DNA from: Porphyromonadaceae bacterium
GTDB taxonomy: Bacteria > Bacteroidota > Bacteroidia > Bacteroidales > Paludibacteraceae
Direction: 5' to 3'
Assembly: GCA_012523295.1 (NCBI GenBank)
Contig: JAAYIT010000151.1
Coordinates: forward strand, 1-64,000
Length of the DNA stretch: 64,000 nt
The position numbers and the translations under genes are program-made. Under the pieces are notes generated by a model. The model saw nothing but the letters and a program-made list of their open reading frames with translations, ran no database searches and was not told where the DNA came from. Within the stretch, counting starts at the first letter, position 1, and every line of letters starts with the position of its first letter. Positions 1-64,000 of this stretch are shown one piece after another.

Positions 1-312
1 TGGGGCTTTGCCCCAAACCCCACTTCATTTTTTGTTCCCGATAAAGAATCGGGATGTACCACTTAACACAAAAAACGAAGCAAAAAAAGTCAAGACTTCG
101 CCCGCCTCACTCAAAAAATTGGCGTTCGAACGGCTAAATCGTCCAAACTCGCCCCAAATGTTTCGGTTTTTGAAACCTATTTGCAGGCTCAAACAAGGAC
201 GATTCTTAACGCCGTTCTCTCTGATTTTTTGGCTCACCGGACGAGGTCACTCGTTAGCAAGCCTTTTGAGACTATCAGATTGAGCTTGCGAAAGTTTATT
301 AAATAATATACA

Positions 313-2757
313 CTAATCGGTGAAAGTCACTACGGTTATTCCCGCCCCGCCAAACTGCACGTGTTCATCCTGAAATTTTTTCACTCCGTGAACGGTCGAT
401 AAGTATTGACGGATTAGTTGACGTAAAATCCCCGTTCCCGTTCCGTGTAAAATCCGAACACTTTCCACTCCGACCATCAATGCATCATCAATGAAATATG
501 TTACAGCCTGTAGCGCCTCATCGCCTCGCATACCGCGCACATCGATTTCAGACTTGAAATTTAGTTTTCGTTCCCGCACATCATCTGTAACGGTTTTTCC
601 TAATTTTTCGTACTTATTTATTTCCTTTTTTTGTTGATTTTTGCTTACTGCCTCCAATTCGCTAAGCTTTACGGTTGATTTTAAGTGACCGAACGCTACT
701 ACCGCGTGTTTGTCTTGTATTTCCAGAATGGTCCCGACTGCGGTTTGACCTTTCAGCCGGACGAAAGTGCCTGCCGCCCAACCCCCTAAAGGGGGATTGT
801 TAGTGGATTGGTCAATGATTTTTTGCTTTTTGTTGACTTTTTTCTCTTTCTGTAAGTCCCCCTGCGGAGGATTTAGGGGGCTTTCAATAAAGTTCTGTAA
901 CTCAGCTCTCGCTTTCTTCGTTTTTTCTTTCTCTGCTTTGGCCTCTTTGATAGTTTTTATTGTGCTTTCAATTTTCGCATTGGCTGATTTTATCAGGTTT
1001 TCAGCATCCGTTTTGGCTTGTTGAATAATTTCTTTCCGCTTTTTATCGGTTATTTCAAGCTCCGATTCGTATTTTGCCAATGTTTCTTCAAGTCGTTTTT
1101 CTTTACGGCGTATTTCCTGTCTTTTCCTTTCCCAGTACCTTTTATCCCGTACAATATCCTGCAAATGTTTATCATAATCAAGGTGTTCAGTTCCGATTTT
1201 TTCGGCTGCATCGGTAATCAAATCTTCCGGCAGACCTATTTTTCGTGCTATTTCCACGGCAAACGAACTTCCCGGATTGCCGATGGATAGCTGAAATAAG
1301 GGTTGCAAATGCTGTCGGTCGTAAAGCATCGCGCCGTTTACAATGCCTTCCGTAGCTTCGGCGAAATGTTTTAGATTGGTGTAATGCGTGGTGATTACGC
1401 CAAACGATTGATTGTGATTGAACCGTTCGAGCGTGGCTTCGGCAATGGCGCCACCGATTTGCGGTTCGGTACCGCTTCCAAATTCATCAATCAAAAGTAG
1501 CGTTTTGTCGTTGCTGTTTTTGATAAAATGCTTCATGTTCAGCAAGTGCGAACTGTACGTAGATAAGTCATTTTCAATGGATTGCTCATCGCCGATATCG
1601 ATAAAAAGGCGTTGGAAAATTCCACATCGACTGTTGTCTAAAAGCGGAATGAGCATCCCGCATTGAAGCATGTATTGCAGTAGCGCGACGGTTTTCAGAC
1701 AAACCGATTTTCCGCCGGCATTGGGTCCGGAAATAATCAAAAGTCGCTGTTTTTCATTTAGCGTGATATTGAGCGGAACGACTTCTCTGCCTTGCTTTTT
1801 CAGCGAAAGATAGAGTAGGGGATGGACTGCTTTGTACCATTCTATTTGACAATAGTCTTCCACGTTGGGTTTTATCGCATTTATTTCAACGGCAAATAAG
1901 GCTTTAGCCCGAAGAAAATCAATTTTTCCAAGAAAATATTGTGATTGGATAATCTCATGAAAATGGGGACGAAGCTCATTTGTAAATTGAACCAAAATGC
2001 GGATAACCTCTCTTTTTTCTTCATTTTCTAATTCCCGAACCCGATTGTTTGCCTCTACAACCTGCTGAGGTTCAATGTAAACTGTTTTTCCACTCGCACT
2101 TTCATCGTGAACAATTCCGCTGATTTTTCGCTTGAATGATGGCAAAACAGGGATTACCAGCCGCCCGTCACGAATTGTAGGTGAAACGTCTTTTTCAACG
2201 TAACCATCTACTTGAGCTTGCCTTAAGATTTCATTCAGGGTTTTAGAGATATTGCTTTGAGCGTGAAAAATATCTTTTCGGATACGAGCCAATTCGGGAG
2301 ACGCGTTGTCCTTTATCTTCCCGAATTTATTTAGAATTCCGTCAATGTCTCTAATAATCTCCTTAAATGATTGTATATCAGCTATTAGTAAATGAAGTTC
2401 TGGAAAAAGTTCTTCTTCTTTTTTACTGATAAAACTAACTAACTTTTGTACGGCATCTAATGAGCGGCGCAAATCAAAGATTTCGGACTCATCCAAGTAG
2501 AGCCCTTCAGTTTTAACTCTGGCGAATGCCTCTCTTATATCAAAAAAATCTCCTGCGGGTAATTCATCAACGTCCGATGTGATGAGTTGAAGCATTTCGT
2601 CTGTGCGGCTTAAATGCTCGCAAATTTCTTTGTGGCGGACAAGAAACTTCATACGATCCACTTCTTCCTCACCAAGCGGGCAAAGGCATTTCGCTTTCAG
2701 TTTCAAGCGTATAGTGTCAAAAGCTATTTTTTGTTCAAATGTAGCGGGATAAAGCAT
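313..2757 (-). CDS. mutS2: Endonuclease MutS2 (MutS family ATPase with C-terminal Smr domain)
   Basis: Walker A GPNAGGKSVCLKT, LLIDEFGSGTEPQIGGAIAEA, C-terminal Smr motif LNFKSEIDVRGMRGDEAL...ILHGTGTGILRQLIR. Contains an unusual SPLNPPQGDL...NNPPLGGWAAG segment derived from a dispersed repeat. Confidence 0.95.
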   Translation of the reverse strand: MLYPATFEQKIAFDTIRLKLKAKCLCPLGEEEVDRMKFLVRHKEICEHLSRTDEMLQLITSDVDELPAGDFFDIREAFARVKTEGLYLDESEIFDLRRSLDAVQKLVSFISKKEEELFPELHLLIADIQSFKEIIRDIDGILNKFGKIKDNASPELARIRKDIFHAQSNISKTLNEILRQAQVDGYVEKDVSPTIRDGRLVIPVLPSFKRKISGIVHDESASGKTVYIEPQQVVEANNRVRELENEEKREVIRILVQFTNELRPHFHEIIQSQYFLGKIDFLRAKALFAVEINAIKPNVEDYCQIEWYKAVHPLLYLSLKKQGREVVPLNITLNEKQRLLIISGPNAGGKSVCLKTVALLQYMLQCGMLIPLLDNSRCGIFQRLFIDIGDEQSIENDLSTYSSHLLNMKHFIKNSNDKTLLLIDEFGSGTEPQIGGAIAEATLERFNHNQSFGVITTHYTNLKHFAEATEGIVNGAMLYDRQHLQPLFQLSIGNPGSSFAVEIARKIGLPEDLITDAAEKIGTEHLDYDKHLQDIVRDKRYWERKRQEIRRKEKRLEETLAKYESELEITDKKRKEIIQQAKTDAENLIKSANAKIESTIKTIKEAKAEKEKTKKARAELQNFIESPLNPPQGDLQKEKKVNKKQKIIDQSTNNPPLGGWAAGTFVRLKGQTAVGTILEIQDKHAVVAFGHLKSTVKLSELEAVSKNQQKKEINKYEKLGKTVTDDVRERKLNFKSEIDVRGMRGDEALQAVTYFIDDALMVGVESVRILHGTGTGILRQLIRQYLSTVHGVKKFQDEHVQFGGAGITVVTFTD

Positions 2758-2922
2758 GGGGGATTTTTGATTTACGATTTACGATTTATAAATTTACAAT
2801 TGTGAGTTGAATTCGTGGTATTTAATTGATAAATTTCTTTTTCACAGTCAAGATTTTTCCGTCAGTAAAATATTTACTAAATGTTGAAGTCGCGCACGCT
2901 CAAAAAGTCCCCCTTGGAGGAT

Positions 2923-3639
2923 TTAGGGGGCTTTTACCAACCACACCACCAACATTCCCGTAAGTATGGCTATTCCGAAGCTTAAGAGCGTGCCAATCAG
3001 GATATATTCGGTCATTTTTCGGTTTCGGGCGTCTCTCAAATCGCCAAAACGAAAGACGGATTTCGCGGTTATTAAAAATCCGATTGCTTCCCAACGCCCT
3101 AAAATCACAAAAATAAAGACCAACAGTCTTTCCAAAATGCCAATGTAACGCCCGGCGTTGGGCAGGGATTTTTCTTTCTCAATGTCGATTTCTTCTGTCC
3201 ACTGCGTGAGAAGTATTTGGATAATTATTCCACAGACAAGGCTTAAAAACAGAACGGCGGTGGTGTAGATCCACAAGTTTGGATTTTCAAAGTAATTGAG
3301 AAACTGAATATCAGGTTTGAAAAACAGAAGCCACAATGCTGTAATACTTAATAAATGCAGAATTTGGTCAATGACAAACCACTTAGTTTGGTTGTTTTTG
3401 CTCTGAAAATTGACCTTAACCGCATCTATCCCTACGTGCACAATGGTAATTGTCAACGCTAACGCCCAACAACGAAAATCCCATATCATCAACCACACCA
3501 AAGCGCCATGAATTAGCCCGTGCACGTAAATGACCGGGGATTTTAAGCCTGATTTCTCTTTGCGCTCTACCCACGATTTGGGTTGCAACAGAAAATCGCC
3601 AATCAGGTGCGCCAAAATTAGTTTGGTAAGTAGTATCAT
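2923..3639 (-). CDS. DUF3307 domain-containing membrane protein
   Basis: N-terminus LTKLILAHLIGDFLLQPKSWVERKE is typical of DUF3307; multiple TM segments; overlaps the upstream satD-like gene by 4 bp. Confidence 0.8.
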   Translation of the reverse strand: MILLTKLILAHLIGDFLLQPKSWVERKEKSGLKSPVIYVHGLIHGALVWLMIWDFRCWALALTITIVHVGIDAVKVNFQSKNNQTKWFVIDQILHLLSITALWLLFFKPDIQFLNYFENPNLWIYTTAVLFLSLVCGIIIQILLTQWTEEIDIEKEKSLPNAGRYIGILERLLVFIFVILGRWEAIGFLITAKSVFRFGDLRDARNRKMTEYILIGTLLSFGIAILTGMLVVWLVKAP

Positions 3640-4280
3640 TTCAGTAATTTCTCTAATTTAGAACGATATGTCTGCTCTACTTTCAGCACTTCATCAACAT
3701 TTGCTCTTTTCCACCTCCCGCTGACCGAGTTTTGCTTTATCCCCAATTGCTTGCCGATCTCGTTTTGTGTAAATTCAGTATGTTTCAGCACAAGTTCGAC
3801 CAATTCGGCTGACGCAACCGTCCATTTATCCATAAAAACGGACGCTAATTTGACATAAAGATTGATTTCGTCGTCAAATTCCTTCCACGGACTTTTAATC
3901 AGTAGATTGGATTTTTCTTTTTCCAATTCTTCAAATTTATCACCCGCATGTATAAAAGCTTCGCCGTTGCTTTCCGAAATGCTTTCACCGGAATAGTTTT
4001 TTCCGCCAATCCCAATCGTCATTCGTACATCTATCAGGCTTGTTTTTTTTTTGGTTTCTTCTAATTCTATTTTTTTTATCAATGTTTTGATTAAAAGCGC
4101 CTTTCTCAATGCGAATTGTGGGTGTTCTATTTCTAATTGAAATAAATCACCCCAAACCAATTCCCACTGTTTGGGTGTTTTTCCCCACGAATTAAACAGC
4201 TCTTTGAGCGGTGTCAGCCATTTTTCGGGGTTTTCTATTTTTCTTGACGATACGATATCGCCTTTTATTACTGCTATCAT
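3636..4280 (-). CDS. SatD family protein with C-terminal HTH-like region
   Basis: N-terminal MIAVIKGDIVSSRKIENPEKWL; C-terminal TQNEIGKQLGIKQNSVSGRWKRA resembles a helix-turn-helix; gene pair with DUF3307. Confidence 0.75.
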   Translation of the reverse strand: MIAVIKGDIVSSRKIENPEKWLTPLKELFNSWGKTPKQWELVWGDLFQLEIEHPQFALRKALLIKTLIKKIELEETKKKTSLIDVRMTIGIGGKNYSGESISESNGEAFIHAGDKFEELEKEKSNLLIKSPWKEFDDEINLYVKLASVFMDKWTVASAELVELVLKHTEFTQNEIGKQLGIKQNSVSGRWKRANVDEVLKVEQTYRSKLEKLLK

Positions 4281-4330
4281 GTTGCAAATATCGTTAAAAG
4301 ATATGATATTTTAAAATATCCTTGAAAGAA

Positions 4331-4378
4331 GCGATAATCAAGATTATCGTTTAATTAAGCGATAATGTGAATTATCGT
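4331..4378. promoter_or_regulatory. Tandem palindromic operator-like sites upstream of satD-like gene
   Basis: CGATAATC-aa-GATTATCG (4332-4349) and CGATAAT-gtga-ATTATCG (4360-4377), starts 28 nt apart; further gtcgataatttcaaatatcgg at ~4428-4448. Confidence 0.55.
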
Positions 4379-4647
4379 TGAAATAGACGATTTTTCAGGG
4401 TGAGGTGGTATAAATATCGGGCTAAATGTCGATAATTTCAAATATCGGGGCAAATAGTCATAAATTGGCGTAAGCAAACTGTCGTTAATAACGACATGTT
4501 GCATTAATTTATCCGTATAAATCAGCTATATCGGTTTTGTCGGTGTGCTGAATAACATTTTTCATTTTTATGGCGACAAGAATGTCGTCACAACCGATAA
4601 AGCACCGACTTTATTTATCAAAAAACAATGAATCCAATCAAATAAAA

Positions 4648-5454
4648 TCACAGTTCAGACTTCTTCGCCTCCTCCCAAATTTCATCCATTTCCGCCAGCG
4701 TCATTTTTTTTAGGTCTTTGCCTTTGGAGATGGTTTCGGCTTCAAGAAAATTGAAGCGCCGGATAAATTTTTTATTGGTGCGTTCGAGCGCCGTATCCGG
4801 ATTGATATCATAGAGCCTGGCGGCATTGACCATGCTGAAAAGCACATCACCAAATTCAGATTCCATCCGATCGGCATCCATCATGTCAACCTCGGCCTGA
4901 AATTCGGCAATTTCTTCTTTTGACTTGTCCCAAACCTGCTCCCGGTACTCCCAGTCAAAACCCACACTCGCTGCTTTTTCCTGAATTCGAAAGGCTTTAA
5001 TCAGCGTAGGAAGTGATGTCGGAACGCCACCAAGCACGGTTTTATTGCCGTCTTTTTCTTTCAATTTCAGCGCTTCCCAATTTTCAAGCACTTTTGTGGT
5101 GTCACCGTTTACATCTTCACTTCCAAACACATGCGGATGACGAAAAATAAGCTTTTCATTGATTGTTTTGCAGACATCATATATGTCAAAATCATTGGTT
5201 TCACTTCCCATTTCGGAATAAAAAACAATATGCAGAAGCAAGTCGCCAAGTTCTTTTTTTATCAAATCCATATTTTTGGAAAGAATAGCATCGGAAAGTT
5301 CATATGTTTCTTCTATGGTATTGCTTCGGATGCTCTCGAAAGTCTGTTCACGATCCCACGGACACTCTGCTCGCAGGCGTTTCATAATATCTAAAAGTCG
5401 CTCAAATTCAGCAAGTTTCTCTTCGTTAGTATGTGGTTTGTATTTTGTTTTCAT
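4648..5454 (-). CDS. mazG: Nucleoside triphosphate pyrophosphohydrolase MazG
   Basis: LLDIMKRLRAECPWDREQTFESIRSNTIEETYELSDAI; KKELGDLLLHIVFYSEMG; second domain ESEFGDVLFSMVNAARLYDINPDTALERTNKKFIRRFNFLE. Confidence 0.95.
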   Translation of the reverse strand: MKTKYKPHTNEEKLAEFERLLDIMKRLRAECPWDREQTFESIRSNTIEETYELSDAILSKNMDLIKKELGDLLLHIVFYSEMGSETNDFDIYDVCKTINEKLIFRHPHVFGSEDVNGDTTKVLENWEALKLKEKDGNKTVLGGVPTSLPTLIKAFRIQEKAASVGFDWEYREQVWDKSKEEIAEFQAEVDMMDADRMESEFGDVLFSMVNAARLYDINPDTALERTNKKFIRRFNFLEAETISKGKDLKKMTLAEMDEIWEEAKKSEL

Positions 5455-5548
5455 ACGTTTAATATTTATTTTTTTAACACTAAGGTCGTATGGAACACGC
5501 CATTAACGAATCTCTTGGATTTGAGAGTTTCTTAAATGGCTGTTTCAT
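5452..5548 (-). promoter_or_regulatory. Conserved structured leader element, copy A (upstream of mazG)
   Basis: Minus strand ATGAAACAGCCATTTAAGA...TTAATGGCGTGTTCCATACGACCTTAGTGTTAAAAAAATAAATATTAAACGTATG; same motif at 21343 and 52729; TAACTTTG -7-like box just upstream (5562-5569, minus). Confidence 0.8.
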
Positions 5549-5965
5549 ATTTTTTAATATGCAAAGTTACAAATATAATTTCAATAGTTTAATCCTGGAA
5601 CTGCCGATAAACTCCCATCGTATTGACACTATGTTAGATAAAAATGTTTTCGTCAGAATAGCCGCAAGGATTATGAATTAAACTTTCTAAAAGCGCAGCA
5701 GAAGGATTAAATATGAATGAAAAACTAAGCAAAAATCGGGTTGTATTATGCGCGAAAAAATAGTGATTTCCCGTCATATCTAACTTGGAGAGGGTGCCTT
5801 GTGATTGGCAAGGCAGCATGGTGCTGTATCGCCACTTTCAGCTTAAAATGTGTTTGTGCGGATAGCAGTCTGTCGAGACGCTTCAGTGGCTCTTTTTATA
5901 CGAATCTATAGTTTTTTTTAAGCAAATTCTGATATCATTTTAGCTTGATTATCAAAAATATAAAG

Positions 5966-5973
5966 TATATTTG
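5966..5973 (+). promoter_or_regulatory. Bacteroidetes-type promoter (-7 TATATTTG; -33 TTG at 5945-5947)
   Basis: TTG-N18-TATATTTG immediately upstream of the ORF starting at 6000; matches TTTG/TAnnTTTG consensus. Confidence 0.6.
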
Positions 5974-5999
5974 TGTATTAATTATTCATGTTTTAGAAA

Positions 6000-7250
6000 A
6001 TGAAATCAAAATTATTAATTCTTTCCTTATGCATAGTTGTTTTCTTTGTTTCATGCGAAGTGAAAAAAACAGATGGAGATAAAACAAAATCAGTGTTGAT
6101 GGATTTAGTGACTACCTCTCCTCAAGCTTTTTATCACTCAATTTTAAAAGCGTTTGATAATACTGAGGAAGCTAATAAACCTGAATTGGCGGATAGTATT
6201 TATAAAATTGCCAAGCAAAACCAATGGATTCCCATTGTTTTTGCCGATACTGCGGTGTTTATTTACAAAGGAAGCTCTGAAGGTCTTTCTGTAAAAATTG
6301 CCGGAGATATGACTGCTTGGAATCCGAGTATTTCACTTTCAAGTGTTGGTGGAACAAGTTTGTATCTTGGTGTTTATAAGGCTCCTTCGAAAGAAACTCG
6401 GGTTGATTATAAAATAGTGATAAACAGTAAAGACTGGATTCTTGACCCCGGAAATCCTAAAAAACAAATGAGTGGTTTCGGGTATAATTCGGAGTTGGCA
6501 TTGAGTGAATATGTCTATTCAGATTGGATAAAAGAACGTAATGATGGGCAAAAGGGAACGTTGTCCGGAAATATTTTGATTGCAAGTGAGGCTTTGGGGT
6601 ATGATGTGAATTATAAAATTTATTTACCGGCAGGATATGACAGCAGCAAGATATATCCACTGCTTGTTACCACTGATGGACATGAGTATAGCAGCAAAGA
6701 AATGGGTAGCTTGACAATTGTAGCGGACAATATGATAAACGACAACAAAATCGATCCGGTAATTATTGTTTTTGTAGATCCGCGTGATCCGAAGAACCAT
6801 GCGAGCAATCGACGAATGATTGAATATGCGGGAAATGACAAATTCGCTGTTTTTTTGGCAGAAGAATTAATGAGTGAACTTAAAGCCAATTATTCCATAG
6901 CCGGAACTCCGGATCAAACCGCGATTCTTGGAACCTCAATGGGAGGGTTGATTAGTGCTTTTATTGGAATAAGTTACCCGCATGTCTATGGACTTGTAGC
7001 TATCCAGTCACCTGCTTTTAAGCATTGGACAGCTATTTACAGTTACTATGAAACTTCTCCTGCAGTTGATTTGAAAATTTATATGGATACCGGAGTAATT
7101 CAGGATACGCAGGAAGCTGCATTGAAAATGAAAGGGATTTTGGACAAAAAGGGTTATGTTTTACACTATGCAGAATATTTTGAAGGACATTCATGGGGTA
7201 GTTGGAGAGCAAGAATGGATGAAGTGTTGGAATACTTTTTTGGAAAATGA
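6000..7250 (+). CDS. Esterase (enterochelin esterase-like alpha/beta hydrolase), lipoprotein
   Basis: Lipobox-like VVFFVSCEVKK; N-terminal E-set-like region; YPLLVTTDGHEY, nucleophile elbow AILGTSMGGLISAF, catalytic His region YFEGHSWGSWRARMDEVLEYFF. Confidence 0.85.
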   Translation: MKSKLLILSLCIVVFFVSCEVKKTDGDKTKSVLMDLVTTSPQAFYHSILKAFDNTEEANKPELADSIYKIAKQNQWIPIVFADTAVFIYKGSSEGLSVKIAGDMTAWNPSISLSSVGGTSLYLGVYKAPSKETRVDYKIVINSKDWILDPGNPKKQMSGFGYNSELALSEYVYSDWIKERNDGQKGTLSGNILIASEALGYDVNYKIYLPAGYDSSKIYPLLVTTDGHEYSSKEMGSLTIVADNMINDNKIDPVIIVFVDPRDPKNHASNRRMIEYAGNDKFAVFLAEELMSELKANYSIAGTPDQTAILGTSMGGLISAFIGISYPHVYGLVAIQSPAFKHWTAIYSYYETSPAVDLKIYMDTGVIQDTQEAALKMKGILDKKGYVLHYAEYFEGHSWGSWRARMDEVLEYFFGK

Positions 7251-7324
7251 ATGAGCTAAATCTCTTCAAAATGAAATGGCTGTGTAGCAATACCTTAGAA
7301 TAATCTTATGAGAGAAAAAACTGA

Positions 7325-7355
7325 AAGCGACAAGACAACTAATGTTTTGTCGCTT
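7325..7355. terminator. Hairpin terminator candidate
   Basis: AAGCGACAAGAC ... GTTTTGTCGCTT inverted repeat downstream of the esterase gene. Confidence 0.5.
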
Positions 7356-7407
7356 CGATTTTTAAAGGAATAGGATTTTAGTTTGTCAATCGGATTTTTT
7401 TCATTTA

Positions 7408-7818
7408 CTATTTCATGTTTTTGAAATTTTCAAACTCAAAATTCTCTAAGTTGTGAATTTTTCTCATCATGACTTTTGCTACGGAAATGGCTTTTAATTT
7501 GGCTTTTTCGGCAACTTTTCCAACAAAATACTCATCCACGGACTCATGAAATAGTGTGAGCCATTCGTTAAATTCGACTTCGGTTAGCGGCTGAATTTCG
7601 TTTACATCATAATGTGGCATGTATGGAGCTTGAGTGTAAGTTCGTTTGTCGAATAGCATGGTTTCCCAAAAAGCATACATTTTTGGCAGATGAACACTCC
7701 AATCTACTCGAACCACATCACTAAAAAAATATCCGATCGTCGGGCTTGTCATAACATTGGCGTAAAAATTATCTACTAACAAAACAATGTCATCTCTGTT
7801 TTCAATATCCTTAGGCAT
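7408..7818 (-). CDS. Group III truncated hemoglobin
   Basis: DIVLLVDNFYANVMTSPTIGYFFSDVVRVDWSVHLPKMYAFWETMLFDKRTYTQAPYMPH is characteristic of trHb group III. Confidence 0.85.
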   Translation of the reverse strand: MPKDIENRDDIVLLVDNFYANVMTSPTIGYFFSDVVRVDWSVHLPKMYAFWETMLFDKRTYTQAPYMPHYDVNEIQPLTEVEFNEWLTLFHESVDEYFVGKVAEKAKLKAISVAKVMMRKIHNLENFEFENFKNMK

Positions 7819-8224
7819 AATAAATTCTTGTTATATTTTTCAACGTGTTTTATCGATATCATATGATTGCGGAAAACAATATACGGACTTCTGTAAGTTC
7901 CCACATAGACCTGATTAATCAAGGGATACGCGTGAATGCCAAATATCCTAAAATTACTCCGGCTGCCCGATGTGGCAAATATACCAAAATAAAATAAAGA
8001 AAACCAAAACTGATAAGGTTAAATCGGATTAATTTGACAGAATTTCAGACAAAAATGAATAATCATGAGATATTTATCGGACAAATTACGAAAAAAAACA
8101 GGTAGAGTTCAGAAAAAAACGGTTTTTAACTCTGTTCTAAAGTTTTAACAAAAATCGGCACGATTTATGATTTGTAGATTGCGATAAATTTTAAAAATCA
8201 ATTATTAGCCTACAATTTACGACA

Positions 8225-8578
8225 ATGGTTTCAACTGATAAAACTGTTTACAATGCTGTCTTAGACACCGATGGCAAAGCGCACGAAAAGGTAATGGATG
8301 ATGTGAAAATCCCGAATCTTGGATTTTGTATCGCGATGGATTTGATTGGTATGGCGAGTTATCTTGTGCCGGGTGTCGGTGAATCGTTTGATGTGCTTTG
8401 GGCACCGGTTGCCGGTCTGATTTTTATGAAAACATTTGGAGGAATGACCGGAAAAATCGGAGGCCTAATAGCCATGGTAGAAGAAGCCGCCCCGTTTATC
8501 GACATCATCCCGACGTTTACGATTGGGCATTTTTACGCGAAATACCAGCTGAGGAAAAAGCCCCCTAAATCCCCCTAA
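8225..8578 (+). CDS. Hypothetical small hydrophobic protein; last residues/stop lie in a dispersed repeat
   Basis: 117 aa ORF; C-terminal KKPPKSP* is encoded by the gccccctaaatccccctaa repeat. Confidence 0.6.
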   Translation: MVSTDKTVYNAVLDTDGKAHEKVMDDVKIPNLGFCIAMDLIGMASYLVPGVGESFDVLWAPVAGLIFMKTFGGMTGKIGGLIAMVEEAAPFIDIIPTFTIGHFYAKYQLRKKPPKSP

Positions 8579-8613
8579 TTGGGGGACTTTTAGTGTGTGA
8601 GTTTTAATATGAT

Positions 8614-8645
8614 ACTGCCAAAGTTTGAGGACTTTGGCAGTTTTT
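8614..8645. terminator. Bidirectional terminator between convergent genes
   Basis: ACTGCCAAAGT ttgagg ACTTTGGCAGT followed by T-run. Confidence 0.75.
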
Positions 8646-8668
8646 CTACCCTTTTATGATCAACACTT

Positions 8669-9478
8669 TCAATTATGTTTAGGATGAAACTTATTGGGAA
8701 CGAGCTTCAGCATTTCCGCAAAACAGGCTGAAAACTGCTGTGCTGACATTTTACGCACGGGATTATCCAAGTTTAATTCGTACATTTTTGCAAGCTCTCG
8801 GACTTGTTGCTTACGGAATATTTTTTTCAAAACGGTACGTGTTGGCATATCAGGAAATCGAAGCATAAAGTAAAGAAAATCAAGGTATTTCTCCTTTGTT
8901 TCAACACTTACATTGACACCCTTATTCTTGCTTATTCTCAACAGCGCAGACCAAACCGTTGGGGGTGGCATGAAACTACTCGGACTGACTTTATACATCA
9001 ATTCCAACGTATAAAATGTATGATAAAACACAACATACGGATTGTAAAAATCGCGTTGAATAAGTTTCAAGGCAGGTTCTAACTGCATTACCAAACAACC
9101 CTGAGCAAAATACTCAACATGGTGAAACATCAGAGTTTTCAGAATATCCGAAGTAATGCCGTACGGTATGTTTGAAACTACTTTAAACGGTTTTTTGGGG
9201 ATTGGAAACTGCCTAAAATCAACTCCGATTACGGTAACATTGGCGTTAGACTTAAATTTCGACTTTAATTCAGCGACCAAACGCGGGTCATTTTCAATTG
9301 CTATCACACTCCCCGCAAATTTGGCTAAATGATCGGTCAAAAAACCACGACCCGCGCCAATATCTAACACCAAATCTTTTTTCTGAATTTCGGCTAAACG
9401 AATTGCACCATGTATTAAAAGGGAATTAACGGTAAAGTGCTGTCCTGTAACTCGTACAGGAAGACGATATTTTTTCAT
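8669..9478 (-). CDS. 23S rRNA (adenine-N6)-dimethyltransferase, Erm family (Erm(F)-like)
   Basis: LPVRVTGQHFTVNSLLI, VLDIGAGRGFLTDHL, VVSNIPYGITSDILK, NPYVVFYHTFYTLELMYKVSPSSFMPPPTVWSALLRI, KKIFRKQQVREL - pattern recalled from Erm(F), not KsgA (NLPYxI). Confidence 0.85.
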   Translation of the reverse strand: MKKYRLPVRVTGQHFTVNSLLIHGAIRLAEIQKKDLVLDIGAGRGFLTDHLAKFAGSVIAIENDPRLVAELKSKFKSNANVTVIGVDFRQFPIPKKPFKVVSNIPYGITSDILKTLMFHHVEYFAQGCLVMQLEPALKLIQRDFYNPYVVFYHTFYTLELMYKVSPSSFMPPPTVWSALLRISKNKGVNVSVETKEKYLDFLYFMLRFPDMPTRTVLKKIFRKQQVRELAKMYELNLDNPVRKMSAQQFSACFAEMLKLVPNKFHPKHN

Positions 9479-9984
9479 TATGTATTTCTTTTGGATTAAT
9501 ACTGTATTGGAAGGAAATCACAGGAAGTGAAAGACAGTATTATCCGACAGAAATAGGCATGAGATTACAGCGCTAACCACCTTTGGGGTAGCGATTGCAA
9601 CACATAAACCAATCGTCCAACAACAAAATTAGAAATTGTTTTTTAATGTTTTATAGACTGCCAATCACTTAGTTGGTAGTCCAAGCTCTCCATGCGTACA
9701 TAATGAAATTATTTTTTTACAAAGGTAAGAAAGAATTGCCTGCGCACAACAATCGATTAAGCAATTTTTAGAGTTTTTTGGTTAACTGATTTTGTACTTT
9801 TGCTGATTATCAGGAATTTAATTTAATCAAAGACAAAACTCGCGGGTTAAGTAATATCGTGCTATCGAGAGTAAATTGTAAATTTTATGCCCTCTTTTGG
9901 CTCCGGTTTGTCCACGTTAGGCTTTGGCAGAGTTTTTTGCAAAATAAATAAGTCCGATAAAGAGAAGAAACAGTTTCGTTTTTT

Positions 9985-10695
9985 TTAATTAAATAAATAA
10001 GATATGCCAAAAGTAGTGAAAAAACGTTTATCTACAGCAAATATCGAGTGTCCGATAGCAAAGTCAATTTGTAGTACAGGACTGAGCAAATACAAAATTC
10101 CTGTGTCAAAATTATGTTCTTGGGTAAAATGGCTAACGGTCGAAAAGTACTCGACGAATGTCGAAATTTTATCGATTGGTGTATAATAAAAACCTAAAGA
10201 TAATGTCAGGTTCTCAAAACTTTCCGATTGACCGATATTGTATCCGACTGCAAACTTATCTGTAAGTTCATTTTCGAAAGCAAGTTTTAATTCGGTCGAA
10301 ATTTTATTTTCTTGAAAATCGTTGCTTGCTAATTTACCGAAGGTGGCATAACCCACGAGAGTCATGGAAGGAATCCATTTTTTTTGTTCTAAAATTCGTT
10401 GTTTTGCACTTATGGTTAATGGTTTAAGTCCAAATAAACCGTTTTCTTTTCCTGCATCTATCAGTAAACGTATTTCGGTAGAATTTGTAGCGCCGTAACG
10501 TAACATCAAATTATTCACGAAAGTTTCCTTTGCCAGGGTGATACCATTTTCAATTTGGAACGCGTTTTTTGTTAACGTATAAGTACCGTCACTTTGGTCA
10601 GGACGATCGGTATTAATACTTACCGATTGTGCCAAACAGTTTAATGTTGATAAACAACAAATTATTAAAACTAATATTATCCGGTTTCTATGCAC
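9985..10695 (-). CDS. Outer-membrane transporter-like protein (phenol MetA-degradation/'transporter' beta-barrel family)
   Basis: Signal peptide; ISTDRPDQS-type N-terminus (INTDRPDQSDGTYTLTKNAFQIENGI) and beta-strand-rich pattern. Confidence 0.65.
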   Translation of the reverse strand: MHRNRIILVLIICCLSTLNCLAQSVSINTDRPDQSDGTYTLTKNAFQIENGITLAKETFVNNLMLRYGATNSTEIRLLIDAGKENGLFGLKPLTISAKQRILEQKKWIPSMTLVGYATFGKLASNDFQENKISTELKLAFENELTDKFAVGYNIGQSESFENLTLSLGFYYTPIDKISTFVEYFSTVSHFTQEHNFDTGILYLLSPVLQIDFAIGHSIFAVDKRFFTTFGISYLFN

Positions 10696-10908
10696 AGGCT
10701 TTGTTTTATAAGTTGAAAGATAACGTCTTATTTACGCAACAAAAATACATGTTTCGCCAATATAAAGTTTATAAACTTTGCCAATTATCTTTGTTAATAT
10801 CCACTTTATGTTGTTTTGTTTCAGTAAATCAGTTATATAACAAGTATCAAGTTAAAAATAAAAAATTGCCATTACGAATTTTGCTTGAATTTGGTTTTCA
10901 AACTTGGA

Positions 10909-12255
10909 TTAAATCCTCAAACTCTCTACTACCTCCATCCATGCTTCCTTTTTTTCTTTTTTGAAGCTCCTTATAGATTTCATTTTTATAATTCCTTTCC
11001 ACCATTTTCTCCAATAACTTCCAAAATAGAATAGAATGGGTGAAGACAAAAGATATATAAGCGCGATTGTCCAATTTCCACATATAATTCCTACTAACAG
11101 GAACTGAATAATGTAAAATAACGGTACGATAAATATCCCGCAAACGACTCTGATAGAGCTGATAAACTGCTTATCTTTTACTACTTTCAGAAGTTTTTTG
11201 TAGATAAGGATTGGGAAAACGGTATTCAATATTCCTATTAAAGCTATAGGGAAAGTGAGGGTTAAAAGCAGCGTTCTATTAATAATTGACGATGAGCTTA
11301 AAGTCTTATTTCTCAAATCTTTAGTTGAAAGTCCTTTTGAGTTTAGTGAATTTATAAGGTTTTTTAGGATATTTATTTTTTCAACATATTCCTTGGGTTT
11401 ATTTTCCTTCAATTCTTTTACTTCACTGATAATCTGTTGTGAAGCACGAATAATTCCATCTTGTCCCGGAAAAGATTTTCTTTTCAACTCTTTGGCTTTC
11501 AAATCAATCCATGCAGAAATTTCTTCATAATCCTCTTCCGGAATATCTACCACATATTCACGTAAACGAGCATCCATGTCGTTGCGAAGCTGATTGATAG
11601 CCTGATTTTCATCTCGCAGGTAAAGTTTCTTATAGTCAGCTACTTTCAGAGGCTTTCCGTAGGTGATATACAGATCCGAAAGAAAACTGTCTTTTGCCGT
11701 GTAATAAAACGCCATCGGAACAATGTGCGTATCAAGCTCGAAATCATTTTTGGCTTCGGTAGGTAGTGCGATTCGCGGAATTGCTTTTTGCAAAGGCAAT
11801 AAATTCTGATACGGATTGAAACGGGCTTCGGGAAACAGGCAAATCGGGTTACGTTTTTTCAGAATCACACCACATTGCTCGAAAATTTCTTGATTTTTGC
11901 TCAGATTTTCCTTCCCATCGCGAATTCTGTAAACAGGCATTATGCGTAAAAAATGTAAAATTTTTTCGGTTTTCTTTTTGAAAATATCAGCTCTGGCTAA
12001 AAATACAACTTGATTCTTAACATTTTTATACACCAAAATCAATGCATCAATCAGCGCGTTTCGGTGAGTAGGAGCATAAATTATCGGTTTACCATGCGGG
12101 ATATTTTCTTTTCCGGTAATTACAAATTTTCGGAAATGGAGTCGCAAAACACTGTTCACAAGGAGTTGGCTTAAAAAATAACTCAATCCCCATTTTTTGA
12201 AAGTAAAATTGTCAAATGATTTCTTGCCGCCTTTTTTGTCCATGAGATTTATCAA
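10909..12255 (-). CDS. 1-acyl-sn-glycerol-3-phosphate acyltransferase family protein (PlsC-like)
   Basis: HRNALIDALIL (NHxxxxD-like), FPEARFNPY, IPRIALPTE, C-terminal TM helices. Confidence 0.8.
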   Translation of the reverse strand: MINLMDKKGGKKSFDNFTFKKWGLSYFLSQLLVNSVLRLHFRKFVITGKENIPHGKPIIYAPTHRNALIDALILVYKNVKNQVVFLARADIFKKKTEKILHFLRIMPVYRIRDGKENLSKNQEIFEQCGVILKKRNPICLFPEARFNPYQNLLPLQKAIPRIALPTEAKNDFELDTHIVPMAFYYTAKDSFLSDLYITYGKPLKVADYKKLYLRDENQAINQLRNDMDARLREYVVDIPEEDYEEISAWIDLKAKELKRKSFPGQDGIIRASQQIISEVKELKENKPKEYVEKINILKNLINSLNSKGLSTKDLRNKTLSSSSIINRTLLLTLTFPIALIGILNTVFPILIYKKLLKVVKDKQFISSIRVVCGIFIVPLFYIIQFLLVGIICGNWTIALIYLLSSPILFYFGSYWRKWWKGIIKMKSIRSFKKEKKEAWMEVVESLRI

Positions 12256-12331
12256 ATTTGCATATTTGACCGCAAATGTTCTAAGTTGTTTGATTTATAT
12301 GTTTATAGTCAAAGTCTGATTCTCTATACAA

Positions 12332-13174
12332 TCATTTATTTTGTGCTTCCAAAAGCTCTGACTTTCTCTCCGAAATCATCTTCTCAGCAGCCTTGTAACC
12401 GTATTGATAAATGGATTGATACGCGTCGTAGCTAAATTCATGATATTTTTCAATGGCTTCAGGTTCTATCAAAATATCACATAGGTTTCTGCCGGGCTGT
12501 GAGTTTTGATGTTGCGCTACTCGAAGCGATTTCACAAGTGTTTCTCGGGATTTAAGTGGTTTTTTTAGCGGAAGCAGCGGAATTACATCCGAGCCAATTA
12601 CAATTTCACAACTGTCACGAAGTGGCTGTGCAGGGATATTGTTTAATAATCCGCCATCCACATACATCATGTTGTTGATTTTCATTGCATTAAATATTCC
12701 CGGAATACTGCATGATGCGGCGATCCAGATATCTAATTTTTCACTGTTGCTGATAATTTCCCATTTCCCGCTTGTCAGGTTGGTAACACAGACGTGCAGC
12801 GATTTTTCAAGTTTGAGAAAGCTGTTGTTGGGAATAAACTCGTTCATCACCGAGAAAATGGTGTTGTGATTGGATAGTCCGGATTTCCAGAAAGTAGGCT
12901 GAAACTGCATAATGTGGGTTATCCGATACAGTTTGCCTTCTTTGATAAACTGAAGCATTTGTTCCGGTTTGTAACCTGCTGCATACATGGCGCCGATAAT
13001 GCTGCCCATACTTGAACCAGAAACGGCTTCCGGAAAAATCTGATTGTCTTCAAGCGCTTGCAGCACACCGATATGAGCAAATCCCAAAGCACCGCCGCCA
13101 CTTAAGCAAATCCCGATTTTGTGTTTGGGCTCTTTCCCGGATATAAGCGAATAAATTTCTTTAAGTTTTTTCAT
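12332..13174 (-). CDS. Patatin-like phospholipase family protein
   Basis: ICLSGGGALGFAHIGVLQAL, GSSMGSIIGAMYAAGY, DGGLLNNIPAQPL; start chosen at internal MKKLKEIY (ORF track opens at 13240). Confidence 0.9.
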   Translation of the reverse strand: MKKLKEIYSLISGKEPKHKIGICLSGGGALGFAHIGVLQALEDNQIFPEAVSGSSMGSIIGAMYAAGYKPEQMLQFIKEGKLYRITHIMQFQPTFWKSGLSNHNTIFSVMNEFIPNNSFLKLEKSLHVCVTNLTSGKWEIISNSEKLDIWIAASCSIPGIFNAMKINNMMYVDGGLLNNIPAQPLRDSCEIVIGSDVIPLLPLKKPLKSRETLVKSLRVAQHQNSQPGRNLCDILIEPEAIEKYHEFSYDAYQSIYQYGYKAAEKMISERKSELLEAQNK

Positions 13175-13345
13175 TGAAAGGGTATGTTTGATTCTGCAAA
13201 TATACTCGAAAAGTGTTAATGGAATTGAAAATAAAAGCAAAATAAATGAAATAATGATATTTTGGGGTAATTTTGTGAGGAATTATATTAGGAATTATGC
13301 TTAAATCCTAAAGATAGGGCTATTAAGTTCGTATTCCAATAACTA

Positions 13346-13371
13346 CTGACAGGTGTTTCAAACACTGTCAG
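13346..13371. repeat. CTGACAG-type palindrome
   Basis: CTGACAGgTGTTTcAAACACTGTCAG; related palindrome at 20654-20681. Confidence 0.55.
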
Positions 13372-13435
13372 AGTTTAAGTCAAACATTCAAACCCGCCTT
13401 CGGACGGGCAGGCATTCAAACATCCAAACATCCAT

Positions 13436-15613
13436 ATGAAACACTTTTTTTCACTTATCCTATTTTTCTTTGTTTTCCACCTTGTTTCGGCAGATTTGTT
13501 GACCGATATTACCGATGGAAAATACCGCGCGAAATCCGTTCCCGGGATGAAATCTATGAACGATGGAGAGCATTATACCTTACTTGAAAACAACAAGTTA
13601 ATTGTAAAATACAGCTATAAAACCGGGAAAGCCGTAGATACAATTTTTAATGCTTCAACGACTAAGTTGAATAAGTTAGAGCAGATTAAAGGGTATGATT
13701 TTAGCCCGAATGAGTTGAAAATTTTGGTTTACAATGAGCAAAACTTTCGTTATAGACGAACTTTCACATCGGAATATTATGTGTTTGATGTAAAGCGAAA
13801 TGAACTGAAACCGCTTTCAGAAAACGGACCACAGGAGGTTCCGCTTTTCTCTCCGGACAGTCGATATATTGCTTTTGCAAGGGAAAATAATCTCTATTTG
13901 CACAAGCTTGATTTCGGAACGGAAAGTCCTATAACAAAAGATGGTGAATTTGGTACAATTATCAACGGAACACCGGACTGGGTGTACGAGGAGGAGTTTG
14001 TAGCCACGCGTTATTTTGTTTTCAGTCCTGATAGTAAATTGCTCGCTTTTGTCAGGTTTGATGAAACTGATGTGCCAACTTATCAGATGCAACGCTATTT
14101 GGAAAGTCCGGTAGAGCAGGACGGTATTCCGCTTTATCCTACCTTTCAATCTTTTAAATACCCGAAAGCCGGACAGCCCAATTCGAAAGTGAGTGTGTGT
14201 GTGTATGATGATTTTTACAAATCGGTAAAAACAATCAATTTAGGCGTAGAAGATTCTGATTTTTATATTCCAAGAATAAAATGGACTCGGGAGCAGGAAA
14301 AATTGGCGATTTTTGTTCTTAATCGAAATCAGAATCAGTTGGATATGATTTTTTCGAATCCGAAATCGTTGGTCTCCAAACTGATGCTTCGTGAAAATAA
14401 TAAATATTACGTGGATTTTGAGAATATCGACGACATACATTTTACAAATGACGGAAAATATTTCACCTTTGTAAGTGAACGAGATGGCTGGCGACATGCC
14501 TATCTGTACAATATCAATGGTTCTTTAAACAAACAATTGACTCAAGGGAATTTTGATGTAACTAAAGTATATGGTTTTGACGATGCCGGGCAAGTACTTT
14601 ATTATCAATCCGCTGAAATTTCACCTTTACAACGTGATGTGTATTCAACTGATGCAAAAAACAGAAAAACACGATTGACAGATGGGAAGGGATTTCATAA
14701 TGCCTCATTCTCAAGTAGTTTTGCCTATTTTCTGGACGATGCATCCGAGCTGAACAAGCCCAATATTTTCACCATTCGGAATAATAAAGGCGAAACGCTC
14801 AGAACGCTTGAAGACAATGCGAAATTAGCGGCAGATTTTGACGCGTTAAATCTTCCTAAAAAAGAGTTTTTCAAATTCACAACTTCGGAAGGTGTTGCGC
14901 TGAATGGCTGGATGATAAAACCGCAAAACTTCAATCCAAACATAAAATATCCGGCTTTAATGGTGCAATACAGCGGACCAAATTCTCAGGAAGTGAAAGA
15001 CAGTTGGAAAATAGGCTGGGAGTATTATTTAGCTTCACAAGGGTATGTGGTCGCGTGTGTTGACGGGCGTGGTACGGCTGCTCGTGGTTCGGAATTCAGA
15101 AATTCGACCTATATGCAATTGGGGGTTTTGGAGACGAAAGATCAGATTGAAGGGGCAAAATACCTGGGTAATCAAAGTTTCGTGGACAAAAACCGTATCG
15201 GAATCTGGGGTTGGAGTTACGGTGGATTTATGACTTTGAATGCTATGAGCACCGATGAAAAGATTTTTAAAGCCGGAATTTCAGTTGCACCTGTTACAGA
15301 CTGGCGACTATACAATTCGGCTTATACCGAGCGTTTTATGCGTCAGCCAAAAGAAAATAACGGTGGTTATGATGCCGGTTCGCCATTAAAACACGCCGAT
15401 AAATTTTCCGGAAATTTGCTGATAATTCATGGCACGGCAGATGACAATGTGCATGTCCAAAACACATACCTTTACCTCGATGCGTTGCTAAAAGCCGGCA
15501 AACAAGCGGAACTCTATCTTTACTCCGATAAAAACCACAGCATTCTCGGGAAAGAAACGAGAAGGCATTTGTATAAAAAGAAATTTGACTTTTTAGAGCG
15601 TGCGCTCAAGTAA
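13436..15613 (+). CDS. Dipeptidyl peptidase IV (S9 family serine peptidase)
   Basis: Signal peptide; beta-propeller; GIWGWSYGGFMTL nucleophile motif; GTADDNVHVQNTYLYLDALLKAGKQAELYLYSDKNHSI. Confidence 0.93.
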   Translation: MKHFFSLILFFFVFHLVSADLLTDITDGKYRAKSVPGMKSMNDGEHYTLLENNKLIVKYSYKTGKAVDTIFNASTTKLNKLEQIKGYDFSPNELKILVYNEQNFRYRRTFTSEYYVFDVKRNELKPLSENGPQEVPLFSPDSRYIAFARENNLYLHKLDFGTESPITKDGEFGTIINGTPDWVYEEEFVATRYFVFSPDSKLLAFVRFDETDVPTYQMQRYLESPVEQDGIPLYPTFQSFKYPKAGQPNSKVSVCVYDDFYKSVKTINLGVEDSDFYIPRIKWTREQEKLAIFVLNRNQNQLDMIFSNPKSLVSKLMLRENNKYYVDFENIDDIHFTNDGKYFTFVSERDGWRHAYLYNINGSLNKQLTQGNFDVTKVYGFDDAGQVLYYQSAEISPLQRDVYSTDAKNRKTRLTDGKGFHNASFSSSFAYFLDDASELNKPNIFTIRNNKGETLRTLEDNAKLAADFDALNLPKKEFFKFTTSEGVALNGWMIKPQNFNPNIKYPALMVQYSGPNSQEVKDSWKIGWEYYLASQGYVVACVDGRGTAARGSEFRNSTYMQLGVLETKDQIEGAKYLGNQSFVDKNRIGIWGWSYGGFMTLNAMSTDEKIFKAGISVAPVTDWRLYNSAYTERFMRQPKENNGGYDAGSPLKHADKFSGNLLIIHGTADDNVHVQNTYLYLDALLKAGKQAELYLYSDKNHSILGKETRRHLYKKKFDFLERALK

Positions 15614-15628
15614 AGTTTCCGGCGTTAT

Positions 15629-17158
15629 TTATGAAGTTCTGTTCAGCTTATAGATATCACTTCGTCGGTCTCTCAGGTTTCTGACACTTCCAAACTGATT
15701 CAGTTCGCTCAACAAATCCAAATCCACGTCGGCAATCAGTATCATTTCGGTATTGGGTGTCGCTTCGGCTTTAATTCCGTTAGTTGGGAAAGCGAAATCG
15801 CACGGTGTAAATACCATGGATTGAGCGTATTGAATGTCCATGTTGTGCACTTTCGGCAGGTTGCCCACGCATCCGGCAATAGCGACGTAGCACTCGTTTT
15901 CGATGGCGCGTGCCTGAGCGCAGTTTCTTACACGCGAGTAGCCGTTTTGCGTATCGGTAAGGAAAGGCACGAAAAGAATATTCATTCCTTCATCGGCAAG
16001 CAGGCGCGAAAGTTCCGGAAATTCCACATCGTAACATATCAAAATGCCGATTTTTCCGCAGTCGGTATCAAACGTTTTCAGGTTATTTCCGACCTGCATT
16101 CCCCACACGCGCGCTTCATCGGGTGTTACGTGAATTTTTTCGTATTTCTCACGTGAACCGTCTCGGCGGCAGAGATAACCTACGTTATAAAGGTGATTAT
16201 TACGTACTTCCGGCATGCTTCCGGTGATAATATTGATGTTGTATGAAATAGCCAATTCCGACATTTGATTGACAATCGTATCTGTGTAAGTTGCCAATTC
16301 GCGGATAGCGCTCGGTTCGGCCAAATGGTTGTAGCGAGCCATCAGAGGCGCGTTGAAAAACTCGGGAAACAGCGCGAAATCGGAATGATAGCCTGAAACG
16401 GCATCGACGAAAAATTCCGCTTGCTGCATCATGTCGTCCAAGTCCCTGTAGGATCGCATTTGCCATTGGATAAGCCCGAGTCGGACAATCTTTTTGGCTA
16501 CTGTCGCTTCATCGCTCGGCTCCTCGTAGTAAATATTGTTCCAACGCATCAATACGGCGTACTCGTTACTCTCTTCATCGCCTTCCAAATAACCGCGGAG
16601 TATTCGGACAGCTTGGAAGTTATTGGAAATCTGAAAGTTGAGAACAGGATCGTCCATCTCTTTCAAACGGACGCGCTTGATATAATCACGTGGCGTAAGC
16701 GTGTCGGCGTAAAGATGGTAATTCGGCATTCGTCCGCCGAAAATAATGGATTTCAGGTTCAGGCGTTCGCAGAGTTCTTTTCGGTAATCGTACATTCGCC
16801 GTCCTAAACGGAGCCCTCGGTATTTCTTCCCGATAAAAACTTCGATGCCGTACAGCACATCGCCTTTGGGATTATGTGTTGAGAACGTATTGTCGCCTGT
16901 GATTTGTTTATAGGTGTGATTGTCGCCAAATTTATTGTAATCCACAATGATAGATAGGGCGCATCCGGCTAATTTCCCGTTTACTTTAATTACCACCTGC
17001 CCTTCGGGAAAGATTTTGATAAGTTTTTCAATCTGACTTTTTGTCCAATACGCACCGGGTTTATCGGTGTAAATGTCAATCATCATTTGTTTCAACTCAT
17101 CGTATTCGTCAATGCTTAAATAACTTAACTCAATATTTTCAATATTACTTATGTCCAT
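15629..17158 (-). CDS. Bifunctional GNAT N-acetyltransferase / carbon-nitrogen hydrolase (nitrilase superfamily)
   Basis: N-terminal GNAT (KYRGLRLGRRMYDYRKEL), C-terminal nitrilase fold (FPEFF, EKIHVTPDEARVWG, GILICYDVEFPELSRLLADEG); likely start MDISNIE. Confidence 0.9.
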   Translation of the reverse strand: MDISNIENIELSYLSIDEYDELKQMMIDIYTDKPGAYWTKSQIEKLIKIFPEGQVVIKVNGKLAGCALSIIVDYNKFGDNHTYKQITGDNTFSTHNPKGDVLYGIEVFIGKKYRGLRLGRRMYDYRKELCERLNLKSIIFGGRMPNYHLYADTLTPRDYIKRVRLKEMDDPVLNFQISNNFQAVRILRGYLEGDEESNEYAVLMRWNNIYYEEPSDEATVAKKIVRLGLIQWQMRSYRDLDDMMQQAEFFVDAVSGYHSDFALFPEFFNAPLMARYNHLAEPSAIRELATYTDTIVNQMSELAISYNINIITGSMPEVRNNHLYNVGYLCRRDGSREKYEKIHVTPDEARVWGMQVGNNLKTFDTDCGKIGILICYDVEFPELSRLLADEGMNILFVPFLTDTQNGYSRVRNCAQARAIENECYVAIAGCVGNLPKVHNMDIQYAQSMVFTPCDFAFPTNGIKAEATPNTEMILIADVDLDLLSELNQFGSVRNLRDRRSDIYKLNRTS

Positions 17159-17302
17159 GTTTTGTGATTTTTTTTTAACTAAAGATACAAAATTAATCAA
17201 ATATACGCTGATTTCTGGATTATTTAAAGCAAAAAACAACTTTAGCATTAAAACACAAAAGTTGTTCTATATCTCAAAATCTAATATTAAAGATACCAAC
17301 AA

Positions 17303-17424
17303 TTCGCTTCGCACTTATCCCGATTTCGCTTTGCTCATCGGGATGAAAACGTTTCGCTTCGCACTTATCCCGATTTCGCTTCGCTCATCGGGATGAAAAC
17401 GTTTCGCTTCGCTCAACGTTTTCA
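17303..17424. repeat. 50-bp tandem repeat, 2 full copies plus partial
   Basis: ttcgcttcgcacttatcccgatttcgctttgctcatcgggatgaaaacgt x2 (17303-17352, 17353-17402; one t/c difference) followed by ttcgcttcgctcaacgtttt. Confidence 0.9.
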
Positions 17425-18606
17425 ATTCCGAACTGACTTCCTGAAATCTCCCGGCGACATCCCGGTTTCTTTCTTAAATGACCTGTAAAAACTGCTTTCG
17501 CTCGCAAATCCCGACATAACCATAATATCATCCAACGTCAGCTCACCATCAGCACCCGCGAGCATTAGTTCTTTCGCTTTTTCTGTCCGGAACCGATTGA
17601 TTAAATCCGCGAAATTGGTGTGGAAATACTCGTTACACAGTCTTGACGCGTACGTCCGATTGGTGTTGAGTACCGCCGCCAAATCGGTAATCCGCAAATC
17701 GGGGTTGGTAAAGATTTCATCTTTTTTTAGCAGTTCAATAAGTTGGGCGCACTGTGTCTCAAAGTTCTTTGGGAGTTGAATTTGTTCACTTTCCGTTTCT
17801 ACTTCCGCTTCTTCAGCCGGCTGATTCAAATCTTTCTGAAAATCTTCAATCGTAAATCGTTGCTTGTAGCCGAAATAGCCCAATCCAAACAAATACAGAG
17901 AATGCGTAACCGACGGAATGGCAAGGAGCCACGGATGGGTTACAAAATAATCTTTACCTACTGCGCTCGAAATAAGCGAGATAGCCGATGCAAGCACAAA
18001 GAAAATTAACAGCCATTTGATAGGTGTAAGGTCTTTTCCGCCCGTATTGGAGTAGAAATCTTTGATTTTAGCATTGTAGGCAATAATAAGTTTTAGCCCG
18101 AAAAACAAAACTAAAATTACTTGCGGAATAAATATTACGCGAAACAGCGTTAATCGGAGCATTTGCAAACGGACCAATGGCGTATAGTCGGTTTCGTACT
18201 CCGGTTTGTGATACATCACACCATGGATAAACGTATCTAATTCCGCCTGTGACATCAGTATAAATATTATAGCGGAAAATAGAGCTAAACTCAGCGATGG
18301 TATAATCAGCCAAATCCATTTCCATTCTATTCGGGTGTCTTTCGTCAGCAGTCGGATGTAATAGTAATAGAGCGGATAGCCGGCAAGCGAAGTAAAACAC
18401 CAAATACTGTCAAAAAATGTGTAAAGTTCGTATTGGTGATTGAAATAGAGCGCGTGAACAAAATAATTGATAATGGAAATACTAAGAAAAAAGGAAAGAA
18501 ATCGCTTTGATAAGTTGCTGTTCTGCTTATCGATAAGTAATATTATTACCCAAAACAAGCAGACAAACATGGGCATTATGGAGAAAATTATGTGTGACAT
18601 GTGCAT
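17422..18606 (-). CDS. AraC-family transcriptional regulator with N-terminal 7-TM-like membrane domain
   Basis: Seven hydrophobic segments; C-terminal HTH_18: FADLINRFRTEKAKELM...LTLDDIMVMSGFASESSFYRSFKKETGMSPGDFRKS. Confidence 0.9.
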   Translation of the reverse strand: MHMSHIIFSIMPMFVCLFWVIILLIDKQNSNLSKRFLSFFLSISIINYFVHALYFNHQYELYTFFDSIWCFTSLAGYPLYYYYIRLLTKDTRIEWKWIWLIIPSLSLALFSAIIFILMSQAELDTFIHGVMYHKPEYETDYTPLVRLQMLRLTLFRVIFIPQVILVLFFGLKLIIAYNAKIKDFYSNTGGKDLTPIKWLLIFFVLASAISLISSAVGKDYFVTHPWLLAIPSVTHSLYLFGLGYFGYKQRFTIEDFQKDLNQPAEEAEVETESEQIQLPKNFETQCAQLIELLKKDEIFTNPDLRITDLAAVLNTNRTYASRLCNEYFHTNFADLINRFRTEKAKELMLAGADGELTLDDIMVMSGFASESSFYRSFKKETGMSPGDFRKSVRN

Positions 18607-18894
18607 GCATCTTTAGTGTTTACAAAAACAAATAAATTTGTCGGTTTTTTCAAAATATTTACGAATTGGGAATGAAATTTTACGAAATGACAACCTTTTA
18701 ACTCTGTAAAGGGGTACATTTGTTACAATATATTGAATGTACTCAAAATTACGTGATAAAAGGGTTTTTCGTATGATTAACCTGCTTTTTTTGAGTTGTC
18801 CGAAATCCAATATTCACATATTTTAAAACAATATTAACCGACAAAAAAATGTCTGTGAGGCAATTCCTTAAATAAACTTCTGCGCAGTTAAAAT

Positions 18895-18969
18895 ACGACC
18901 CCATAAGATGTTTGCAAGCTGTATATCGTTGTATATCAACTGTATAAATATTTTGGTCGGTCGGTAATG
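18895..18969 (+). repeat. Direct repeat, left copy, flanking BspA-like gene
   Basis: acgaccccataagatgtttgcaagctgtatatcgttgtatatcaactgtataaatattttggtcggtcggtaatg; right copy at 20701-20786. Confidence 0.9.
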
Positions 18970-19211
18970 TTAATTTATAGTGGTTTAGCAAGAAGTTATC
19001 TTGACTTTTTGATTTTTAAGGAAAATTCCAGCGGAATTTAATAGTTACAGCTAATTTCAGCATCAAATATTCGACCCCAATCGGGTGCGTACCTAAAAAA
19101 CATTCATTTGGCTACAGATATTAGGCTTCTCTGTAGCCAAAAACAACCATATACAACAGATTATTAATAAGTCAAGACGACTTCAAGATAAAAATTAAAA
19201 AACATACGATT

Positions 19212-20642
19212 ATGAGAAAAAATACTTTACTCACCCTTATCGCCCTTACAGTATGGTGCATAACTGCCATCAGGGCGCAAGATTTTATCGTAAATGACAT
19301 TCGATACAGCGTACTCGACGCTGATGAAAAAACTGCGGAAGTTATAGCGAAAACACCGCTTTACTCCGGTTCGATAACCATTCCTGCCACCGCAACCTAC
19401 AATGGAGTTACTTATTCCGTTGTACAAATAGGTAATAATGCTTTTGAGAATTGTGCCGATCTTACAAGAGTTGAACTGCCTGAGGGTCTAACTACAATAG
19501 GTGAATACGCTTTTAGCAACTGTAACGATCTTTCAAGCATTAGCTTACCTGAAAGTCTTACCACAATTGGCAGATGGTTTATTTATAAATGTACAGCGCT
19601 TACCTCCATCCATATTCCGAAAAATGTTAGCAGCATGGATAATTTTGCATTAGAAAGCTCGGAATTGGGAGTTGGAGGATTACAATCGGTAACGGTAGCA
19701 GAGGGTAATGAGCACTTTTCGGCTTTGGACGGAGTATTGTTTAATAACGATAAAACCGCCTTGTTGTTTTACCCAGCCGCCAAATCGGGTACAAGCTACG
19801 ACGTGCCAAATACTGTACTTATCATTGGATTTGCCGCTTTTTACTTTACAATAACACTCACTGAAATCACCTTCCCCGAAGAACTTAAAACAATTGAAAC
19901 CAATGCTTTTCAACAATCCGGCGTTAAATCTATCAACTTGTCCAAAAATACTACCGAAATTTCATCACTCTCCTTTTACGATTCACGGGGATTGGAAAAT
20001 ATTACGGTTCATGAGGATAATCCGGAATTTTCGGCTGTGGACGGTGTGCTCTTTAATAAGAATAAAACAACTCTCATTATTTACCCAAAATACAAACCGG
20101 GAACGGAGTACGAAATTCCTAGTACAGTGACAAAATTAGGTCGTTGGGCTTTTGATAACACTCAAAATTATCTTACCTCCCTCATCATCCCGGAAGGGGT
20201 GACTGAGATTCGTGACAACGGAGCAAAAATTAATTCTGAACCCGCTTTTACCGTTACCTGTAAAGCGGCAGCGCCGCCGACATTGGGATCTAATGTTTTT
20301 CCTTATTATGCTAATACCCAAGGTGCGCTGTATGTGCCTGTGGGTAGTTTGGCCGCCTATCAGGTTGCGGATCAGTGGGAAGACTTCAAAACGATAGAGG
20401 AGAGGGTATTTACCGGTTTAACATCTTCACTTGCCGGGCAAGACCTAAAAGTATGGGGCGGCAAAGGGGTGATACATGTTACCTCGGTTTCTCCCCGCTT
20501 ACTCGGAAGTGAGGTTGTAAAGGTGTATGATCTATCGGGAGCGTTGGTACGTACCGCTCCGCTCGGAAACATCGCCAATATCCCGTCAGGAACTTATGTA
20601 GTGGAAATCGGCGCACGAACAGAGAAAGTGATGGTACGGTGA
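19212..20642 (+). CDS. BspA-like leucine-rich repeat (LRR_5) secreted surface protein with T9SS-like C-terminus
   Basis: Signal peptide; repeats such as VVQIGNNAFENCADLTRVELPEGLTTIGEYAFSNCNDLSSISLPESLTTIG; C-terminal VVKVYDLSGALVRTAPLGNIANIPSGTYVVEIGARTEKVMVR. Confidence 0.88.
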   Translation: MRKNTLLTLIALTVWCITAIRAQDFIVNDIRYSVLDADEKTAEVIAKTPLYSGSITIPATATYNGVTYSVVQIGNNAFENCADLTRVELPEGLTTIGEYAFSNCNDLSSISLPESLTTIGRWFIYKCTALTSIHIPKNVSSMDNFALESSELGVGGLQSVTVAEGNEHFSALDGVLFNNDKTALLFYPAAKSGTSYDVPNTVLIIGFAAFYFTITLTEITFPEELKTIETNAFQQSGVKSINLSKNTTEISSLSFYDSRGLENITVHEDNPEFSAVDGVLFNKNKTTLIIYPKYKPGTEYEIPSTVTKLGRWAFDNTQNYLTSLIIPEGVTEIRDNGAKINSEPAFTVTCKAAAPPTLGSNVFPYYANTQGALYVPVGSLAAYQVADQWEDFKTIEERVFTGLTSSLAGQDLKVWGGKGVIHVTSVSPRLLGSEVVKVYDLSGALVRTAPLGNIANIPSGTYVVEIGARTEKVMVR

Positions 20643-20653
20643 TGCAAAAAGCC

Positions 20654-20681
20654 CCTGACAGGTTTTTTTAGACCTGTCAGG
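20654..20681. terminator. Hairpin terminator / CCTGACAGGT palindrome
   Basis: CCTGACAGGTttttttagACCTGTCAGG immediately downstream of the BspA-like gene. Confidence 0.65.
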
Positions 20682-20700
20682 TTTCACTTAAAAGAGTAAA

Positions 20701-20786
20701 CGACCACCCATAAGTTGTTTGCAAGCTGTATATCGTTGTATATCAACTGTATAAACATGTGTAAATATTTTGGTCGGTCAGTAATG
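20701..20786 (+). repeat. Direct repeat, right copy, flanking BspA-like gene
   Basis: cgaccacccataagttgtttgcaagctgtatatcgttgtatatcaactgtataaacatgtgtaaatattttggtcggtcagtaatg. Confidence 0.9.
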
Positions 20787-20836
20787 ATTTTAGAAATTAA
20801 ATTTTTTAAGCATAAGTTTTTATTGATTTTTTCACC

Positions 20837-21055
20837 ATGAAAATACTTTTTAAGTTTTATAAAAACAAGCGAAACTTTGTCAACTTAGCAGTAAGACACG
20901 AGACCACTCCATTCAATGTGTTTCGGCTTGCATTAGGCAAAGAACCGGTAACATTGGATGAGTGTGAAGTGCTTTTCGACTTGAAAAGGCTATGTATTCT
21001 CCCACCTAAAAGAACCAAACAGAAAGCAACCAACAAGGATAGAAATAAATTTTAA
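20837..21055 (+). CDS. Small hypothetical protein (72 aa)
   Basis: ORF MKILFKFYKNKRNFVNLAVRHETTPFNVFRLALGKEPV...; no family recognised. Confidence 0.35.
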   Translation: MKILFKFYKNKRNFVNLAVRHETTPFNVFRLALGKEPVTLDECEVLFDLKRLCILPPKRTKQKATNKDRNKF

Positions 21056-21342
21056 GTAACATCAATTTACTGATACGCTGTTTACATGTATTGAAAATCA
21101 CAGAGTTAAATCCGAGAAATTTCAACTAATTAACATTAAAAAAATATTAAACAACACGCATTATGAAAACAAAATTTTTTTTGAGGCTTTATGAATAATT
21201 CGTTTGCCAATTTTGCTTTCGAAGGTCATTTTGACGTAACGAAAGCGATAAAGCCGAACCGAATAACAAGTATTTAATTGTCAGGCTTTCATGTGGTTAG
21301 CTTGAAAGTCTAAACTTAACACTAATATTAAAAGATATCATT

Positions 21343-21439
21343 ATGAAACAGCCATTTAAGATAAGTCTTAAACCTAAGGAAATGATTAATGGCGTGTTCC
21401 ATACGTCCTTAATGTAAAAAATAAAAATTTAAACGTATG
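21343..21439 (+). promoter_or_regulatory. Conserved structured leader element, copy B
   Basis: ATGAAACAGCCATTTAAGATAAGTCTTAAACCTAAGGAAATGATTAATGGCGTGTTCCATACGTCCTTAATGTAAAAAATAAAAATTTAAACGTATG; ends at the downstream start codon. Confidence 0.85.
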
Positions 21440-24400
21440 AAAAATAGAATTTTATTTTTTTTGATAAGTGGTCTAATGCTCTCAACCACTGCATGGAAAA
21501 GTGCGGCGCAAAGCAACACCACATGGGCAAATGCTCAGTTAATAACTGCCGGAGAAGAAATTACCAGCAATTTTACGCCCGGAACAACAGAAACGCTTTG
21601 GTATAAAATTGCTATTACCGAAGGTAATTATTATGAAATACCATACCACCCGTCTCCTTTTTATTTATACATGAACGAGGGTGACGCCAGGTGGGAGTAT
21701 GCTTGGAACGACTACACTTACAATGATTCCTACGATGGATTTCGGGCTATACAGTTTCAGGCGTCCCAAACGACTACGATGTATATTCAATGTTCTTACA
21801 GGGAGTCTTTGGGAAGCTCTTTTAGCTGGAGTATAATTGAAGTAACAGACAACCGCGTGTGTAGTTACGCCGAAGACATTCAAATTGGCAATGAAATTAT
21901 CTTGCCTAAAGGACAAAAAATCCGCTGGTACAAAGCTGCGCACCAAGCCGATAAATACTACATGGCATCGGTGTCAGGGGGACTTTTGAAAATTAAAAAA
22001 TCTTGCGACGGACAAGATGTAGCCACCGGTGAAAGGATTTTTCAAGTAACCGAAGCCGGAAATTACTATTTTCGAGTACAGATACATGACTTCAAATCTG
22101 AAGAGGCTAACAATAGCTTGAAAATAAGAGAAATTCCGATACAAACTAACACGACTAAAGAAGCGGCTTATTCAATGCAGCCGAATGAACGGACGGAATT
22201 TTCGACTGTTTTCGGCAGAGAACTTTATTTTAAAGCAAACTTAGTTGCCGGAAAAGCATACGAGGTGATAGCTGACATTGAGCAACAGTTTTGGAATATA
22301 GATCTTGAGGTGTCTGATGCACAAGGGAATGTAATTTCTGATCTGAAAGACTCACAGACTTTTGCGGGCGCTTCCAAGTGGTTTGTAGCGCCGACAACAG
22401 GTTTGTTTTATTTCAAACGAACAGCAGGTCAATATTATAATGATACCCAGCTCTTTGCTATGACCTTAAGCGAAATTAATGATGCTCGTTTTTGTTCCAA
22501 TGCCGTAGCTGTGAGCCAAGAACAAACAGTTTCATACCACCACAAGGAATACAAGAATCTATGGTGGAAAATAGACTTGGAAGCAGGCAGTACGTATTTG
22601 ATAGATTTAAATAATAATGACGAACAAGAGTGCAAGCTAAAAGTATTCAAAGACTGCGCTTCGACACAGCCTTTGGCAGAGTCTGCAAAGACTTTCAGCC
22701 TGACAACGACAAGCGCGGGAACCTACTATTTGGAAGCCTCTGCCTATAGCCTACAAGGACCTACGAAGCCTTCAAATAGCTTCTCAATCAGGAAAATAAC
22801 AAATCAGAACAACAAAGACTGTGCTTCCGCCCTGCAGTTTGAGCCGAATAATCAAATTACTACCGCTCACGCGCATGGAGAAACGTTATGGTACAAAGTA
22901 AACGTAACGGGTGGGAAAACATATGAACTAAACGGTAAGAAAGCGCCCAATGATACGGAAAGGGTAGAGGTGTATAACGCGTGTCAGGCGGGATTACAGC
23001 CCATTCAGACAGGCTATCGCGAAGCGCTCTATTTCACTCCGGAAGCCAACATGACCTACTATATCAAATGGACAGGTAGCTCGCAAACCGAAGCTTTTGT
23101 CTGGAGCTTCAATGAAGTAACGGATAACCGCATATGCCGGCTTGCCGAAAGCATAACCCTCGGAGAACCTGTTGTTTTAACTCCTGAAATGAATTACCCG
23201 AACAACAGTTACTGGTATAAACTAACTCTTGAAGGAGGCAAGTATTATGAGATAGATTTCAGCAAAGCATTTTACTCAAGTTCCGGGTGGTTTGAAAACG
23301 GAGATGAGTTAGAACTCTACGCAGGCTGCGGAAAAGAACGATTAGCCGGATTCTTTAAATCCAAGCAAATGCTTGCGCCGGATAAAGATTCGGTTATATA
23401 CATCAAAGTCAGCCGTGGCATCACAAGTTCCGTTTCTACCCTCGAATGGACAGTATTTGAAAGAAGAACGGGTGACAATCGGCTTTGTTCTCACGCGGAG
23501 GAAATTACGCTCGACACTGAAATACGTACCAACCACCTCAGCACAAAATACGCCACCCAATGGTATAAAATGACGCTTGAAGGAGGAAAAGCGTATGAGG
23601 TAGCTCATTTGTATGCCGCTCACGATCTCTTTTATTACATGGGAGATGAGGTTTGTGCCACCATACCGGAGTACAGAGACGACAATAGAATTACGAAAGG
23701 TAAAAAAACGCTTATTTACGTACCCGAAACCGCTGTGTATTATTTTCTCAGCAAAGCCCAAGATGTGGATATTGTACAGACCGATTTTAGGTGGAAAATA
23801 ACAGAATCAGAAGGTGACAACCGCATGTGTAATTTTGCGACACAAGTAACGCTCGGCGAAGAATTTACCGTAAATCATGACGAAGCAAACACCCGCTGGT
23901 ACAAAGTGGAGGTAGAAAAAAATAACTTGTACTTAGTAGATTACTCTTCACTAAATCATATTGAATATCAAGTAGAAGTATATGAAGCATGCGGTCTTTC
24001 CGACTATGTCGCGAATGGACTTTATGTTAAGAGTTTTGTTTTCAAAGCTGCAACCACCGGAACATATTATGTAAAATGTAAATATAACTCCGGTAGCGTC
24101 TCATGCACCATCAGCGCCATAACAGACAATCGTTCCTGCCAGTATCCCGTAGAAGTAACTGCCGGGCAAACTGTGTCGGGAGAAAACATGACCGAAACCG
24201 GCTTGTGGTACACGGTAAATCTCCAAAAGGACGGTTTGTATGAGTTTGACTTTATGAATGCAGGCAGCGGTGTGTACGGAAATCTTTACGCGACATGCAG
24301 TGACGAAAGCCCCTTAGCGCGAGGACAACGCGAAAAATTGCTCTTTAAAGCAACGCAAACGGGCGCTTACCTCGTTCACCTGTCAACAGAGTATTCGGTG

Positions 24401-26083
24401 GATGAGGCCTGGAGTTGGTCCTACAGCGCTGCAACTGCCAGCGACAACCGCCTGTGTGAATATGCCGTACCGCTCGCAGCCGATACAACCGTTGTGAACG
24501 TCGGTAATGGCATCAGGCAATACTGGTACACGATGGACGTGCAAGCCGGTAAATTCTATCAATTCGGATGTGATGAAGGGCTTGTCTTAGACGTTTATAC
24601 CGCTTGCGGACAAACCCGTCCAATTTCTTCTGTAAGAAGCTCGTGGACGTATGCCGCTGAAAACGCAACCAAGCTGTATCTGAAAGTTTCCGCGCCCGAT
24701 GTAACAGACCAAGCCTCTTGGCATGCAGTAGAGATTTTGCCCGATGGCAGATTCTGCACGCATCCTCTACATGTGCAGCTTGGACAAACAATCACCTCGT
24801 CGCCTCGTCAATTGGGTAACTCACACGGTGATCTGCCGCCAAGCGTATGGTATCATTTCATACCCGAAACTACCGGAATATATGAGATTGAATCAAGTTG
24901 GCAGTTGTCCACACCTCCCTCACATAATCTTATCGATTATTTCTGGGCTGTTCAGGTGTTTGAAGACTGTTCGTTAGATTCATTAGTAACTCAATGCGGG
25001 CACTGGTCACGTACAGCCACCACCCGGTTCAAAGCATACGCCAATACCGATTACCGAATTGCTGTGCCAATCTTCGAACAGTCTTTATTGAAAGATCATA
25101 CTTGGAAAATAGTGAAGTCGCAAACGCTGAAGGGTACTATCAATGTCAGCTTAGCGCAAGCCGATGGTACTATAATGAATGCCCAAAACGCTAAGGTATT
25201 GCTGTATCAGAGAGTAAACGATGCCATAATTTGTGCCGATACGCTCACCTATTCTACGCAAGGATTTAGAAGCAAGAATTTAGATTACGGTACCTACCTG
25301 CTCTATGCGGAAAACGTAGGAAAAGGCAGCGATATGAAGACTTACTTGGCCGGCTGGTATGAAAAAACGGGAATATGGCAAGAAGCGACCGAAATTATTT
25401 TAGATAGTGAAATAAAAGACGTAGAGTTTAGGCTTACAGCCGCACCGGATGATATTTTTGCCGGTGATGTTACTATTGCCGGTTTTGTATCAGCAATCGG
25501 GTCAGAAGGAGGACAAGCTGTAGCAAAAGAAAATATCGATATCAGCATCTATCGTAAAAAATCAGGCCCACAAGGCATACGACCTCAAGCTGTTAAAGCG
25601 ATTTACCGTGTTGTAAGCGCCGATGATTGGGAATTAGTAGCCAGGCTTAAAACGGATGCCGAAGGAAAATATCGGATAGCTAATCTTCCCGAAGGGAGCT
25701 ATATGATATTAGTCGATTTACCCGGCTATTCGGCAGAAGACAGTGGTATTGTTATAGATGCTTCGGCGGGAGAAAATTATGAAAATAATGATTTCCAAGC
25801 TGATGAGGAGACCATGACGATAATAAAAGTATCTACCGGATTGAGTGATGCCAACGCGTACAGGGTTAAACTTTACCCCAATCCGTTCGAGCAAGAAATT
25901 ATCGTAGAAAGCGCCAATGATGCTTGGTTGCAAGTGTTTAACGCGAGCGGAGTTTGTGTTTACTCACAAAAACTGACTCTTGAGCGGGAAACTGTTCAGC
26001 TAACCAATTTGCCGGCAGGTATTTACTATTTCCGTATTGAGAAAGATGGTAAATCCAATGCTTTTGTGACCATTAAAAAGTGA
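21437..26083 (+). CDS. Large secreted protein with ~10 PPC-like tandem repeats, carboxypeptidase-regulatory-like domain and T9SS C-terminal sorting domain
   Basis: Repeats marked by (T/G)DNRxCxxA...LG...WYKxxLEGGKxYE; SDAEGKYRIANLPEGSYMILVDLPGY-like domain (KTDAEGKYRIANLPEGSYMILVDLPGY); C-terminal LYPNPFEQEIIVES...LTNLPAGIYYFRIEKDGKSNAFVTIKK. Confidence 0.85.
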   Translation: MKNRILFFLISGLMLSTTAWKSAAQSNTTWANAQLITAGEEITSNFTPGTTETLWYKIAITEGNYYEIPYHPSPFYLYMNEGDARWEYAWNDYTYNDSYDGFRAIQFQASQTTTMYIQCSYRESLGSSFSWSIIEVTDNRVCSYAEDIQIGNEIILPKGQKIRWYKAAHQADKYYMASVSGGLLKIKKSCDGQDVATGERIFQVTEAGNYYFRVQIHDFKSEEANNSLKIREIPIQTNTTKEAAYSMQPNERTEFSTVFGRELYFKANLVAGKAYEVIADIEQQFWNIDLEVSDAQGNVISDLKDSQTFAGASKWFVAPTTGLFYFKRTAGQYYNDTQLFAMTLSEINDARFCSNAVAVSQEQTVSYHHKEYKNLWWKIDLEAGSTYLIDLNNNDEQECKLKVFKDCASTQPLAESAKTFSLTTTSAGTYYLEASAYSLQGPTKPSNSFSIRKITNQNNKDCASALQFEPNNQITTAHAHGETLWYKVNVTGGKTYELNGKKAPNDTERVEVYNACQAGLQPIQTGYREALYFTPEANMTYYIKWTGSSQTEAFVWSFNEVTDNRICRLAESITLGEPVVLTPEMNYPNNSYWYKLTLEGGKYYEIDFSKAFYSSSGWFENGDELELYAGCGKERLAGFFKSKQMLAPDKDSVIYIKVSRGITSSVSTLEWTVFERRTGDNRLCSHAEEITLDTEIRTNHLSTKYATQWYKMTLEGGKAYEVAHLYAAHDLFYYMGDEVCATIPEYRDDNRITKGKKTLIYVPETAVYYFLSKAQDVDIVQTDFRWKITESEGDNRMCNFATQVTLGEEFTVNHDEANTRWYKVEVEKNNLYLVDYSSLNHIEYQVEVYEACGLSDYVANGLYVKSFVFKAATTGTYYVKCKYNSGSVSCTISAITDNRSCQYPVEVTAGQTVSGENMTETGLWYTVNLQKDGLYEFDFMNAGSGVYGNLYATCSDESPLARGQREKLLFKATQTGAYLVHLSTEYSVDEAWSWSYSAATASDNRLCEYAVPLAADTTVVNVGNGIRQYWYTMDVQAGKFYQFGCDEGLVLDVYTACGQTRPISSVRSSWTYAAENATKLYLKVSAPDVTDQASWHAVEILPDGRFCTHPLHVQLGQTITSSPRQLGNSHGDLPPSVWYHFIPETTGIYEIESSWQLSTPPSHNLIDYFWAVQVFEDCSLDSLVTQCGHWSRTATTRFKAYANTDYRIAVPIFEQSLLKDHTWKIVKSQTLKGTINVSLAQADGTIMNAQNAKVLLYQRVNDAIICADTLTYSTQGFRSKNLDYGTYLLYAENVGKGSDMKTYLAGWYEKTGIWQEATEIILDSEIKDVEFRLTAAPDDIFAGDVTIAGFVSAIGSEGGQAVAKENIDISIYRKKSGPQGIRPQAVKAIYRVVSADDWELVARLKTDAEGKYRIANLPEGSYMILVDLPGYSAEDSGIVIDASAGENYENNDFQADEETMTIIKVSTGLSDANAYRVKLYPNPFEQEIIVESANDAWLQVFNASGVCVYSQKLTLERETVQLTNLPAGIYYFRIEKDGKSNAFVTIKK

Positions 26084-26093
26084 TTAAAATCAG

Positions 26094-26122
26094 TAGAGAC
26101 GGGGCTTTATGTCCCGTCTCTA
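26094..26122. terminator. Hairpin terminator
   Basis: TAGAGACGGGgctttatgtCCCGTCTCTA just downstream of stop at 26083. Confidence 0.75.
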
Positions 26123-26201
26123 TTACTACCAAAATCATATGCCGCCTGTTTGGGTGATTGTGCAATATATAGGTTGTTCAAAATAATAACACACGTAACC
26201 A

Positions 26202-26277
26202 CTCAGCCCCCTAACCCCATAGAGGGGGAACTTAGCGCGTTTGTAAACGTAAACACAACGAATCAAGGACAATTTTT
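26202..26277 (+). repeat. ~74-bp CTCAGCCCCCTAACCCC...AATCAAGGACAATT repeat, left copy
   Basis: Inverted copy at 36140-36213; related partial copy at ~43046-43105. Confidence 0.85.
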
Positions 26278-26528
26278 CAAGATTTTATAGTCAATGTTCA
26301 ATAATTAATTACTCAACTTAAGAGAAAAATAAATCCCTGTCTGCACGGATAAGGTTGATGTTTGTATTTCTAAACCATTAAGAAACGCTTAAGGAGTTAA
26401 GGGACATTTAGTGCTTTTTCTTAATGAAATTCTTAATGATTTCTTAATTCCTTCATTTTTGCTTTCTTATCAAATTAGATGTGTTGTTTTTTGAATACTA
26501 CTAAATGTAAAAAATAAATTATATTCCC

Positions 26529-29500
26529 ATGAAAAAACTACTTTTATTCCTATTCTGTATCCTCGCTTACACCTATGCAAGCGCCGATACCAACGTGTCC
26601 GGAGCTATTACTTCCAACACCACGTGGACTGCCGCCGGCAGTCCGTATATAGTGACTGCTTCAGTTACGGTAAATCAGGGCGTTACGCTCACCATTCAAA
26701 GTGGCGTGCAAGTCCGCTTTGCCGATGGAACGAACCTAAACACACAAGGTACGCTCACGGCTGACAACGTTACCTTTACTTCCAATACCGGAACAACCGC
26801 AGGAAAATGGGCGGGGCTGAGATTTGCCGGACAATCTACGGCAAATTTGACAGGTATCAGTGTAATGTATGCCACAGAGCCTATTCGTTTGGATGGGGTG
26901 TGTAATTTTAATATTACGGGCGAAAGTTTAAGCGCCAACACGTATCAGCGAATATATCTGAACTTTAATGCTGTCAATGCAGATTTTACCCTGCCAAAGG
27001 TCTCCGTTCCTTATCTTTGTAAAAGCGGAGGCATAACCATTCACAATGGCGCGAAACTTACCATTGCCGCGGGTAATATCATTAAATTCCCGGATAATCA
27101 TAGCGGTTTAATCGTGGAAAACGGCTCGCTTCAAGCCATTGGTACTGCCGAAAACCCCATTCTTTTTACTTCGAGACACGATACCGAAGGTGGCGGGTAT
27201 GCTGAACCCGGACAAGCTACAGCCAATTTTTGGCGTTATATCTATTTTAAAAGTGGCACAACCGCGCAAAATAAGATGGAATACTGCACCGTGCGTTATG
27301 CCGGAAATCCGAATTATAATTCCGAAGCTTCGGCAGTAGTGGTAGCACCAAATGCAGGCTTAACGCTCAATAACTGCCGTTTAGAAAAAGCACACCGCGC
27401 ATTGTGGGTAGATGAAGCAGCTACCGCCACCCTGACCGAAACCACGCTAAATGGCACCCAATACCCGTTAGCCATTCGTCCGGGAGCTGAGCTCAATATT
27501 ACCGACTGCGACCTTGATTTTACCGGCACGCGATACAAAGCCGTCTATTTGCCGGGTGGTAAGGATATTACCGCTGATGCGACGTTGAAAGTTATTTCTT
27601 TCAATGAATGTCCCAATTTAGCCTATGCCAATGATAATTGGATTAACGTTCCCCAAGGAAAAACATTAACCATTGAGCCGGGGGTGGTCATTAAAGGACT
27701 TCATAACGAAGGTAGATTGCATGTACGCGGTAAGCTGATTGCAGAAGGAACAGCTGATGACCCGATTGTATTTACGTCCATAAAAGACGACAACTACGGC
27801 AATCCGGGCGACAGCAATAATGACGGGGTAGAAGCTTCACCCGCTTTGGGAGATTGGGGCGGGATATTCTTTGCAACAACAATCGATGATGCGACTTCTC
27901 TTAAATACTGTCACTTTCGATATTCAAATAGAACGCAAGGTATAACTTTTAACTCTCCAAATGAGACTGTTATTCCGGATGCTGCCCTATCGTTTTGTGG
28001 TGGTTCGCCAACGGTTGAAAATTGCACATTCTATGAGTGTAATTACGGTATAAAAGCGTACCTGCAAGCTACTCCCACTATTAAAACCAACACATTCAGC
28101 AATATAAAATACACTCCCGTAGCCTTCTCGGCTTCCGCTCACCCGGTGTTGGATAACAATACGTGGGGCGAGAATATTAAATACCGTGCACTTGGTTTGT
28201 TGGGGCAAACGGTGAGGTCTGACGGAAAAATAAGCAAACTCAACGATGCCGGATACGAAAACCTGACTTATCTATTAATCTATCATTTGGATATTCCCGT
28301 AGGGATAAATGTAGAAATTGACCCGGGTGTAATCATTAAAGTATGGGATGGCGTGGCGGTTCACGTTCGTGGTGGTCTGAAAATTGCCGGAACGGAAACC
28401 GAGCGCATTGTATTTACCGAACTGCGAGACGACAATTACGGAATGCCGGCTGACACCGAAAGCAACGGGGGTGCAACTTCCCCTTCCATGAATCGATGGG
28501 TTGGAATTGCTTACTACAACGGATGTAATGCCGAATTTAGTCAAATAAATAACGTTGATTTTCGCTACGGCGGCTCCGGCGGGTTGCGTCACGCTTACAC
28601 ATACACTTCCGGGCTTGATCCGATTACCAATGCCGGTAATTTGCACGAAACCTACCGTTCCGGTGTACTTACTTTCGCTCGTACCGCCGTGAATGTGCAG
28701 AACACCAACTTCTTTGCCTGCGGACACGGACTGGCGTACTACGGACCGGAAGCTACCGGCTCGGCAACCAATGTGAAAATAGAAAACAGCGATCATGCAC
28801 CCATTGTGCAAACGTGGTCTGCCAAACCCACATTTACCAATGTACAATTGGTAAACAACGCGCGCCAAGCTATTTACTTGCAAGACTACAAAATTGATTA
28901 CGACGTTACGCTCGGAAAAACTGCCGGCATAACGGGGAGCAATACCACCGAAAACGCGGTTTATTTTTCGTCCAATACAGTGATTAATGCCGGCACCACT
29001 GTGCAGGTCAGTCCGGGATTGATTTTCAAAGGAACCGGATTTTATGTATATGGTACGCTGAAACTCAACGGTACGTCCGATGAACGAATTACGCTCACTT
29101 CGATAAGTGACGACAGCAAAGGGGGCGATACCAACAACGATGGGAATGCTTCTCCGCCGGCAAAAGGGGATTGGAAATTTTATGATTTCGGTATTACATT
29201 CAATAACACGACAGGTGATAATCTATTGAAATTTACCGATATCGCTTATCCGTCGCACGGTATTAGTTTTCTCAACGCCAAAGCTACGGTAGAAGACTGC
29301 AAAATAGAGCAATGTGCTCAAAAAGGGGCGTGGATAGCGGGCACTTCCGATGTGGCGATACGACGTACGGCATTCAACAACTTGCAAGTGCCGATAATAA
29401 AGCACGCGTTTACCACAGCGTCGCTGCACGAAGGAAATACCGCTTCCAATGTGAGCATTCTCGGTATCGAATTGATTGGAGAAACGTTGAATACGTCGGG

Positions 29501-31589
29501 AACGCTTCCGCTTTACACTTTTGCGGGAAATACCGACATTACTTATTGGCTTACCAACACAATAACCGTGAACAGCGGAGCCACGCTTACCATTCCTGCC
29601 GGCGCAAGTTTCAAAAGATACGCGAATGATTATTTATACAATTGCTTTGATGTAAAAGGAACGCTGAATATTGCCGGTACAAGTGAAAAACCGGTAGTCA
29701 TTACCGACCAACGGGACGACACCTATGGCTCGCCGCTCGATTTTAATCAGGACGGAACAGTTACTCAAAATTACAACAGATACGGGCATACGCATATCAA
29801 TTTCAATGCCGGTTCGGGTGGAACACTTGAACACGTGGTACTGAAAAGCAACGGCTACGGGGTAAGAGTTATCGGAGCTTCGCCCGTGATGCGTAACGTT
29901 CGCTTTGAGCATGTAAGCCGCGGCGTGGCAATGACCGGCGTCGGTTCGGCTCCCGTTATCGAAAACAGCGTTTTCCACAATGCCACCTATCCGTTGGAAA
30001 CGTCGCTCCTTTGCTTCCCCGCTTCATTAGTCGGAAATACGTTTTCAGGCGCTTCCTACAAAGGAATTAAAATCCCTGCCGAAACGCTTAACCAAAACGC
30101 GACACTCTCGGTTCGTACGTTTGGTGAGATGGAAAATGCTCCTTATATTTTTGAAAATTACACGGTGAATGCCGAATTGACCATTGAGCCGGGTGTGAAA
30201 TGTAAGTTTTTGGACGTAAACGGAATGACCGTCAATCGTTGGTTAAAGGCGATTGGAACTGCCGATAAGCCGATTGTATTCACGTCCATTTATGACGATT
30301 ACTACGGAGGCGATACCAATGCAGACAGCACGGCTACGGCTGCTACGGGGTCGCATTGGAATGGAATTACGTTTAACGATGCCTCGATTGATGCCGACTG
30401 CCAATTGGAACACGTAATCATGAAAAACGCTTACGAAGCCGTTACCACAAATCACGCAAGTCCGTCGTTGAAAAATGTAACGTTCTACACCAACCGCAAC
30501 GCGGTGCAAGCTAAGGGTTCGTCCAATCCTACGATTGACAATTGCGACTTTGTAGGCATGACGCAACGCGCCGTGAACAACGTCAATCAATCCTTTACCA
30601 TTCAGGCGAAAAAATGTTGGTGGGGCGATGCCGCAGGTCCTGTGGTCGCTGCTTTGCCTTCGGGCGCTCGGCAGGCGATTAGCGCCGGTGTGGAAGTTAT
30701 GCCCGTAATTGAAACAGGCTTAAATCAGCCGCTCATAGGTGATGTAAGCTCTAACGGCGCGGTGCAGGCGTACGATGCTTCGCTCGTGTTGCAACATTCG
30801 GTCGGCTCGCTTACCCTTAATCCCGCGCAGCTTCTTGCAGCCGATGCAAGCGGCGACGGCGAAATTTCGGCTTACGACGCCACGCTGATATTGGAATTTG
30901 TGGCAGGACTTTCGTCCAACCTTCCCGGCGCTTTGAAAGCGCCACGGAGTGTAAGTCCTTCGTTAACAATCGGTTCCGGTGAGATAACTTCGGAAAATGA
31001 TTTGTTGCTTCCCGTTGCGCTGCAAGATATTCCAGCCAAAATAGGCGTGGATATGACCCTTGCGTTTAATCCCGCGCTGTTGCAAGCCGTGGAAATCCTG
31101 CCCGCCGCCAACAGCGGATTTATGCAGGCTTCCCGTATCGACAATGAAACCGGGAAAATATACCTTGCAGCCGCTTCTACGCAAGCTCACGCGAGCGATG
31201 CTTGGAATTTGGTGCGCTTCCGTGTCTCGGAAAAAGCCAAAGCCGGTTTTGAAACGAATATTTCAGCTGAAGTTTTCCGTGTAAACGAGCAAAACCAAAC
31301 GTCAGCCGCCACCGCAGGTACAGTGATTTACCGCATGCCGACGGGATTTGACAATCCGTACGAAAACGGTTCAATCCGCTGTTTCCCCAATCCGGCTGTG
31401 GATGTGCTCTACCTATCGGGCATTGCCGACGGAACGGAACTAAATATTTACGATGTGTACGGCAGAAAAGCGCTCACAGCCATTCTTTCGGCCAACAAAA
31501 TAGACGTAAGCGAACTGAAAAACGGCTTGTACTTTATCGAAGCCCTATCGAACGGCAATGTGTTGAAAACGAAGTTTTTGAAGAGGTAA
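26529..31589 (+). CDS. Secreted right-handed beta-helix repeat protein with dockerin type I-like pair, cohesin-like domain and T9SS sorting domain
   Basis: Signal peptide; ~6-7 long repeats (VNSGATLTIPAG..., KPIVFTSIYDDYYGGDTNADSTATAATGSHWNGITF); GDVSSNGAVQAYDASLVLQHSVG...ADASGDGEISAYDATLILEFVAG; C-terminal CFPNPAVDVLYLSG...DVSELKNGLYFIEALSNGNVLKTKFLKR. Confidence 0.85.
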   Translation: MKKLLLFLFCILAYTYASADTNVSGAITSNTTWTAAGSPYIVTASVTVNQGVTLTIQSGVQVRFADGTNLNTQGTLTADNVTFTSNTGTTAGKWAGLRFAGQSTANLTGISVMYATEPIRLDGVCNFNITGESLSANTYQRIYLNFNAVNADFTLPKVSVPYLCKSGGITIHNGAKLTIAAGNIIKFPDNHSGLIVENGSLQAIGTAENPILFTSRHDTEGGGYAEPGQATANFWRYIYFKSGTTAQNKMEYCTVRYAGNPNYNSEASAVVVAPNAGLTLNNCRLEKAHRALWVDEAATATLTETTLNGTQYPLAIRPGAELNITDCDLDFTGTRYKAVYLPGGKDITADATLKVISFNECPNLAYANDNWINVPQGKTLTIEPGVVIKGLHNEGRLHVRGKLIAEGTADDPIVFTSIKDDNYGNPGDSNNDGVEASPALGDWGGIFFATTIDDATSLKYCHFRYSNRTQGITFNSPNETVIPDAALSFCGGSPTVENCTFYECNYGIKAYLQATPTIKTNTFSNIKYTPVAFSASAHPVLDNNTWGENIKYRALGLLGQTVRSDGKISKLNDAGYENLTYLLIYHLDIPVGINVEIDPGVIIKVWDGVAVHVRGGLKIAGTETERIVFTELRDDNYGMPADTESNGGATSPSMNRWVGIAYYNGCNAEFSQINNVDFRYGGSGGLRHAYTYTSGLDPITNAGNLHETYRSGVLTFARTAVNVQNTNFFACGHGLAYYGPEATGSATNVKIENSDHAPIVQTWSAKPTFTNVQLVNNARQAIYLQDYKIDYDVTLGKTAGITGSNTTENAVYFSSNTVINAGTTVQVSPGLIFKGTGFYVYGTLKLNGTSDERITLTSISDDSKGGDTNNDGNASPPAKGDWKFYDFGITFNNTTGDNLLKFTDIAYPSHGISFLNAKATVEDCKIEQCAQKGAWIAGTSDVAIRRTAFNNLQVPIIKHAFTTASLHEGNTASNVSILGIELIGETLNTSGTLPLYTFAGNTDITYWLTNTITVNSGATLTIPAGASFKRYANDYLYNCFDVKGTLNIAGTSEKPVVITDQRDDTYGSPLDFNQDGTVTQNYNRYGHTHINFNAGSGGTLEHVVLKSNGYGVRVIGASPVMRNVRFEHVSRGVAMTGVGSAPVIENSVFHNATYPLETSLLCFPASLVGNTFSGASYKGIKIPAETLNQNATLSVRTFGEMENAPYIFENYTVNAELTIEPGVKCKFLDVNGMTVNRWLKAIGTADKPIVFTSIYDDYYGGDTNADSTATAATGSHWNGITFNDASIDADCQLEHVIMKNAYEAVTTNHASPSLKNVTFYTNRNAVQAKGSSNPTIDNCDFVGMTQRAVNNVNQSFTIQAKKCWWGDAAGPVVAALPSGARQAISAGVEVMPVIETGLNQPLIGDVSSNGAVQAYDASLVLQHSVGSLTLNPAQLLAADASGDGEISAYDATLILEFVAGLSSNLPGALKAPRSVSPSLTIGSGEITSENDLLLPVALQDIPAKIGVDMTLAFNPALLQAVEILPAANSGFMQASRIDNETGKIYLAAASTQAHASDAWNLVRFRVSEKAKAGFETNISAEVFRVNEQNQTSAATAGTVIYRMPTGFDNPYENGSIRCFPNPAVDVLYLSGIADGTELNIYDVYGRKALTAILSANKIDVSELKNGLYFIEALSNGNVLKTKFLKR

Positions 31590-31772
31590 AGCCCCGTTTT
31601 GAAAAAGGGGAAAAATAGTGAAACTGTAAAAAATTAGTATAGAATTAAACAAGGCGTTGTTTGATTACGATTAATAGTTGAAACGTTGCACGTCTTACTC
31701 TCCCCTTTCTCAAAGGGGAGTATCCTGCCTGTCCCGATGAAATATCGGGAAGGCACGAGGGGGAGGGGTTAA
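31590..31772 (+). repeat. Diverged direct repeat R1 left of DUF559 gene, ending in inverted terminal repeat
   Basis: tttgaaaaaggggaaaaatagtgaaactg...gattacgattaatagttgaaacgttgcacgtcttactctcccctttctcaaaggggag...gagggggaggggttaa; second copy at ~32270-32440. Confidence 0.8.
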
Positions 31773-31780
31773 GATTATTT

Positions 31781-32167
31781 TCAGTACAACAACAGATTTT
31801 CAGGATTTTCATTGGAGTAAAGAAAGCGCCTGATTTCGTCTAATGTTCTTTGCGGGTAGTCAAATACTTCAAAATTCTCAAACCGTAAAACTCTTATTCC
31901 TTTTTCGTTAAGAAAAGCAGTTCGTTTCTTGTCGTATTGAATTCGTTGTTCGTCAAAATGATATTCTCCGTCAAGTTCAACTGCAAGGTGATATTTTGGA
32001 GAGTAAAAATCTACAATATATGCTCCAATGCTGTATTGACGTAAAAAGCGAACACCGTCTAATTGTTTTTTTTGAAGCATTGTCCATAAAGCTATTTCAG
32101 CCGGCGTCATTTTTTTACGCAATTTGCGACGATTTTCTTGTGAATTCTTTTTATTGTACAGTTTCAT
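31781..32167 (-). CDS. DUF559 domain-containing endonuclease-like protein
   Basis: RRKLRKKMTPAEIALWTMLQKKQLDGVRFLRQYSIGAYIVDFYSPKYHLAVELDGEYHFDEQRIQYDKKRTAFLNEKGIRVLRFENFEV. Confidence 0.92.
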   Translation of the reverse strand: MKLYNKKNSQENRRKLRKKMTPAEIALWTMLQKKQLDGVRFLRQYSIGAYIVDFYSPKYHLAVELDGEYHFDEQRIQYDKKRTAFLNEKGIRVLRFENFEVFDYPQRTLDEIRRFLYSNENPENLLLY

Positions 32168-32215
32168 AACGACTTTTTTGTTGTAACAAGTCGGAAAATA
32201 AAATAGTTTATAAAA

Positions 32216-32440
32216 TTAACCCCTCCGGTCGTTCCTCCATTCACGAAAGTTTTCGGGACAGGCAGTCCTCTTTGAAAAAGGGGACATATAGTGCGACTGT
32301 AGAGATTTCGTATAGAAATGTACAATGCGTTGTTCGATTACGATTAAAAGTTGAAACGTTGCAAGTCTTATTCTCCCCTTTTTTCAAAGGGGAGTACCCG
32401 ACGCAGGAGGGGGAGGGGTTAAATAACCAATAATCATTAT
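32216..32440 (+). repeat. Right terminal inverted repeat (ttaacccctcc...cgggacaggcag) plus direct repeat R2
   Basis: ttaacccctcc 32216-32226 inverted relative to ggaggggttaa 31762-31772; then tttgaaaaaggggacatatagtgcgactg...gattacgattaaaagttgaaacgttgcaagtcttattctcccc copy of R1. Confidence 0.8.
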
Positions 32441-32542
32441 TTTTCAAACTTAATTTAGTGCTCAAAAATCCCCTTCTTTAAAAGTCCCTCCCTGGTGGGG
32501 AGGGATTTAGGGAGAGGTCGGGGTTAGGGGGCTTCCACTCAA

Positions 32543-35500
32543 ATGAAAAAATCAAAATACATAATCCTACTATTATTCGCTTGGCTTGCAGTGGCGGTAA
32601 CGGCGCAAAATCCGGTCATTTCGCTGCCGGCAGGCTTGACGGTAACAGTAGGGCAAACCATAGACGTAACGCTTGCCGTGGATGTGGATTTGGCGCCACA
32701 CAACGTACTTGCCTACTCGTTTGCATTTACTTACAATGCCAATTTGCTCAAAGTAACCGCTGTGCAGCACGATGCGAAATTGCAAACATTTGATAATGTA
32801 GCCAACACGCAACAAGCCGGAAAAGTAGTTCTGTCCGGCGCTTCCGCTACCAAAATCTCGGGTAGCGGCACGCTCGTTACACTCACTTTCGAGGCGTTGG
32901 CGAGCGGCGCTACGAACCTGAATTTCGTAACGGCAGCCTGCGTGCTCAACGAAGGTACACCCGCTGCCACGTACCAAAACGGGAGAATCGACATTTCTCT
33001 CAAGCCGAGCATAACCGTTTCTCCCCACAGCGCTTTCCTTGTCGTGGGGCAAACCCAACAAATGAACGTCGGCGGAAATGTTTCGGAGCCCGTAACGTGG
33101 GGCGTAACCAATCCTGCCGTCGGAAATGTGGATGAAAACGGGCTTTTCACGGCAACGGGACACGGGAAAACGAAAATCTTTGCCGTGGATAATGCCGGAC
33201 TGCGCGATACGACCGACTACGACTTTGAAGTAACCGCTATCAGCCTGTCGTTTCCTGCCGGATTGGAGCAATGGCAAGGCTGGGAAGTGGAAATTCCGGT
33301 AGAAACGACCGATTTCAGCGCGCTGAATATCGTTTCGGGAGAATTTGCACTCTCATACAGAAGCGACGTGTTGGAGTTTGTCGATGTGAATAAAGAAGGA
33401 ACCTTGTTAGCAAATAGTTCGGTTTCGGCGGGCGAAGTTTCCGCCGGAAAAATGAAGTTGGCATTTGCTTCCGGACAGCCGATTGGGACGGGAACAGACG
33501 ATTTGATTAAGTTGCGTTTCCAGGTGAAACCAACGGCAACAAACCCGTCGCACCTGAATTTTTCCGAAGTTATTTTCAACGAAAATATTAAAGCGTTCAC
33601 AACCAACGGCTCGTTTACCCCCAAAATTCTGCCTACGCTTACACTCACGCCAACGACCGCAAGTTTGGTAGCGGGCGATTCGCTGCTGTTTACCGCAGAA
33701 AACGGAAATCCGCCTTACACGTGGTCGGTGAGCGACAACCGTGTGGCAAAAATCCGTCAAAACGGTTGGTTGGTCGCCTACGAAGGCGGAACGACCGATT
33801 TGACCGTAACCGATGCCGTGGGCGCCACCAAAACGGTGAGCAACATTCAGGTTGCCGATATGCGGATGTACTTCTCTGCCGACACATTGGAACAAGTCGA
33901 AACCATTACCTACACCAAATGTTTCAGCGACTCGGTGCCGTTTGGCAGGCACGCCGTTTCGTCTATTCAGGGAGAAATTTCGGTAACGAACAGCAAAGTG
34001 AAAATTTTGGATATCGAAACCGCCGAAACGATGACCGAAGGTTGGTACAAGCAGGTTGTTCACGTGTCCGACCAACGCATTCAATTTTACTTGGCGGGTG
34101 CAACACCATTCAGAGATAAAGGCATTGCATTCAAGTTGAAAAGCGAACTTTCACCTGATTTCAAAGAATACCACCGCTCGGACGTTCGCTTCCATAACAT
34201 GCTTGTAAACGAAGGAACGCCGGCGCCTATTTTTGTGGACGGCGCCATTGAAGGGAAAATTTTTACCGAGCAGGACAAAACCATTTGTTTGGGCGAAAGC
34301 ACCGGTACGCTCACCATTCCCGATGCCGACGGAAAGACGATTAGCAATTGGAAAATTCGTGTGCGGCGACCTGTGGCTACGCAGTGGCAAACCATTGCAA
34401 ACACAACCGATCAATTTACCCACACGCCCGATAAACTCGGCGAATGGGAATACGTGGCGGTGGTGGACGGCGTGGACACGAAAGTGGCGAATATTATGGT
34501 GAAAACCATTCCCGATGTGAGCGGCGAAATCCGCGGCGATACCGTTTTCTGCAATACGCCGCAAACGCTACGATACGTTGTGGAGCGTCGTCCTACGGCT
34601 TCGGAGTACCGTTGGAACTACACGGGAACGGGCGTTGTGCTGCACCCGACGCAACATGTGTTGGAGTTGGAGATTACCCACGAAGTTACGCCCGGTGTGC
34701 TCGAAATGCGGACTGCCAATTTCTGTGGCGAAAGCGCTGAAAAACTGACGTTAAAGTTGAAACCCACCATTCAGCCCGCCGATTTTTCGTTTGAAAACAA
34801 AACGTACTACAATCGCGATACAATCGCCTTTACAGATACTTCTACCGGCGCTTTGGATTGGACTTGGAGCGTAACGCCCGTCGCCGGAGCGTTGTTCACG
34901 GATGGAACTACCGCCGCTTCGCAGCACCCGAAAATCCAATTTACGCAAGCCGGCGTTTACACGTTGAAGTTAGTAACGACGAATTCGTGCCGTAAAGATT
35001 CGGCGGAAAAAACGGTAACGGTGGAAGAATTTAAGAACGGCGAATTGACGTTGGACAAATCGGAAGCCTGTTTGGGCGCTTCTTTCCGGGTGGAGCTGAC
35101 GCAAAGTACCGCCGATGTGGAAGTGTGGCAAATGCAACTTGAAAATAGCACGGAATGGATCGGTCTCCCGAATGCAGCTAACGCGGTGTTGAACTATACG
35201 CCGGAAGTTGCTGGAACCATAAAAATCCGAGCCAAATTAACGGATGACAGGGGATTTTCAGCCGTGGCAACGATTACGGTTTATCCCGTGTTTGCGAAAA
35301 CCGAAAATAAAACCATTTGTGAAAGTGAAACGCCTTACGTTTTAGGTACGCAAAGCCTGACTGCAAGCGGCACATTTACCGAAACGTTCCGTACAATTCA
35401 CGGCTGCGACAGTGTGGTAACGTTGCATTTGACGGTAAATACGGTGGATGTTTCGGTTGAGAAAGCGGGTGCGGAACTTACCTCCAACGCGGAGAACGCA

Positions 35501-35908
35501 AGCTATCAGTGGTTGGATTGCGATGAAAACAACGCGCCGATTGCGGGTGAAACCAACGCGAAATTCACCGCCACTAAAAATGGAAAATATGCCGTACAAG
35601 TTACACAAAACGGCTGTACTGCCGTTTCGGAATGTGTGGAAGTTACCGGTGTGGGCGTTAGAAATACGTTTGCCGAAAAAATAAAAATGTACCCGAATCC
35701 GGTAAAAGACAATTTAACGCTGGATTTAGGTGCGCAATACACCGAAGTAACCGTGAAAATCACCGATGTGCAAGGGCAGTTGGTCGAAAAGCTACACGTG
35801 AAAGACAGCCGACTGATCCGCCTGACCGCGCCTTATGCTCCCGGAATCTACCTGATAACGCTTGTTAGCAATGAGCGAGAAGCGGTGATGAAGTTGGTGA
35901 AGCAGTAG
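32543..35908 (+). CDS. Secreted protein with 2-3 cohesin-like domains, Ig-like/Big_2 and PKD-like domains and T9SS sorting domain
   Basis: Cohesin-like: NPVISLPAGLTVTVGQTIDVTLAVDVDLAPHNVLAYSFAFTYNANLLKVTAV...LNEGTPAATYQNGRIDIS; second ISLSFPAGLEQWQGWEVEIPVETTDF...; Big_2-like SAFLVVGQTQQMNV...VTNPAVGNVDENGLFTATGHGKTKI; C-terminal MYPNPVKDNLTLDLGAQY...APGIYLITLVSNEREAVMKLVKQ. Confidence 0.82.
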   Translation: MKKSKYIILLLFAWLAVAVTAQNPVISLPAGLTVTVGQTIDVTLAVDVDLAPHNVLAYSFAFTYNANLLKVTAVQHDAKLQTFDNVANTQQAGKVVLSGASATKISGSGTLVTLTFEALASGATNLNFVTAACVLNEGTPAATYQNGRIDISLKPSITVSPHSAFLVVGQTQQMNVGGNVSEPVTWGVTNPAVGNVDENGLFTATGHGKTKIFAVDNAGLRDTTDYDFEVTAISLSFPAGLEQWQGWEVEIPVETTDFSALNIVSGEFALSYRSDVLEFVDVNKEGTLLANSSVSAGEVSAGKMKLAFASGQPIGTGTDDLIKLRFQVKPTATNPSHLNFSEVIFNENIKAFTTNGSFTPKILPTLTLTPTTASLVAGDSLLFTAENGNPPYTWSVSDNRVAKIRQNGWLVAYEGGTTDLTVTDAVGATKTVSNIQVADMRMYFSADTLEQVETITYTKCFSDSVPFGRHAVSSIQGEISVTNSKVKILDIETAETMTEGWYKQVVHVSDQRIQFYLAGATPFRDKGIAFKLKSELSPDFKEYHRSDVRFHNMLVNEGTPAPIFVDGAIEGKIFTEQDKTICLGESTGTLTIPDADGKTISNWKIRVRRPVATQWQTIANTTDQFTHTPDKLGEWEYVAVVDGVDTKVANIMVKTIPDVSGEIRGDTVFCNTPQTLRYVVERRPTASEYRWNYTGTGVVLHPTQHVLELEITHEVTPGVLEMRTANFCGESAEKLTLKLKPTIQPADFSFENKTYYNRDTIAFTDTSTGALDWTWSVTPVAGALFTDGTTAASQHPKIQFTQAGVYTLKLVTTNSCRKDSAEKTVTVEEFKNGELTLDKSEACLGASFRVELTQSTADVEVWQMQLENSTEWIGLPNAANAVLNYTPEVAGTIKIRAKLTDDRGFSAVATITVYPVFAKTENKTICESETPYVLGTQSLTASGTFTETFRTIHGCDSVVTLHLTVNTVDVSVEKAGAELTSNAENASYQWLDCDENNAPIAGETNAKFTATKNGKYAVQVTQNGCTAVSECVEVTGVGVRNTFAEKIKMYPNPVKDNLTLDLGAQYTEVTVKITDVQGQLVEKLHVKDSRLIRLTAPYAPGIYLITLVSNEREAVMKLVKQ

Positions 35909-35919
35909 CCCTTTTGTTT

Positions 35920-36085
35920 CAACTACTTGAAGGGCTTATAGCCACTTCAAGAGTTGAAAATATCAACTTTCCAAATAGTCGAAGACTTTTGGAATAGTTG
36001 TAAAAGCAAGAGATTTACAGCACTGTCCGCAAGGGGAGGCTTCTGAGTCAACTACTTGAAGGGTTTACAACCACTTCAAGAGTTG
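35920..36085. repeat. Three 37-nt hairpins each bounded by CAACT...AGTTG
   Basis: 35920-35956 caactacttgaagggcttatagccacttcaagagttg; 35964-36000 caactttccaaatagtcgaagacttttggaatagttg; 36049-36085 caactacttgaagggtttacaaccacttcaagagttg. Confidence 0.85.
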
Positions 36086-36139
36086 AAAATACAAATCTAT
36101 CTGCTTGCGGAATGGGTTAGAAAATAACTGTTGATTACA

Positions 36140-36213
36140 AATTGTCCTTGATTTGTTGTGTTAACATTGATTAATGCGCTACATTCACCCCCTGCGGGGG
36201 TTAGGGGGCTGAG
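36140..36213 (-). repeat. ~74-bp repeat, inverted right copy
   Basis: Reverse complement ctcagccccctaacccccgcagggggtgaatgtagcgcattaatcaatgttaacacaacaaatcaaggacaatt matches 26202-26277. Confidence 0.85.
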
Positions 36214-36690
36214 TTTTGTTTTTGTTTTATGGTTTAGTTGATGGTTGATTATGTGTGTTGAGTTGAAAAATCCCTTAACACCCTTTTTTTGATGTGAATC
36301 AAGAAAGGGTGAGGGGGATTTAATTTGTGATTTTTAGTGTACTATCAAGCCTTGTTCTGATTTTAAAGTTTTTTTCTTTTCGATTGAAAAAGTGTCGTAT
36401 AATTCAACATAATATACGCTAAAATCATTTTTGATAGGGGTGAGTGGTTGCCTTAATTTTGTAAAATTATTTTAAATAATCTCTACATTAATTGGAAGGG
36501 TTTTAAAATTTATTTGTATTATTATGAAACAAAATTTAAAATAATATTTAACTGGTGTGTCTTTCCTTTTTTCTTAAATTATTACTTGTCTGAAATAACC
36601 ATTATATCCTTCAGCAGACTGATTACACAAACCGATGAAGATAAGTGGCGTATAACATGTGATATTAGGAAAAATTTAATAAATCTTCGA

Positions 36691-37068
36691 ATGAAAACAA
36701 CTCCTTGGTTATTAACGCTTTTAATGATTTTCATCATCGGCTGTAAATCGTCTAATACGCCGGATAATCCGATAGATCCGAAAGACCCGAAAGATCCTAA
36801 AGTAGTGGATATGTTGGATGTGTCGTTGCTTACCATCAACTTCACTTCGGAAAAAGACGCAAGTCTGATTGTCGTGAAGACCAACACCGATTGGACTGCC
36901 ACCAAAACTGCCGACTGGCTCTCGCTTTCGGCTACTTCCGGCAAAAAGAACACCGGTTTTTTAATCGGGGCAGCTAAAAATACGGGCGCCCAGCGTGAAA
37001 CCACCGTGGTCATACGTGCCGGCGACAAATCGAAAGAGATAAAAATAACCCAAGCGGGAGCGCCTTAA
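36691..37068 (+). CDS. BACON domain-containing lipoprotein
   Basis: Lipobox IFIIGCKSS; VKTNTDWTATKTADWLSLSATSGKKNTGFLIGAAKNTGAQRETTVVIRAGDKSKEIKITQAG; start chosen at internal ATG 36691. Confidence 0.85.
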   Translation: MKTTPWLLTLLMIFIIGCKSSNTPDNPIDPKDPKDPKVVDMLDVSLLTINFTSEKDASLIVVKTNTDWTATKTADWLSLSATSGKKNTGFLIGAAKNTGAQRETTVVIRAGDKSKEIKITQAGAP

Positions 37069-37365
37069 TTGTACCGACTTACCACTATTTTATAGCCTTA
37101 ATGCCACCTTCCCCTTCGGGGCTTCCCCGTCAGTTGACGGAAAAAAGGGGCGGTCAAATAAGTAAAAATGTTGATTTTTCTCGCTACTAAAAGTCCCCCT
37201 TGGGGGATTTAGGGGGCAAGTAAAATGAAAATGATACAAAATCGGACGAAGAGTTTAAATCTTAATCCATTTTTTTGATTCTCAAAACTTTTGTTTTCCG
37301 ATAACCCGAGACTTCGGGACGGAATAGGCTGACTTAAACCAACTGAATTCTTAATATTGACAACC

Positions 37366-37980
37366 ATGAAAAAACACATTTTAACACTCATGCTTACAGC
37401 ATTTTTATTCGTCGGTTTTTCGCAGACAATCGTAAAAATGAACGTCCCCAAGCAATCCAAAGAACCGGTGAAAGTAGTCGTGCTTTTTGATGAGCCGGTG
37501 CCGGAAGGAATGCCTGTGGTGCTCGGATTGATGGGCTACTCCGTTACGGGTGGCGTGGAACCTTACACTTACGAGTGGGTGCAAAACGGTACTGTAATCG
37601 GGACGGGCGATATCGTGGTGATTACGCCCCAAGAAGGCGACCGCTTCGAATTGAAAGCGACCGACAAGAACCGATGTTATTCGGTTAGTTCGTTCACTAT
37701 GAAGGTGATACCACGAATGAAAGTCACCGATAAGCAGACGGGCGAATATAAAATTTACCCCACGTTGGTGAAAAACGACCAAATACATATTGAACTGCCG
37801 GGAGCGGAAAATCCCATGCGAGCGTTTATCCGCATTTTCGACATGAAAGGCGCCGTGAAACATTCCGAATTTATCGAAGGAAACTCCTCCGTGCATTGTA
37901 CTTTGCCAGATGGGGCGTACTTTGTGTCGGTCAAGACCGATGATTTTCAGAAAGTTGAAAAAATTATTGTTCAACATTAA
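37366..37980 (+). CDS. Secreted protein with PKD/SprB-like segment and T9SS-like C-terminal domain
   Basis: Signal peptide; YSVTGGVEPYTYEWVQNGTVIGTGDIVVITPQEGDRFELKATDKNRCYSVSSFTMKV; IYPTLVKNDQIHIELPGAE...LPDGAYFVSVKTDDFQKVEKIIVQH. Confidence 0.75.
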   Translation: MKKHILTLMLTAFLFVGFSQTIVKMNVPKQSKEPVKVVVLFDEPVPEGMPVVLGLMGYSVTGGVEPYTYEWVQNGTVIGTGDIVVITPQEGDRFELKATDKNRCYSVSSFTMKVIPRMKVTDKQTGEYKIYPTLVKNDQIHIELPGAENPMRAFIRIFDMKGAVKHSEFIEGNSSVHCTLPDGAYFVSVKTDDFQKVEKIIVQH

Positions 37981-37992
37981 TTTCTGCCTGCC

Positions 37993-38532
37993 ATGAAAAC
38001 AAATATTTTCATTCATAAAAAGAATGCTATCCGTTGGTTGTCGCTTTTACTAATCGGATTGTTTACCATTCCGGCAATGGCTGAAACTCCCGACCCCGAA
38101 GGCGCCAAACGCTTTGCTGAAACGTTTTTCAAAGCCAATGCGCCCAATTTCGCGCCGGGTGAAAAAGCCCCGACCGCTTTCGCACTCGAGCAACGCTACC
38201 AAACCAAAGCCGACAAACAAACGCCCGTTTTCGTGTTTCAAAACAGTGGGAAAGGTTTCGCCGTGTTGGCTCAAAACGGGGGTGATTTCGCCGTGGTAGG
38301 TTATTCGCCCAATGGCAATTTCAAATCCGAAAATATCCCGCCACAGCTATTCGCGTTGCTGAAGTTGTACGAAGATTCGCTGAAAATCAACCCGTCGGCA
38401 ATGCCGAAAGCGCCGATGGCAACGCCGGTCGTGGAGCCTTTGTTGTTCAATGCAGGCGTCAGGTTAAGTCAGTTTCGTCATGAGCATGTGGGTATCAACA
38501 TGCCATGCAAACTTATTTTAAGTACTATTTGA
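37993..38532 (+). pseudogene. N-terminal Spi/propeptide portion of a C10 (streptopain-like) peptidase, truncated by frame break
   Basis: Signal peptide; TKADKQTPVFVFQNSGKGFAVLAQNGGDFAVVGYSPNGNFKSENIPPQLFALLKLYEDSLKI is Spi/C10-propeptide-like; out of frame with the C10 C-terminal part at 38505; Cys-containing catalytic segment absent. Confidence 0.65.
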
Positions 38533-41500
38533 ATAATGGTTCCAAAAAGTCCTATTATATCCGAAATGAATTGGACCACAGCCGTCCTGTATATGTTGAA
38601 ATAAACGGAGACCCTGTAGCACATGCTGTGGTGGTAGATGGGTACGATTCGGACGGACGATTTCACATTGATTTCGGATGGGGCGGTTCCGAAAACGGGT
38701 ACTTTATGTTAAATAACAACAGTAGCTTTTACGCGAGTTATAGTTTTAGTTCCAATATCCGCGATGCCTTTTTTCTCTCCAAAGAGCCAATTTATACAAA
38801 TCAGCAAGATTCGGTCGCATTGGTGGCTGTGCACAACGCGCTTAACCAATCTACGGGGTGGGATTTGTCAACTCCGGTTGCCACTTGGAACGGTGTGTTG
38901 ATAATGAATGGGAGAGTGGTAGAATTGTTTTTGAATAAAAACCCGGAATCCCCTTATAATGGAAGAATTGCCCCCGAAATCGGGAATTTAACGGAGTTGC
39001 AATCGTTGGTTTTAGACGGGAAATTGGAAGGCGAAATTCCTACCGCGTTGTTTAATTTAACCAAATTGAGAGAGCTCTCTATCCGCGATAACAACGGGAC
39101 TTTCAAAGCCGTCCTGTCGGAAAATATCGGCAATTTAACCGATTTGGAAATCTTGGTAGTTCCCGGCAAATGCGAAGGAACCATTCCGGTTTCGTTCGGC
39201 AATTTGCGGAATTTACAGCGGATTGATTTGTCGGGTGGAAAACTTACCGGCAATATTCCCGCGGGAATTGGCAATCTGACAAAATTAGTCACGCTCAAAT
39301 TGGATAATAATCAGCTTTCCGGTTCGTTACCGGCGTCCATTGGTTCGTTGGAAAATCTTTGGGACCTGCAAATAAACGACAACCAATTGTCGGGCGAAAT
39401 ACCCGCTACTTTTGGGAATTTAATCAATTTAGAATATTTAAGTCTCTACAACAACCGATTTACAGGCGCTTTGCCCGCTTCTTTCGGTAATTTAGTGAAG
39501 TTAAACCGGTTGGATTTCAGCAACAATCAATTTGAAAAACTGCCCGAAAGCATAGGTAATCTTAAAAATGTGGTGTTTATCGATGTCCGAAACAATCGGC
39601 TAACGGAACTGCCAAACTCCATTTCCGATATGGACAAACTCCTGTCTTTGGATGCTTCAAACAACCGCTTGGAAACGCAACCCGGTTTTGGCGGTAACGA
39701 ATCGCTTAAGTGGCTTAATCTCTCATACAACCGACTGCAAAGCATTTCGCCAGCGATATTTCAACTTGCTGAGTTAGAAAAAGCCGATTTTTCTCACAAT
39801 TTTATAACGAAACTTCCCGCCGGAATTGAGTTTGTTTCGGATAAAATGACCGTGCTGAAACTTAACAACAACGAAATCAACAGTCCCATTCCACGTCCAT
39901 TATTGCTGAAACCGAATCTGACTACACTTCTTGACCAAGGGATGGACTTATCCCAAAATCGTTTTACATTTGACAATATTCCCGATGCAGACACGGTTTT
40001 TTGTCAAGTCGGTTTTCAAAAGCCGGTGAAACTGAAAAAGCATGTTTTCAAAGCGCAAATAGGTGATACACTACGTATAAATGTGCAGGATTTAGCCGAT
40101 TTATCCAAAGCAAGCAACGTGTACCATTGGGCGCCGTATCACAAAGATGCTTATTCCGTCGAATATTTTACCAAATACAACTCGACCATTGGCGGTTGGC
40201 CACCGTTTCCGGATGTTACCGGACCAATATTGACAGTGGTTGTGGATGAGAATACGCACGCCAAACAGTTTTTATGCTACATTACCGATCTCGAAAGTCC
40301 GTATATTAAAAAAGACGACATGATCGAAGCGACCCAACAGTGGGCTTTCTATTCAGGCGAGTATGTTTACACGTACAAACCTTTCCTTTGCACCGATACC
40401 ATACGCATTGAAATTGCGGATGAAGCGGGCGTTTTTGCCGATGCGCATCCCGATAAGCGGGCGCTTTTGTCCAAAAATATCCCTGCCGACGGCGTTACCG
40501 ACCATTCGGTTACCCTTTCACTGCCTGCGACCGTTTATGGTGAAACACAGTGGCAGTCGTCGATTGACGGCGTTACGTGGTTTGATGTAAGCGAAAATAC
40601 GGCTTCGCCCGAAATCAAAGCGAATGTCCAAAGCATTCATGGGACTACGGTGAAACTCGTTCCGCAACATACGGCACAGTACCGTTGCAAAATTTCCAAC
40701 GTGAACTGCGAACCGATGTACAGCGATACGGTTCGAGTAACGGCTTTTGGCTCCATAATTTACGACCAAATTGTACGCAAAAACGACACCACTGCCACCG
40801 TAATCACCACCGACAGCATTGATGTGATTATTCCACACGGTTTTCACGACGAAGATTTCCGTTTGACCATCGTCAAAGTGGACAATCCTCCGAAAGGTAA
40901 AAACGCACCGCCATTTACGTTGGGTGGCGGAGTGTATGATGTGAGCGTCAGTTTTGGGAATGAATTTGACAGACCGCTTTTAATCAAATTGAAAAATATA
41001 AACACGAGCGGATTTACCAAGCAAAAAATCGATAACTACCGAGCCGTATTTTTCAATGAAAAAACAGAAAAATGGGAAGAGTTTGAAGATTACCGTTTCA
41101 GTTTGGTCGATTCTACGCTCTGCTTTTCCACTCGGCATTTAACCAAAGTTAGTTTCTTTAGCATTGCCGGCATGGGCTATTCCGACTACCACACAAAAGA
41201 CGGAATTACGGTTTATTACAACGAAACTGACTTCGCGTCTGAAATTCCCTACAAGCAAACTCCGCAACCTTGGCATGAATCCGGCGTGCCCGTGTTGGTG
41301 GCGGATGCCGCCCATTATTTGAAAGAAGTGATAACCGCCTATAAAAGAGATTATCCCGATACGCCCGATGAGTTTACCATTTACCTGAAACCGTTGGGCG
41401 AAAGCGAAGGCGAAGTGAGTCTGATGGGGACTTTCGGCGGTTATATGATGGTAAATGTCCAAACGAAAACGCCCGAACAATTGTGTAAAACCATGTCGCA

Positions 41501-43025
41501 CGAATTGATGCACTACATACAGGATGATGTGATGCTTTTCATAAGCAACGATTTTTGGATGGAAGCACACGCCACGCTCGCCGATAGGGTCGTGTGGGGA
41601 AAAGATTTTATACCGATATCCGAGTCGGAGCAGTGGTTTGCCGTAGGATTGAATGGACAGATTTTTGATAATTTAGCTGTTTCGTGGGATCATTTCGCGT
41701 CGAATAAACCTTCGCCTTACGCGGGAAGATCGGCTTACTATTTAGGCGGATGCTTTATGCACTACATGCAAGACTGCCGGGAAGGTGCCAAGCTCAATCC
41801 GCTCAAACTACTCTACCAAACGATGCGTTCGCCCCGCGACATGTTAAGTTCCTATGCGATTACCGAGCTTAATTCAACGTTGGGCAAGGAGTATGAAAAC
41901 TTTTTGTTGTATCTCCTGTCGGGTAAAAATGATAATTTCAGCCTGCTTACGGGTAGAAAAACGTTGCAAAACGCGATGCTTGCCGTGGAGAACAAAAGTG
42001 TAACTTCCGGTAACAAGGAGAGCGCGTTTACCACGATAAAGGATTACAAAATGGAATTGAGCGATAACCCCATAACGGAAACGGTTAAATTATCCATTCC
42101 GTCGTTGGCTTCGCGCATGGTTATTTTCAGAAACAGCTCGAAAGATGTGGTTAATTTGGTGAAAATCAAGCGAAATCATAATCCGGATTATCGCCAGGCG
42201 GTTTATTATGCGCAGTTTAACCAAACGGAAAATGAATTTACGTTTACCAATATCACCGATTCTACAACGTTTTCATTTTTGTTGGATGTACAGATTCATG
42301 GGGAAGGTTCAATGCAGAAAAACATCAGTTTCCTGCTTTTTATCAACAAAGAAAGTAAATCCATCAATCCCTTTAACTTCGATGCTTCGTATGATGTAAC
42401 GGTCAGTCCGATACTTAATTTCAGCTCCATAGGCGCCCTCAATATCCTTACCGATGAAGCTCCGGAAGGCTCGTCCGGTAGTGCTCCCTATACGCTTTTT
42501 GCAATGGATGGCATTACGAATAAGATGTGGGATGAGCTTTATCCCGATGTTGTGCCGGGTATAAAAGATTATACTGTTACTCGCGAAAGTGTTCGGAAAG
42601 AGTTGATTGAAGGTAAGATTATGGTCTCGAAAACAAATTATACAAGAGAATATACAACATGGACGTGGGACGGTCCCGAAAGCGTTTATTCCATCCGTCA
42701 GTTCTATTCGGTGCAACAGCAGGTAGAATACAACCTTGAAACCGGCGCGATGAAAATTACCAACCACAGCCTGACGAAGCGAAAAGACTCGCGTGCTGCG
42801 GATTTTAGTATCGTTAAAGATGATAAAGATGTGGTTAAATTACGAGAAATACGCACGTCCGACTTTACAAAAACTGAAACCGAAGGGCTATATAATTATC
42901 AAACGCCCGGTCAAGACGCTACAAGACACGCCATAGAAAGCATTCAGCGAAACGATGCCACACTCCGTATCAACTACGGCACAAGCAACACCTTGAGATT
43001 GGTGATGCTTATAAATGAGAATTAG
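38505..43025 (+). CDS. C10-peptidase C-terminal remnant + leucine-rich repeats + HExxH metallopeptidase-like domain
   Basis: VAHAVVVDGYDSDGRFHIDFGWGGSENGYF (C10 His region); LRRs such as IGNLTKLVTLKLDNNQLSGSLPASIGSLENLWDLQINDNQLSGEIP; SHELMHYIQDDVMLFISNDFWMEAHATLAD. May be a fragment of one gene with 37993-38532. Confidence 0.7.
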   Translation: MQTYFKYYLNNGSKKSYYIRNELDHSRPVYVEINGDPVAHAVVVDGYDSDGRFHIDFGWGGSENGYFMLNNNSSFYASYSFSSNIRDAFFLSKEPIYTNQQDSVALVAVHNALNQSTGWDLSTPVATWNGVLIMNGRVVELFLNKNPESPYNGRIAPEIGNLTELQSLVLDGKLEGEIPTALFNLTKLRELSIRDNNGTFKAVLSENIGNLTDLEILVVPGKCEGTIPVSFGNLRNLQRIDLSGGKLTGNIPAGIGNLTKLVTLKLDNNQLSGSLPASIGSLENLWDLQINDNQLSGEIPATFGNLINLEYLSLYNNRFTGALPASFGNLVKLNRLDFSNNQFEKLPESIGNLKNVVFIDVRNNRLTELPNSISDMDKLLSLDASNNRLETQPGFGGNESLKWLNLSYNRLQSISPAIFQLAELEKADFSHNFITKLPAGIEFVSDKMTVLKLNNNEINSPIPRPLLLKPNLTTLLDQGMDLSQNRFTFDNIPDADTVFCQVGFQKPVKLKKHVFKAQIGDTLRINVQDLADLSKASNVYHWAPYHKDAYSVEYFTKYNSTIGGWPPFPDVTGPILTVVVDENTHAKQFLCYITDLESPYIKKDDMIEATQQWAFYSGEYVYTYKPFLCTDTIRIEIADEAGVFADAHPDKRALLSKNIPADGVTDHSVTLSLPATVYGETQWQSSIDGVTWFDVSENTASPEIKANVQSIHGTTVKLVPQHTAQYRCKISNVNCEPMYSDTVRVTAFGSIIYDQIVRKNDTTATVITTDSIDVIIPHGFHDEDFRLTIVKVDNPPKGKNAPPFTLGGGVYDVSVSFGNEFDRPLLIKLKNINTSGFTKQKIDNYRAVFFNEKTEKWEEFEDYRFSLVDSTLCFSTRHLTKVSFFSIAGMGYSDYHTKDGITVYYNETDFASEIPYKQTPQPWHESGVPVLVADAAHYLKEVITAYKRDYPDTPDEFTIYLKPLGESEGEVSLMGTFGGYMMVNVQTKTPEQLCKTMSHELMHYIQDDVMLFISNDFWMEAHATLADRVVWGKDFIPISESEQWFAVGLNGQIFDNLAVSWDHFASNKPSPYAGRSAYYLGGCFMHYMQDCREGAKLNPLKLLYQTMRSPRDMLSSYAITELNSTLGKEYENFLLYLLSGKNDNFSLLTGRKTLQNAMLAVENKSVTSGNKESAFTTIKDYKMELSDNPITETVKLSIPSLASRMVIFRNSSKDVVNLVKIKRNHNPDYRQAVYYAQFNQTENEFTFTNITDSTTFSFLLDVQIHGEGSMQKNISFLLFINKESKSINPFNFDASYDVTVSPILNFSSIGALNILTDEAPEGSSGSAPYTLFAMDGITNKMWDELYPDVVPGIKDYTVTRESVRKELIEGKIMVSKTNYTREYTTWTWDGPESVYSIRQFYSVQQQVEYNLETGAMKITNHSLTKRKDSRAADFSIVKDDKDVVKLREIRTSDFTKTETEGLYNYQTPGQDATRHAIESIQRNDATLRINYGTSNTLRLVMLINEN

Positions 43026-43046
43026 AAGTATTTTTGGGGGGCTACT

Positions 43047-43086
43047 CAGCCCCTTAACCCCCTAAAGGAGGGGGATTTTTAGTGCG
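43047..43086. repeat. GGGGG-type palindromic repeat
   Basis: cagccccttaaccccctaaaggagggggatttttagtgcg; near-identical to the in-frame segment in mutS2 (779-806). Confidence 0.8.
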
Positions 43087-43273
43087 TTAATCGATGTTAA
43101 TGTTATTTTACCGATGGGATGGCTGAGATCCACTCCATCGGTGGTTCACGAGACTTTACAGTTAATATAACTTAACTGCAAACTGATTTTAACTCAAAAA
43201 CTACACTACAAGCCTTTTCTATGGGGATAAGTAGTTACCAAATTTTTGGATGTATCGACATCTTTCTGGCAAC

Positions 43274-43305
43274 AAAAAAAGCGCTACCGCAAGGTAGCGC
43301 TTTTT
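43274..43305. terminator. Strong bidirectional terminator
   Basis: AAAAAAGCGCTACC gcaa GGTAGCGCTTTTT between convergent genes. Confidence 0.85.
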
Positions 43306-43342
43306 CAAGTCCCTCCCTTGCGGGGAGGGATTTAGGGTGGGG
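43306..43342. repeat. GGGGG-type palindromic repeat abutting the PFOR stop codon
   Basis: caagtccctcccttgcggggagggatttagggtgggg directly followed by cta (TAG stop on minus strand). Confidence 0.8.
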
Positions 43343-46300
43343 CTATTTCGTATCCTGCACAATCACATCAGCGCTTCCTTCTTGTTTCGGGTCGCGTTGT
43401 GCTTTGTCTTTCAACTCATCGATTTGATGCGCGGGAGCTACTTCCGGCACCCAAACAGCATCGGCCATGCGTTTGTATCCGTTGTAACGCCATTTTGCAT
43501 TCTTTTCAGCAGCTTGGAAGAGTTCATCGGCTTCTTTCGGGAATTGTTTTTTCAATGAAGTATAGCGAACTTCGCCCATCAAGAAGTCTTGGAATTTGCT
43601 CCAATCCGGCTCTTTGCTGTCAAGCTGCATTGGGTTTTTACCTTCAGCTTGCAAGCGCGGGTCAAAACGATATAAGTGCCAATAACCACACTCAACAGCC
43701 TTTTTCTGTTCAGCGTGTTGTTTGCCCATACCGGCATGCAAACCGTGGCTGATACAAGGTGAATAGGCGATAACCAATGAAGGTCCATCATACTCTTCTG
43801 CCTCGCGAATGGCTTTCAATGTTTGAGCCTGACTGGCTCCCATAGCTATTTGAGCAACATAAACATACCCGTACGTAGCGGCAATCATACCCAAATCTTT
43901 TTTACGGATTCGTTTTCCTGAAGCGGCAAATTTTGCTACCGCGCCTACCGGAGTAGATTTGGACGCTTGACCGCCGGTGTTGGAATAGACTTCGGTATCA
44001 AGTACTAAGATATTCACATTTTTACCCGAAGCAATCACGTGGTCTAATCCACCGAAACCGATATCATACGCCCAACCGTCACCACCGATAATCCATTGTG
44101 AGCGTTTTACTAAGTAATGGCTCAATGCTGCAATGTCTTGACAATGTTCGCATGAGCAAGCTTTCACAATCGGTGTAATTTTTGCCTCTAACGCTAATGT
44201 GGCATCTCCATCAAATCGATTTTCAATCCACTCGTCAAATAGCGCTTTCAGTTCTTCCGTGCAGCAATCAGCCTCTTTCGCTTTGGTCATTAAACGAACG
44301 AGACGAGCTTGCATTTTCTCTTCGGCAAGCACCATTCCCATTCCAAATTCGGCGTTGTCTTCAAAGAGCGAGTTTGCCCAAGCCGGACCGCGACCATCGT
44401 CACCTGTAGTATAAGGTGTAGAAGGAGCCGAAGCAGAATAGATCGAGCTACAGCCTGTCGCGTTGGCTACAATCTGACGATTACCATAAAGCTGGGTGAC
44501 TAATTTTACATACGGAGTTTCTCCACAACCGGAACATGCTCCGGAGAATTCAAACAACGGAGTTGCTAACTGTGAGTTTTTCACGTTTGCACGAACATTA
44601 ACCAAATGTTGTTTTGAAGTAACATGATCTTCACAGTAATCCCAATTCTTTTGATTCCACATTTGTGATTCGATCGGCATCATTTTCAGCGCTTTGCCGT
44701 TTTTGTTACCGGGACATACATCCACGCAGTTTCCACAATCCATACAGTCGAGAACGTCAACTTGAATTCGATACTGAAGTCCGTCAAATCCTCTTCCGTT
44801 CGGCTTCAATGTTTCTGTAAACGGAGCATTTTTCAACTCGTTTTCATCTAATAAATAGGGACGAATCGCAGCGTGCGGACAAACGTAAGCGCATTGATTA
44901 CATTGGATACAGTTATTCAAATCCCACTCGGGAACAAACATGGCTACACCTCGTTTTTCATACTTTGTGGTGCCTTGAATCCAGGTTCCGTCTTCACGAC
45001 CTTTGAAAGCAGAAACAGCAAGACTGTTACCGTCTTGAGCATTGATCGGACGTACTATATCGGTTATAAATGCAGGAATATTTCCATTGGTTGCAGGTTT
45101 ATCTTCTAAGTTTGCCCATTCTGCCGGGATTTCAACTTCCACGTATTCTCCACCACGATCTACCGCCGCGTAGTTCATATTTACCACGCTTTCACCTTTT
45201 CTTCCGTATGATTTTACAATCGCTTTTTTCATTTCAGTAACAGCCAAATCGTAAGGAATCACATTGGTGATTTTGAAGAATGCAGATTGGAGAATTGTGT
45301 TTGTGCGGTTTCCAAGACCAATTTCAACAGCGATATCGGTTGCGTTGATAATGAAAAGCTTGATATTATGCTGCGCAAAATAGCGTTTCACATTCGTCGG
45401 GAGGTTGGCTTTTACCTCTTCGGCATTCCAAACCGTGTTCAGCAAGAAGGTGCCATTGTCTTTCAATCCTTTTGTTACATCATAAAGTCTCAAATAGGCT
45501 TGAACATGGCACGCTACGAAGTTTGGAGTGGTAACCAAATATGTAGAACGAATCGGTGTATCGCCAAAACGTAAGTGTGAACAGGTAAATCCGCCAGATT
45601 TTTTTGAATCGTATTCAAAATATGCTTGCGAATATTTATCGGAGTTGTCACCGATAATTTTAATCGAGTTTTTATTTGCTCCTACAGTTCCGTCAGCTCC
45701 AAGTCCAAAGAATTTTGCTTCATAAGTTCCTTCGCCACCCAACGAAATTTCTTCATCAAGCGGTAGTGAAGTAAATGTAACATCGTCAACAATTCCTACC
45801 GTGAAGCGGTTTCTTGGTGTTGGTAATGCTAAGTTTTTGAAAACAGATAAAACTTGTGCCGGAGTAAAGTCTTTCGAAGATAGTCCGTATCGACCACCAA
45901 CTACAAGCGGTTGATTCTCAGTTCCGTAAAGAGCATCTTTTACATCAAGGTAAAGTGGTTCTCCACTTGCTCCTGGCTCTTTTGTACGATCGAGAACACA
46001 GATTCGTTTTGCAGTTTTAGGAATAGCTTTGAGGAAATGTTTAATAGAGAAAGGACGGTATAGATGAACTGCGACAAGTCCGACTTTTTCACCTTTTTCA
46101 ATCAAATAATCAATACCTTCTCGAATAGCTTCTGTAGCCGAGCCCATAGCGATCACCACACGGTCTGCATCCGGAGCGCCATAGTAATCGAACAGCCCAT
46201 ATTTACGGCCTGTAATCTCCGCTAACTGATTCAGATAATCTTCTACAATTTCAGGCAATACATCGTAAAAAGGATTTGCAGCTTCACGCGATTGGAAATA

Positions 46301-46978
46301 TATGTCCGGGTTCTGTGCTGTACCGCGGGCAACCGGATTTTCAGGATTCAAAGCGCGGTTGCGAAATGCCTGCAATGCATCTTTATCAACTAATGCCTGT
46401 ACTGCTTTCGCGTCTATTTCTTCGATTTTTTGGATTTCATGAGAAGTTCTGAATCCATCAAAGAAATGAACAAAAGGAATGCGTGACTTAATTGCAGCCA
46501 AGTGAGCTACGGCAGCCATATCCATTACTTCCTGAACAGACCCTGTCGCAAATAGGGCACAGCCTGTTTGACGTACAGCCATAACGTCTTGGTGGTCACC
46601 AAAAATTGAAAGCGCCTGAGCAGCAAGCGCACGAGCGGATACGTGATAAACGCCCGGAAGCAGCTCACCGGCAACTTTGTACATGTTTGGTATCATTAAC
46701 AATAAGCCTTGAGAGGCCGTGAAAGTCGTTGCCAAAGCGCCTGTCTGAAGTGCACCGTGCATTGCGGCAGCAGCGCCCGCTTCTGATTGCATTTCCTCTA
46801 CAAGAACTGTTTCGTCAAACATGTTCTTGCGGCCGGAAGCAGCCCATTCATCCACATATTCTGCCATTGTGGAAGAGGGAGTGATAGGATAAATAGCAGC
46901 TACTTCACTGAACATATAAGCGATATGCGCAGCTGCCTGATTGCCATCACAACTGATAAATTTCTTTTCTTTTGCCAT
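43343..46978 (-). CDS. nifJ: Pyruvate:ferredoxin (flavodoxin) oxidoreductase
   Basis: 1211 aa; AAAHIAYMFSEVAAIYPITPSSTMAEYVDEWAASGRKN; two 4Fe-4S motifs CIQCNQCAYVCPHAAIRP and CMDCGNCVDVCPGNKNGKAL; TPP region WIIGGDGWAYDIGFGGLDHVIASGKNVNILVLDTEVYSNTGGQASKSTP. Confidence 0.97.
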   Translation of the reverse strand: MAKEKKFISCDGNQAAAHIAYMFSEVAAIYPITPSSTMAEYVDEWAASGRKNMFDETVLVEEMQSEAGAAAAMHGALQTGALATTFTASQGLLLMIPNMYKVAGELLPGVYHVSARALAAQALSIFGDHQDVMAVRQTGCALFATGSVQEVMDMAAVAHLAAIKSRIPFVHFFDGFRTSHEIQKIEEIDAKAVQALVDKDALQAFRNRALNPENPVARGTAQNPDIYFQSREAANPFYDVLPEIVEDYLNQLAEITGRKYGLFDYYGAPDADRVVIAMGSATEAIREGIDYLIEKGEKVGLVAVHLYRPFSIKHFLKAIPKTAKRICVLDRTKEPGASGEPLYLDVKDALYGTENQPLVVGGRYGLSSKDFTPAQVLSVFKNLALPTPRNRFTVGIVDDVTFTSLPLDEEISLGGEGTYEAKFFGLGADGTVGANKNSIKIIGDNSDKYSQAYFEYDSKKSGGFTCSHLRFGDTPIRSTYLVTTPNFVACHVQAYLRLYDVTKGLKDNGTFLLNTVWNAEEVKANLPTNVKRYFAQHNIKLFIINATDIAVEIGLGNRTNTILQSAFFKITNVIPYDLAVTEMKKAIVKSYGRKGESVVNMNYAAVDRGGEYVEVEIPAEWANLEDKPATNGNIPAFITDIVRPINAQDGNSLAVSAFKGREDGTWIQGTTKYEKRGVAMFVPEWDLNNCIQCNQCAYVCPHAAIRPYLLDENELKNAPFTETLKPNGRGFDGLQYRIQVDVLDCMDCGNCVDVCPGNKNGKALKMMPIESQMWNQKNWDYCEDHVTSKQHLVNVRANVKNSQLATPLFEFSGACSGCGETPYVKLVTQLYGNRQIVANATGCSSIYSASAPSTPYTTGDDGRGPAWANSLFEDNAEFGMGMVLAEEKMQARLVRLMTKAKEADCCTEELKALFDEWIENRFDGDATLALEAKITPIVKACSCEHCQDIAALSHYLVKRSQWIIGGDGWAYDIGFGGLDHVIASGKNVNILVLDTEVYSNTGGQASKSTPVGAVAKFAASGKRIRKKDLGMIAATYGYVYVAQIAMGASQAQTLKAIREAEEYDGPSLVIAYSPCISHGLHAGMGKQHAEQKKAVECGYWHLYRFDPRLQAEGKNPMQLDSKEPDWSKFQDFLMGEVRYTSLKKQFPKEADELFQAAEKNAKWRYNGYKRMADAVWVPEVAPAHQIDELKDKAQRDPKQEGSADVIVQDTK

Positions 46979-47146
46979 TTTTTATAGTGTTATTTAGTTA
47001 TAATAATAGAACCGAAGACCGAAGTATCAAAAAAACGTCGCTTTATGCTGCGTTTTGCATGTAGAGTGTGTTGCTCGATTGGTTTAACAAGTTGAGTTTT
47101 ATACCTCCTTCAAGTTTTTAGATACCGGTTTTAATGTTTTTTTAAG

Positions 47147-48337
47147 TTAATACAAGAACCCCAACAGCCAAATGGGTATTTCGTTTTTCAAATCACATTT
47201 AACTTCATTTACAGCGTAAAATGTGTTTGGATTTATTTTTTTTATATTTTCAATGTTTTCTTGATATGTGAAACTCAGCGTGTTGTTGACAATAAACTGC
47301 GAAAGGGTTTTACCTAAATTCACTTTGTGTCTTGAGTGAAGCGCGTTGTACAGGAATGTTCTTCTTTCACAATCTGTATCTACTTCATTTACAAGAACAT
47401 GCATTGTGTTTGTGTTTTGCGGGAATACGGCTCTTGGCTTTTTCGGATAACTTTCGCCGGTAAAATAGAGCATATTCAGCAAGCGCGCGTCTTGTAAATA
47501 TTTTATATAATTCATTACCGTAGAGCGTGAGGTTTGAATTTCATCGCTTAACTGGCTAATATTCAATGTGCAAGGTGCACACTGCATAATTAAATTTAGC
47601 AGCTTACGGATTTTAGAGAGATATTTTAGATCAATTTGCTTAATCAGCAAAATGTCCACCTCCATCATCATATTGATGGTTTTCAGCAGGTTTTCGGAGT
47701 AGTTTCTCGTCTCTAAAAAAAACGGGTAATAGCCATGATGCAAGTAATCGTTGAAATAATCAAGCGGATTGACTTTAGAAGTGATTTCTTTTGCTATTTT
47801 TTTATGATTAGTCAAAATCTCATTGAGTGAATAGGCTCGAAATGAGTTGTTTGACATCAAGTTTAAATATTCTCTAAAGGAAAATCCTTGCAAGTTATAA
47901 ACAGCTACTATATCCTTCAGATCGTCATTGTCCTCTACAAGACGCATGACGGAAGATCCTGTGAAAATAATCTGTAATTCGGGGAATTTGTAATAGCACG
48001 TGCGGAGTTCTTTCGACCAGTTTTCGTATTTAAAAATTTGGTCGAGCAGTAGCGTTCTGCCTCCTTGAGCGTAAAATTCGCCGGCAAAATCGACTAACGT
48101 GTGGGTAGTAAAATACAGGTTGTTGAAATTTACATACAAGCATCGTCTGTAGTTGGACTCGTAATGATCTTTGGCGAATTGGAGTAAAAGAGTAGTTTTG
48201 CCGACTCCTCGGGTTCCTTTTATTCCGATTAGTCTTTGCGTCCAATTTATCTCATCGGTCAGTAGTCTTCTGACAGGCGATTTTACACGTTGTACCAAGT
48301 ATTTATGTGTTTTAAAAAAACTTTCCATTGGTAACAA
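47147..48337 (-). CDS. AAA family ATPase (DUF4143/ATP-binding-type)
   Basis: Walker A GIKGTRGVGKTTLLLQFAKDHY; ELQIIFTGSSVMRL; HTH-like ISQLSDEIQTSRSTVMNYIKYLQDARLL. Confidence 0.8.
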   Translation of the reverse strand: MLPMESFFKTHKYLVQRVKSPVRRLLTDEINWTQRLIGIKGTRGVGKTTLLLQFAKDHYESNYRRCLYVNFNNLYFTTHTLVDFAGEFYAQGGRTLLLDQIFKYENWSKELRTCYYKFPELQIIFTGSSVMRLVEDNDDLKDIVAVYNLQGFSFREYLNLMSNNSFRAYSLNEILTNHKKIAKEITSKVNPLDYFNDYLHHGYYPFFLETRNYSENLLKTINMMMEVDILLIKQIDLKYLSKIRKLLNLIMQCAPCTLNISQLSDEIQTSRSTVMNYIKYLQDARLLNMLYFTGESYPKKPRAVFPQNTNTMHVLVNEVDTDCERRTFLYNALHSRHKVNLGKTLSQFIVNNTLSFTYQENIENIKKINPNTFYAVNEVKCDLKNEIPIWLLGFLY

Positions 48338-48417
48338 AACTGATGCAAAAATAGATAAAAAAATTGGTTTTGCAAAGTAGAGTTTACAAATTAAGGAAAA
48401 TTTTAATTAAAAGAATG

Positions 48418-49035
48418 TTAATCATTGATTTTGACTCCATAAATACTCGAAAATCGGCCATTTATTTCATCATATTTTTCTTTTGGAATTGCGAATGTCA
48501 TTCGGCAATCCATCTCGAATTTTTGGTTGGATATTTTCAGGTCATACTCATTGATGACACGTGAAACTTCGCTCATAAGTTCGTAAGAAAATTGAATAGT
48601 AAGCGGAAGCTTGATTTTTTTTTCAATGATTTCGCCGTTTTGAATAGCGTCTGCGGCAGCTTCTTTGTAGGCCGTAACCAAACCGCCTGTACCAAGTAAA
48701 ATCCCGCCGAAATAGCGTACGACAATAATGAGAATATTGGTAAGTTCAAATGAATTTATTTGTCCTAAAATGGGGCGGCCTGCTGTGCCGGAAGGTTCTC
48801 CATCATCGTTGGCTCGGAAGTCAGTTCGCTCTTCTCCAAGCATATATGCGTAGCAAACATGGCGGGCATCGTAGTATTCCTTTCGGAAATTATCCAAAAT
48901 AGACTTTATTTCATCCGTGTCACTCACAGGGAAAGCGAAAGAGAGAAATTTGCTTCCTTTTTCTTTGTAAATTCCGGTGGAGGGGGATGTAATTTGTTTG
49001 ATGATGTTTGACATGATTAATGTGCGAAATAACAC
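48418..49035 (-). CDS. YigZ/IMPACT family protein (UPF0029)
   Basis: KGSKFLSFAFPVSD, RHVCYAYMLGEERTDFRANDDGEPSGTAGRPILGQI, VVRYFGGILLGTGGLVTAYKEAAADAI. Confidence 0.92.
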   Translation of the reverse strand: MLFRTLIMSNIIKQITSPSTGIYKEKGSKFLSFAFPVSDTDEIKSILDNFRKEYYDARHVCYAYMLGEERTDFRANDDGEPSGTAGRPILGQINSFELTNILIIVVRYFGGILLGTGGLVTAYKEAAADAIQNGEIIEKKIKLPLTIQFSYELMSEVSRVINEYDLKISNQKFEMDCRMTFAIPKEKYDEINGRFSSIYGVKIND

Positions 49036-49240
49036 ACCTACAGAGTTTTTTTACACAGATAGGATTCCTGCGGAATCTTTTTCAATTGTCCAGACGGTGT
49101 CTGGATTTTTCATTTTTCCATCTATACTTTATCTGGAATAATGTTTAATTAGAAGAAGTATGAAATTGGAGTCATATAAAAGGTGTGTAGCACCGTTTCA
49201 ACCCTTAATTCATTAAAATTGTTAATTGTTAAATTGTAAA

Positions 49241-50548
49241 TCAATTAATTCTTTCTATTCTTGCTCCCAACGCATTCAGCCTTTTATCTATGTCTTGATA
49301 TCCGCGGTCGATTTGTTCGATATTGTCGATTACGCTTGTGCCGTTTGCTGCCATAGCGGCTATCAGAAGCGCGATACCTGCTCGAATGTCGGGTGAACTC
49401 ATTTTCGCGGCGCGTAAATAAAGGCTGTCTCCTAATCCAATTACTGTGGCGCGGTGCGGATCACAGAGAATAATCTGAGCCCCCATATCAATGAGTATAT
49501 CCACAAAAAACAGACGGCTTTCGAACATTTTTTGGTGAATAAGTACGCTGCCTTTTGCTTTGGTAGCGACAACTAAAAACACGCTCAACAAATCCGGAGT
49601 CAATCCGGGCCAGGGTGCATCTGCAATGGTCATAATGGAACCATCGATAAATGAATCAATCGTGTAGCTTTTTTGCTCAGGAATAAAAATATCATCGCCA
49701 CGCTGTTCAAGTTGGATTCCAAGTCGTCTGAAGCTTTCAGGAATAATACCCAACTCATCGTAAGCCACGTTTTTGATTGTAATTTCAGAGCCGGTCATGG
49801 CTGCCATCCCGATAAAACTCCCGACTTCTATCATATCCGGTAAAAGCGAATGTTCACATCCATTCAAGCTTTTCACTCCTTCCACAGTGAGTAGGTTTGA
49901 CCCGATTCCTGAGATTTTTGCCCCCATCCGGTTTAGCATTTTGCTGAGTTGCTGAAGATAAGGTTCGCAGGCTGCGTTATAAATAGTGGTTGTTCCTTCA
50001 GCTAATACAGCTGTCATCAGGATATTGGCTGTTCCCGTCACTGAAGCTTCATCAAGCAGCATGTAGCTGCCGGTTAGTTTTTTTGCTTCTATCTCATATA
50101 GCTTTTTATCCGGATCAAAATTGAAATCTGCTCCTAATTTTTGAATTCCTACAAAGTGCGTGTCTAATCTTCTTCGCCCAATTTTGTCGCCGCCAGGTTT
50201 TGGCGTAACCGCCTTTCCGAATCGAGCTACCATCGGCCCGACAATCATCACCGAACCACGAAGAGAAGAACTTCTTTTGTAGAAATCTTCGGTTCGCATA
50301 TAATCTAAATCGATATCGGCTGCATTAAATCTGAATGTTGAATCGGATAATTTCTCAACTTTCACTCCCATTTTCTCAAGGAGTTTAATCAGATTCATCA
50401 CATCCAGTATGTTTGGGATGTTATTTATCGTAACAGGTTTGTCAGTAAGTAAAACGGCACAAATCACCTGCAAAGCTTCGTTTTTTGCTCCCTGTGGTAT
50501 GATTGTACCGCTTAGTTTGTGACCACCCTCAATTTTGAATGATGACAT
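49241..50548 (-). CDS. murA: UDP-N-acetylglucosamine 1-carboxyvinyltransferase
   Basis: FKIEGGHKLSGTIIPQGAKNEALQVICAVLLTDKPVTINNIP; RPGGDKIGRRRLDTH-like KPGGDKIGRRRLDTHFVGIQKLGA; start chosen at MSSFKIEGG. Confidence 0.96.
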   Translation of the reverse strand: MSSFKIEGGHKLSGTIIPQGAKNEALQVICAVLLTDKPVTINNIPNILDVMNLIKLLEKMGVKVEKLSDSTFRFNAADIDLDYMRTEDFYKRSSSLRGSVMIVGPMVARFGKAVTPKPGGDKIGRRRLDTHFVGIQKLGADFNFDPDKKLYEIEAKKLTGSYMLLDEASVTGTANILMTAVLAEGTTTIYNAACEPYLQQLSKMLNRMGAKISGIGSNLLTVEGVKSLNGCEHSLLPDMIEVGSFIGMAAMTGSEITIKNVAYDELGIIPESFRRLGIQLEQRGDDIFIPEQKSYTIDSFIDGSIMTIADAPWPGLTPDLLSVFLVVATKAKGSVLIHQKMFESRLFFVDILIDMGAQIILCDPHRATVIGLGDSLYLRAAKMSSPDIRAGIALLIAAMAANGTSVIDNIEQIDRGYQDIDKRLNALGARIERIN

Positions 50549-50703
50549 TTTTTGAAAAGTTTTAAAACCGAAGACCACGGCATGAAAATCGTGTCAAATG
50601 CTGATTCCCGGTTAGTAAAATAAATTGTTAGAGATGGAAAAGTATAGTTTTTTTTTGAAAACTGATATCGGAAGTGTCGAATATAAGACTTTTTCGTTCT
50701 GAA

Positions 50704-51303
50704 TTAATTTTTTTTCCTTTGTGTCGTTTTGCCTGTGTTTTTCTTTGGTTGAAGTACATCACGGCTCTCCATTAGCTTGAAAATATCGGATGAAACATCA
50801 AGTTTTCCATTTGACAGTTCACGTAAGTCATCAAAAATTTTCTTATCATCAACCACTTCCTTATTCCAGGTCAAAAAGCATTTTTTCATCTGGTTGGCAA
50901 GCAGCCGTATCAACTCATTTTTGGTATCACCTTCCGGATACTCCGAGACACAGTCTATCATGTCTTCAAGGTTTCTGCCGTAATGCATGTAGGTGATTTT
51001 AGAGTGTTTGTAGGGAATACTTTCCGGTCTTTGATGTAGGTTTTCTTTTTTTACTATTTCGTACGGGTAATCTATATCCAACTTGAAATCGGACATAATA
51101 GCGATATGATCCCAAAGTTTGTGTTTGAAATCGCTCACATCACGAAGGTAGGGAAATAAATTTCCCATTATGTTGATAATCGTATTGACACATCTTGTAC
51201 GCTCTTCTCTATCATCGATAGTGAGAGCGTGTTCAACCATTTTTTGGACATTTCGTCCGTATTCCGGCATCATTAATTTGCCTTGTAGTGTTGGATAATC
51301 CAT
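50704..51303 (-). CDS. DUF4290 domain-containing protein
   Basis: MDYPTLQGKLMMPEYGRNVQKMVEHALTIDDREERTRCVNTIINIMGNLFPYLRDVSDFKHKLWDHIAIMSDF; next to murA. Confidence 0.85.
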   Translation of the reverse strand: MDYPTLQGKLMMPEYGRNVQKMVEHALTIDDREERTRCVNTIINIMGNLFPYLRDVSDFKHKLWDHIAIMSDFKLDIDYPYEIVKKENLHQRPESIPYKHSKITYMHYGRNLEDMIDCVSEYPEGDTKNELIRLLANQMKKCFLTWNKEVVDDKKIFDDLRELSNGKLDVSSDIFKLMESRDVLQPKKNTGKTTQRKKN

Positions 51304-51378
51304 TTTCTTGTATGCAGTTTGTTAGTTTACAGTTTTAATATTTTTTTCATCAATTTATAGTCTGCCCTCCCGGTACAA

Positions 51379-52431
51379 TCACTCCTTTACCAAGTATATC
51401 AGGGTAGGGAAGTGATCACTGTACCCATTTAGCCAAACTCCTCCGGCATGAGTCCGAAGCGGAGTTCCTTTGTATGCTCCTTCTTGTTGGATTAAAAAGC
51501 TTTTGTTAAACACTTCCGCTTTCCAGAATCGGAGATGTGAATTGTCATTATGAAGAAACGGCTCGGAAATGATGATTTGATCAAAAAGATTCCACTGATT
51601 GTTATAGGCCAGCGAACCTACTCCGCTGTCATGAATTCGCCACATGGGATTGTACAGCCCCTGTTTAGGCACATCTTCTCTGTTTCTTTTAGCATCAAGT
51701 ACTTTAGCTACACTTACATTGGCAGGGTCATCGTTGAAGTCGCCCATAATGATAATTTTTGCTTTAGGTTCTTGCCTGTAAATGGAGTCTGCAATGTGCT
51801 TAGAGAGAGCTGCAGCTGCTTCTCTACGCGGAGATGAGGCTGTTTCGCCGCCCCAGCGGGAGGGCCAGTGTCCGACGATAACATGAATTTTCTCGTTCAG
51901 CAAGTAGCCCGATACAAGGAGCTGATCCCGAGTCAAAAACAGCGTGTCGCCGGGCATGTTTAATCGATACGATTTGCTCGAAGTGACAATGAAATCTCTC
52001 GGATCGTATAGTAATCCGACATCAACACCGCGCCTGTCGGGGCTATCATAATGGACAATGTTGTATGTCCGATTAGCAATTGCCGGTTCTTTTACGAGGT
52101 CTTCCAATACGCTTTTGTTCTCGATTTCGCACACACCTAAAATTGAAACTCCCTTTGGAGTAGTTTCTAAACCAATCTGAGAAATTGCATAAGCCATGTT
52201 TTTTAACTTCGACTTATACTTCATACTCGTCCAGCGCATAGGTCCGTTTGGAAGATATTCATCATCCAAGTTATCACCTTTTATCGTGTCAAACAGATTT
52301 TCAAGATTGTAGAATCCGACGCTAACTGCTTTTACAGATACCAATTCCCCGGCAGCTTTTTTGCCTGTTCCACAAGCTACAAAAAGGAGTAAAACCGAGA
52401 CTAAATAAAGATTTTTGAATATTGGTTTCAT
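51379..52431 (-). CDS. Endonuclease/exonuclease/phosphatase family lipoprotein
   Basis: Lipobox LLFVACGTGK; VGFYNLENLFDT, GVCEIENKSVLEDL, VGHWPSRWGG, IIMGDFNDDPANVSV, NGYSDHFPTLIYL. Confidence 0.9.
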   Translation of the reverse strand: MKPIFKNLYLVSVLLLFVACGTGKKAAGELVSVKAVSVGFYNLENLFDTIKGDNLDDEYLPNGPMRWTSMKYKSKLKNMAYAISQIGLETTPKGVSILGVCEIENKSVLEDLVKEPAIANRTYNIVHYDSPDRRGVDVGLLYDPRDFIVTSSKSYRLNMPGDTLFLTRDQLLVSGYLLNEKIHVIVGHWPSRWGGETASSPRREAAAALSKHIADSIYRQEPKAKIIIMGDFNDDPANVSVAKVLDAKRNREDVPKQGLYNPMWRIHDSGVGSLAYNNQWNLFDQIIISEPFLHNDNSHLRFWKAEVFNKSFLIQQEGAYKGTPLRTHAGGVWLNGYSDHFPTLIYLVKE

Positions 52432-52672
52432 TTGCTGTGGTTTTTCATGTTGTTAAGTTCAAATTATAAACAACAAAATTCAGAAAAATATATGAGAAAA
52501 CAAAATTATTTTGAAAAACAGTTCTTTTTTCCGATTAAATTGATTTTTAGTAAAAAATTTATTTTTTATGAATATTTATTAATTCCTTGATAATCAAAAG
52601 TTATGGATTTAATCCTATATTTTGCGCAAAAGTTTTATTGAATTTAGAGGTTGGGAAATTAAAAAAATATCG

Positions 52673-52679
52673 TATCTTG
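52673..52679 (+). promoter_or_regulatory. Bacteroidetes-type promoter for the TonB-receptor gene
   Basis: TTG (52651-52653) N19 TATCTTG (52673-52679), upstream of leader copy C. Confidence 0.5.
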
Positions 52680-52728
52680 CACTCCATTATAGTTGAAATT
52701 ATATAATTATTATTAATAGATTGATCTA

Positions 52729-52824
52729 TGAAACAGCCATATATGATAAATCTTAAACTCAAGAGAATGATTAATGGCGTGTTCCATACGACCTTAGTGT
52801 TAAAATATAAAATATAACCGTATG
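52729..52824 (+). promoter_or_regulatory. Conserved structured leader element, copy C (upstream of TonB-dependent receptor)
   Basis: ATGAAACAGCCATATATGATAAATCTTAAACTCAAGAGAATGATTAATGGCGTGTTCCATACGACCTTAGTGTTAAAATATAAAATATAACCGTATG. Confidence 0.85.
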
Positions 52825-55803
52825 AAAAAAATAATTTTTGTACTTTTTTTGTTTGTAATCGCTACTTTGCACGCATTTTCTCAAACCGGGATTAGAGGTG
52901 TTGTCAAAGTAGAGAATTCAGAAGAACCCTTACCTCGAACTACGGTAACGGTAATGCAGCAAAATTTTTCCGCCAATACCAATGCCGCGGGTGAATTTGT
53001 AATTACATTTTTGGAGCCGGGTGAAGCAGATGTTCAGTTTTCCAGGTCCGGCTACCTGCCCAGAATAGTTTCTGTAACTATCGTAGAAGGCGAAGAGACC
53101 GATTTGGGGGCTGTGTACCTGGAAGTGGATGTGCAAGAAGAAGCCCGTCAAGAGGCTATTTTGCAATTGACAGAATCCGATTTCAGCGAAGATGAAGGAA
53201 GAGCATCGCAAAGTATCTCCGGAAGTTTATCCCGCGGAGATGTTTATCTCTCACAGACATCGTTCAGTTTCAGTCCCATGCGTTTTCGCTTGCGGGGATA
53301 TGAGCAGGAATTTGAATCCACCTATATTAATGGTGTCCATTTCAATACGCTCGACCGAGGCGGATTTAATTATTCAAGCCTTGGCGGTTTGAATGATGCC
53401 ATGCGAAACAAAGACATCGTTGTGGGATTGGAGTCAAACTCTTTCAGTTACGGAAATTTGGGAAGTAACGTGAACATTATCAACCGAGCAAGTGTATTTG
53501 CGGCAGGAACAAAAGTGAGCGCTTCCTACACAAACAGAATGTACAAGCTTCGCGGGCAGGCTACCTATGCTACGGGAGTTTTGCCGAATGGTTGGGCATT
53601 TGCCGCTTCCGGGCTGTTCAGATGGGCGGATGAAGGAATTTCACAAGGAACATTCTACAATTCTGCCGGCTATTTTCTTGCTGCCGAAAAGATTTTCAAT
53701 CCGCGTCACAGCCTTTCGCTCGTTACTTACGGCGCTCCTACACAACGAGCTCAACAAAGCGCAACCACACAAGAAGCTTACGACTTGACCGGGTCAATTT
53801 ATTACAACACTTATTGGGGATATCAAAATGGGAAAAAAAGAAATTCGCGCGTAGTGAAGACTTTTGACCCGACAGCTATTTTAACACATGACTTCAAAAT
53901 CGACGACAAACAACGTCTTCGTTCGGGGATTGCATTCCATTATAGCCACTACAGCAATTCGGCACTCGCTTTTTACAATGCTCCGGATCCGCGACCCGAT
54001 TATTACCAATACATGCCAAGTTTCCAAAATCAAGCGGCTGACTCGGCTGCAATAGCCGACATGTGGCGTTTTGAAAAAGGGAAACCGGTCTATCCGAATA
54101 TTTCACAGGTAGATTGGCATGCGTTGTATGATGCAAACCTTCGGAATAACGTCTCCAATCCGAATGGTACGGCAAAATACGTAGTCGAGAGACGTCATAG
54201 CAATTTGATGGAAACTGCCTTTAATTCCAACTATACCAATCAGTTGACACGGATACTGAAACTGACTGCCGGCGTGGAAGCCAAAATAGCGAAAGACATG
54301 AACTACAAAACCATGGATGACCTACTTGGCGGAAATCAATGGATCGATATCGACCAATTCGCGGAACGTGATTTGACCGGAATTTTGGAAGGCATGTCGG
54401 ATGATGTGATTCAAAACGACCTGAATAATCCGAATCGGGTGATTAAAAAAGGAGATAAGTTTGGCTACAATTACGATATCAATGTTTTACACACAAGCGG
54501 ATATTTGCAGAATGAATGGAATTGGAACAAATTAGAACTGAATTACGCTGCAAAAGTGACTTACACCCAATTCAATCGGGTGGGGCATATGAGAAACGGA
54601 CGTGCGCCTGAAAACTCCTTCGGTGCAAGTAAAGTGCTCTGGTTTTTTGATCCATCGCTGAAAGCGGGAGCTACTTACAAGCTTGATGGCAGAAACAGAA
54701 TCACTGCGAACGTCTTAGCTGAAACTCGCGCGCCACTGCCTTACGGTGCGTATGTGTCTGAGCGGATAAAAGATACGCATGTGCCGAATTTGACCAACAG
54801 ACAGATTTTATCGTATGATTTGAGCTATGCGTTTTTATATCCTTTCATACGAGGTAAAATAGCTGCATTTCAAACTCACATCAATCGTTCTACTGAAAGT
54901 CTGGGATACTATGATGATGAAGAACGCACCTTTATCAACTACCTGCTCTCAGATGTAAACAAGGTTTATAGAGGAGTGGAAGTCGGTGTGACGGTAAAAC
55001 TAAACACAAACTTTTCCGTTTCGGCAGCCGGTACTTATGCCGATTATCGCTACACGAACAATTCAACAGGTACATTGAGCTTTGAAAACGGAGCTCAACC
55101 TGATAGGACTAATTTATTGGTACTTACCAAAAATCTAAAAATCAACACCGGACCTCAAACCGCGTTTAATGTAACCCTGGATTATTTTCACCCGAAAATG
55201 TGGTTTGCAGATATTACGCTCAATTATTTTGATAATAATTTCCTTGATTTCGCTCCAAGTCGTTTCACAGCAGTTAATTACGGTAATGTAAACGGAGATT
55301 TTTACCAACAAGATAATCTAAATTATGTGTGGAAAAAATCTTTGGATGAGAACGGAAATTTCAGCGAAAGTAAATTCACCGAACTAATGAACGACAAAAA
55401 CTTCAAGAGTACCTGGGGACTTGCTGAAGACCAATCCATAGAGTGGGGGCGATACGGAGGACTTGTCAGAGAAAAGGATAAAGACGGCAAAGTAACCCGT
55501 TTGGCAATGAGTGAAGTGCGTCAAAAATTAGGCGTGCAAGAAAAACTCAAAGCCGGTTTCTTGGTAGATGTTTCGGTCGGGAAACTGATTTACCTGAAAG
55601 ACAGGCGGTCACTGAATTTGAACCTGAGTTTAAGCAATATTCTGAACAATACGAATATGATTACAGGTGGATTCCAGCAAGGACGTATTCCGATTGATGC
55701 GGGTACAAAGCAGATTGACACGTCAAGATTGAATTATTTCCCCAATAAATATTACTATGCCTGGGGCTTTAACTTGTTTTTCAATATAGGTTACAAATTT
55801 TAA
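52822..55803 (+). CDS. TonB-dependent receptor with N-terminal carboxypeptidase-regulatory-like domain
   Basis: Signal peptide; GIRGVVKVENSEEPLPRTTVTVMQQNFSANTNAAGEFVITFLEPGEADVQFSRSGY; plug/barrel pattern; C-terminal YYYAWGFNLFFNIGYKF. Confidence 0.9.
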   Translation: MKKIIFVLFLFVIATLHAFSQTGIRGVVKVENSEEPLPRTTVTVMQQNFSANTNAAGEFVITFLEPGEADVQFSRSGYLPRIVSVTIVEGEETDLGAVYLEVDVQEEARQEAILQLTESDFSEDEGRASQSISGSLSRGDVYLSQTSFSFSPMRFRLRGYEQEFESTYINGVHFNTLDRGGFNYSSLGGLNDAMRNKDIVVGLESNSFSYGNLGSNVNIINRASVFAAGTKVSASYTNRMYKLRGQATYATGVLPNGWAFAASGLFRWADEGISQGTFYNSAGYFLAAEKIFNPRHSLSLVTYGAPTQRAQQSATTQEAYDLTGSIYYNTYWGYQNGKKRNSRVVKTFDPTAILTHDFKIDDKQRLRSGIAFHYSHYSNSALAFYNAPDPRPDYYQYMPSFQNQAADSAAIADMWRFEKGKPVYPNISQVDWHALYDANLRNNVSNPNGTAKYVVERRHSNLMETAFNSNYTNQLTRILKLTAGVEAKIAKDMNYKTMDDLLGGNQWIDIDQFAERDLTGILEGMSDDVIQNDLNNPNRVIKKGDKFGYNYDINVLHTSGYLQNEWNWNKLELNYAAKVTYTQFNRVGHMRNGRAPENSFGASKVLWFFDPSLKAGATYKLDGRNRITANVLAETRAPLPYGAYVSERIKDTHVPNLTNRQILSYDLSYAFLYPFIRGKIAAFQTHINRSTESLGYYDDEERTFINYLLSDVNKVYRGVEVGVTVKLNTNFSVSAAGTYADYRYTNNSTGTLSFENGAQPDRTNLLVLTKNLKINTGPQTAFNVTLDYFHPKMWFADITLNYFDNNFLDFAPSRFTAVNYGNVNGDFYQQDNLNYVWKKSLDENGNFSESKFTELMNDKNFKSTWGLAEDQSIEWGRYGGLVREKDKDGKVTRLAMSEVRQKLGVQEKLKAGFLVDVSVGKLIYLKDRRSLNLNLSLSNILNNTNMITGGFQQGRIPIDAGTKQIDTSRLNYFPNKYYYAWGFNLFFNIGYKF

Positions 55804-55830
55804 TTCTAAACCCTTTAATTTTCTCAAGAA

Positions 55831-56820
55831 ATGAAAACGAAATATTTAATATTACCCCTATTAGTCGCAGTTTTAAGCTTGGTTTCTTGTGCACAAACCG
55901 ATTTTGAAGCGATGCCGCTCACAGAGCTGACGGATGCTGAGAGATGGACTGCGAATTACTCGGTAGAAGATTTAATCCATGATTTCTCACAAGGTGAAAG
56001 CGAATATCCGGTTCGTCCAAACAGTGGTGATCAAGATCTATTTAGAGTAAATACGATTCCTAAAGATGGTACACCCATTATCATTTCGGGACGCGTGGTA
56101 TCAAGCGATATAGAAGGAAATGTGTATAAAAGTCTTTTTATACAAGATGTTACTTCTGCCATGGGACTTAAAATTTCAATCAACGTATCAAGTTCTGCAG
56201 CTGTTTTTCCTGTCGGACAGTTGATACATATTCGTTGCAATGGACTTGTATTAGGTAAATACGGAGATTTATTCCAATTAGGAACATTGTATTACAATAA
56301 TCACAGCGATATACCAAAAAGAGGATATGAGCCGGGAAGAATTCCGTATCCAATTCTCAAAAATCATATTCAATTGGACGGGCTACCCGACAAAAGCAAA
56401 TTAGTGATTACCGACATGACTATTTCTGAAATCAAATCGTCAGACATGTCGGTACATTCGAAATTAGTTCGGATTAAAGACGCGAATTTTACGGGATATG
56501 GCGAAATAAATTTCAATAGAGCTCTGCTCAAAGAAAATGAGAAGTTTTTCGGGCGTCCAAAACCGAGCGTGACGGGAGTTCCTATCTCTCGTGAAATAGA
56601 GGATGCCACCGGTACTATCAATATTGCCACAAGTGAATATGCCAAATTTGCCACTTCGCCGCTGCCGGAACCATCCGTAAAAGGCGACATTGTACTACTT
56701 GTAGGATGGTATAGAGATAATGCACGCTATGCCGGTTCTTGGCAAATGACGCTCAATTCGTTGAGCGATTTGGGCACAGGATTTGATGCTTATTTAGAGT
56801 CGATAAATTACAAAAGATAA
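55831..56820 (+). CDS. DUF5689 domain-containing lipoprotein
   Basis: Lipobox LSLVSCAQT; YSVEDLIHDFSQGE...ISGRVVSSDIEGNVYKSLFIQDVTSAMGLKISINVSSSAAVFPVGQLIHIRCNGLVLGKYGDLFQLG. Confidence 0.85.
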   Translation: MKTKYLILPLLVAVLSLVSCAQTDFEAMPLTELTDAERWTANYSVEDLIHDFSQGESEYPVRPNSGDQDLFRVNTIPKDGTPIIISGRVVSSDIEGNVYKSLFIQDVTSAMGLKISINVSSSAAVFPVGQLIHIRCNGLVLGKYGDLFQLGTLYYNNHSDIPKRGYEPGRIPYPILKNHIQLDGLPDKSKLVITDMTISEIKSSDMSVHSKLVRIKDANFTGYGEINFNRALLKENEKFFGRPKPSVTGVPISREIEDATGTINIATSEYAKFATSPLPEPSVKGDIVLLVGWYRDNARYAGSWQMTLNSLSDLGTGFDAYLESINYKR

Positions 56821-56898
56821 GTTTTAATCACTTAGAAATCAAATAGATATATAGCATTTTGAAATTAATATCATAAACTAACCAAAAGAAATAATAAA

Positions 56899-58965
56899 AT
56901 GAAAAAAAGCTTTTTATTGAGTGTTTTAGCTGTAATTATATTATTCGGATTTGCAGCTTGTAACAACATAGACGAACCTAAACCCGATAATGGGAATGGA
57001 AATGGTAATGGTAACGGAGAAGGCGAAGTAGCTGTTCTTTATAAAGAAAGCTTTGGTAATGCTGCTACAGCTGCGCCTTGGCCGGCAGTTGCCGATTACA
57101 CCGGATTCAAAAAAGAAGGCCTCGGAGCTGAAAAGGTAACTTACACTTCTCAAGGTGGATTAGTTACCATTCGCAGCAATCAAGCATCGAAAGATTACGA
57201 AGGAGCTTCAGGCGAATGCAACGCAATGGCTGCTGCAGGCGGTGCAAGTCTTATAATTAATGACATCGCAACTTGTGGAGCCACAAATCTTTCGTTATCA
57301 TTCGGAAGTATTGTAGTTAGTGACACGCTGCAAGTATCATACAAGATTAACGGTACAACCGAATGGAAAAAAATTGATTATACCAAAACTGACGGTGGTT
57401 GGGGCTTGGTAAAAGACGTTTCGATTATATTGCCGACCGGAACGAATACCATCAAACTTAAATTTGATGCTGCCAAAACTCAGTATGGAACGAGAATCGA
57501 CGATATTTCACTCACAACGAAAGACAAAACTTCTGCTGCCATTGTTGACCCGGATACAGGTGGAGAAGATTTAACTGAAATTTCCATATCTGATTTACGC
57601 GCATTAAATGCAGATGAAGCAAAAACAGCTAAAGTGACTATTCCGGCAGGCAAGAAAATTATTGGAATAGTGATTTCTGATGGTGAAAATGGAAATTCTG
57701 TACAAAATAATTTACAAATTGTTTCAGAAAATAACGACGCAGGTATTATGGTTCGTTTTTCAGAAAATCAGAGTCATGGGTTTGTTTTAGGAGATAAAGT
57801 GGAAATCGATGTGTCAGGACAATCGTTAGAGTTTTATAAGAAACTGTTACAGATAAATGGTGTGCCGATGGCTAATGCAAAAAAACTTGGTTCAGGAGTG
57901 AGTGTTGTTCCTGCAAGCGCTACAATCGCGCAGATAACTGAGAATATGGATTCTTATGAGTCACGATTGGTTTTAATCTCCAATGTGCTGATAACCAACA
58001 GCTCCAACACGTATAGTGGAAATTCTACTATAAATGATGGCACAGGCTCTATGACACTTTACACACGCCCAGCGGCTACATTTGCTTCAACAGCATTGCC
58101 TGCAGGCTCACAAAATATCACTGCTTTTGTTACGAGATATGATGATACAAACCAGGTTAGTATTCGGAACTTAAATGATGTTGTTCCTGCAAATCCAAAC
58201 GCGACGATACTTCAAATAACTTCATCTGATGCTGTTTCAGTAGAAGTAAACACTTCATTTAGCCACACATTTACAACTCAAGAATCAAATCTAACAGGCA
58301 CAACAGTTATCTCATGCGACAATTTACCTTCATGGCTTTCAATCTCAGATAAAACTATTAATGGTACTGCGCCTGCTTCAAGTGGAACATATACTCTTAA
58401 CATAGTGGCTACTAATAATGACGTCACTGCAACTCAGGTATTTACAATCAATGTAACAACTCCAACTGTAGCGGGAGAAAACTTATTGATCAATCCAAGT
58501 TTTGAAAATTATACAGAAGCCATTCCAGCTGGTTGGAGTTTAGGTACAAGCCCAAACAATGCTCCTTTTGAAAAAATAACATCAGATGTTCAAGATGGTA
58601 GTTTAGCCGTAAAAATTGCTGGAAATGCCGATGGTCGTTGTGATTTAAAACAATCGATATCAGGAATTGTACCAGGAAAGACTTATGTTGTTTCGTTCTG
58701 GTATAAAGATAATACAAAAACAGCAGGCTCTTCTGGAATTCGTATTTGGGCTAATTTTACGAAAGGTGGTAATTATGTAGCTCCGACAGGAGATCTAATC
58801 CCGGCTATACGTCCCGGTCAAACGTTGGAAAGTGTGACGACTTGGACAAAATACGAAGTAGAGGTTGTAGCTCCGGCAGATGTAGATGGATTTAACTTCG
58901 AAATTAGAGCAACCAAAAACAATTCAGGTATTATAGATAATTGTTCTTTTAGCGAAAAACTCTGA
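56899..58965 (+). CDS. DUF5689 / OB-fold-like lipoprotein with C-terminal carbohydrate-binding-like domain
   Basis: Lipobox LFGFAACNN; ISISDLRALNADEAKTAKVTIPAGKKIIGIVISDGENGNSVQNNLQIVSENNDAGIMVRF; C-terminal ENLLINPSFENYTEAIPAGWSLG...FNFEIRATKNNSGIIDNCSF. Confidence 0.8.
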   Translation: MKKSFLLSVLAVIILFGFAACNNIDEPKPDNGNGNGNGNGEGEVAVLYKESFGNAATAAPWPAVADYTGFKKEGLGAEKVTYTSQGGLVTIRSNQASKDYEGASGECNAMAAAGGASLIINDIATCGATNLSLSFGSIVVSDTLQVSYKINGTTEWKKIDYTKTDGGWGLVKDVSIILPTGTNTIKLKFDAAKTQYGTRIDDISLTTKDKTSAAIVDPDTGGEDLTEISISDLRALNADEAKTAKVTIPAGKKIIGIVISDGENGNSVQNNLQIVSENNDAGIMVRFSENQSHGFVLGDKVEIDVSGQSLEFYKKLLQINGVPMANAKKLGSGVSVVPASATIAQITENMDSYESRLVLISNVLITNSSNTYSGNSTINDGTGSMTLYTRPAATFASTALPAGSQNITAFVTRYDDTNQVSIRNLNDVVPANPNATILQITSSDAVSVEVNTSFSHTFTTQESNLTGTTVISCDNLPSWLSISDKTINGTAPASSGTYTLNIVATNNDVTATQVFTINVTTPTVAGENLLINPSFENYTEAIPAGWSLGTSPNNAPFEKITSDVQDGSLAVKIAGNADGRCDLKQSISGIVPGKTYVVSFWYKDNTKTAGSSGIRIWANFTKGGNYVAPTGDLIPAIRPGQTLESVTTWTKYEVEVVAPADVDGFNFEIRATKNNSGIIDNCSFSEKL

Positions 58966-59026
58966 GTTAGTTAGATTGGAAATTATCGCTGTAAAAACAA
59001 TTATTGTTTCTTAGAATTTAAAATAG

Positions 59027-59062
59027 AAAAGGAGAAAACAACCCAATGCTTTCTCCTTTTTT
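59027..59062. terminator. Terminator hairpin
   Basis: AAAAGGAGAAA acaacccaatgc TTTCTCCTTTT plus T-run between convergent genes. Confidence 0.75.
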
Positions 59063-59116
59063 ATTTTGTCCCAATTTTAAATCGTCAATCGTTAAATTGT
59101 CAATTTAAAAGTAGAT

Positions 59117-60976
59117 TTATTCTCCATTCATCGAGATCAAAAACTCTTCGTTGTTTTCAGTTCTTTCCATCCGTTCTTTGAGAAACTCCATTGCTTCAAT
59201 TGAGTTCATATCCGACAAATAACGTCTAAGAATCCACATTCTGTTCAGCACATCGGAGTCCAAAAGCAAGTCGTCTCTTCGCGTACTTGAAGCCATAATG
59301 TCCACAGCGGGGAAAATTCGCTTATTAGACAGTCTTCGGTCGAGTTGAAGTTCCATGTTACCGGTACCTTTGAATTCCTCAAAGATTACTTCATCCATTT
59401 TCGAACCGGTGTCTATCAACGCGGTTGCAATGATGGTGAGACTGCCTCCGTTTTCAATATTACGTGCTGCCCCGAAGAAACGTTTTGGTTTGTGAAGCGC
59501 ATTCGCGTCCACACCACCTGAAAGTACCTTCCCGGAGGCCGGAGCTACCGTGTTGTAAGCTCGCGCCAATCGTGTGATGGAGTCGAGTAAAATCACCACA
59601 TCCTGTCCGCATTCCACCATCCGTTTTGCTTTTTCGTGTACCATGCTCGCCACTTTTACGTGTCTTTCGGCCGGTTCGTCGAAAGTAGATGAAATAACTT
59701 CGGCTTTTACGCTTCGAGCCATATCGGTAACTTCTTCCGGACGCTCGTCAATCAGCAATACAATCATGTAAACTTCCGGGTGATTTTCGGCTATCGCGTT
59801 AGCTATTTCTTTGAGTAATACAGTTTTACCTGTTTTCGGCTGAGCAACAATGAGTCCACGCTGACCTTTGCCAATCGGACAAAACAGATCAACCATTCGG
59901 GTAGAAAGTGTGTCATTTTTACCTGAGTTTAGTATGAATTTCTCATCCGGAAATAGTGGAGTTAAGTGCTCAAACGGAACTCTGTCTCGAACATACTCGG
60001 GAGTTCGACCGTTAATTTGCGAAACGCGGATAAGCGGAAAGTATTTTTCGCCTTCTTTTGGAGGGCGGATTGCACCTTTTACCGTATCTCCGGTTTTTAG
60101 TCCGAAAAGCTTAATTTGTGATTGCGAAACGTAAATGTCATCCGGAGAAGTGAGATAATTATAATCCGGTGAACGTAAAAATCCGTAACCATCAGCCAGA
60201 ATCTCAATCGTACCGATTCCTTCTAATACTTCTTCAAAATCATAGCCTTTCTCTTTCTCAACGTTCTGACGCGGTGTAAATTTGATTTTTCCGTGATTGT
60301 CGCTCGCTTGTTTTGGTTGTGCCTGAGATTGACTTGCTTGCTCTGTTAGAGGAGCTTCTTCTGCTTTTACTTCAGCTTCAGTAGTTGGGGTAATATCTAA
60401 TTCATCAGACTCAACAAATAATTCTTCAGCCGGTATTTCCACTTTTTTTGATTGTTTAGCCGGAGCAGTTTCTTTTTTTGGAGCAGCTTTTACTTCTGTG
60501 TTACTGTCATTTGAAGTAGCGACAAGTTCTGTTTTCTTTGTAGTTGTTTTTGTTCTGGTTGTAGCTCTGGTCTGTCTCTTGGTTTTTGCAGCCGGTTTTG
60601 CCGCTTCTGCTTTTTCAGTCGAAGCTGCTTTGGGGGCTTTTTCTTGTACAGTGCCGGCGGCTTCTTTTTTTGATTCGTTTTCCACTTTTGTCACTTCTTT
60701 TTTAGGAGGTTCTGTGTTCGGCTTTTGTAAAGCCTCTTTCTTTTGGGTTTCTGCTCTTTTTGGAACAATTTTCATTTTACGTTTACGGCTCTCTTCTTTG
60801 GCTTCCGCATTTGCTATTTTTTGTTTCGCATTTACATCTGCCTGTCTGTCTAAGATTGCGTACACAAGATTTTCTTTTTCGATGTTGTGTTCAACCCTTA
60901 AACCTAATTCTTTCGCGATGTCTTTTAATTCAGACATTTCTTTTGCATTAAGTTGCAAAATATTAAAATTTGTCAT
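59117..60976 (-). CDS. rho: Transcription termination factor Rho (with long K/A/E-rich N-terminal insertion)
   Basis: [136 protein letters not shown]. Confidence 0.97.
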
Positions 60977-61178
60977 AAAATTTTTTGATAGTGATAACTA
61001 TATGAGGGAATACTTCCAGGATGTTGTGGAAGTTGTTGTTATAATGTGTAATTTGATTGTATATTTTGACTTCAATCGGACGATTGAAGGTGAAAACTAA
61101 CGTGTTGCAAAGGTACGAAATATTTTGGATTAACAAAAATATATGAGAATATAATGCGTATAAAAATTAGCGAGAGAG

Positions 61179-62507
61179 CTAAATTAACGTGATTTCAAGA
61201 ATATTTTTTGTCTCTTTTTTTACTCTGAAACGATTATCTAATCTATGCCCAACAACCCATAAAATCTTACTTTCGGAAATAATTAGCCAGGTTTCTTCTT
61301 TTTGATTTCGGGTGAATTTTTCATCTATAAAAAAATCACTTAATTTTTTGCTGTTTGTCATTCCAAATGGGAAAAATGAGTCTCCTTTTTTCCATTTTCT
61401 CAAAAAAAGCGGAAATGTAACCTCATCCGCGTCAATGTGGATTTTAGTCTTTATTTTGGAGGGAGTGAAGTGTTCTTCTTTCTCAAATATGCTGATGGTC
61501 AGATTAATAGGAAAAGAAATTCGGCTGTCAGTTTTTTCAATAATATATTCGAATGGGCTTTCTTCCTCGTTTTTATCAATGATAAGGAAATCACGGTCTT
61601 TCAGCAGTCTGTGTGAATCGGAATAAAAGCGCAGACCGGGCTGTTTGTCAAGGCTCAATGCTATAGAGTGAATCACCTCTGCATTAAATTGATACGGGTA
61701 AAGCAGCTCGTATAGTACGGTATGAAAATGAGGCTGTTTTTTTAATTTTTCGATTTCAATATATAGTTGTCCATTTTTTGTTTGTACTACCTCCTTTTTT
61801 ATCTCTTCTATTTTATCAGAATAAATCTTCCAAGCTCCTTTCAATCGCTTGATATTTCCTTCTAACGATTGATTAACAGAAGGGTTGAGAGATGCCATTT
61901 GAGGAAGGATAATATTCCGAATTTTATTGCGGTTATAATTGTTTTCAGCATTTGTTGAGTCTGTGACGTACTTCAAATCAAACTTCTGAGCATATTTCTC
62001 CACCTCCTCCCGATTGATACTAAGAAGCGGGCGAACAATATTTCCGTTTTTTGCATCAATTCCGGTTAAACCCTTTAATCCGGTTCCGCGGATTAAGTTC
62101 AGCAGCATCGTTTCTATGGAGTCATCGGATTGATGCGCCACCGCTATCGCCTTACAGTTCGTCTCTGCTGCTATTTTACGAAACCAAGAGTAACGAAGTT
62201 CACGCGCTGCCATCTCGATAGAGATTTTATTCGATTTGGCAAATCCAATCGTATCAAAATTGATTTTTTTGAAGATTAAATTGTATTCTTCAGCTAAATT
62301 TTTCACGAACATCTCATCCCGGTTTGACTCTTTTCCGCGTAGATGAAAATTACAATGCGCTACTATACATTTATACCCCAATTTCAGCAGAATATGTAAC
62401 ATCACAACTGAATCCGCGCCTCCGCTCACACCTGCCAATATCCGATCTTCAAAATCAAATAGTTGATTTTGTTCAATAAATTGTTGAACTTTTCGGAGCG
62501 TATTCAT
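61179..62507 (-). CDS. tilS: tRNA(Ile)-lysidine synthase
   Basis: ILAGVSGGADSVVMLHILLKLGYKCIVAHCNFHLRGKESNRDEMFV; AVAHQSDDSIETMLLNLIRGTGLKGLTGI; start chosen at MNTLRKV. Confidence 0.95.
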   Translation of the reverse strand: MNTLRKVQQFIEQNQLFDFEDRILAGVSGGADSVVMLHILLKLGYKCIVAHCNFHLRGKESNRDEMFVKNLAEEYNLIFKKINFDTIGFAKSNKISIEMAARELRYSWFRKIAAETNCKAIAVAHQSDDSIETMLLNLIRGTGLKGLTGIDAKNGNIVRPLLSINREEVEKYAQKFDLKYVTDSTNAENNYNRNKIRNIILPQMASLNPSVNQSLEGNIKRLKGAWKIYSDKIEEIKKEVVQTKNGQLYIEIEKLKKQPHFHTVLYELLYPYQFNAEVIHSIALSLDKQPGLRFYSDSHRLLKDRDFLIIDKNEEESPFEYIIEKTDSRISFPINLTISIFEKEEHFTPSKIKTKIHIDADEVTFPLFLRKWKKGDSFFPFGMTNSKKLSDFFIDEKFTRNQKEETWLIISESKILWVVGHRLDNRFRVKKETKNILEITLI

Positions 62508-62559
62508 CTGTTTTTCGTACTTTTGTAAGAGCACAAAGATAATTAAAGTTTTTTGGAAA

Positions 62560-63846
62560 ATGAACTACAACGAAACTATACAATACCTTTATAACCGCTT
62601 GCCTGTTTTTCACCAAGTAGGGGCAAAAGCGTACAAACCGGGGTTAGATAATTCAATTCGGCTGATGGAAAGTTTGGGAAATCCACACAACTCCTATAAA
62701 ACGATTCATATTGCGGGAACGAACGGAAAAGGTTCTACATCGCATTTTTTATCAGCTATTTTGCAGTCAGCCGGATATAAAGTCGGGCTTTACACTTCGC
62801 CTCATTTGGTTGATTTTAGAGAACGGATTCGTGTGAATGGCGAAAAGATATCAAAAGACTATGTAGTCAATTTTGTAAAGGAAAACGAATCTTTGTTTGA
62901 AGAAATTAAACCTTCTTTTTTTGAAGCTACAATGGCAATGGCATTTCAGTATTTTTCTGATAGTGAAGTAGATGTGGCAATTATTGAAGTGGGATTGGGA
63001 GGGAGATTAGACAGCACAAATATTATAAATCCAATACTTTCTGTGATTACAAATATCGGTTTGGATCATACAGAGTTTTTAGGAAAATCGCTTGATAAGA
63101 TTGCAGAAGAAAAAGCCGGGATTATTAAAGAAAGAGTTCCCGTGATAATCGGAGAAACTCAGAAGGAGACAAAAAAAGTGTTTCATAAAATAGCGAAAAG
63201 TAAAAATGCGCCAATCGTATTTGCTGATAAGGTGAATGAGGTTTCTGCCGTGATTTTTTCAACGGGAGAAATGATAGTGAAACATAAAAAATTAGGAGAT
63301 ATTCAAGTTGGTTTAGGCGGTGATTATCAGTTACATAATGTTGCTACTGTAATCACTGTTTTCGAAGAGTTAGAAAAATTGGGTTTTCATGTTTCTTTTG
63401 AAAATTTGAAAAAAGGGCTTAAAGATGTGGTTTCAATGACGGGTCTTCAAGGACGTTGGCAGATTGTGCAAGAAAACCCATCTGTCATTTTGGATACCGG
63501 ACATAACAAAGAGGGGATTCAGTATGTAGCGGAACAACTTAAACATATGAAATTCAATAATCTACACGTTGTTTTTGGAATGGTTGACGATAAGGATATC
63601 GAAGGTGTTTTAGGTCTTTTGCCTGAAAACGCTACATTCTATTTTACCGCTGCAGAAACCAAGCGAGCAGTTCCTCCCGAACAATTAAAAAACTTTGGTG
63701 AAAAATTCAAACTACGCGGAAATAGTTATAAGTCTGTTGAAGAAGCTGTAACTGAAGCGCTAAAGGTTGCAGGGGCTGAAGATGTTATCTATATCGGTGG
63801 AAGTAATTTTATAGTAGGAGAGGCGTTGCCATTATTCACAAATTGA
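62560..63846 (+). CDS. folC: Bifunctional folylpolyglutamate synthase/dihydrofolate synthase
   Basis: IHIAGTNGKGSTSHFLSAILQSAGYKVGLYTSPHLVDFRERIRVNG; IIEVGLGGRLDSTNII; VILDTGHNKEGI. Confidence 0.95.
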   Translation: MNYNETIQYLYNRLPVFHQVGAKAYKPGLDNSIRLMESLGNPHNSYKTIHIAGTNGKGSTSHFLSAILQSAGYKVGLYTSPHLVDFRERIRVNGEKISKDYVVNFVKENESLFEEIKPSFFEATMAMAFQYFSDSEVDVAIIEVGLGGRLDSTNIINPILSVITNIGLDHTEFLGKSLDKIAEEKAGIIKERVPVIIGETQKETKKVFHKIAKSKNAPIVFADKVNEVSAVIFSTGEMIVKHKKLGDIQVGLGGDYQLHNVATVITVFEELEKLGFHVSFENLKKGLKDVVSMTGLQGRWQIVQENPSVILDTGHNKEGIQYVAEQLKHMKFNNLHVVFGMVDDKDIEGVLGLLPENATFYFTAAETKRAVPPEQLKNFGEKFKLRGNSYKSVEEAVTEALKVAGAEDVIYIGGSNFIVGEALPLFTN

Positions 63847-63905
63847 TTATCCGCGTTTTATTCTAATAAAATTTGCGATAATGACAAACATAGCATCCAA
63901 CGGCT

Positions 63906-64000
63906 TCAAGAAGTTTCCTGACTTGTCCCCTTTGAAATTAGTGCGGTCATAAGTTGCTGTAAATCAATGCTTATTTGTTTTATTTTGCTAATTTTACCGC
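63906..64000 (-). CDS. Possible 3' end of a gene running off the window
   Basis: Open minus-strand frame ...GKISKIKQISIDLQQLMTALISKGTSQETS*; no family recognised. Confidence 0.25.
   Translation of the reverse strand, partial: GKISKIKQISIDLQQLMTALISKGTSQETS

What the first reader, a model, noticed from the sequence alone, without database searches (positions are those of the whole stretch)
21343..21439. Three-copy conserved RNA leader that can pair with the downstream start codon (candidate cis-regulatory switch)
The same ~95-nt element lies directly upstream of three unrelated genes: mazG (5548-5452, minus), a 1548-aa secreted protein (21343-21439) and a TonB-dependent receptor (52729-52824). 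Shared features seen in the sequence: (i) 5' ATGAAACAGCCATT pairs with AATGGCGTGTTCCAT to give a long stem with one bulge and one mismatch. (ii) The region between these arms varies in sequence but keeps a small hairpin in each copy (TCTTA/TAAGG, TCTT/AAGA, CTCT/AGAG). (iii) An invariant CATACG(A/T)CCTTA(A/G)TGT sits 28-29 nt before CGTATG, where ATG is the start codon, so CATACG/CGTATG could occlude initiation. (iv) CAT is shared by the outer stem and the start-codon hairpin, so the two folds are mutually exclusive. Copies A and C have Bacteroidetes -7-like boxes upstream, so the element is probably transcribed. A riboswitch, RNA thermometer or protein-binding leader are all open possibilities; I do not recognise it as a known Rfam family.
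Basis: partly seen in the sequence, partly recalled or inferred. Interest (0 to 1): 0.9.

Follow-up and report, generated by a model that had tools for sequence, protein, structure and literature searches.

The report
Start-codon-targeting mini IS110 element
The three repeats are copies of a tiny mobile DNA element, present about 180 times in this bacterium, that inserts exactly at gene start codons and appears to be a stripped-down relative of an RNA-guided IS110 transposon, so it is probably not a regulatory switch.

Summary
In detail: a ~94-bp element with two hairpins abuts the start codons of three unrelated genes. It is not a three-copy leader. The genome has 183 matches to its 16-bp core (9 to the reversed control), and about a quarter of the copies examined lie in head-to-tail tandems. 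Of gene-proximal copies, 71/87 end exactly on the ATG of an ORF of at least 60 aa. Orthologues in same-genus genomes show empty sites: the element sits between the native promoter/5'UTR and the start codon, at a TATGAA(A/T) target. It was also found at ATGAA sites that are not gene starts. Related families occur across Bacteroidales (38/393 genomes). The start-codon hairpin covaries strongly. Full-length IS110-family insertion sequences in the same genomes share the element's left end (positions 1-55), right end, target and, in most genomes checked, its terminal trinucleotide. Best reading: a MITE-like, non-autonomous derivative of a bridge-RNA-type IS110 transposon whose landing site is the start codon and which carries its own AT-rich initiation region. 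The 'anti-start' segment GTTCCATNNG is complementary, with one fixed mismatch, to the element's own right-end/left-end junction, suggesting donor-end recognition rather than gene regulation. Mobilisation in trans is inferred, not shown.

The parts
5455..5548 (-). Mini-element copy A, 94 bp, directly before the mazG start codon (5454-5452)
   Evidence: empty sites in G001, G004, G005, G006 and G007
21343..21436 (+). Mini-element copy B, 94 bp, directly before the start codon (21437) of the 1548-aa Por-tail protein
52728..52821 (+). Mini-element copy C, 94 bp, directly before the start codon (52822) of the 993-aa CarboxypepD_reg protein
21343..21349 (+). ATGAAAC: left terminus of copy B; its ATGAA equals the target and recurs at the right junction
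   Evidence: sequence
21388..21402 (+). AATGGCGTGTTCCAT: 3' arm of the long stem; contains GTTCCAT, complementary to ATGAAAC except for one fixed A.C mismatch
   Evidence: conserved across genomes
21400..21405 (+). CATACG: 'anti-start' arm; its variable bases covary with the trinucleotide before the start codon in other genomes
21434..21439 (+). CGT (right terminus of copy B) plus ATG start codon; pairs with CATACG
52785..52790 (+). CATACG arm of copy C, pairing with CGTATG at 52819-52824
5487..5492 (-). CATACG arm of copy A, pairing with CGTATG at 5457-5452

Best explanation
Each copy is a miniature, non-autonomous insertion element made of the first ~55 bp of an IS110-family transposon, an internal segment GTTCCATNNG, and the last ~24 bp of the transposon. 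The parent IS encodes a DEDD recombinase and has a ~300-nt non-coding region after the gene, where IS1111-type elements encode their guide (bridge/seek) RNA. It inserts at TATGAA(A/T), so most surviving copies sit exactly on a start codon. The native ATG becomes the left edge, and the element's right end supplies an AT-rich initiation region (...AAATTATTNNCNN) directly before a restored ATGAA, so the host gene can still be translated. GTTCCATNNG is complementary to the element's own right-end/left-end junction (CNN+ATGAAAC), and its NN covaries with the right-end CNN; this most likely reflects donor-end recognition during RNA-guided recombination. Shown: repeat family, boundaries, target, empty sites, tandems, covariation, shared ends with full-length ISs. 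Inferred: mobilisation in trans by the IS110 recombinase, the guide role of GTTCCATNNG, translation from the restored ATG.
For: Copy number: 183 core matches against 9 reversed controls; 128 copies in ~1 Mb, 28 of them directly followed by another copy. Placement: 71/87 gene-proximal copies end on the ATG of an ORF >=60 aa, against 24% of control ATGAA sites; next codon AAN in 84/87 against 45% of other genes; base -1 is T in 80% against 38%. Empty sites in dnaN, serC and mazG orthologues, exactly at the start codon. Full-length IS: PF01548 6.7e-32 and PF02371 8.6e-11, IS621 (8wt6) 5e-7; right end CGT followed by ATGAAA, left end ATGAAAC. An HMM built without the home genome's copies hits the left end of the IS at model positions 1-55, and the right end, at the expected places in several genomes; best left-end hits E 4e-4 and 2e-3, shuffled best E 1.9. 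The IS right-end trinucleotide equals that of the genome's small elements in G000, G283, G750 (CGT) and G672, G734 (CGG), and matches a minority type in G541 (CAG). Small elements abut IS ends directly in the home genome and in Paludibacter. Covariation.
Against: No transposition or excision was observed. Many genomes with small elements have no close IS110 match (11/24 and 3/22 positive), so the IS is often lost or more diverged. In G289 the IS right end (CAT) differs from the small elements seen there (CAC), and in G541 it matches only a minority type. Apart from a degenerate match in the G289 left end, GTTCCATNNG was not clearly found in the ISs. No subterminal inverted repeat of 7 bp or more was found, so placement in the IS1111 group is unsettled. 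Individual left-end HMM scores are modest. Enrichment at start codons over intergenic TATGAA[AT] (5.9-fold odds) needs target context or selection in addition to the hexamer.
Confidence: 0.82

Rival explanations
1. Cis-regulatory RNA leader (riboswitch, thermometer or protein-binding leader): CATNNG alternately occludes the upstream ATG and the gene's start codon.
For: Lies in the transcribed 5' leader; start-codon pairing covaries across genomes; folds better than shuffles; over-represented at true start codons.
Against: Unrelated host genes; insertions tested are species-specific; copies at non-start ATGAA sites; the same trinucleotide ends an IS110 transposon in most genomes checked; the two hairpins are not mutually exclusive.
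Confidence: 0.08
2. The element is moved by an IS200/IS605 or RAYT Y1 transposase acting on single-stranded hairpins (REP-like).
For: Hairpins near both ends; Y1 genes are common in the family.
Against: No element found beside 30 sampled Y1 genes; G289 and G295 carry elements but no Y1 hit; termini match IS110 elements instead.
Confidence: 0.04
3. The mini-elements are an independent repeat that IS110 elements merely use as a target, as IS621 uses REP sequences.
For: IS copies sit directly against mini-elements; IS110 targeting of repeats is known (PMC11208160, PMC11187229).
Against: Homology covers ~55 bp of the IS left end and ~24 bp of its right end, not only the junction; ISs also insert at ordinary ATGAA sites, such as a start codon in G672 and a gene interior in G289.
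Confidence: 0.08
4. A conserved upstream ORF (MKQPFKISLKPKRMVNGVFHTTLM, 24 aa) regulates the gene by translation or attenuation.
For: A 24-aa frame is open in 66 home copies.
Against: Window copy A is frame-shifted; the frame varies from a few codons to ~30 in other genomes, so shared ancestry explains the home pattern.
Confidence: 0.02

Closest known systems
IS110/IS1111 family insertion sequences with bridge RNA / seekRNA (Durrant 2024 PMC11208160; Siddiquee 2024 PMC11187229)
   Same: Related full-length IS has a DEDD_Tnp_IS110 recombinase, a long 3' non-coding region, a fixed short target, no terminal inverted repeats and right-end/left-end junctions; donor-end complementarity covaries.
   Different: Mini-elements are mostly 62-115 bp with no gene; the target is the start codon TATGAA; a single contiguous segment complements both sides of the junction, unlike the split guides of IS621; no subterminal inverted repeat was found.
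MITEs derived from insertion sequences (e.g. MITECca01 from IS982 in Cardinium, PMC9769881; MITEPye1 from IS1182, PMC11578231)
   Same: Short, gene-less, multicopy, ends shared with a resident IS, presumably mobilised in trans.
   Different: No terminal inverted repeats; the parent is an RNA-guided IS110; insertion is at start codons.
REP / RAYT repeats and ERIC/Correia-type intergenic repeats (from general knowledge)
   Same: Short structured repeats dispersed in one genome.
   Different: Exact placement on start codons, end-to-end tandem units, and ends shared with an IS110 element rather than a RAYT.

Membership tests
MITE (non-autonomous derivative of an IS) | Short, multicopy, no transposase gene | tested here: met
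   ~94 bp, ~180 copies
MITE (non-autonomous derivative of an IS) | Both ends shared with an autonomous IS in the same genome | tested here: met
   Left end 1-55 and right end match IS110 elements, including home contigs C222 and C371
MITE (non-autonomous derivative of an IS) | Terminal inverted repeats | tested here: not met
   None between the IS ends at 7 bp or more; the parent family typically lacks TIRs, so it is called MITE-like only
MITE (non-autonomous derivative of an IS) | Mobilisation in trans | not testable with these tools
   Only empty/occupied site comparison available
IS110 family (for the parent IS) | DEDD recombinase with Transposase_20 domain | tested here: met
   PF01548 6.7e-32, PF02371 8.6e-11; IS621 structure hit
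IS110 family (for the parent IS) | Bridge/seek RNA in a long non-coding end | tested here: inconclusive
   302-nt 3' non-coding region with a module conserved among genomes; its NNN-ATGAAATTTT follows the right-end CNN in G000, G672, G734; RNA not demonstrated
IS1111 group | Subterminal inverted repeats of 11-13 bp with 7-bp left and 3-bp right extensions | tested here: not met
   No inverted repeat of 7 bp or more, although ATGAAAC (7) and CNN (3) have the expected extension lengths
Riboswitch / Rfam cis-regulatory element | Match to a known family | tested here: not met
   No Rfam hit at gathering threshold; weak hits only
Riboswitch / Rfam cis-regulatory element | Functionally related downstream genes and orthologous conservation | tested here: not met
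   Unrelated genes; empty orthologous sites

The most novel reading that the evidence does not exclude
Each mini-element carries its own donor-end guide. Its RNA, transcribed as part of the host gene's leader, folds to present GTTCCATNNG, which reads the element's right-end/left-end junction, so mRNAs with these leaders could supply guide RNA to an IS110 recombinase acting in trans, with start codons as the landing site.
Probability: 0.22. Interest if true: 0.88.

Novelty: new variant of a known kind. Interest (0 to 1): 0.72.

Why it matters
If right, this is an RNA-guided recombinase family whose natural target is the start codon itself, with miniature derivatives that carry a replacement initiation region and so can land on essential genes such as dnaN, polA and murG. 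It would show how a transposon reconciles high copy number with a dense genome, explain a class of recurrent 5'-leader repeats in Bacteroidales that could be mistaken for riboswitches, and offer natural covariation data on donor-end recognition by IS110 systems, plus candidate systems that insert DNA at start codons.

Tried and rejected
Rfam scan: nothing at threshold. Viral contigs: nine matches to the generic core, all without the element's other features, so chance or coding matches. Y1 transposase (PF01797) as mobiliser: common in the family but not found in G289 and G295, and no element beside sampled Y1 genes. RNAalifold on 28 diverse copies recovered only the start-codon hairpin, because the long stem has a fixed A.C mismatch, register shifts and tandem GA mismatches; its inner part varies in matching ways by eye (CCCACATG/CATGTGGG, TTGCATG/CATGCAA, GCCATT/AATGGC), not tested statistically. 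Literature in the held library: no IS110-derived MITE and no start-codon-targeting IS110 found; subscription journals are not covered. Upstream ORF as the function: rejected because the frame is not conserved between genomes.

Full report
Observation. Three ~94-bp copies lie at 5548-5455 (-), 21343-21436 (+) and 52728-52821 (+), each ending directly on a start codon. The core CATACGWCCTTARTGT occurs only there without mismatch. Predicted folds show both hairpins together in all three copies, so the proposed mutually exclusive switch is overstated: only the terminal ATG/CAT pairs compete. Pfam identifies MazG, a Por-tail secreted protein and a CarboxypepD_reg protein downstream. Rfam has no match at threshold.

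It is a high-copy repeat. The home genome (4.0 Mb, 417 contigs) has 183 matches to the core at up to two mismatches against 9 for the reversed control. In ~1 Mb of fetched home DNA, an HMM found 128 copies; 28 are directly followed by another copy, sharing the ATG, with a period of ~93 bp. In 24 of 28 tandem neighbours the upstream copy is the more diverged, so new copies seem to arrive next to the gene. There are at least two sequence subfamilies.

Where it sits. Of 87 gene-proximal copies that end on a start-type codon, 71 open an ORF of 60 aa or more, against 24% of control ATGAA sites. The next codon is AAN in 84 of 87 copies against 45% of other genes, and the base before the left ATG is T in 80% against 38%: the target is TATGAA(A/T). 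Among ATGAA[AT] sites in the fetched, element-rich contigs, 63 gene starts are occupied and 249 empty, 15 intergenic sites are occupied and 462 empty, and 4 sites inside genes are occupied of over 2,200. Requiring TATGAA[AT] for the empty sites still leaves 5.9-fold odds for starts over intergenic sites. Host genes are unrelated and include essential ones (dnaN, polA, murG, serC, ispF, named from sequence).

Empty sites. Orthologues of dnaN, serC, murG and mazG were fetched from the seven other genomes of the genus. For mazG, relatives have TAACTTTGC, ~20 nt, ATG; the home genome has TAACTTTGC, ~12 nt, element, ATG. dnaN and serC also give clear empty sites; murG starts did not align well enough to use. 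In serC, genome G003 has its own, different 62-bp member at the same start codon: an independent insertion.

Distribution. A DNA search found related, diverged families in the same genus and in other genera of the family. A pattern scan of GTDB genomes hit Paludibacter, Dysgonamonadaceae, Proteiniphilum, Massilibacteroides, Marinilabilia rubra, Prolixibacteraceae and others; 66 of 80 listed matches open an ORF of 60 aa or more, or one running off the contig, at the terminal ATG. In 393 Bacteroidales genomes the pattern GTTCCATNNGWCCTT-N(10-40)-ATGAA occurs in 38, with 1-24 copies outside the home genome, which has 105. The order name is inferred from the named records.

Covariation. With the 3' arm left free apart from ATGAA, the two variable bases of CATNNG and the bases before the start codon are complementary in 38 of 68 genome-by-arm combinations (shuffled mean 8.5, maximum 21 in 20,000). 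Watson-Crick types: ACG/CGT, ATG/CAT, GTG/CAC, CTG/CAG, CAG/CTG, CCG/CGG. The shuffle does not correct for shared ancestry between genomes, but the types recur in distant families. GTTCCATNNG equals the reverse complement of the right-end CNN joined to the left-end ATGAAAC, apart from one fixed A.C mismatch. That joined sequence is exactly the junction seen in tandem copies.

The parent. Some copies are followed not by a gene but by a longer element starting ATGAAACC(C/T)ACATGA; in Paludibacter it leads into MDNETIEFEQVVARGCG. Home contigs C222 and C371 carry an IS with right end ...TTATTTTCGT followed by ATGAAA, left end ATGAAACCACCATGAG, and a recombinase METVNFQQVVNRGCGIDVHKKTVVATI, which matches DEDD_Tnp_IS110 and Transposase_20 and, weakly, the IS621 structure. 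Related ISs occur in G283, G289, G672, G734, G541 and G750; those with both ends resolved are 1,484-1,699 bp, and the home 3' non-coding region is 302 nt. An HMM built from small elements of other genomes aligns its positions 1-55 to the IS left ends and its last ~24 positions to the right ends, at the expected places; the strongest left-end hits have E 4e-4 and 2e-3, and the best shuffled hit is E 1.9. The right-end trinucleotide agrees with the genome's small elements in G000, G283, G750 (CGT) and G672, G734 (CGG); G541 (CAG) matches only a minority type there, and G289 (CAT) does not match the copies seen (CAC). In G672 the IS itself sits on the start codon of a nuoE-like gene, while in G289 it interrupts a glycosyltransferase-like gene (both named from sequence), so the target is the sequence ATGAA rather than initiation itself.

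Mechanism. IS110/IS1111 elements move through a circular intermediate using a recombinase and an RNA that reads target and donor ends (PMC11208160, PMC11187229). The simplest account is that the small elements are internal-deletion derivatives carrying both ends of such an IS, mobilised in trans and directed to TATGAA. Their right end is AT-rich and ends in a restored ATG, so the host gene keeps a start codon with an initiation region; this explains tolerance at essential genes (inference). The extra enrichment at true starts could come from guide pairing with AT-rich upstream sequence or from selection; this is unresolved. Preference for sites already ending in CGT would explain why newer tandem copies lie nearest the gene (inference).

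Known or new. IS110 target diversity and MITEs are known; in the papers searched I found no IS110-derived miniature element and no IS110 with start codons as target. I rate it a new variant of a known kind. Effects on host-gene expression remain possible and untested.

Noticed in passing
L041:10811, L078:4433, L090:6254, L091:2994: Several older home copies carry a nested short palindrome of the form CCCGATATCTATCGGG near the 3' arm of the long stem: a second small repeat inserted into the first.
   Followed up: no
L310:1074-1561 and L311 (home IS110 tnp): The recombinase ORF is split into two frames (337 and 113 aa in L310) at a run of nine A in both home copies, which could be a programmed frameshift or shared decay.
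   Followed up: no
L314 (G289:C73): A full-length IS110 element appears to interrupt a glycosyltransferase-like gene at an internal ATGAA, showing that the target is not limited to start codons.
   Followed up: partly
L050:13937 and L234:6160; L157 and L153; L216 and L262: Mini-elements of different subtypes occupy the same genes in different species (ispF, serC, a trpA-like gene), suggesting insertion hot spots.
   Followed up: partly
G000:C248:27542-28666 (-): A second, diverged DnaN-like protein (29% identity to the home DnaN) in the home genome.
   Followed up: no
L206, L213, L217, L259, L267: Proteiniphilum and Dysgonamonadaceae copies are lengthened in the variable loop, several by an insert around CGACGTAGTCAACA and one (L206) by a ~75-bp nested insertion.
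   Followed up: no
G283 and G749; L153 and L189: G283 has the same IS coordinates as the Paludibacter sp. clean1867 genome (G749), and the G003 serC contig has the length of JAFNAU010000225, placing the window's organism in a family with Paludibacter.
   Followed up: partly
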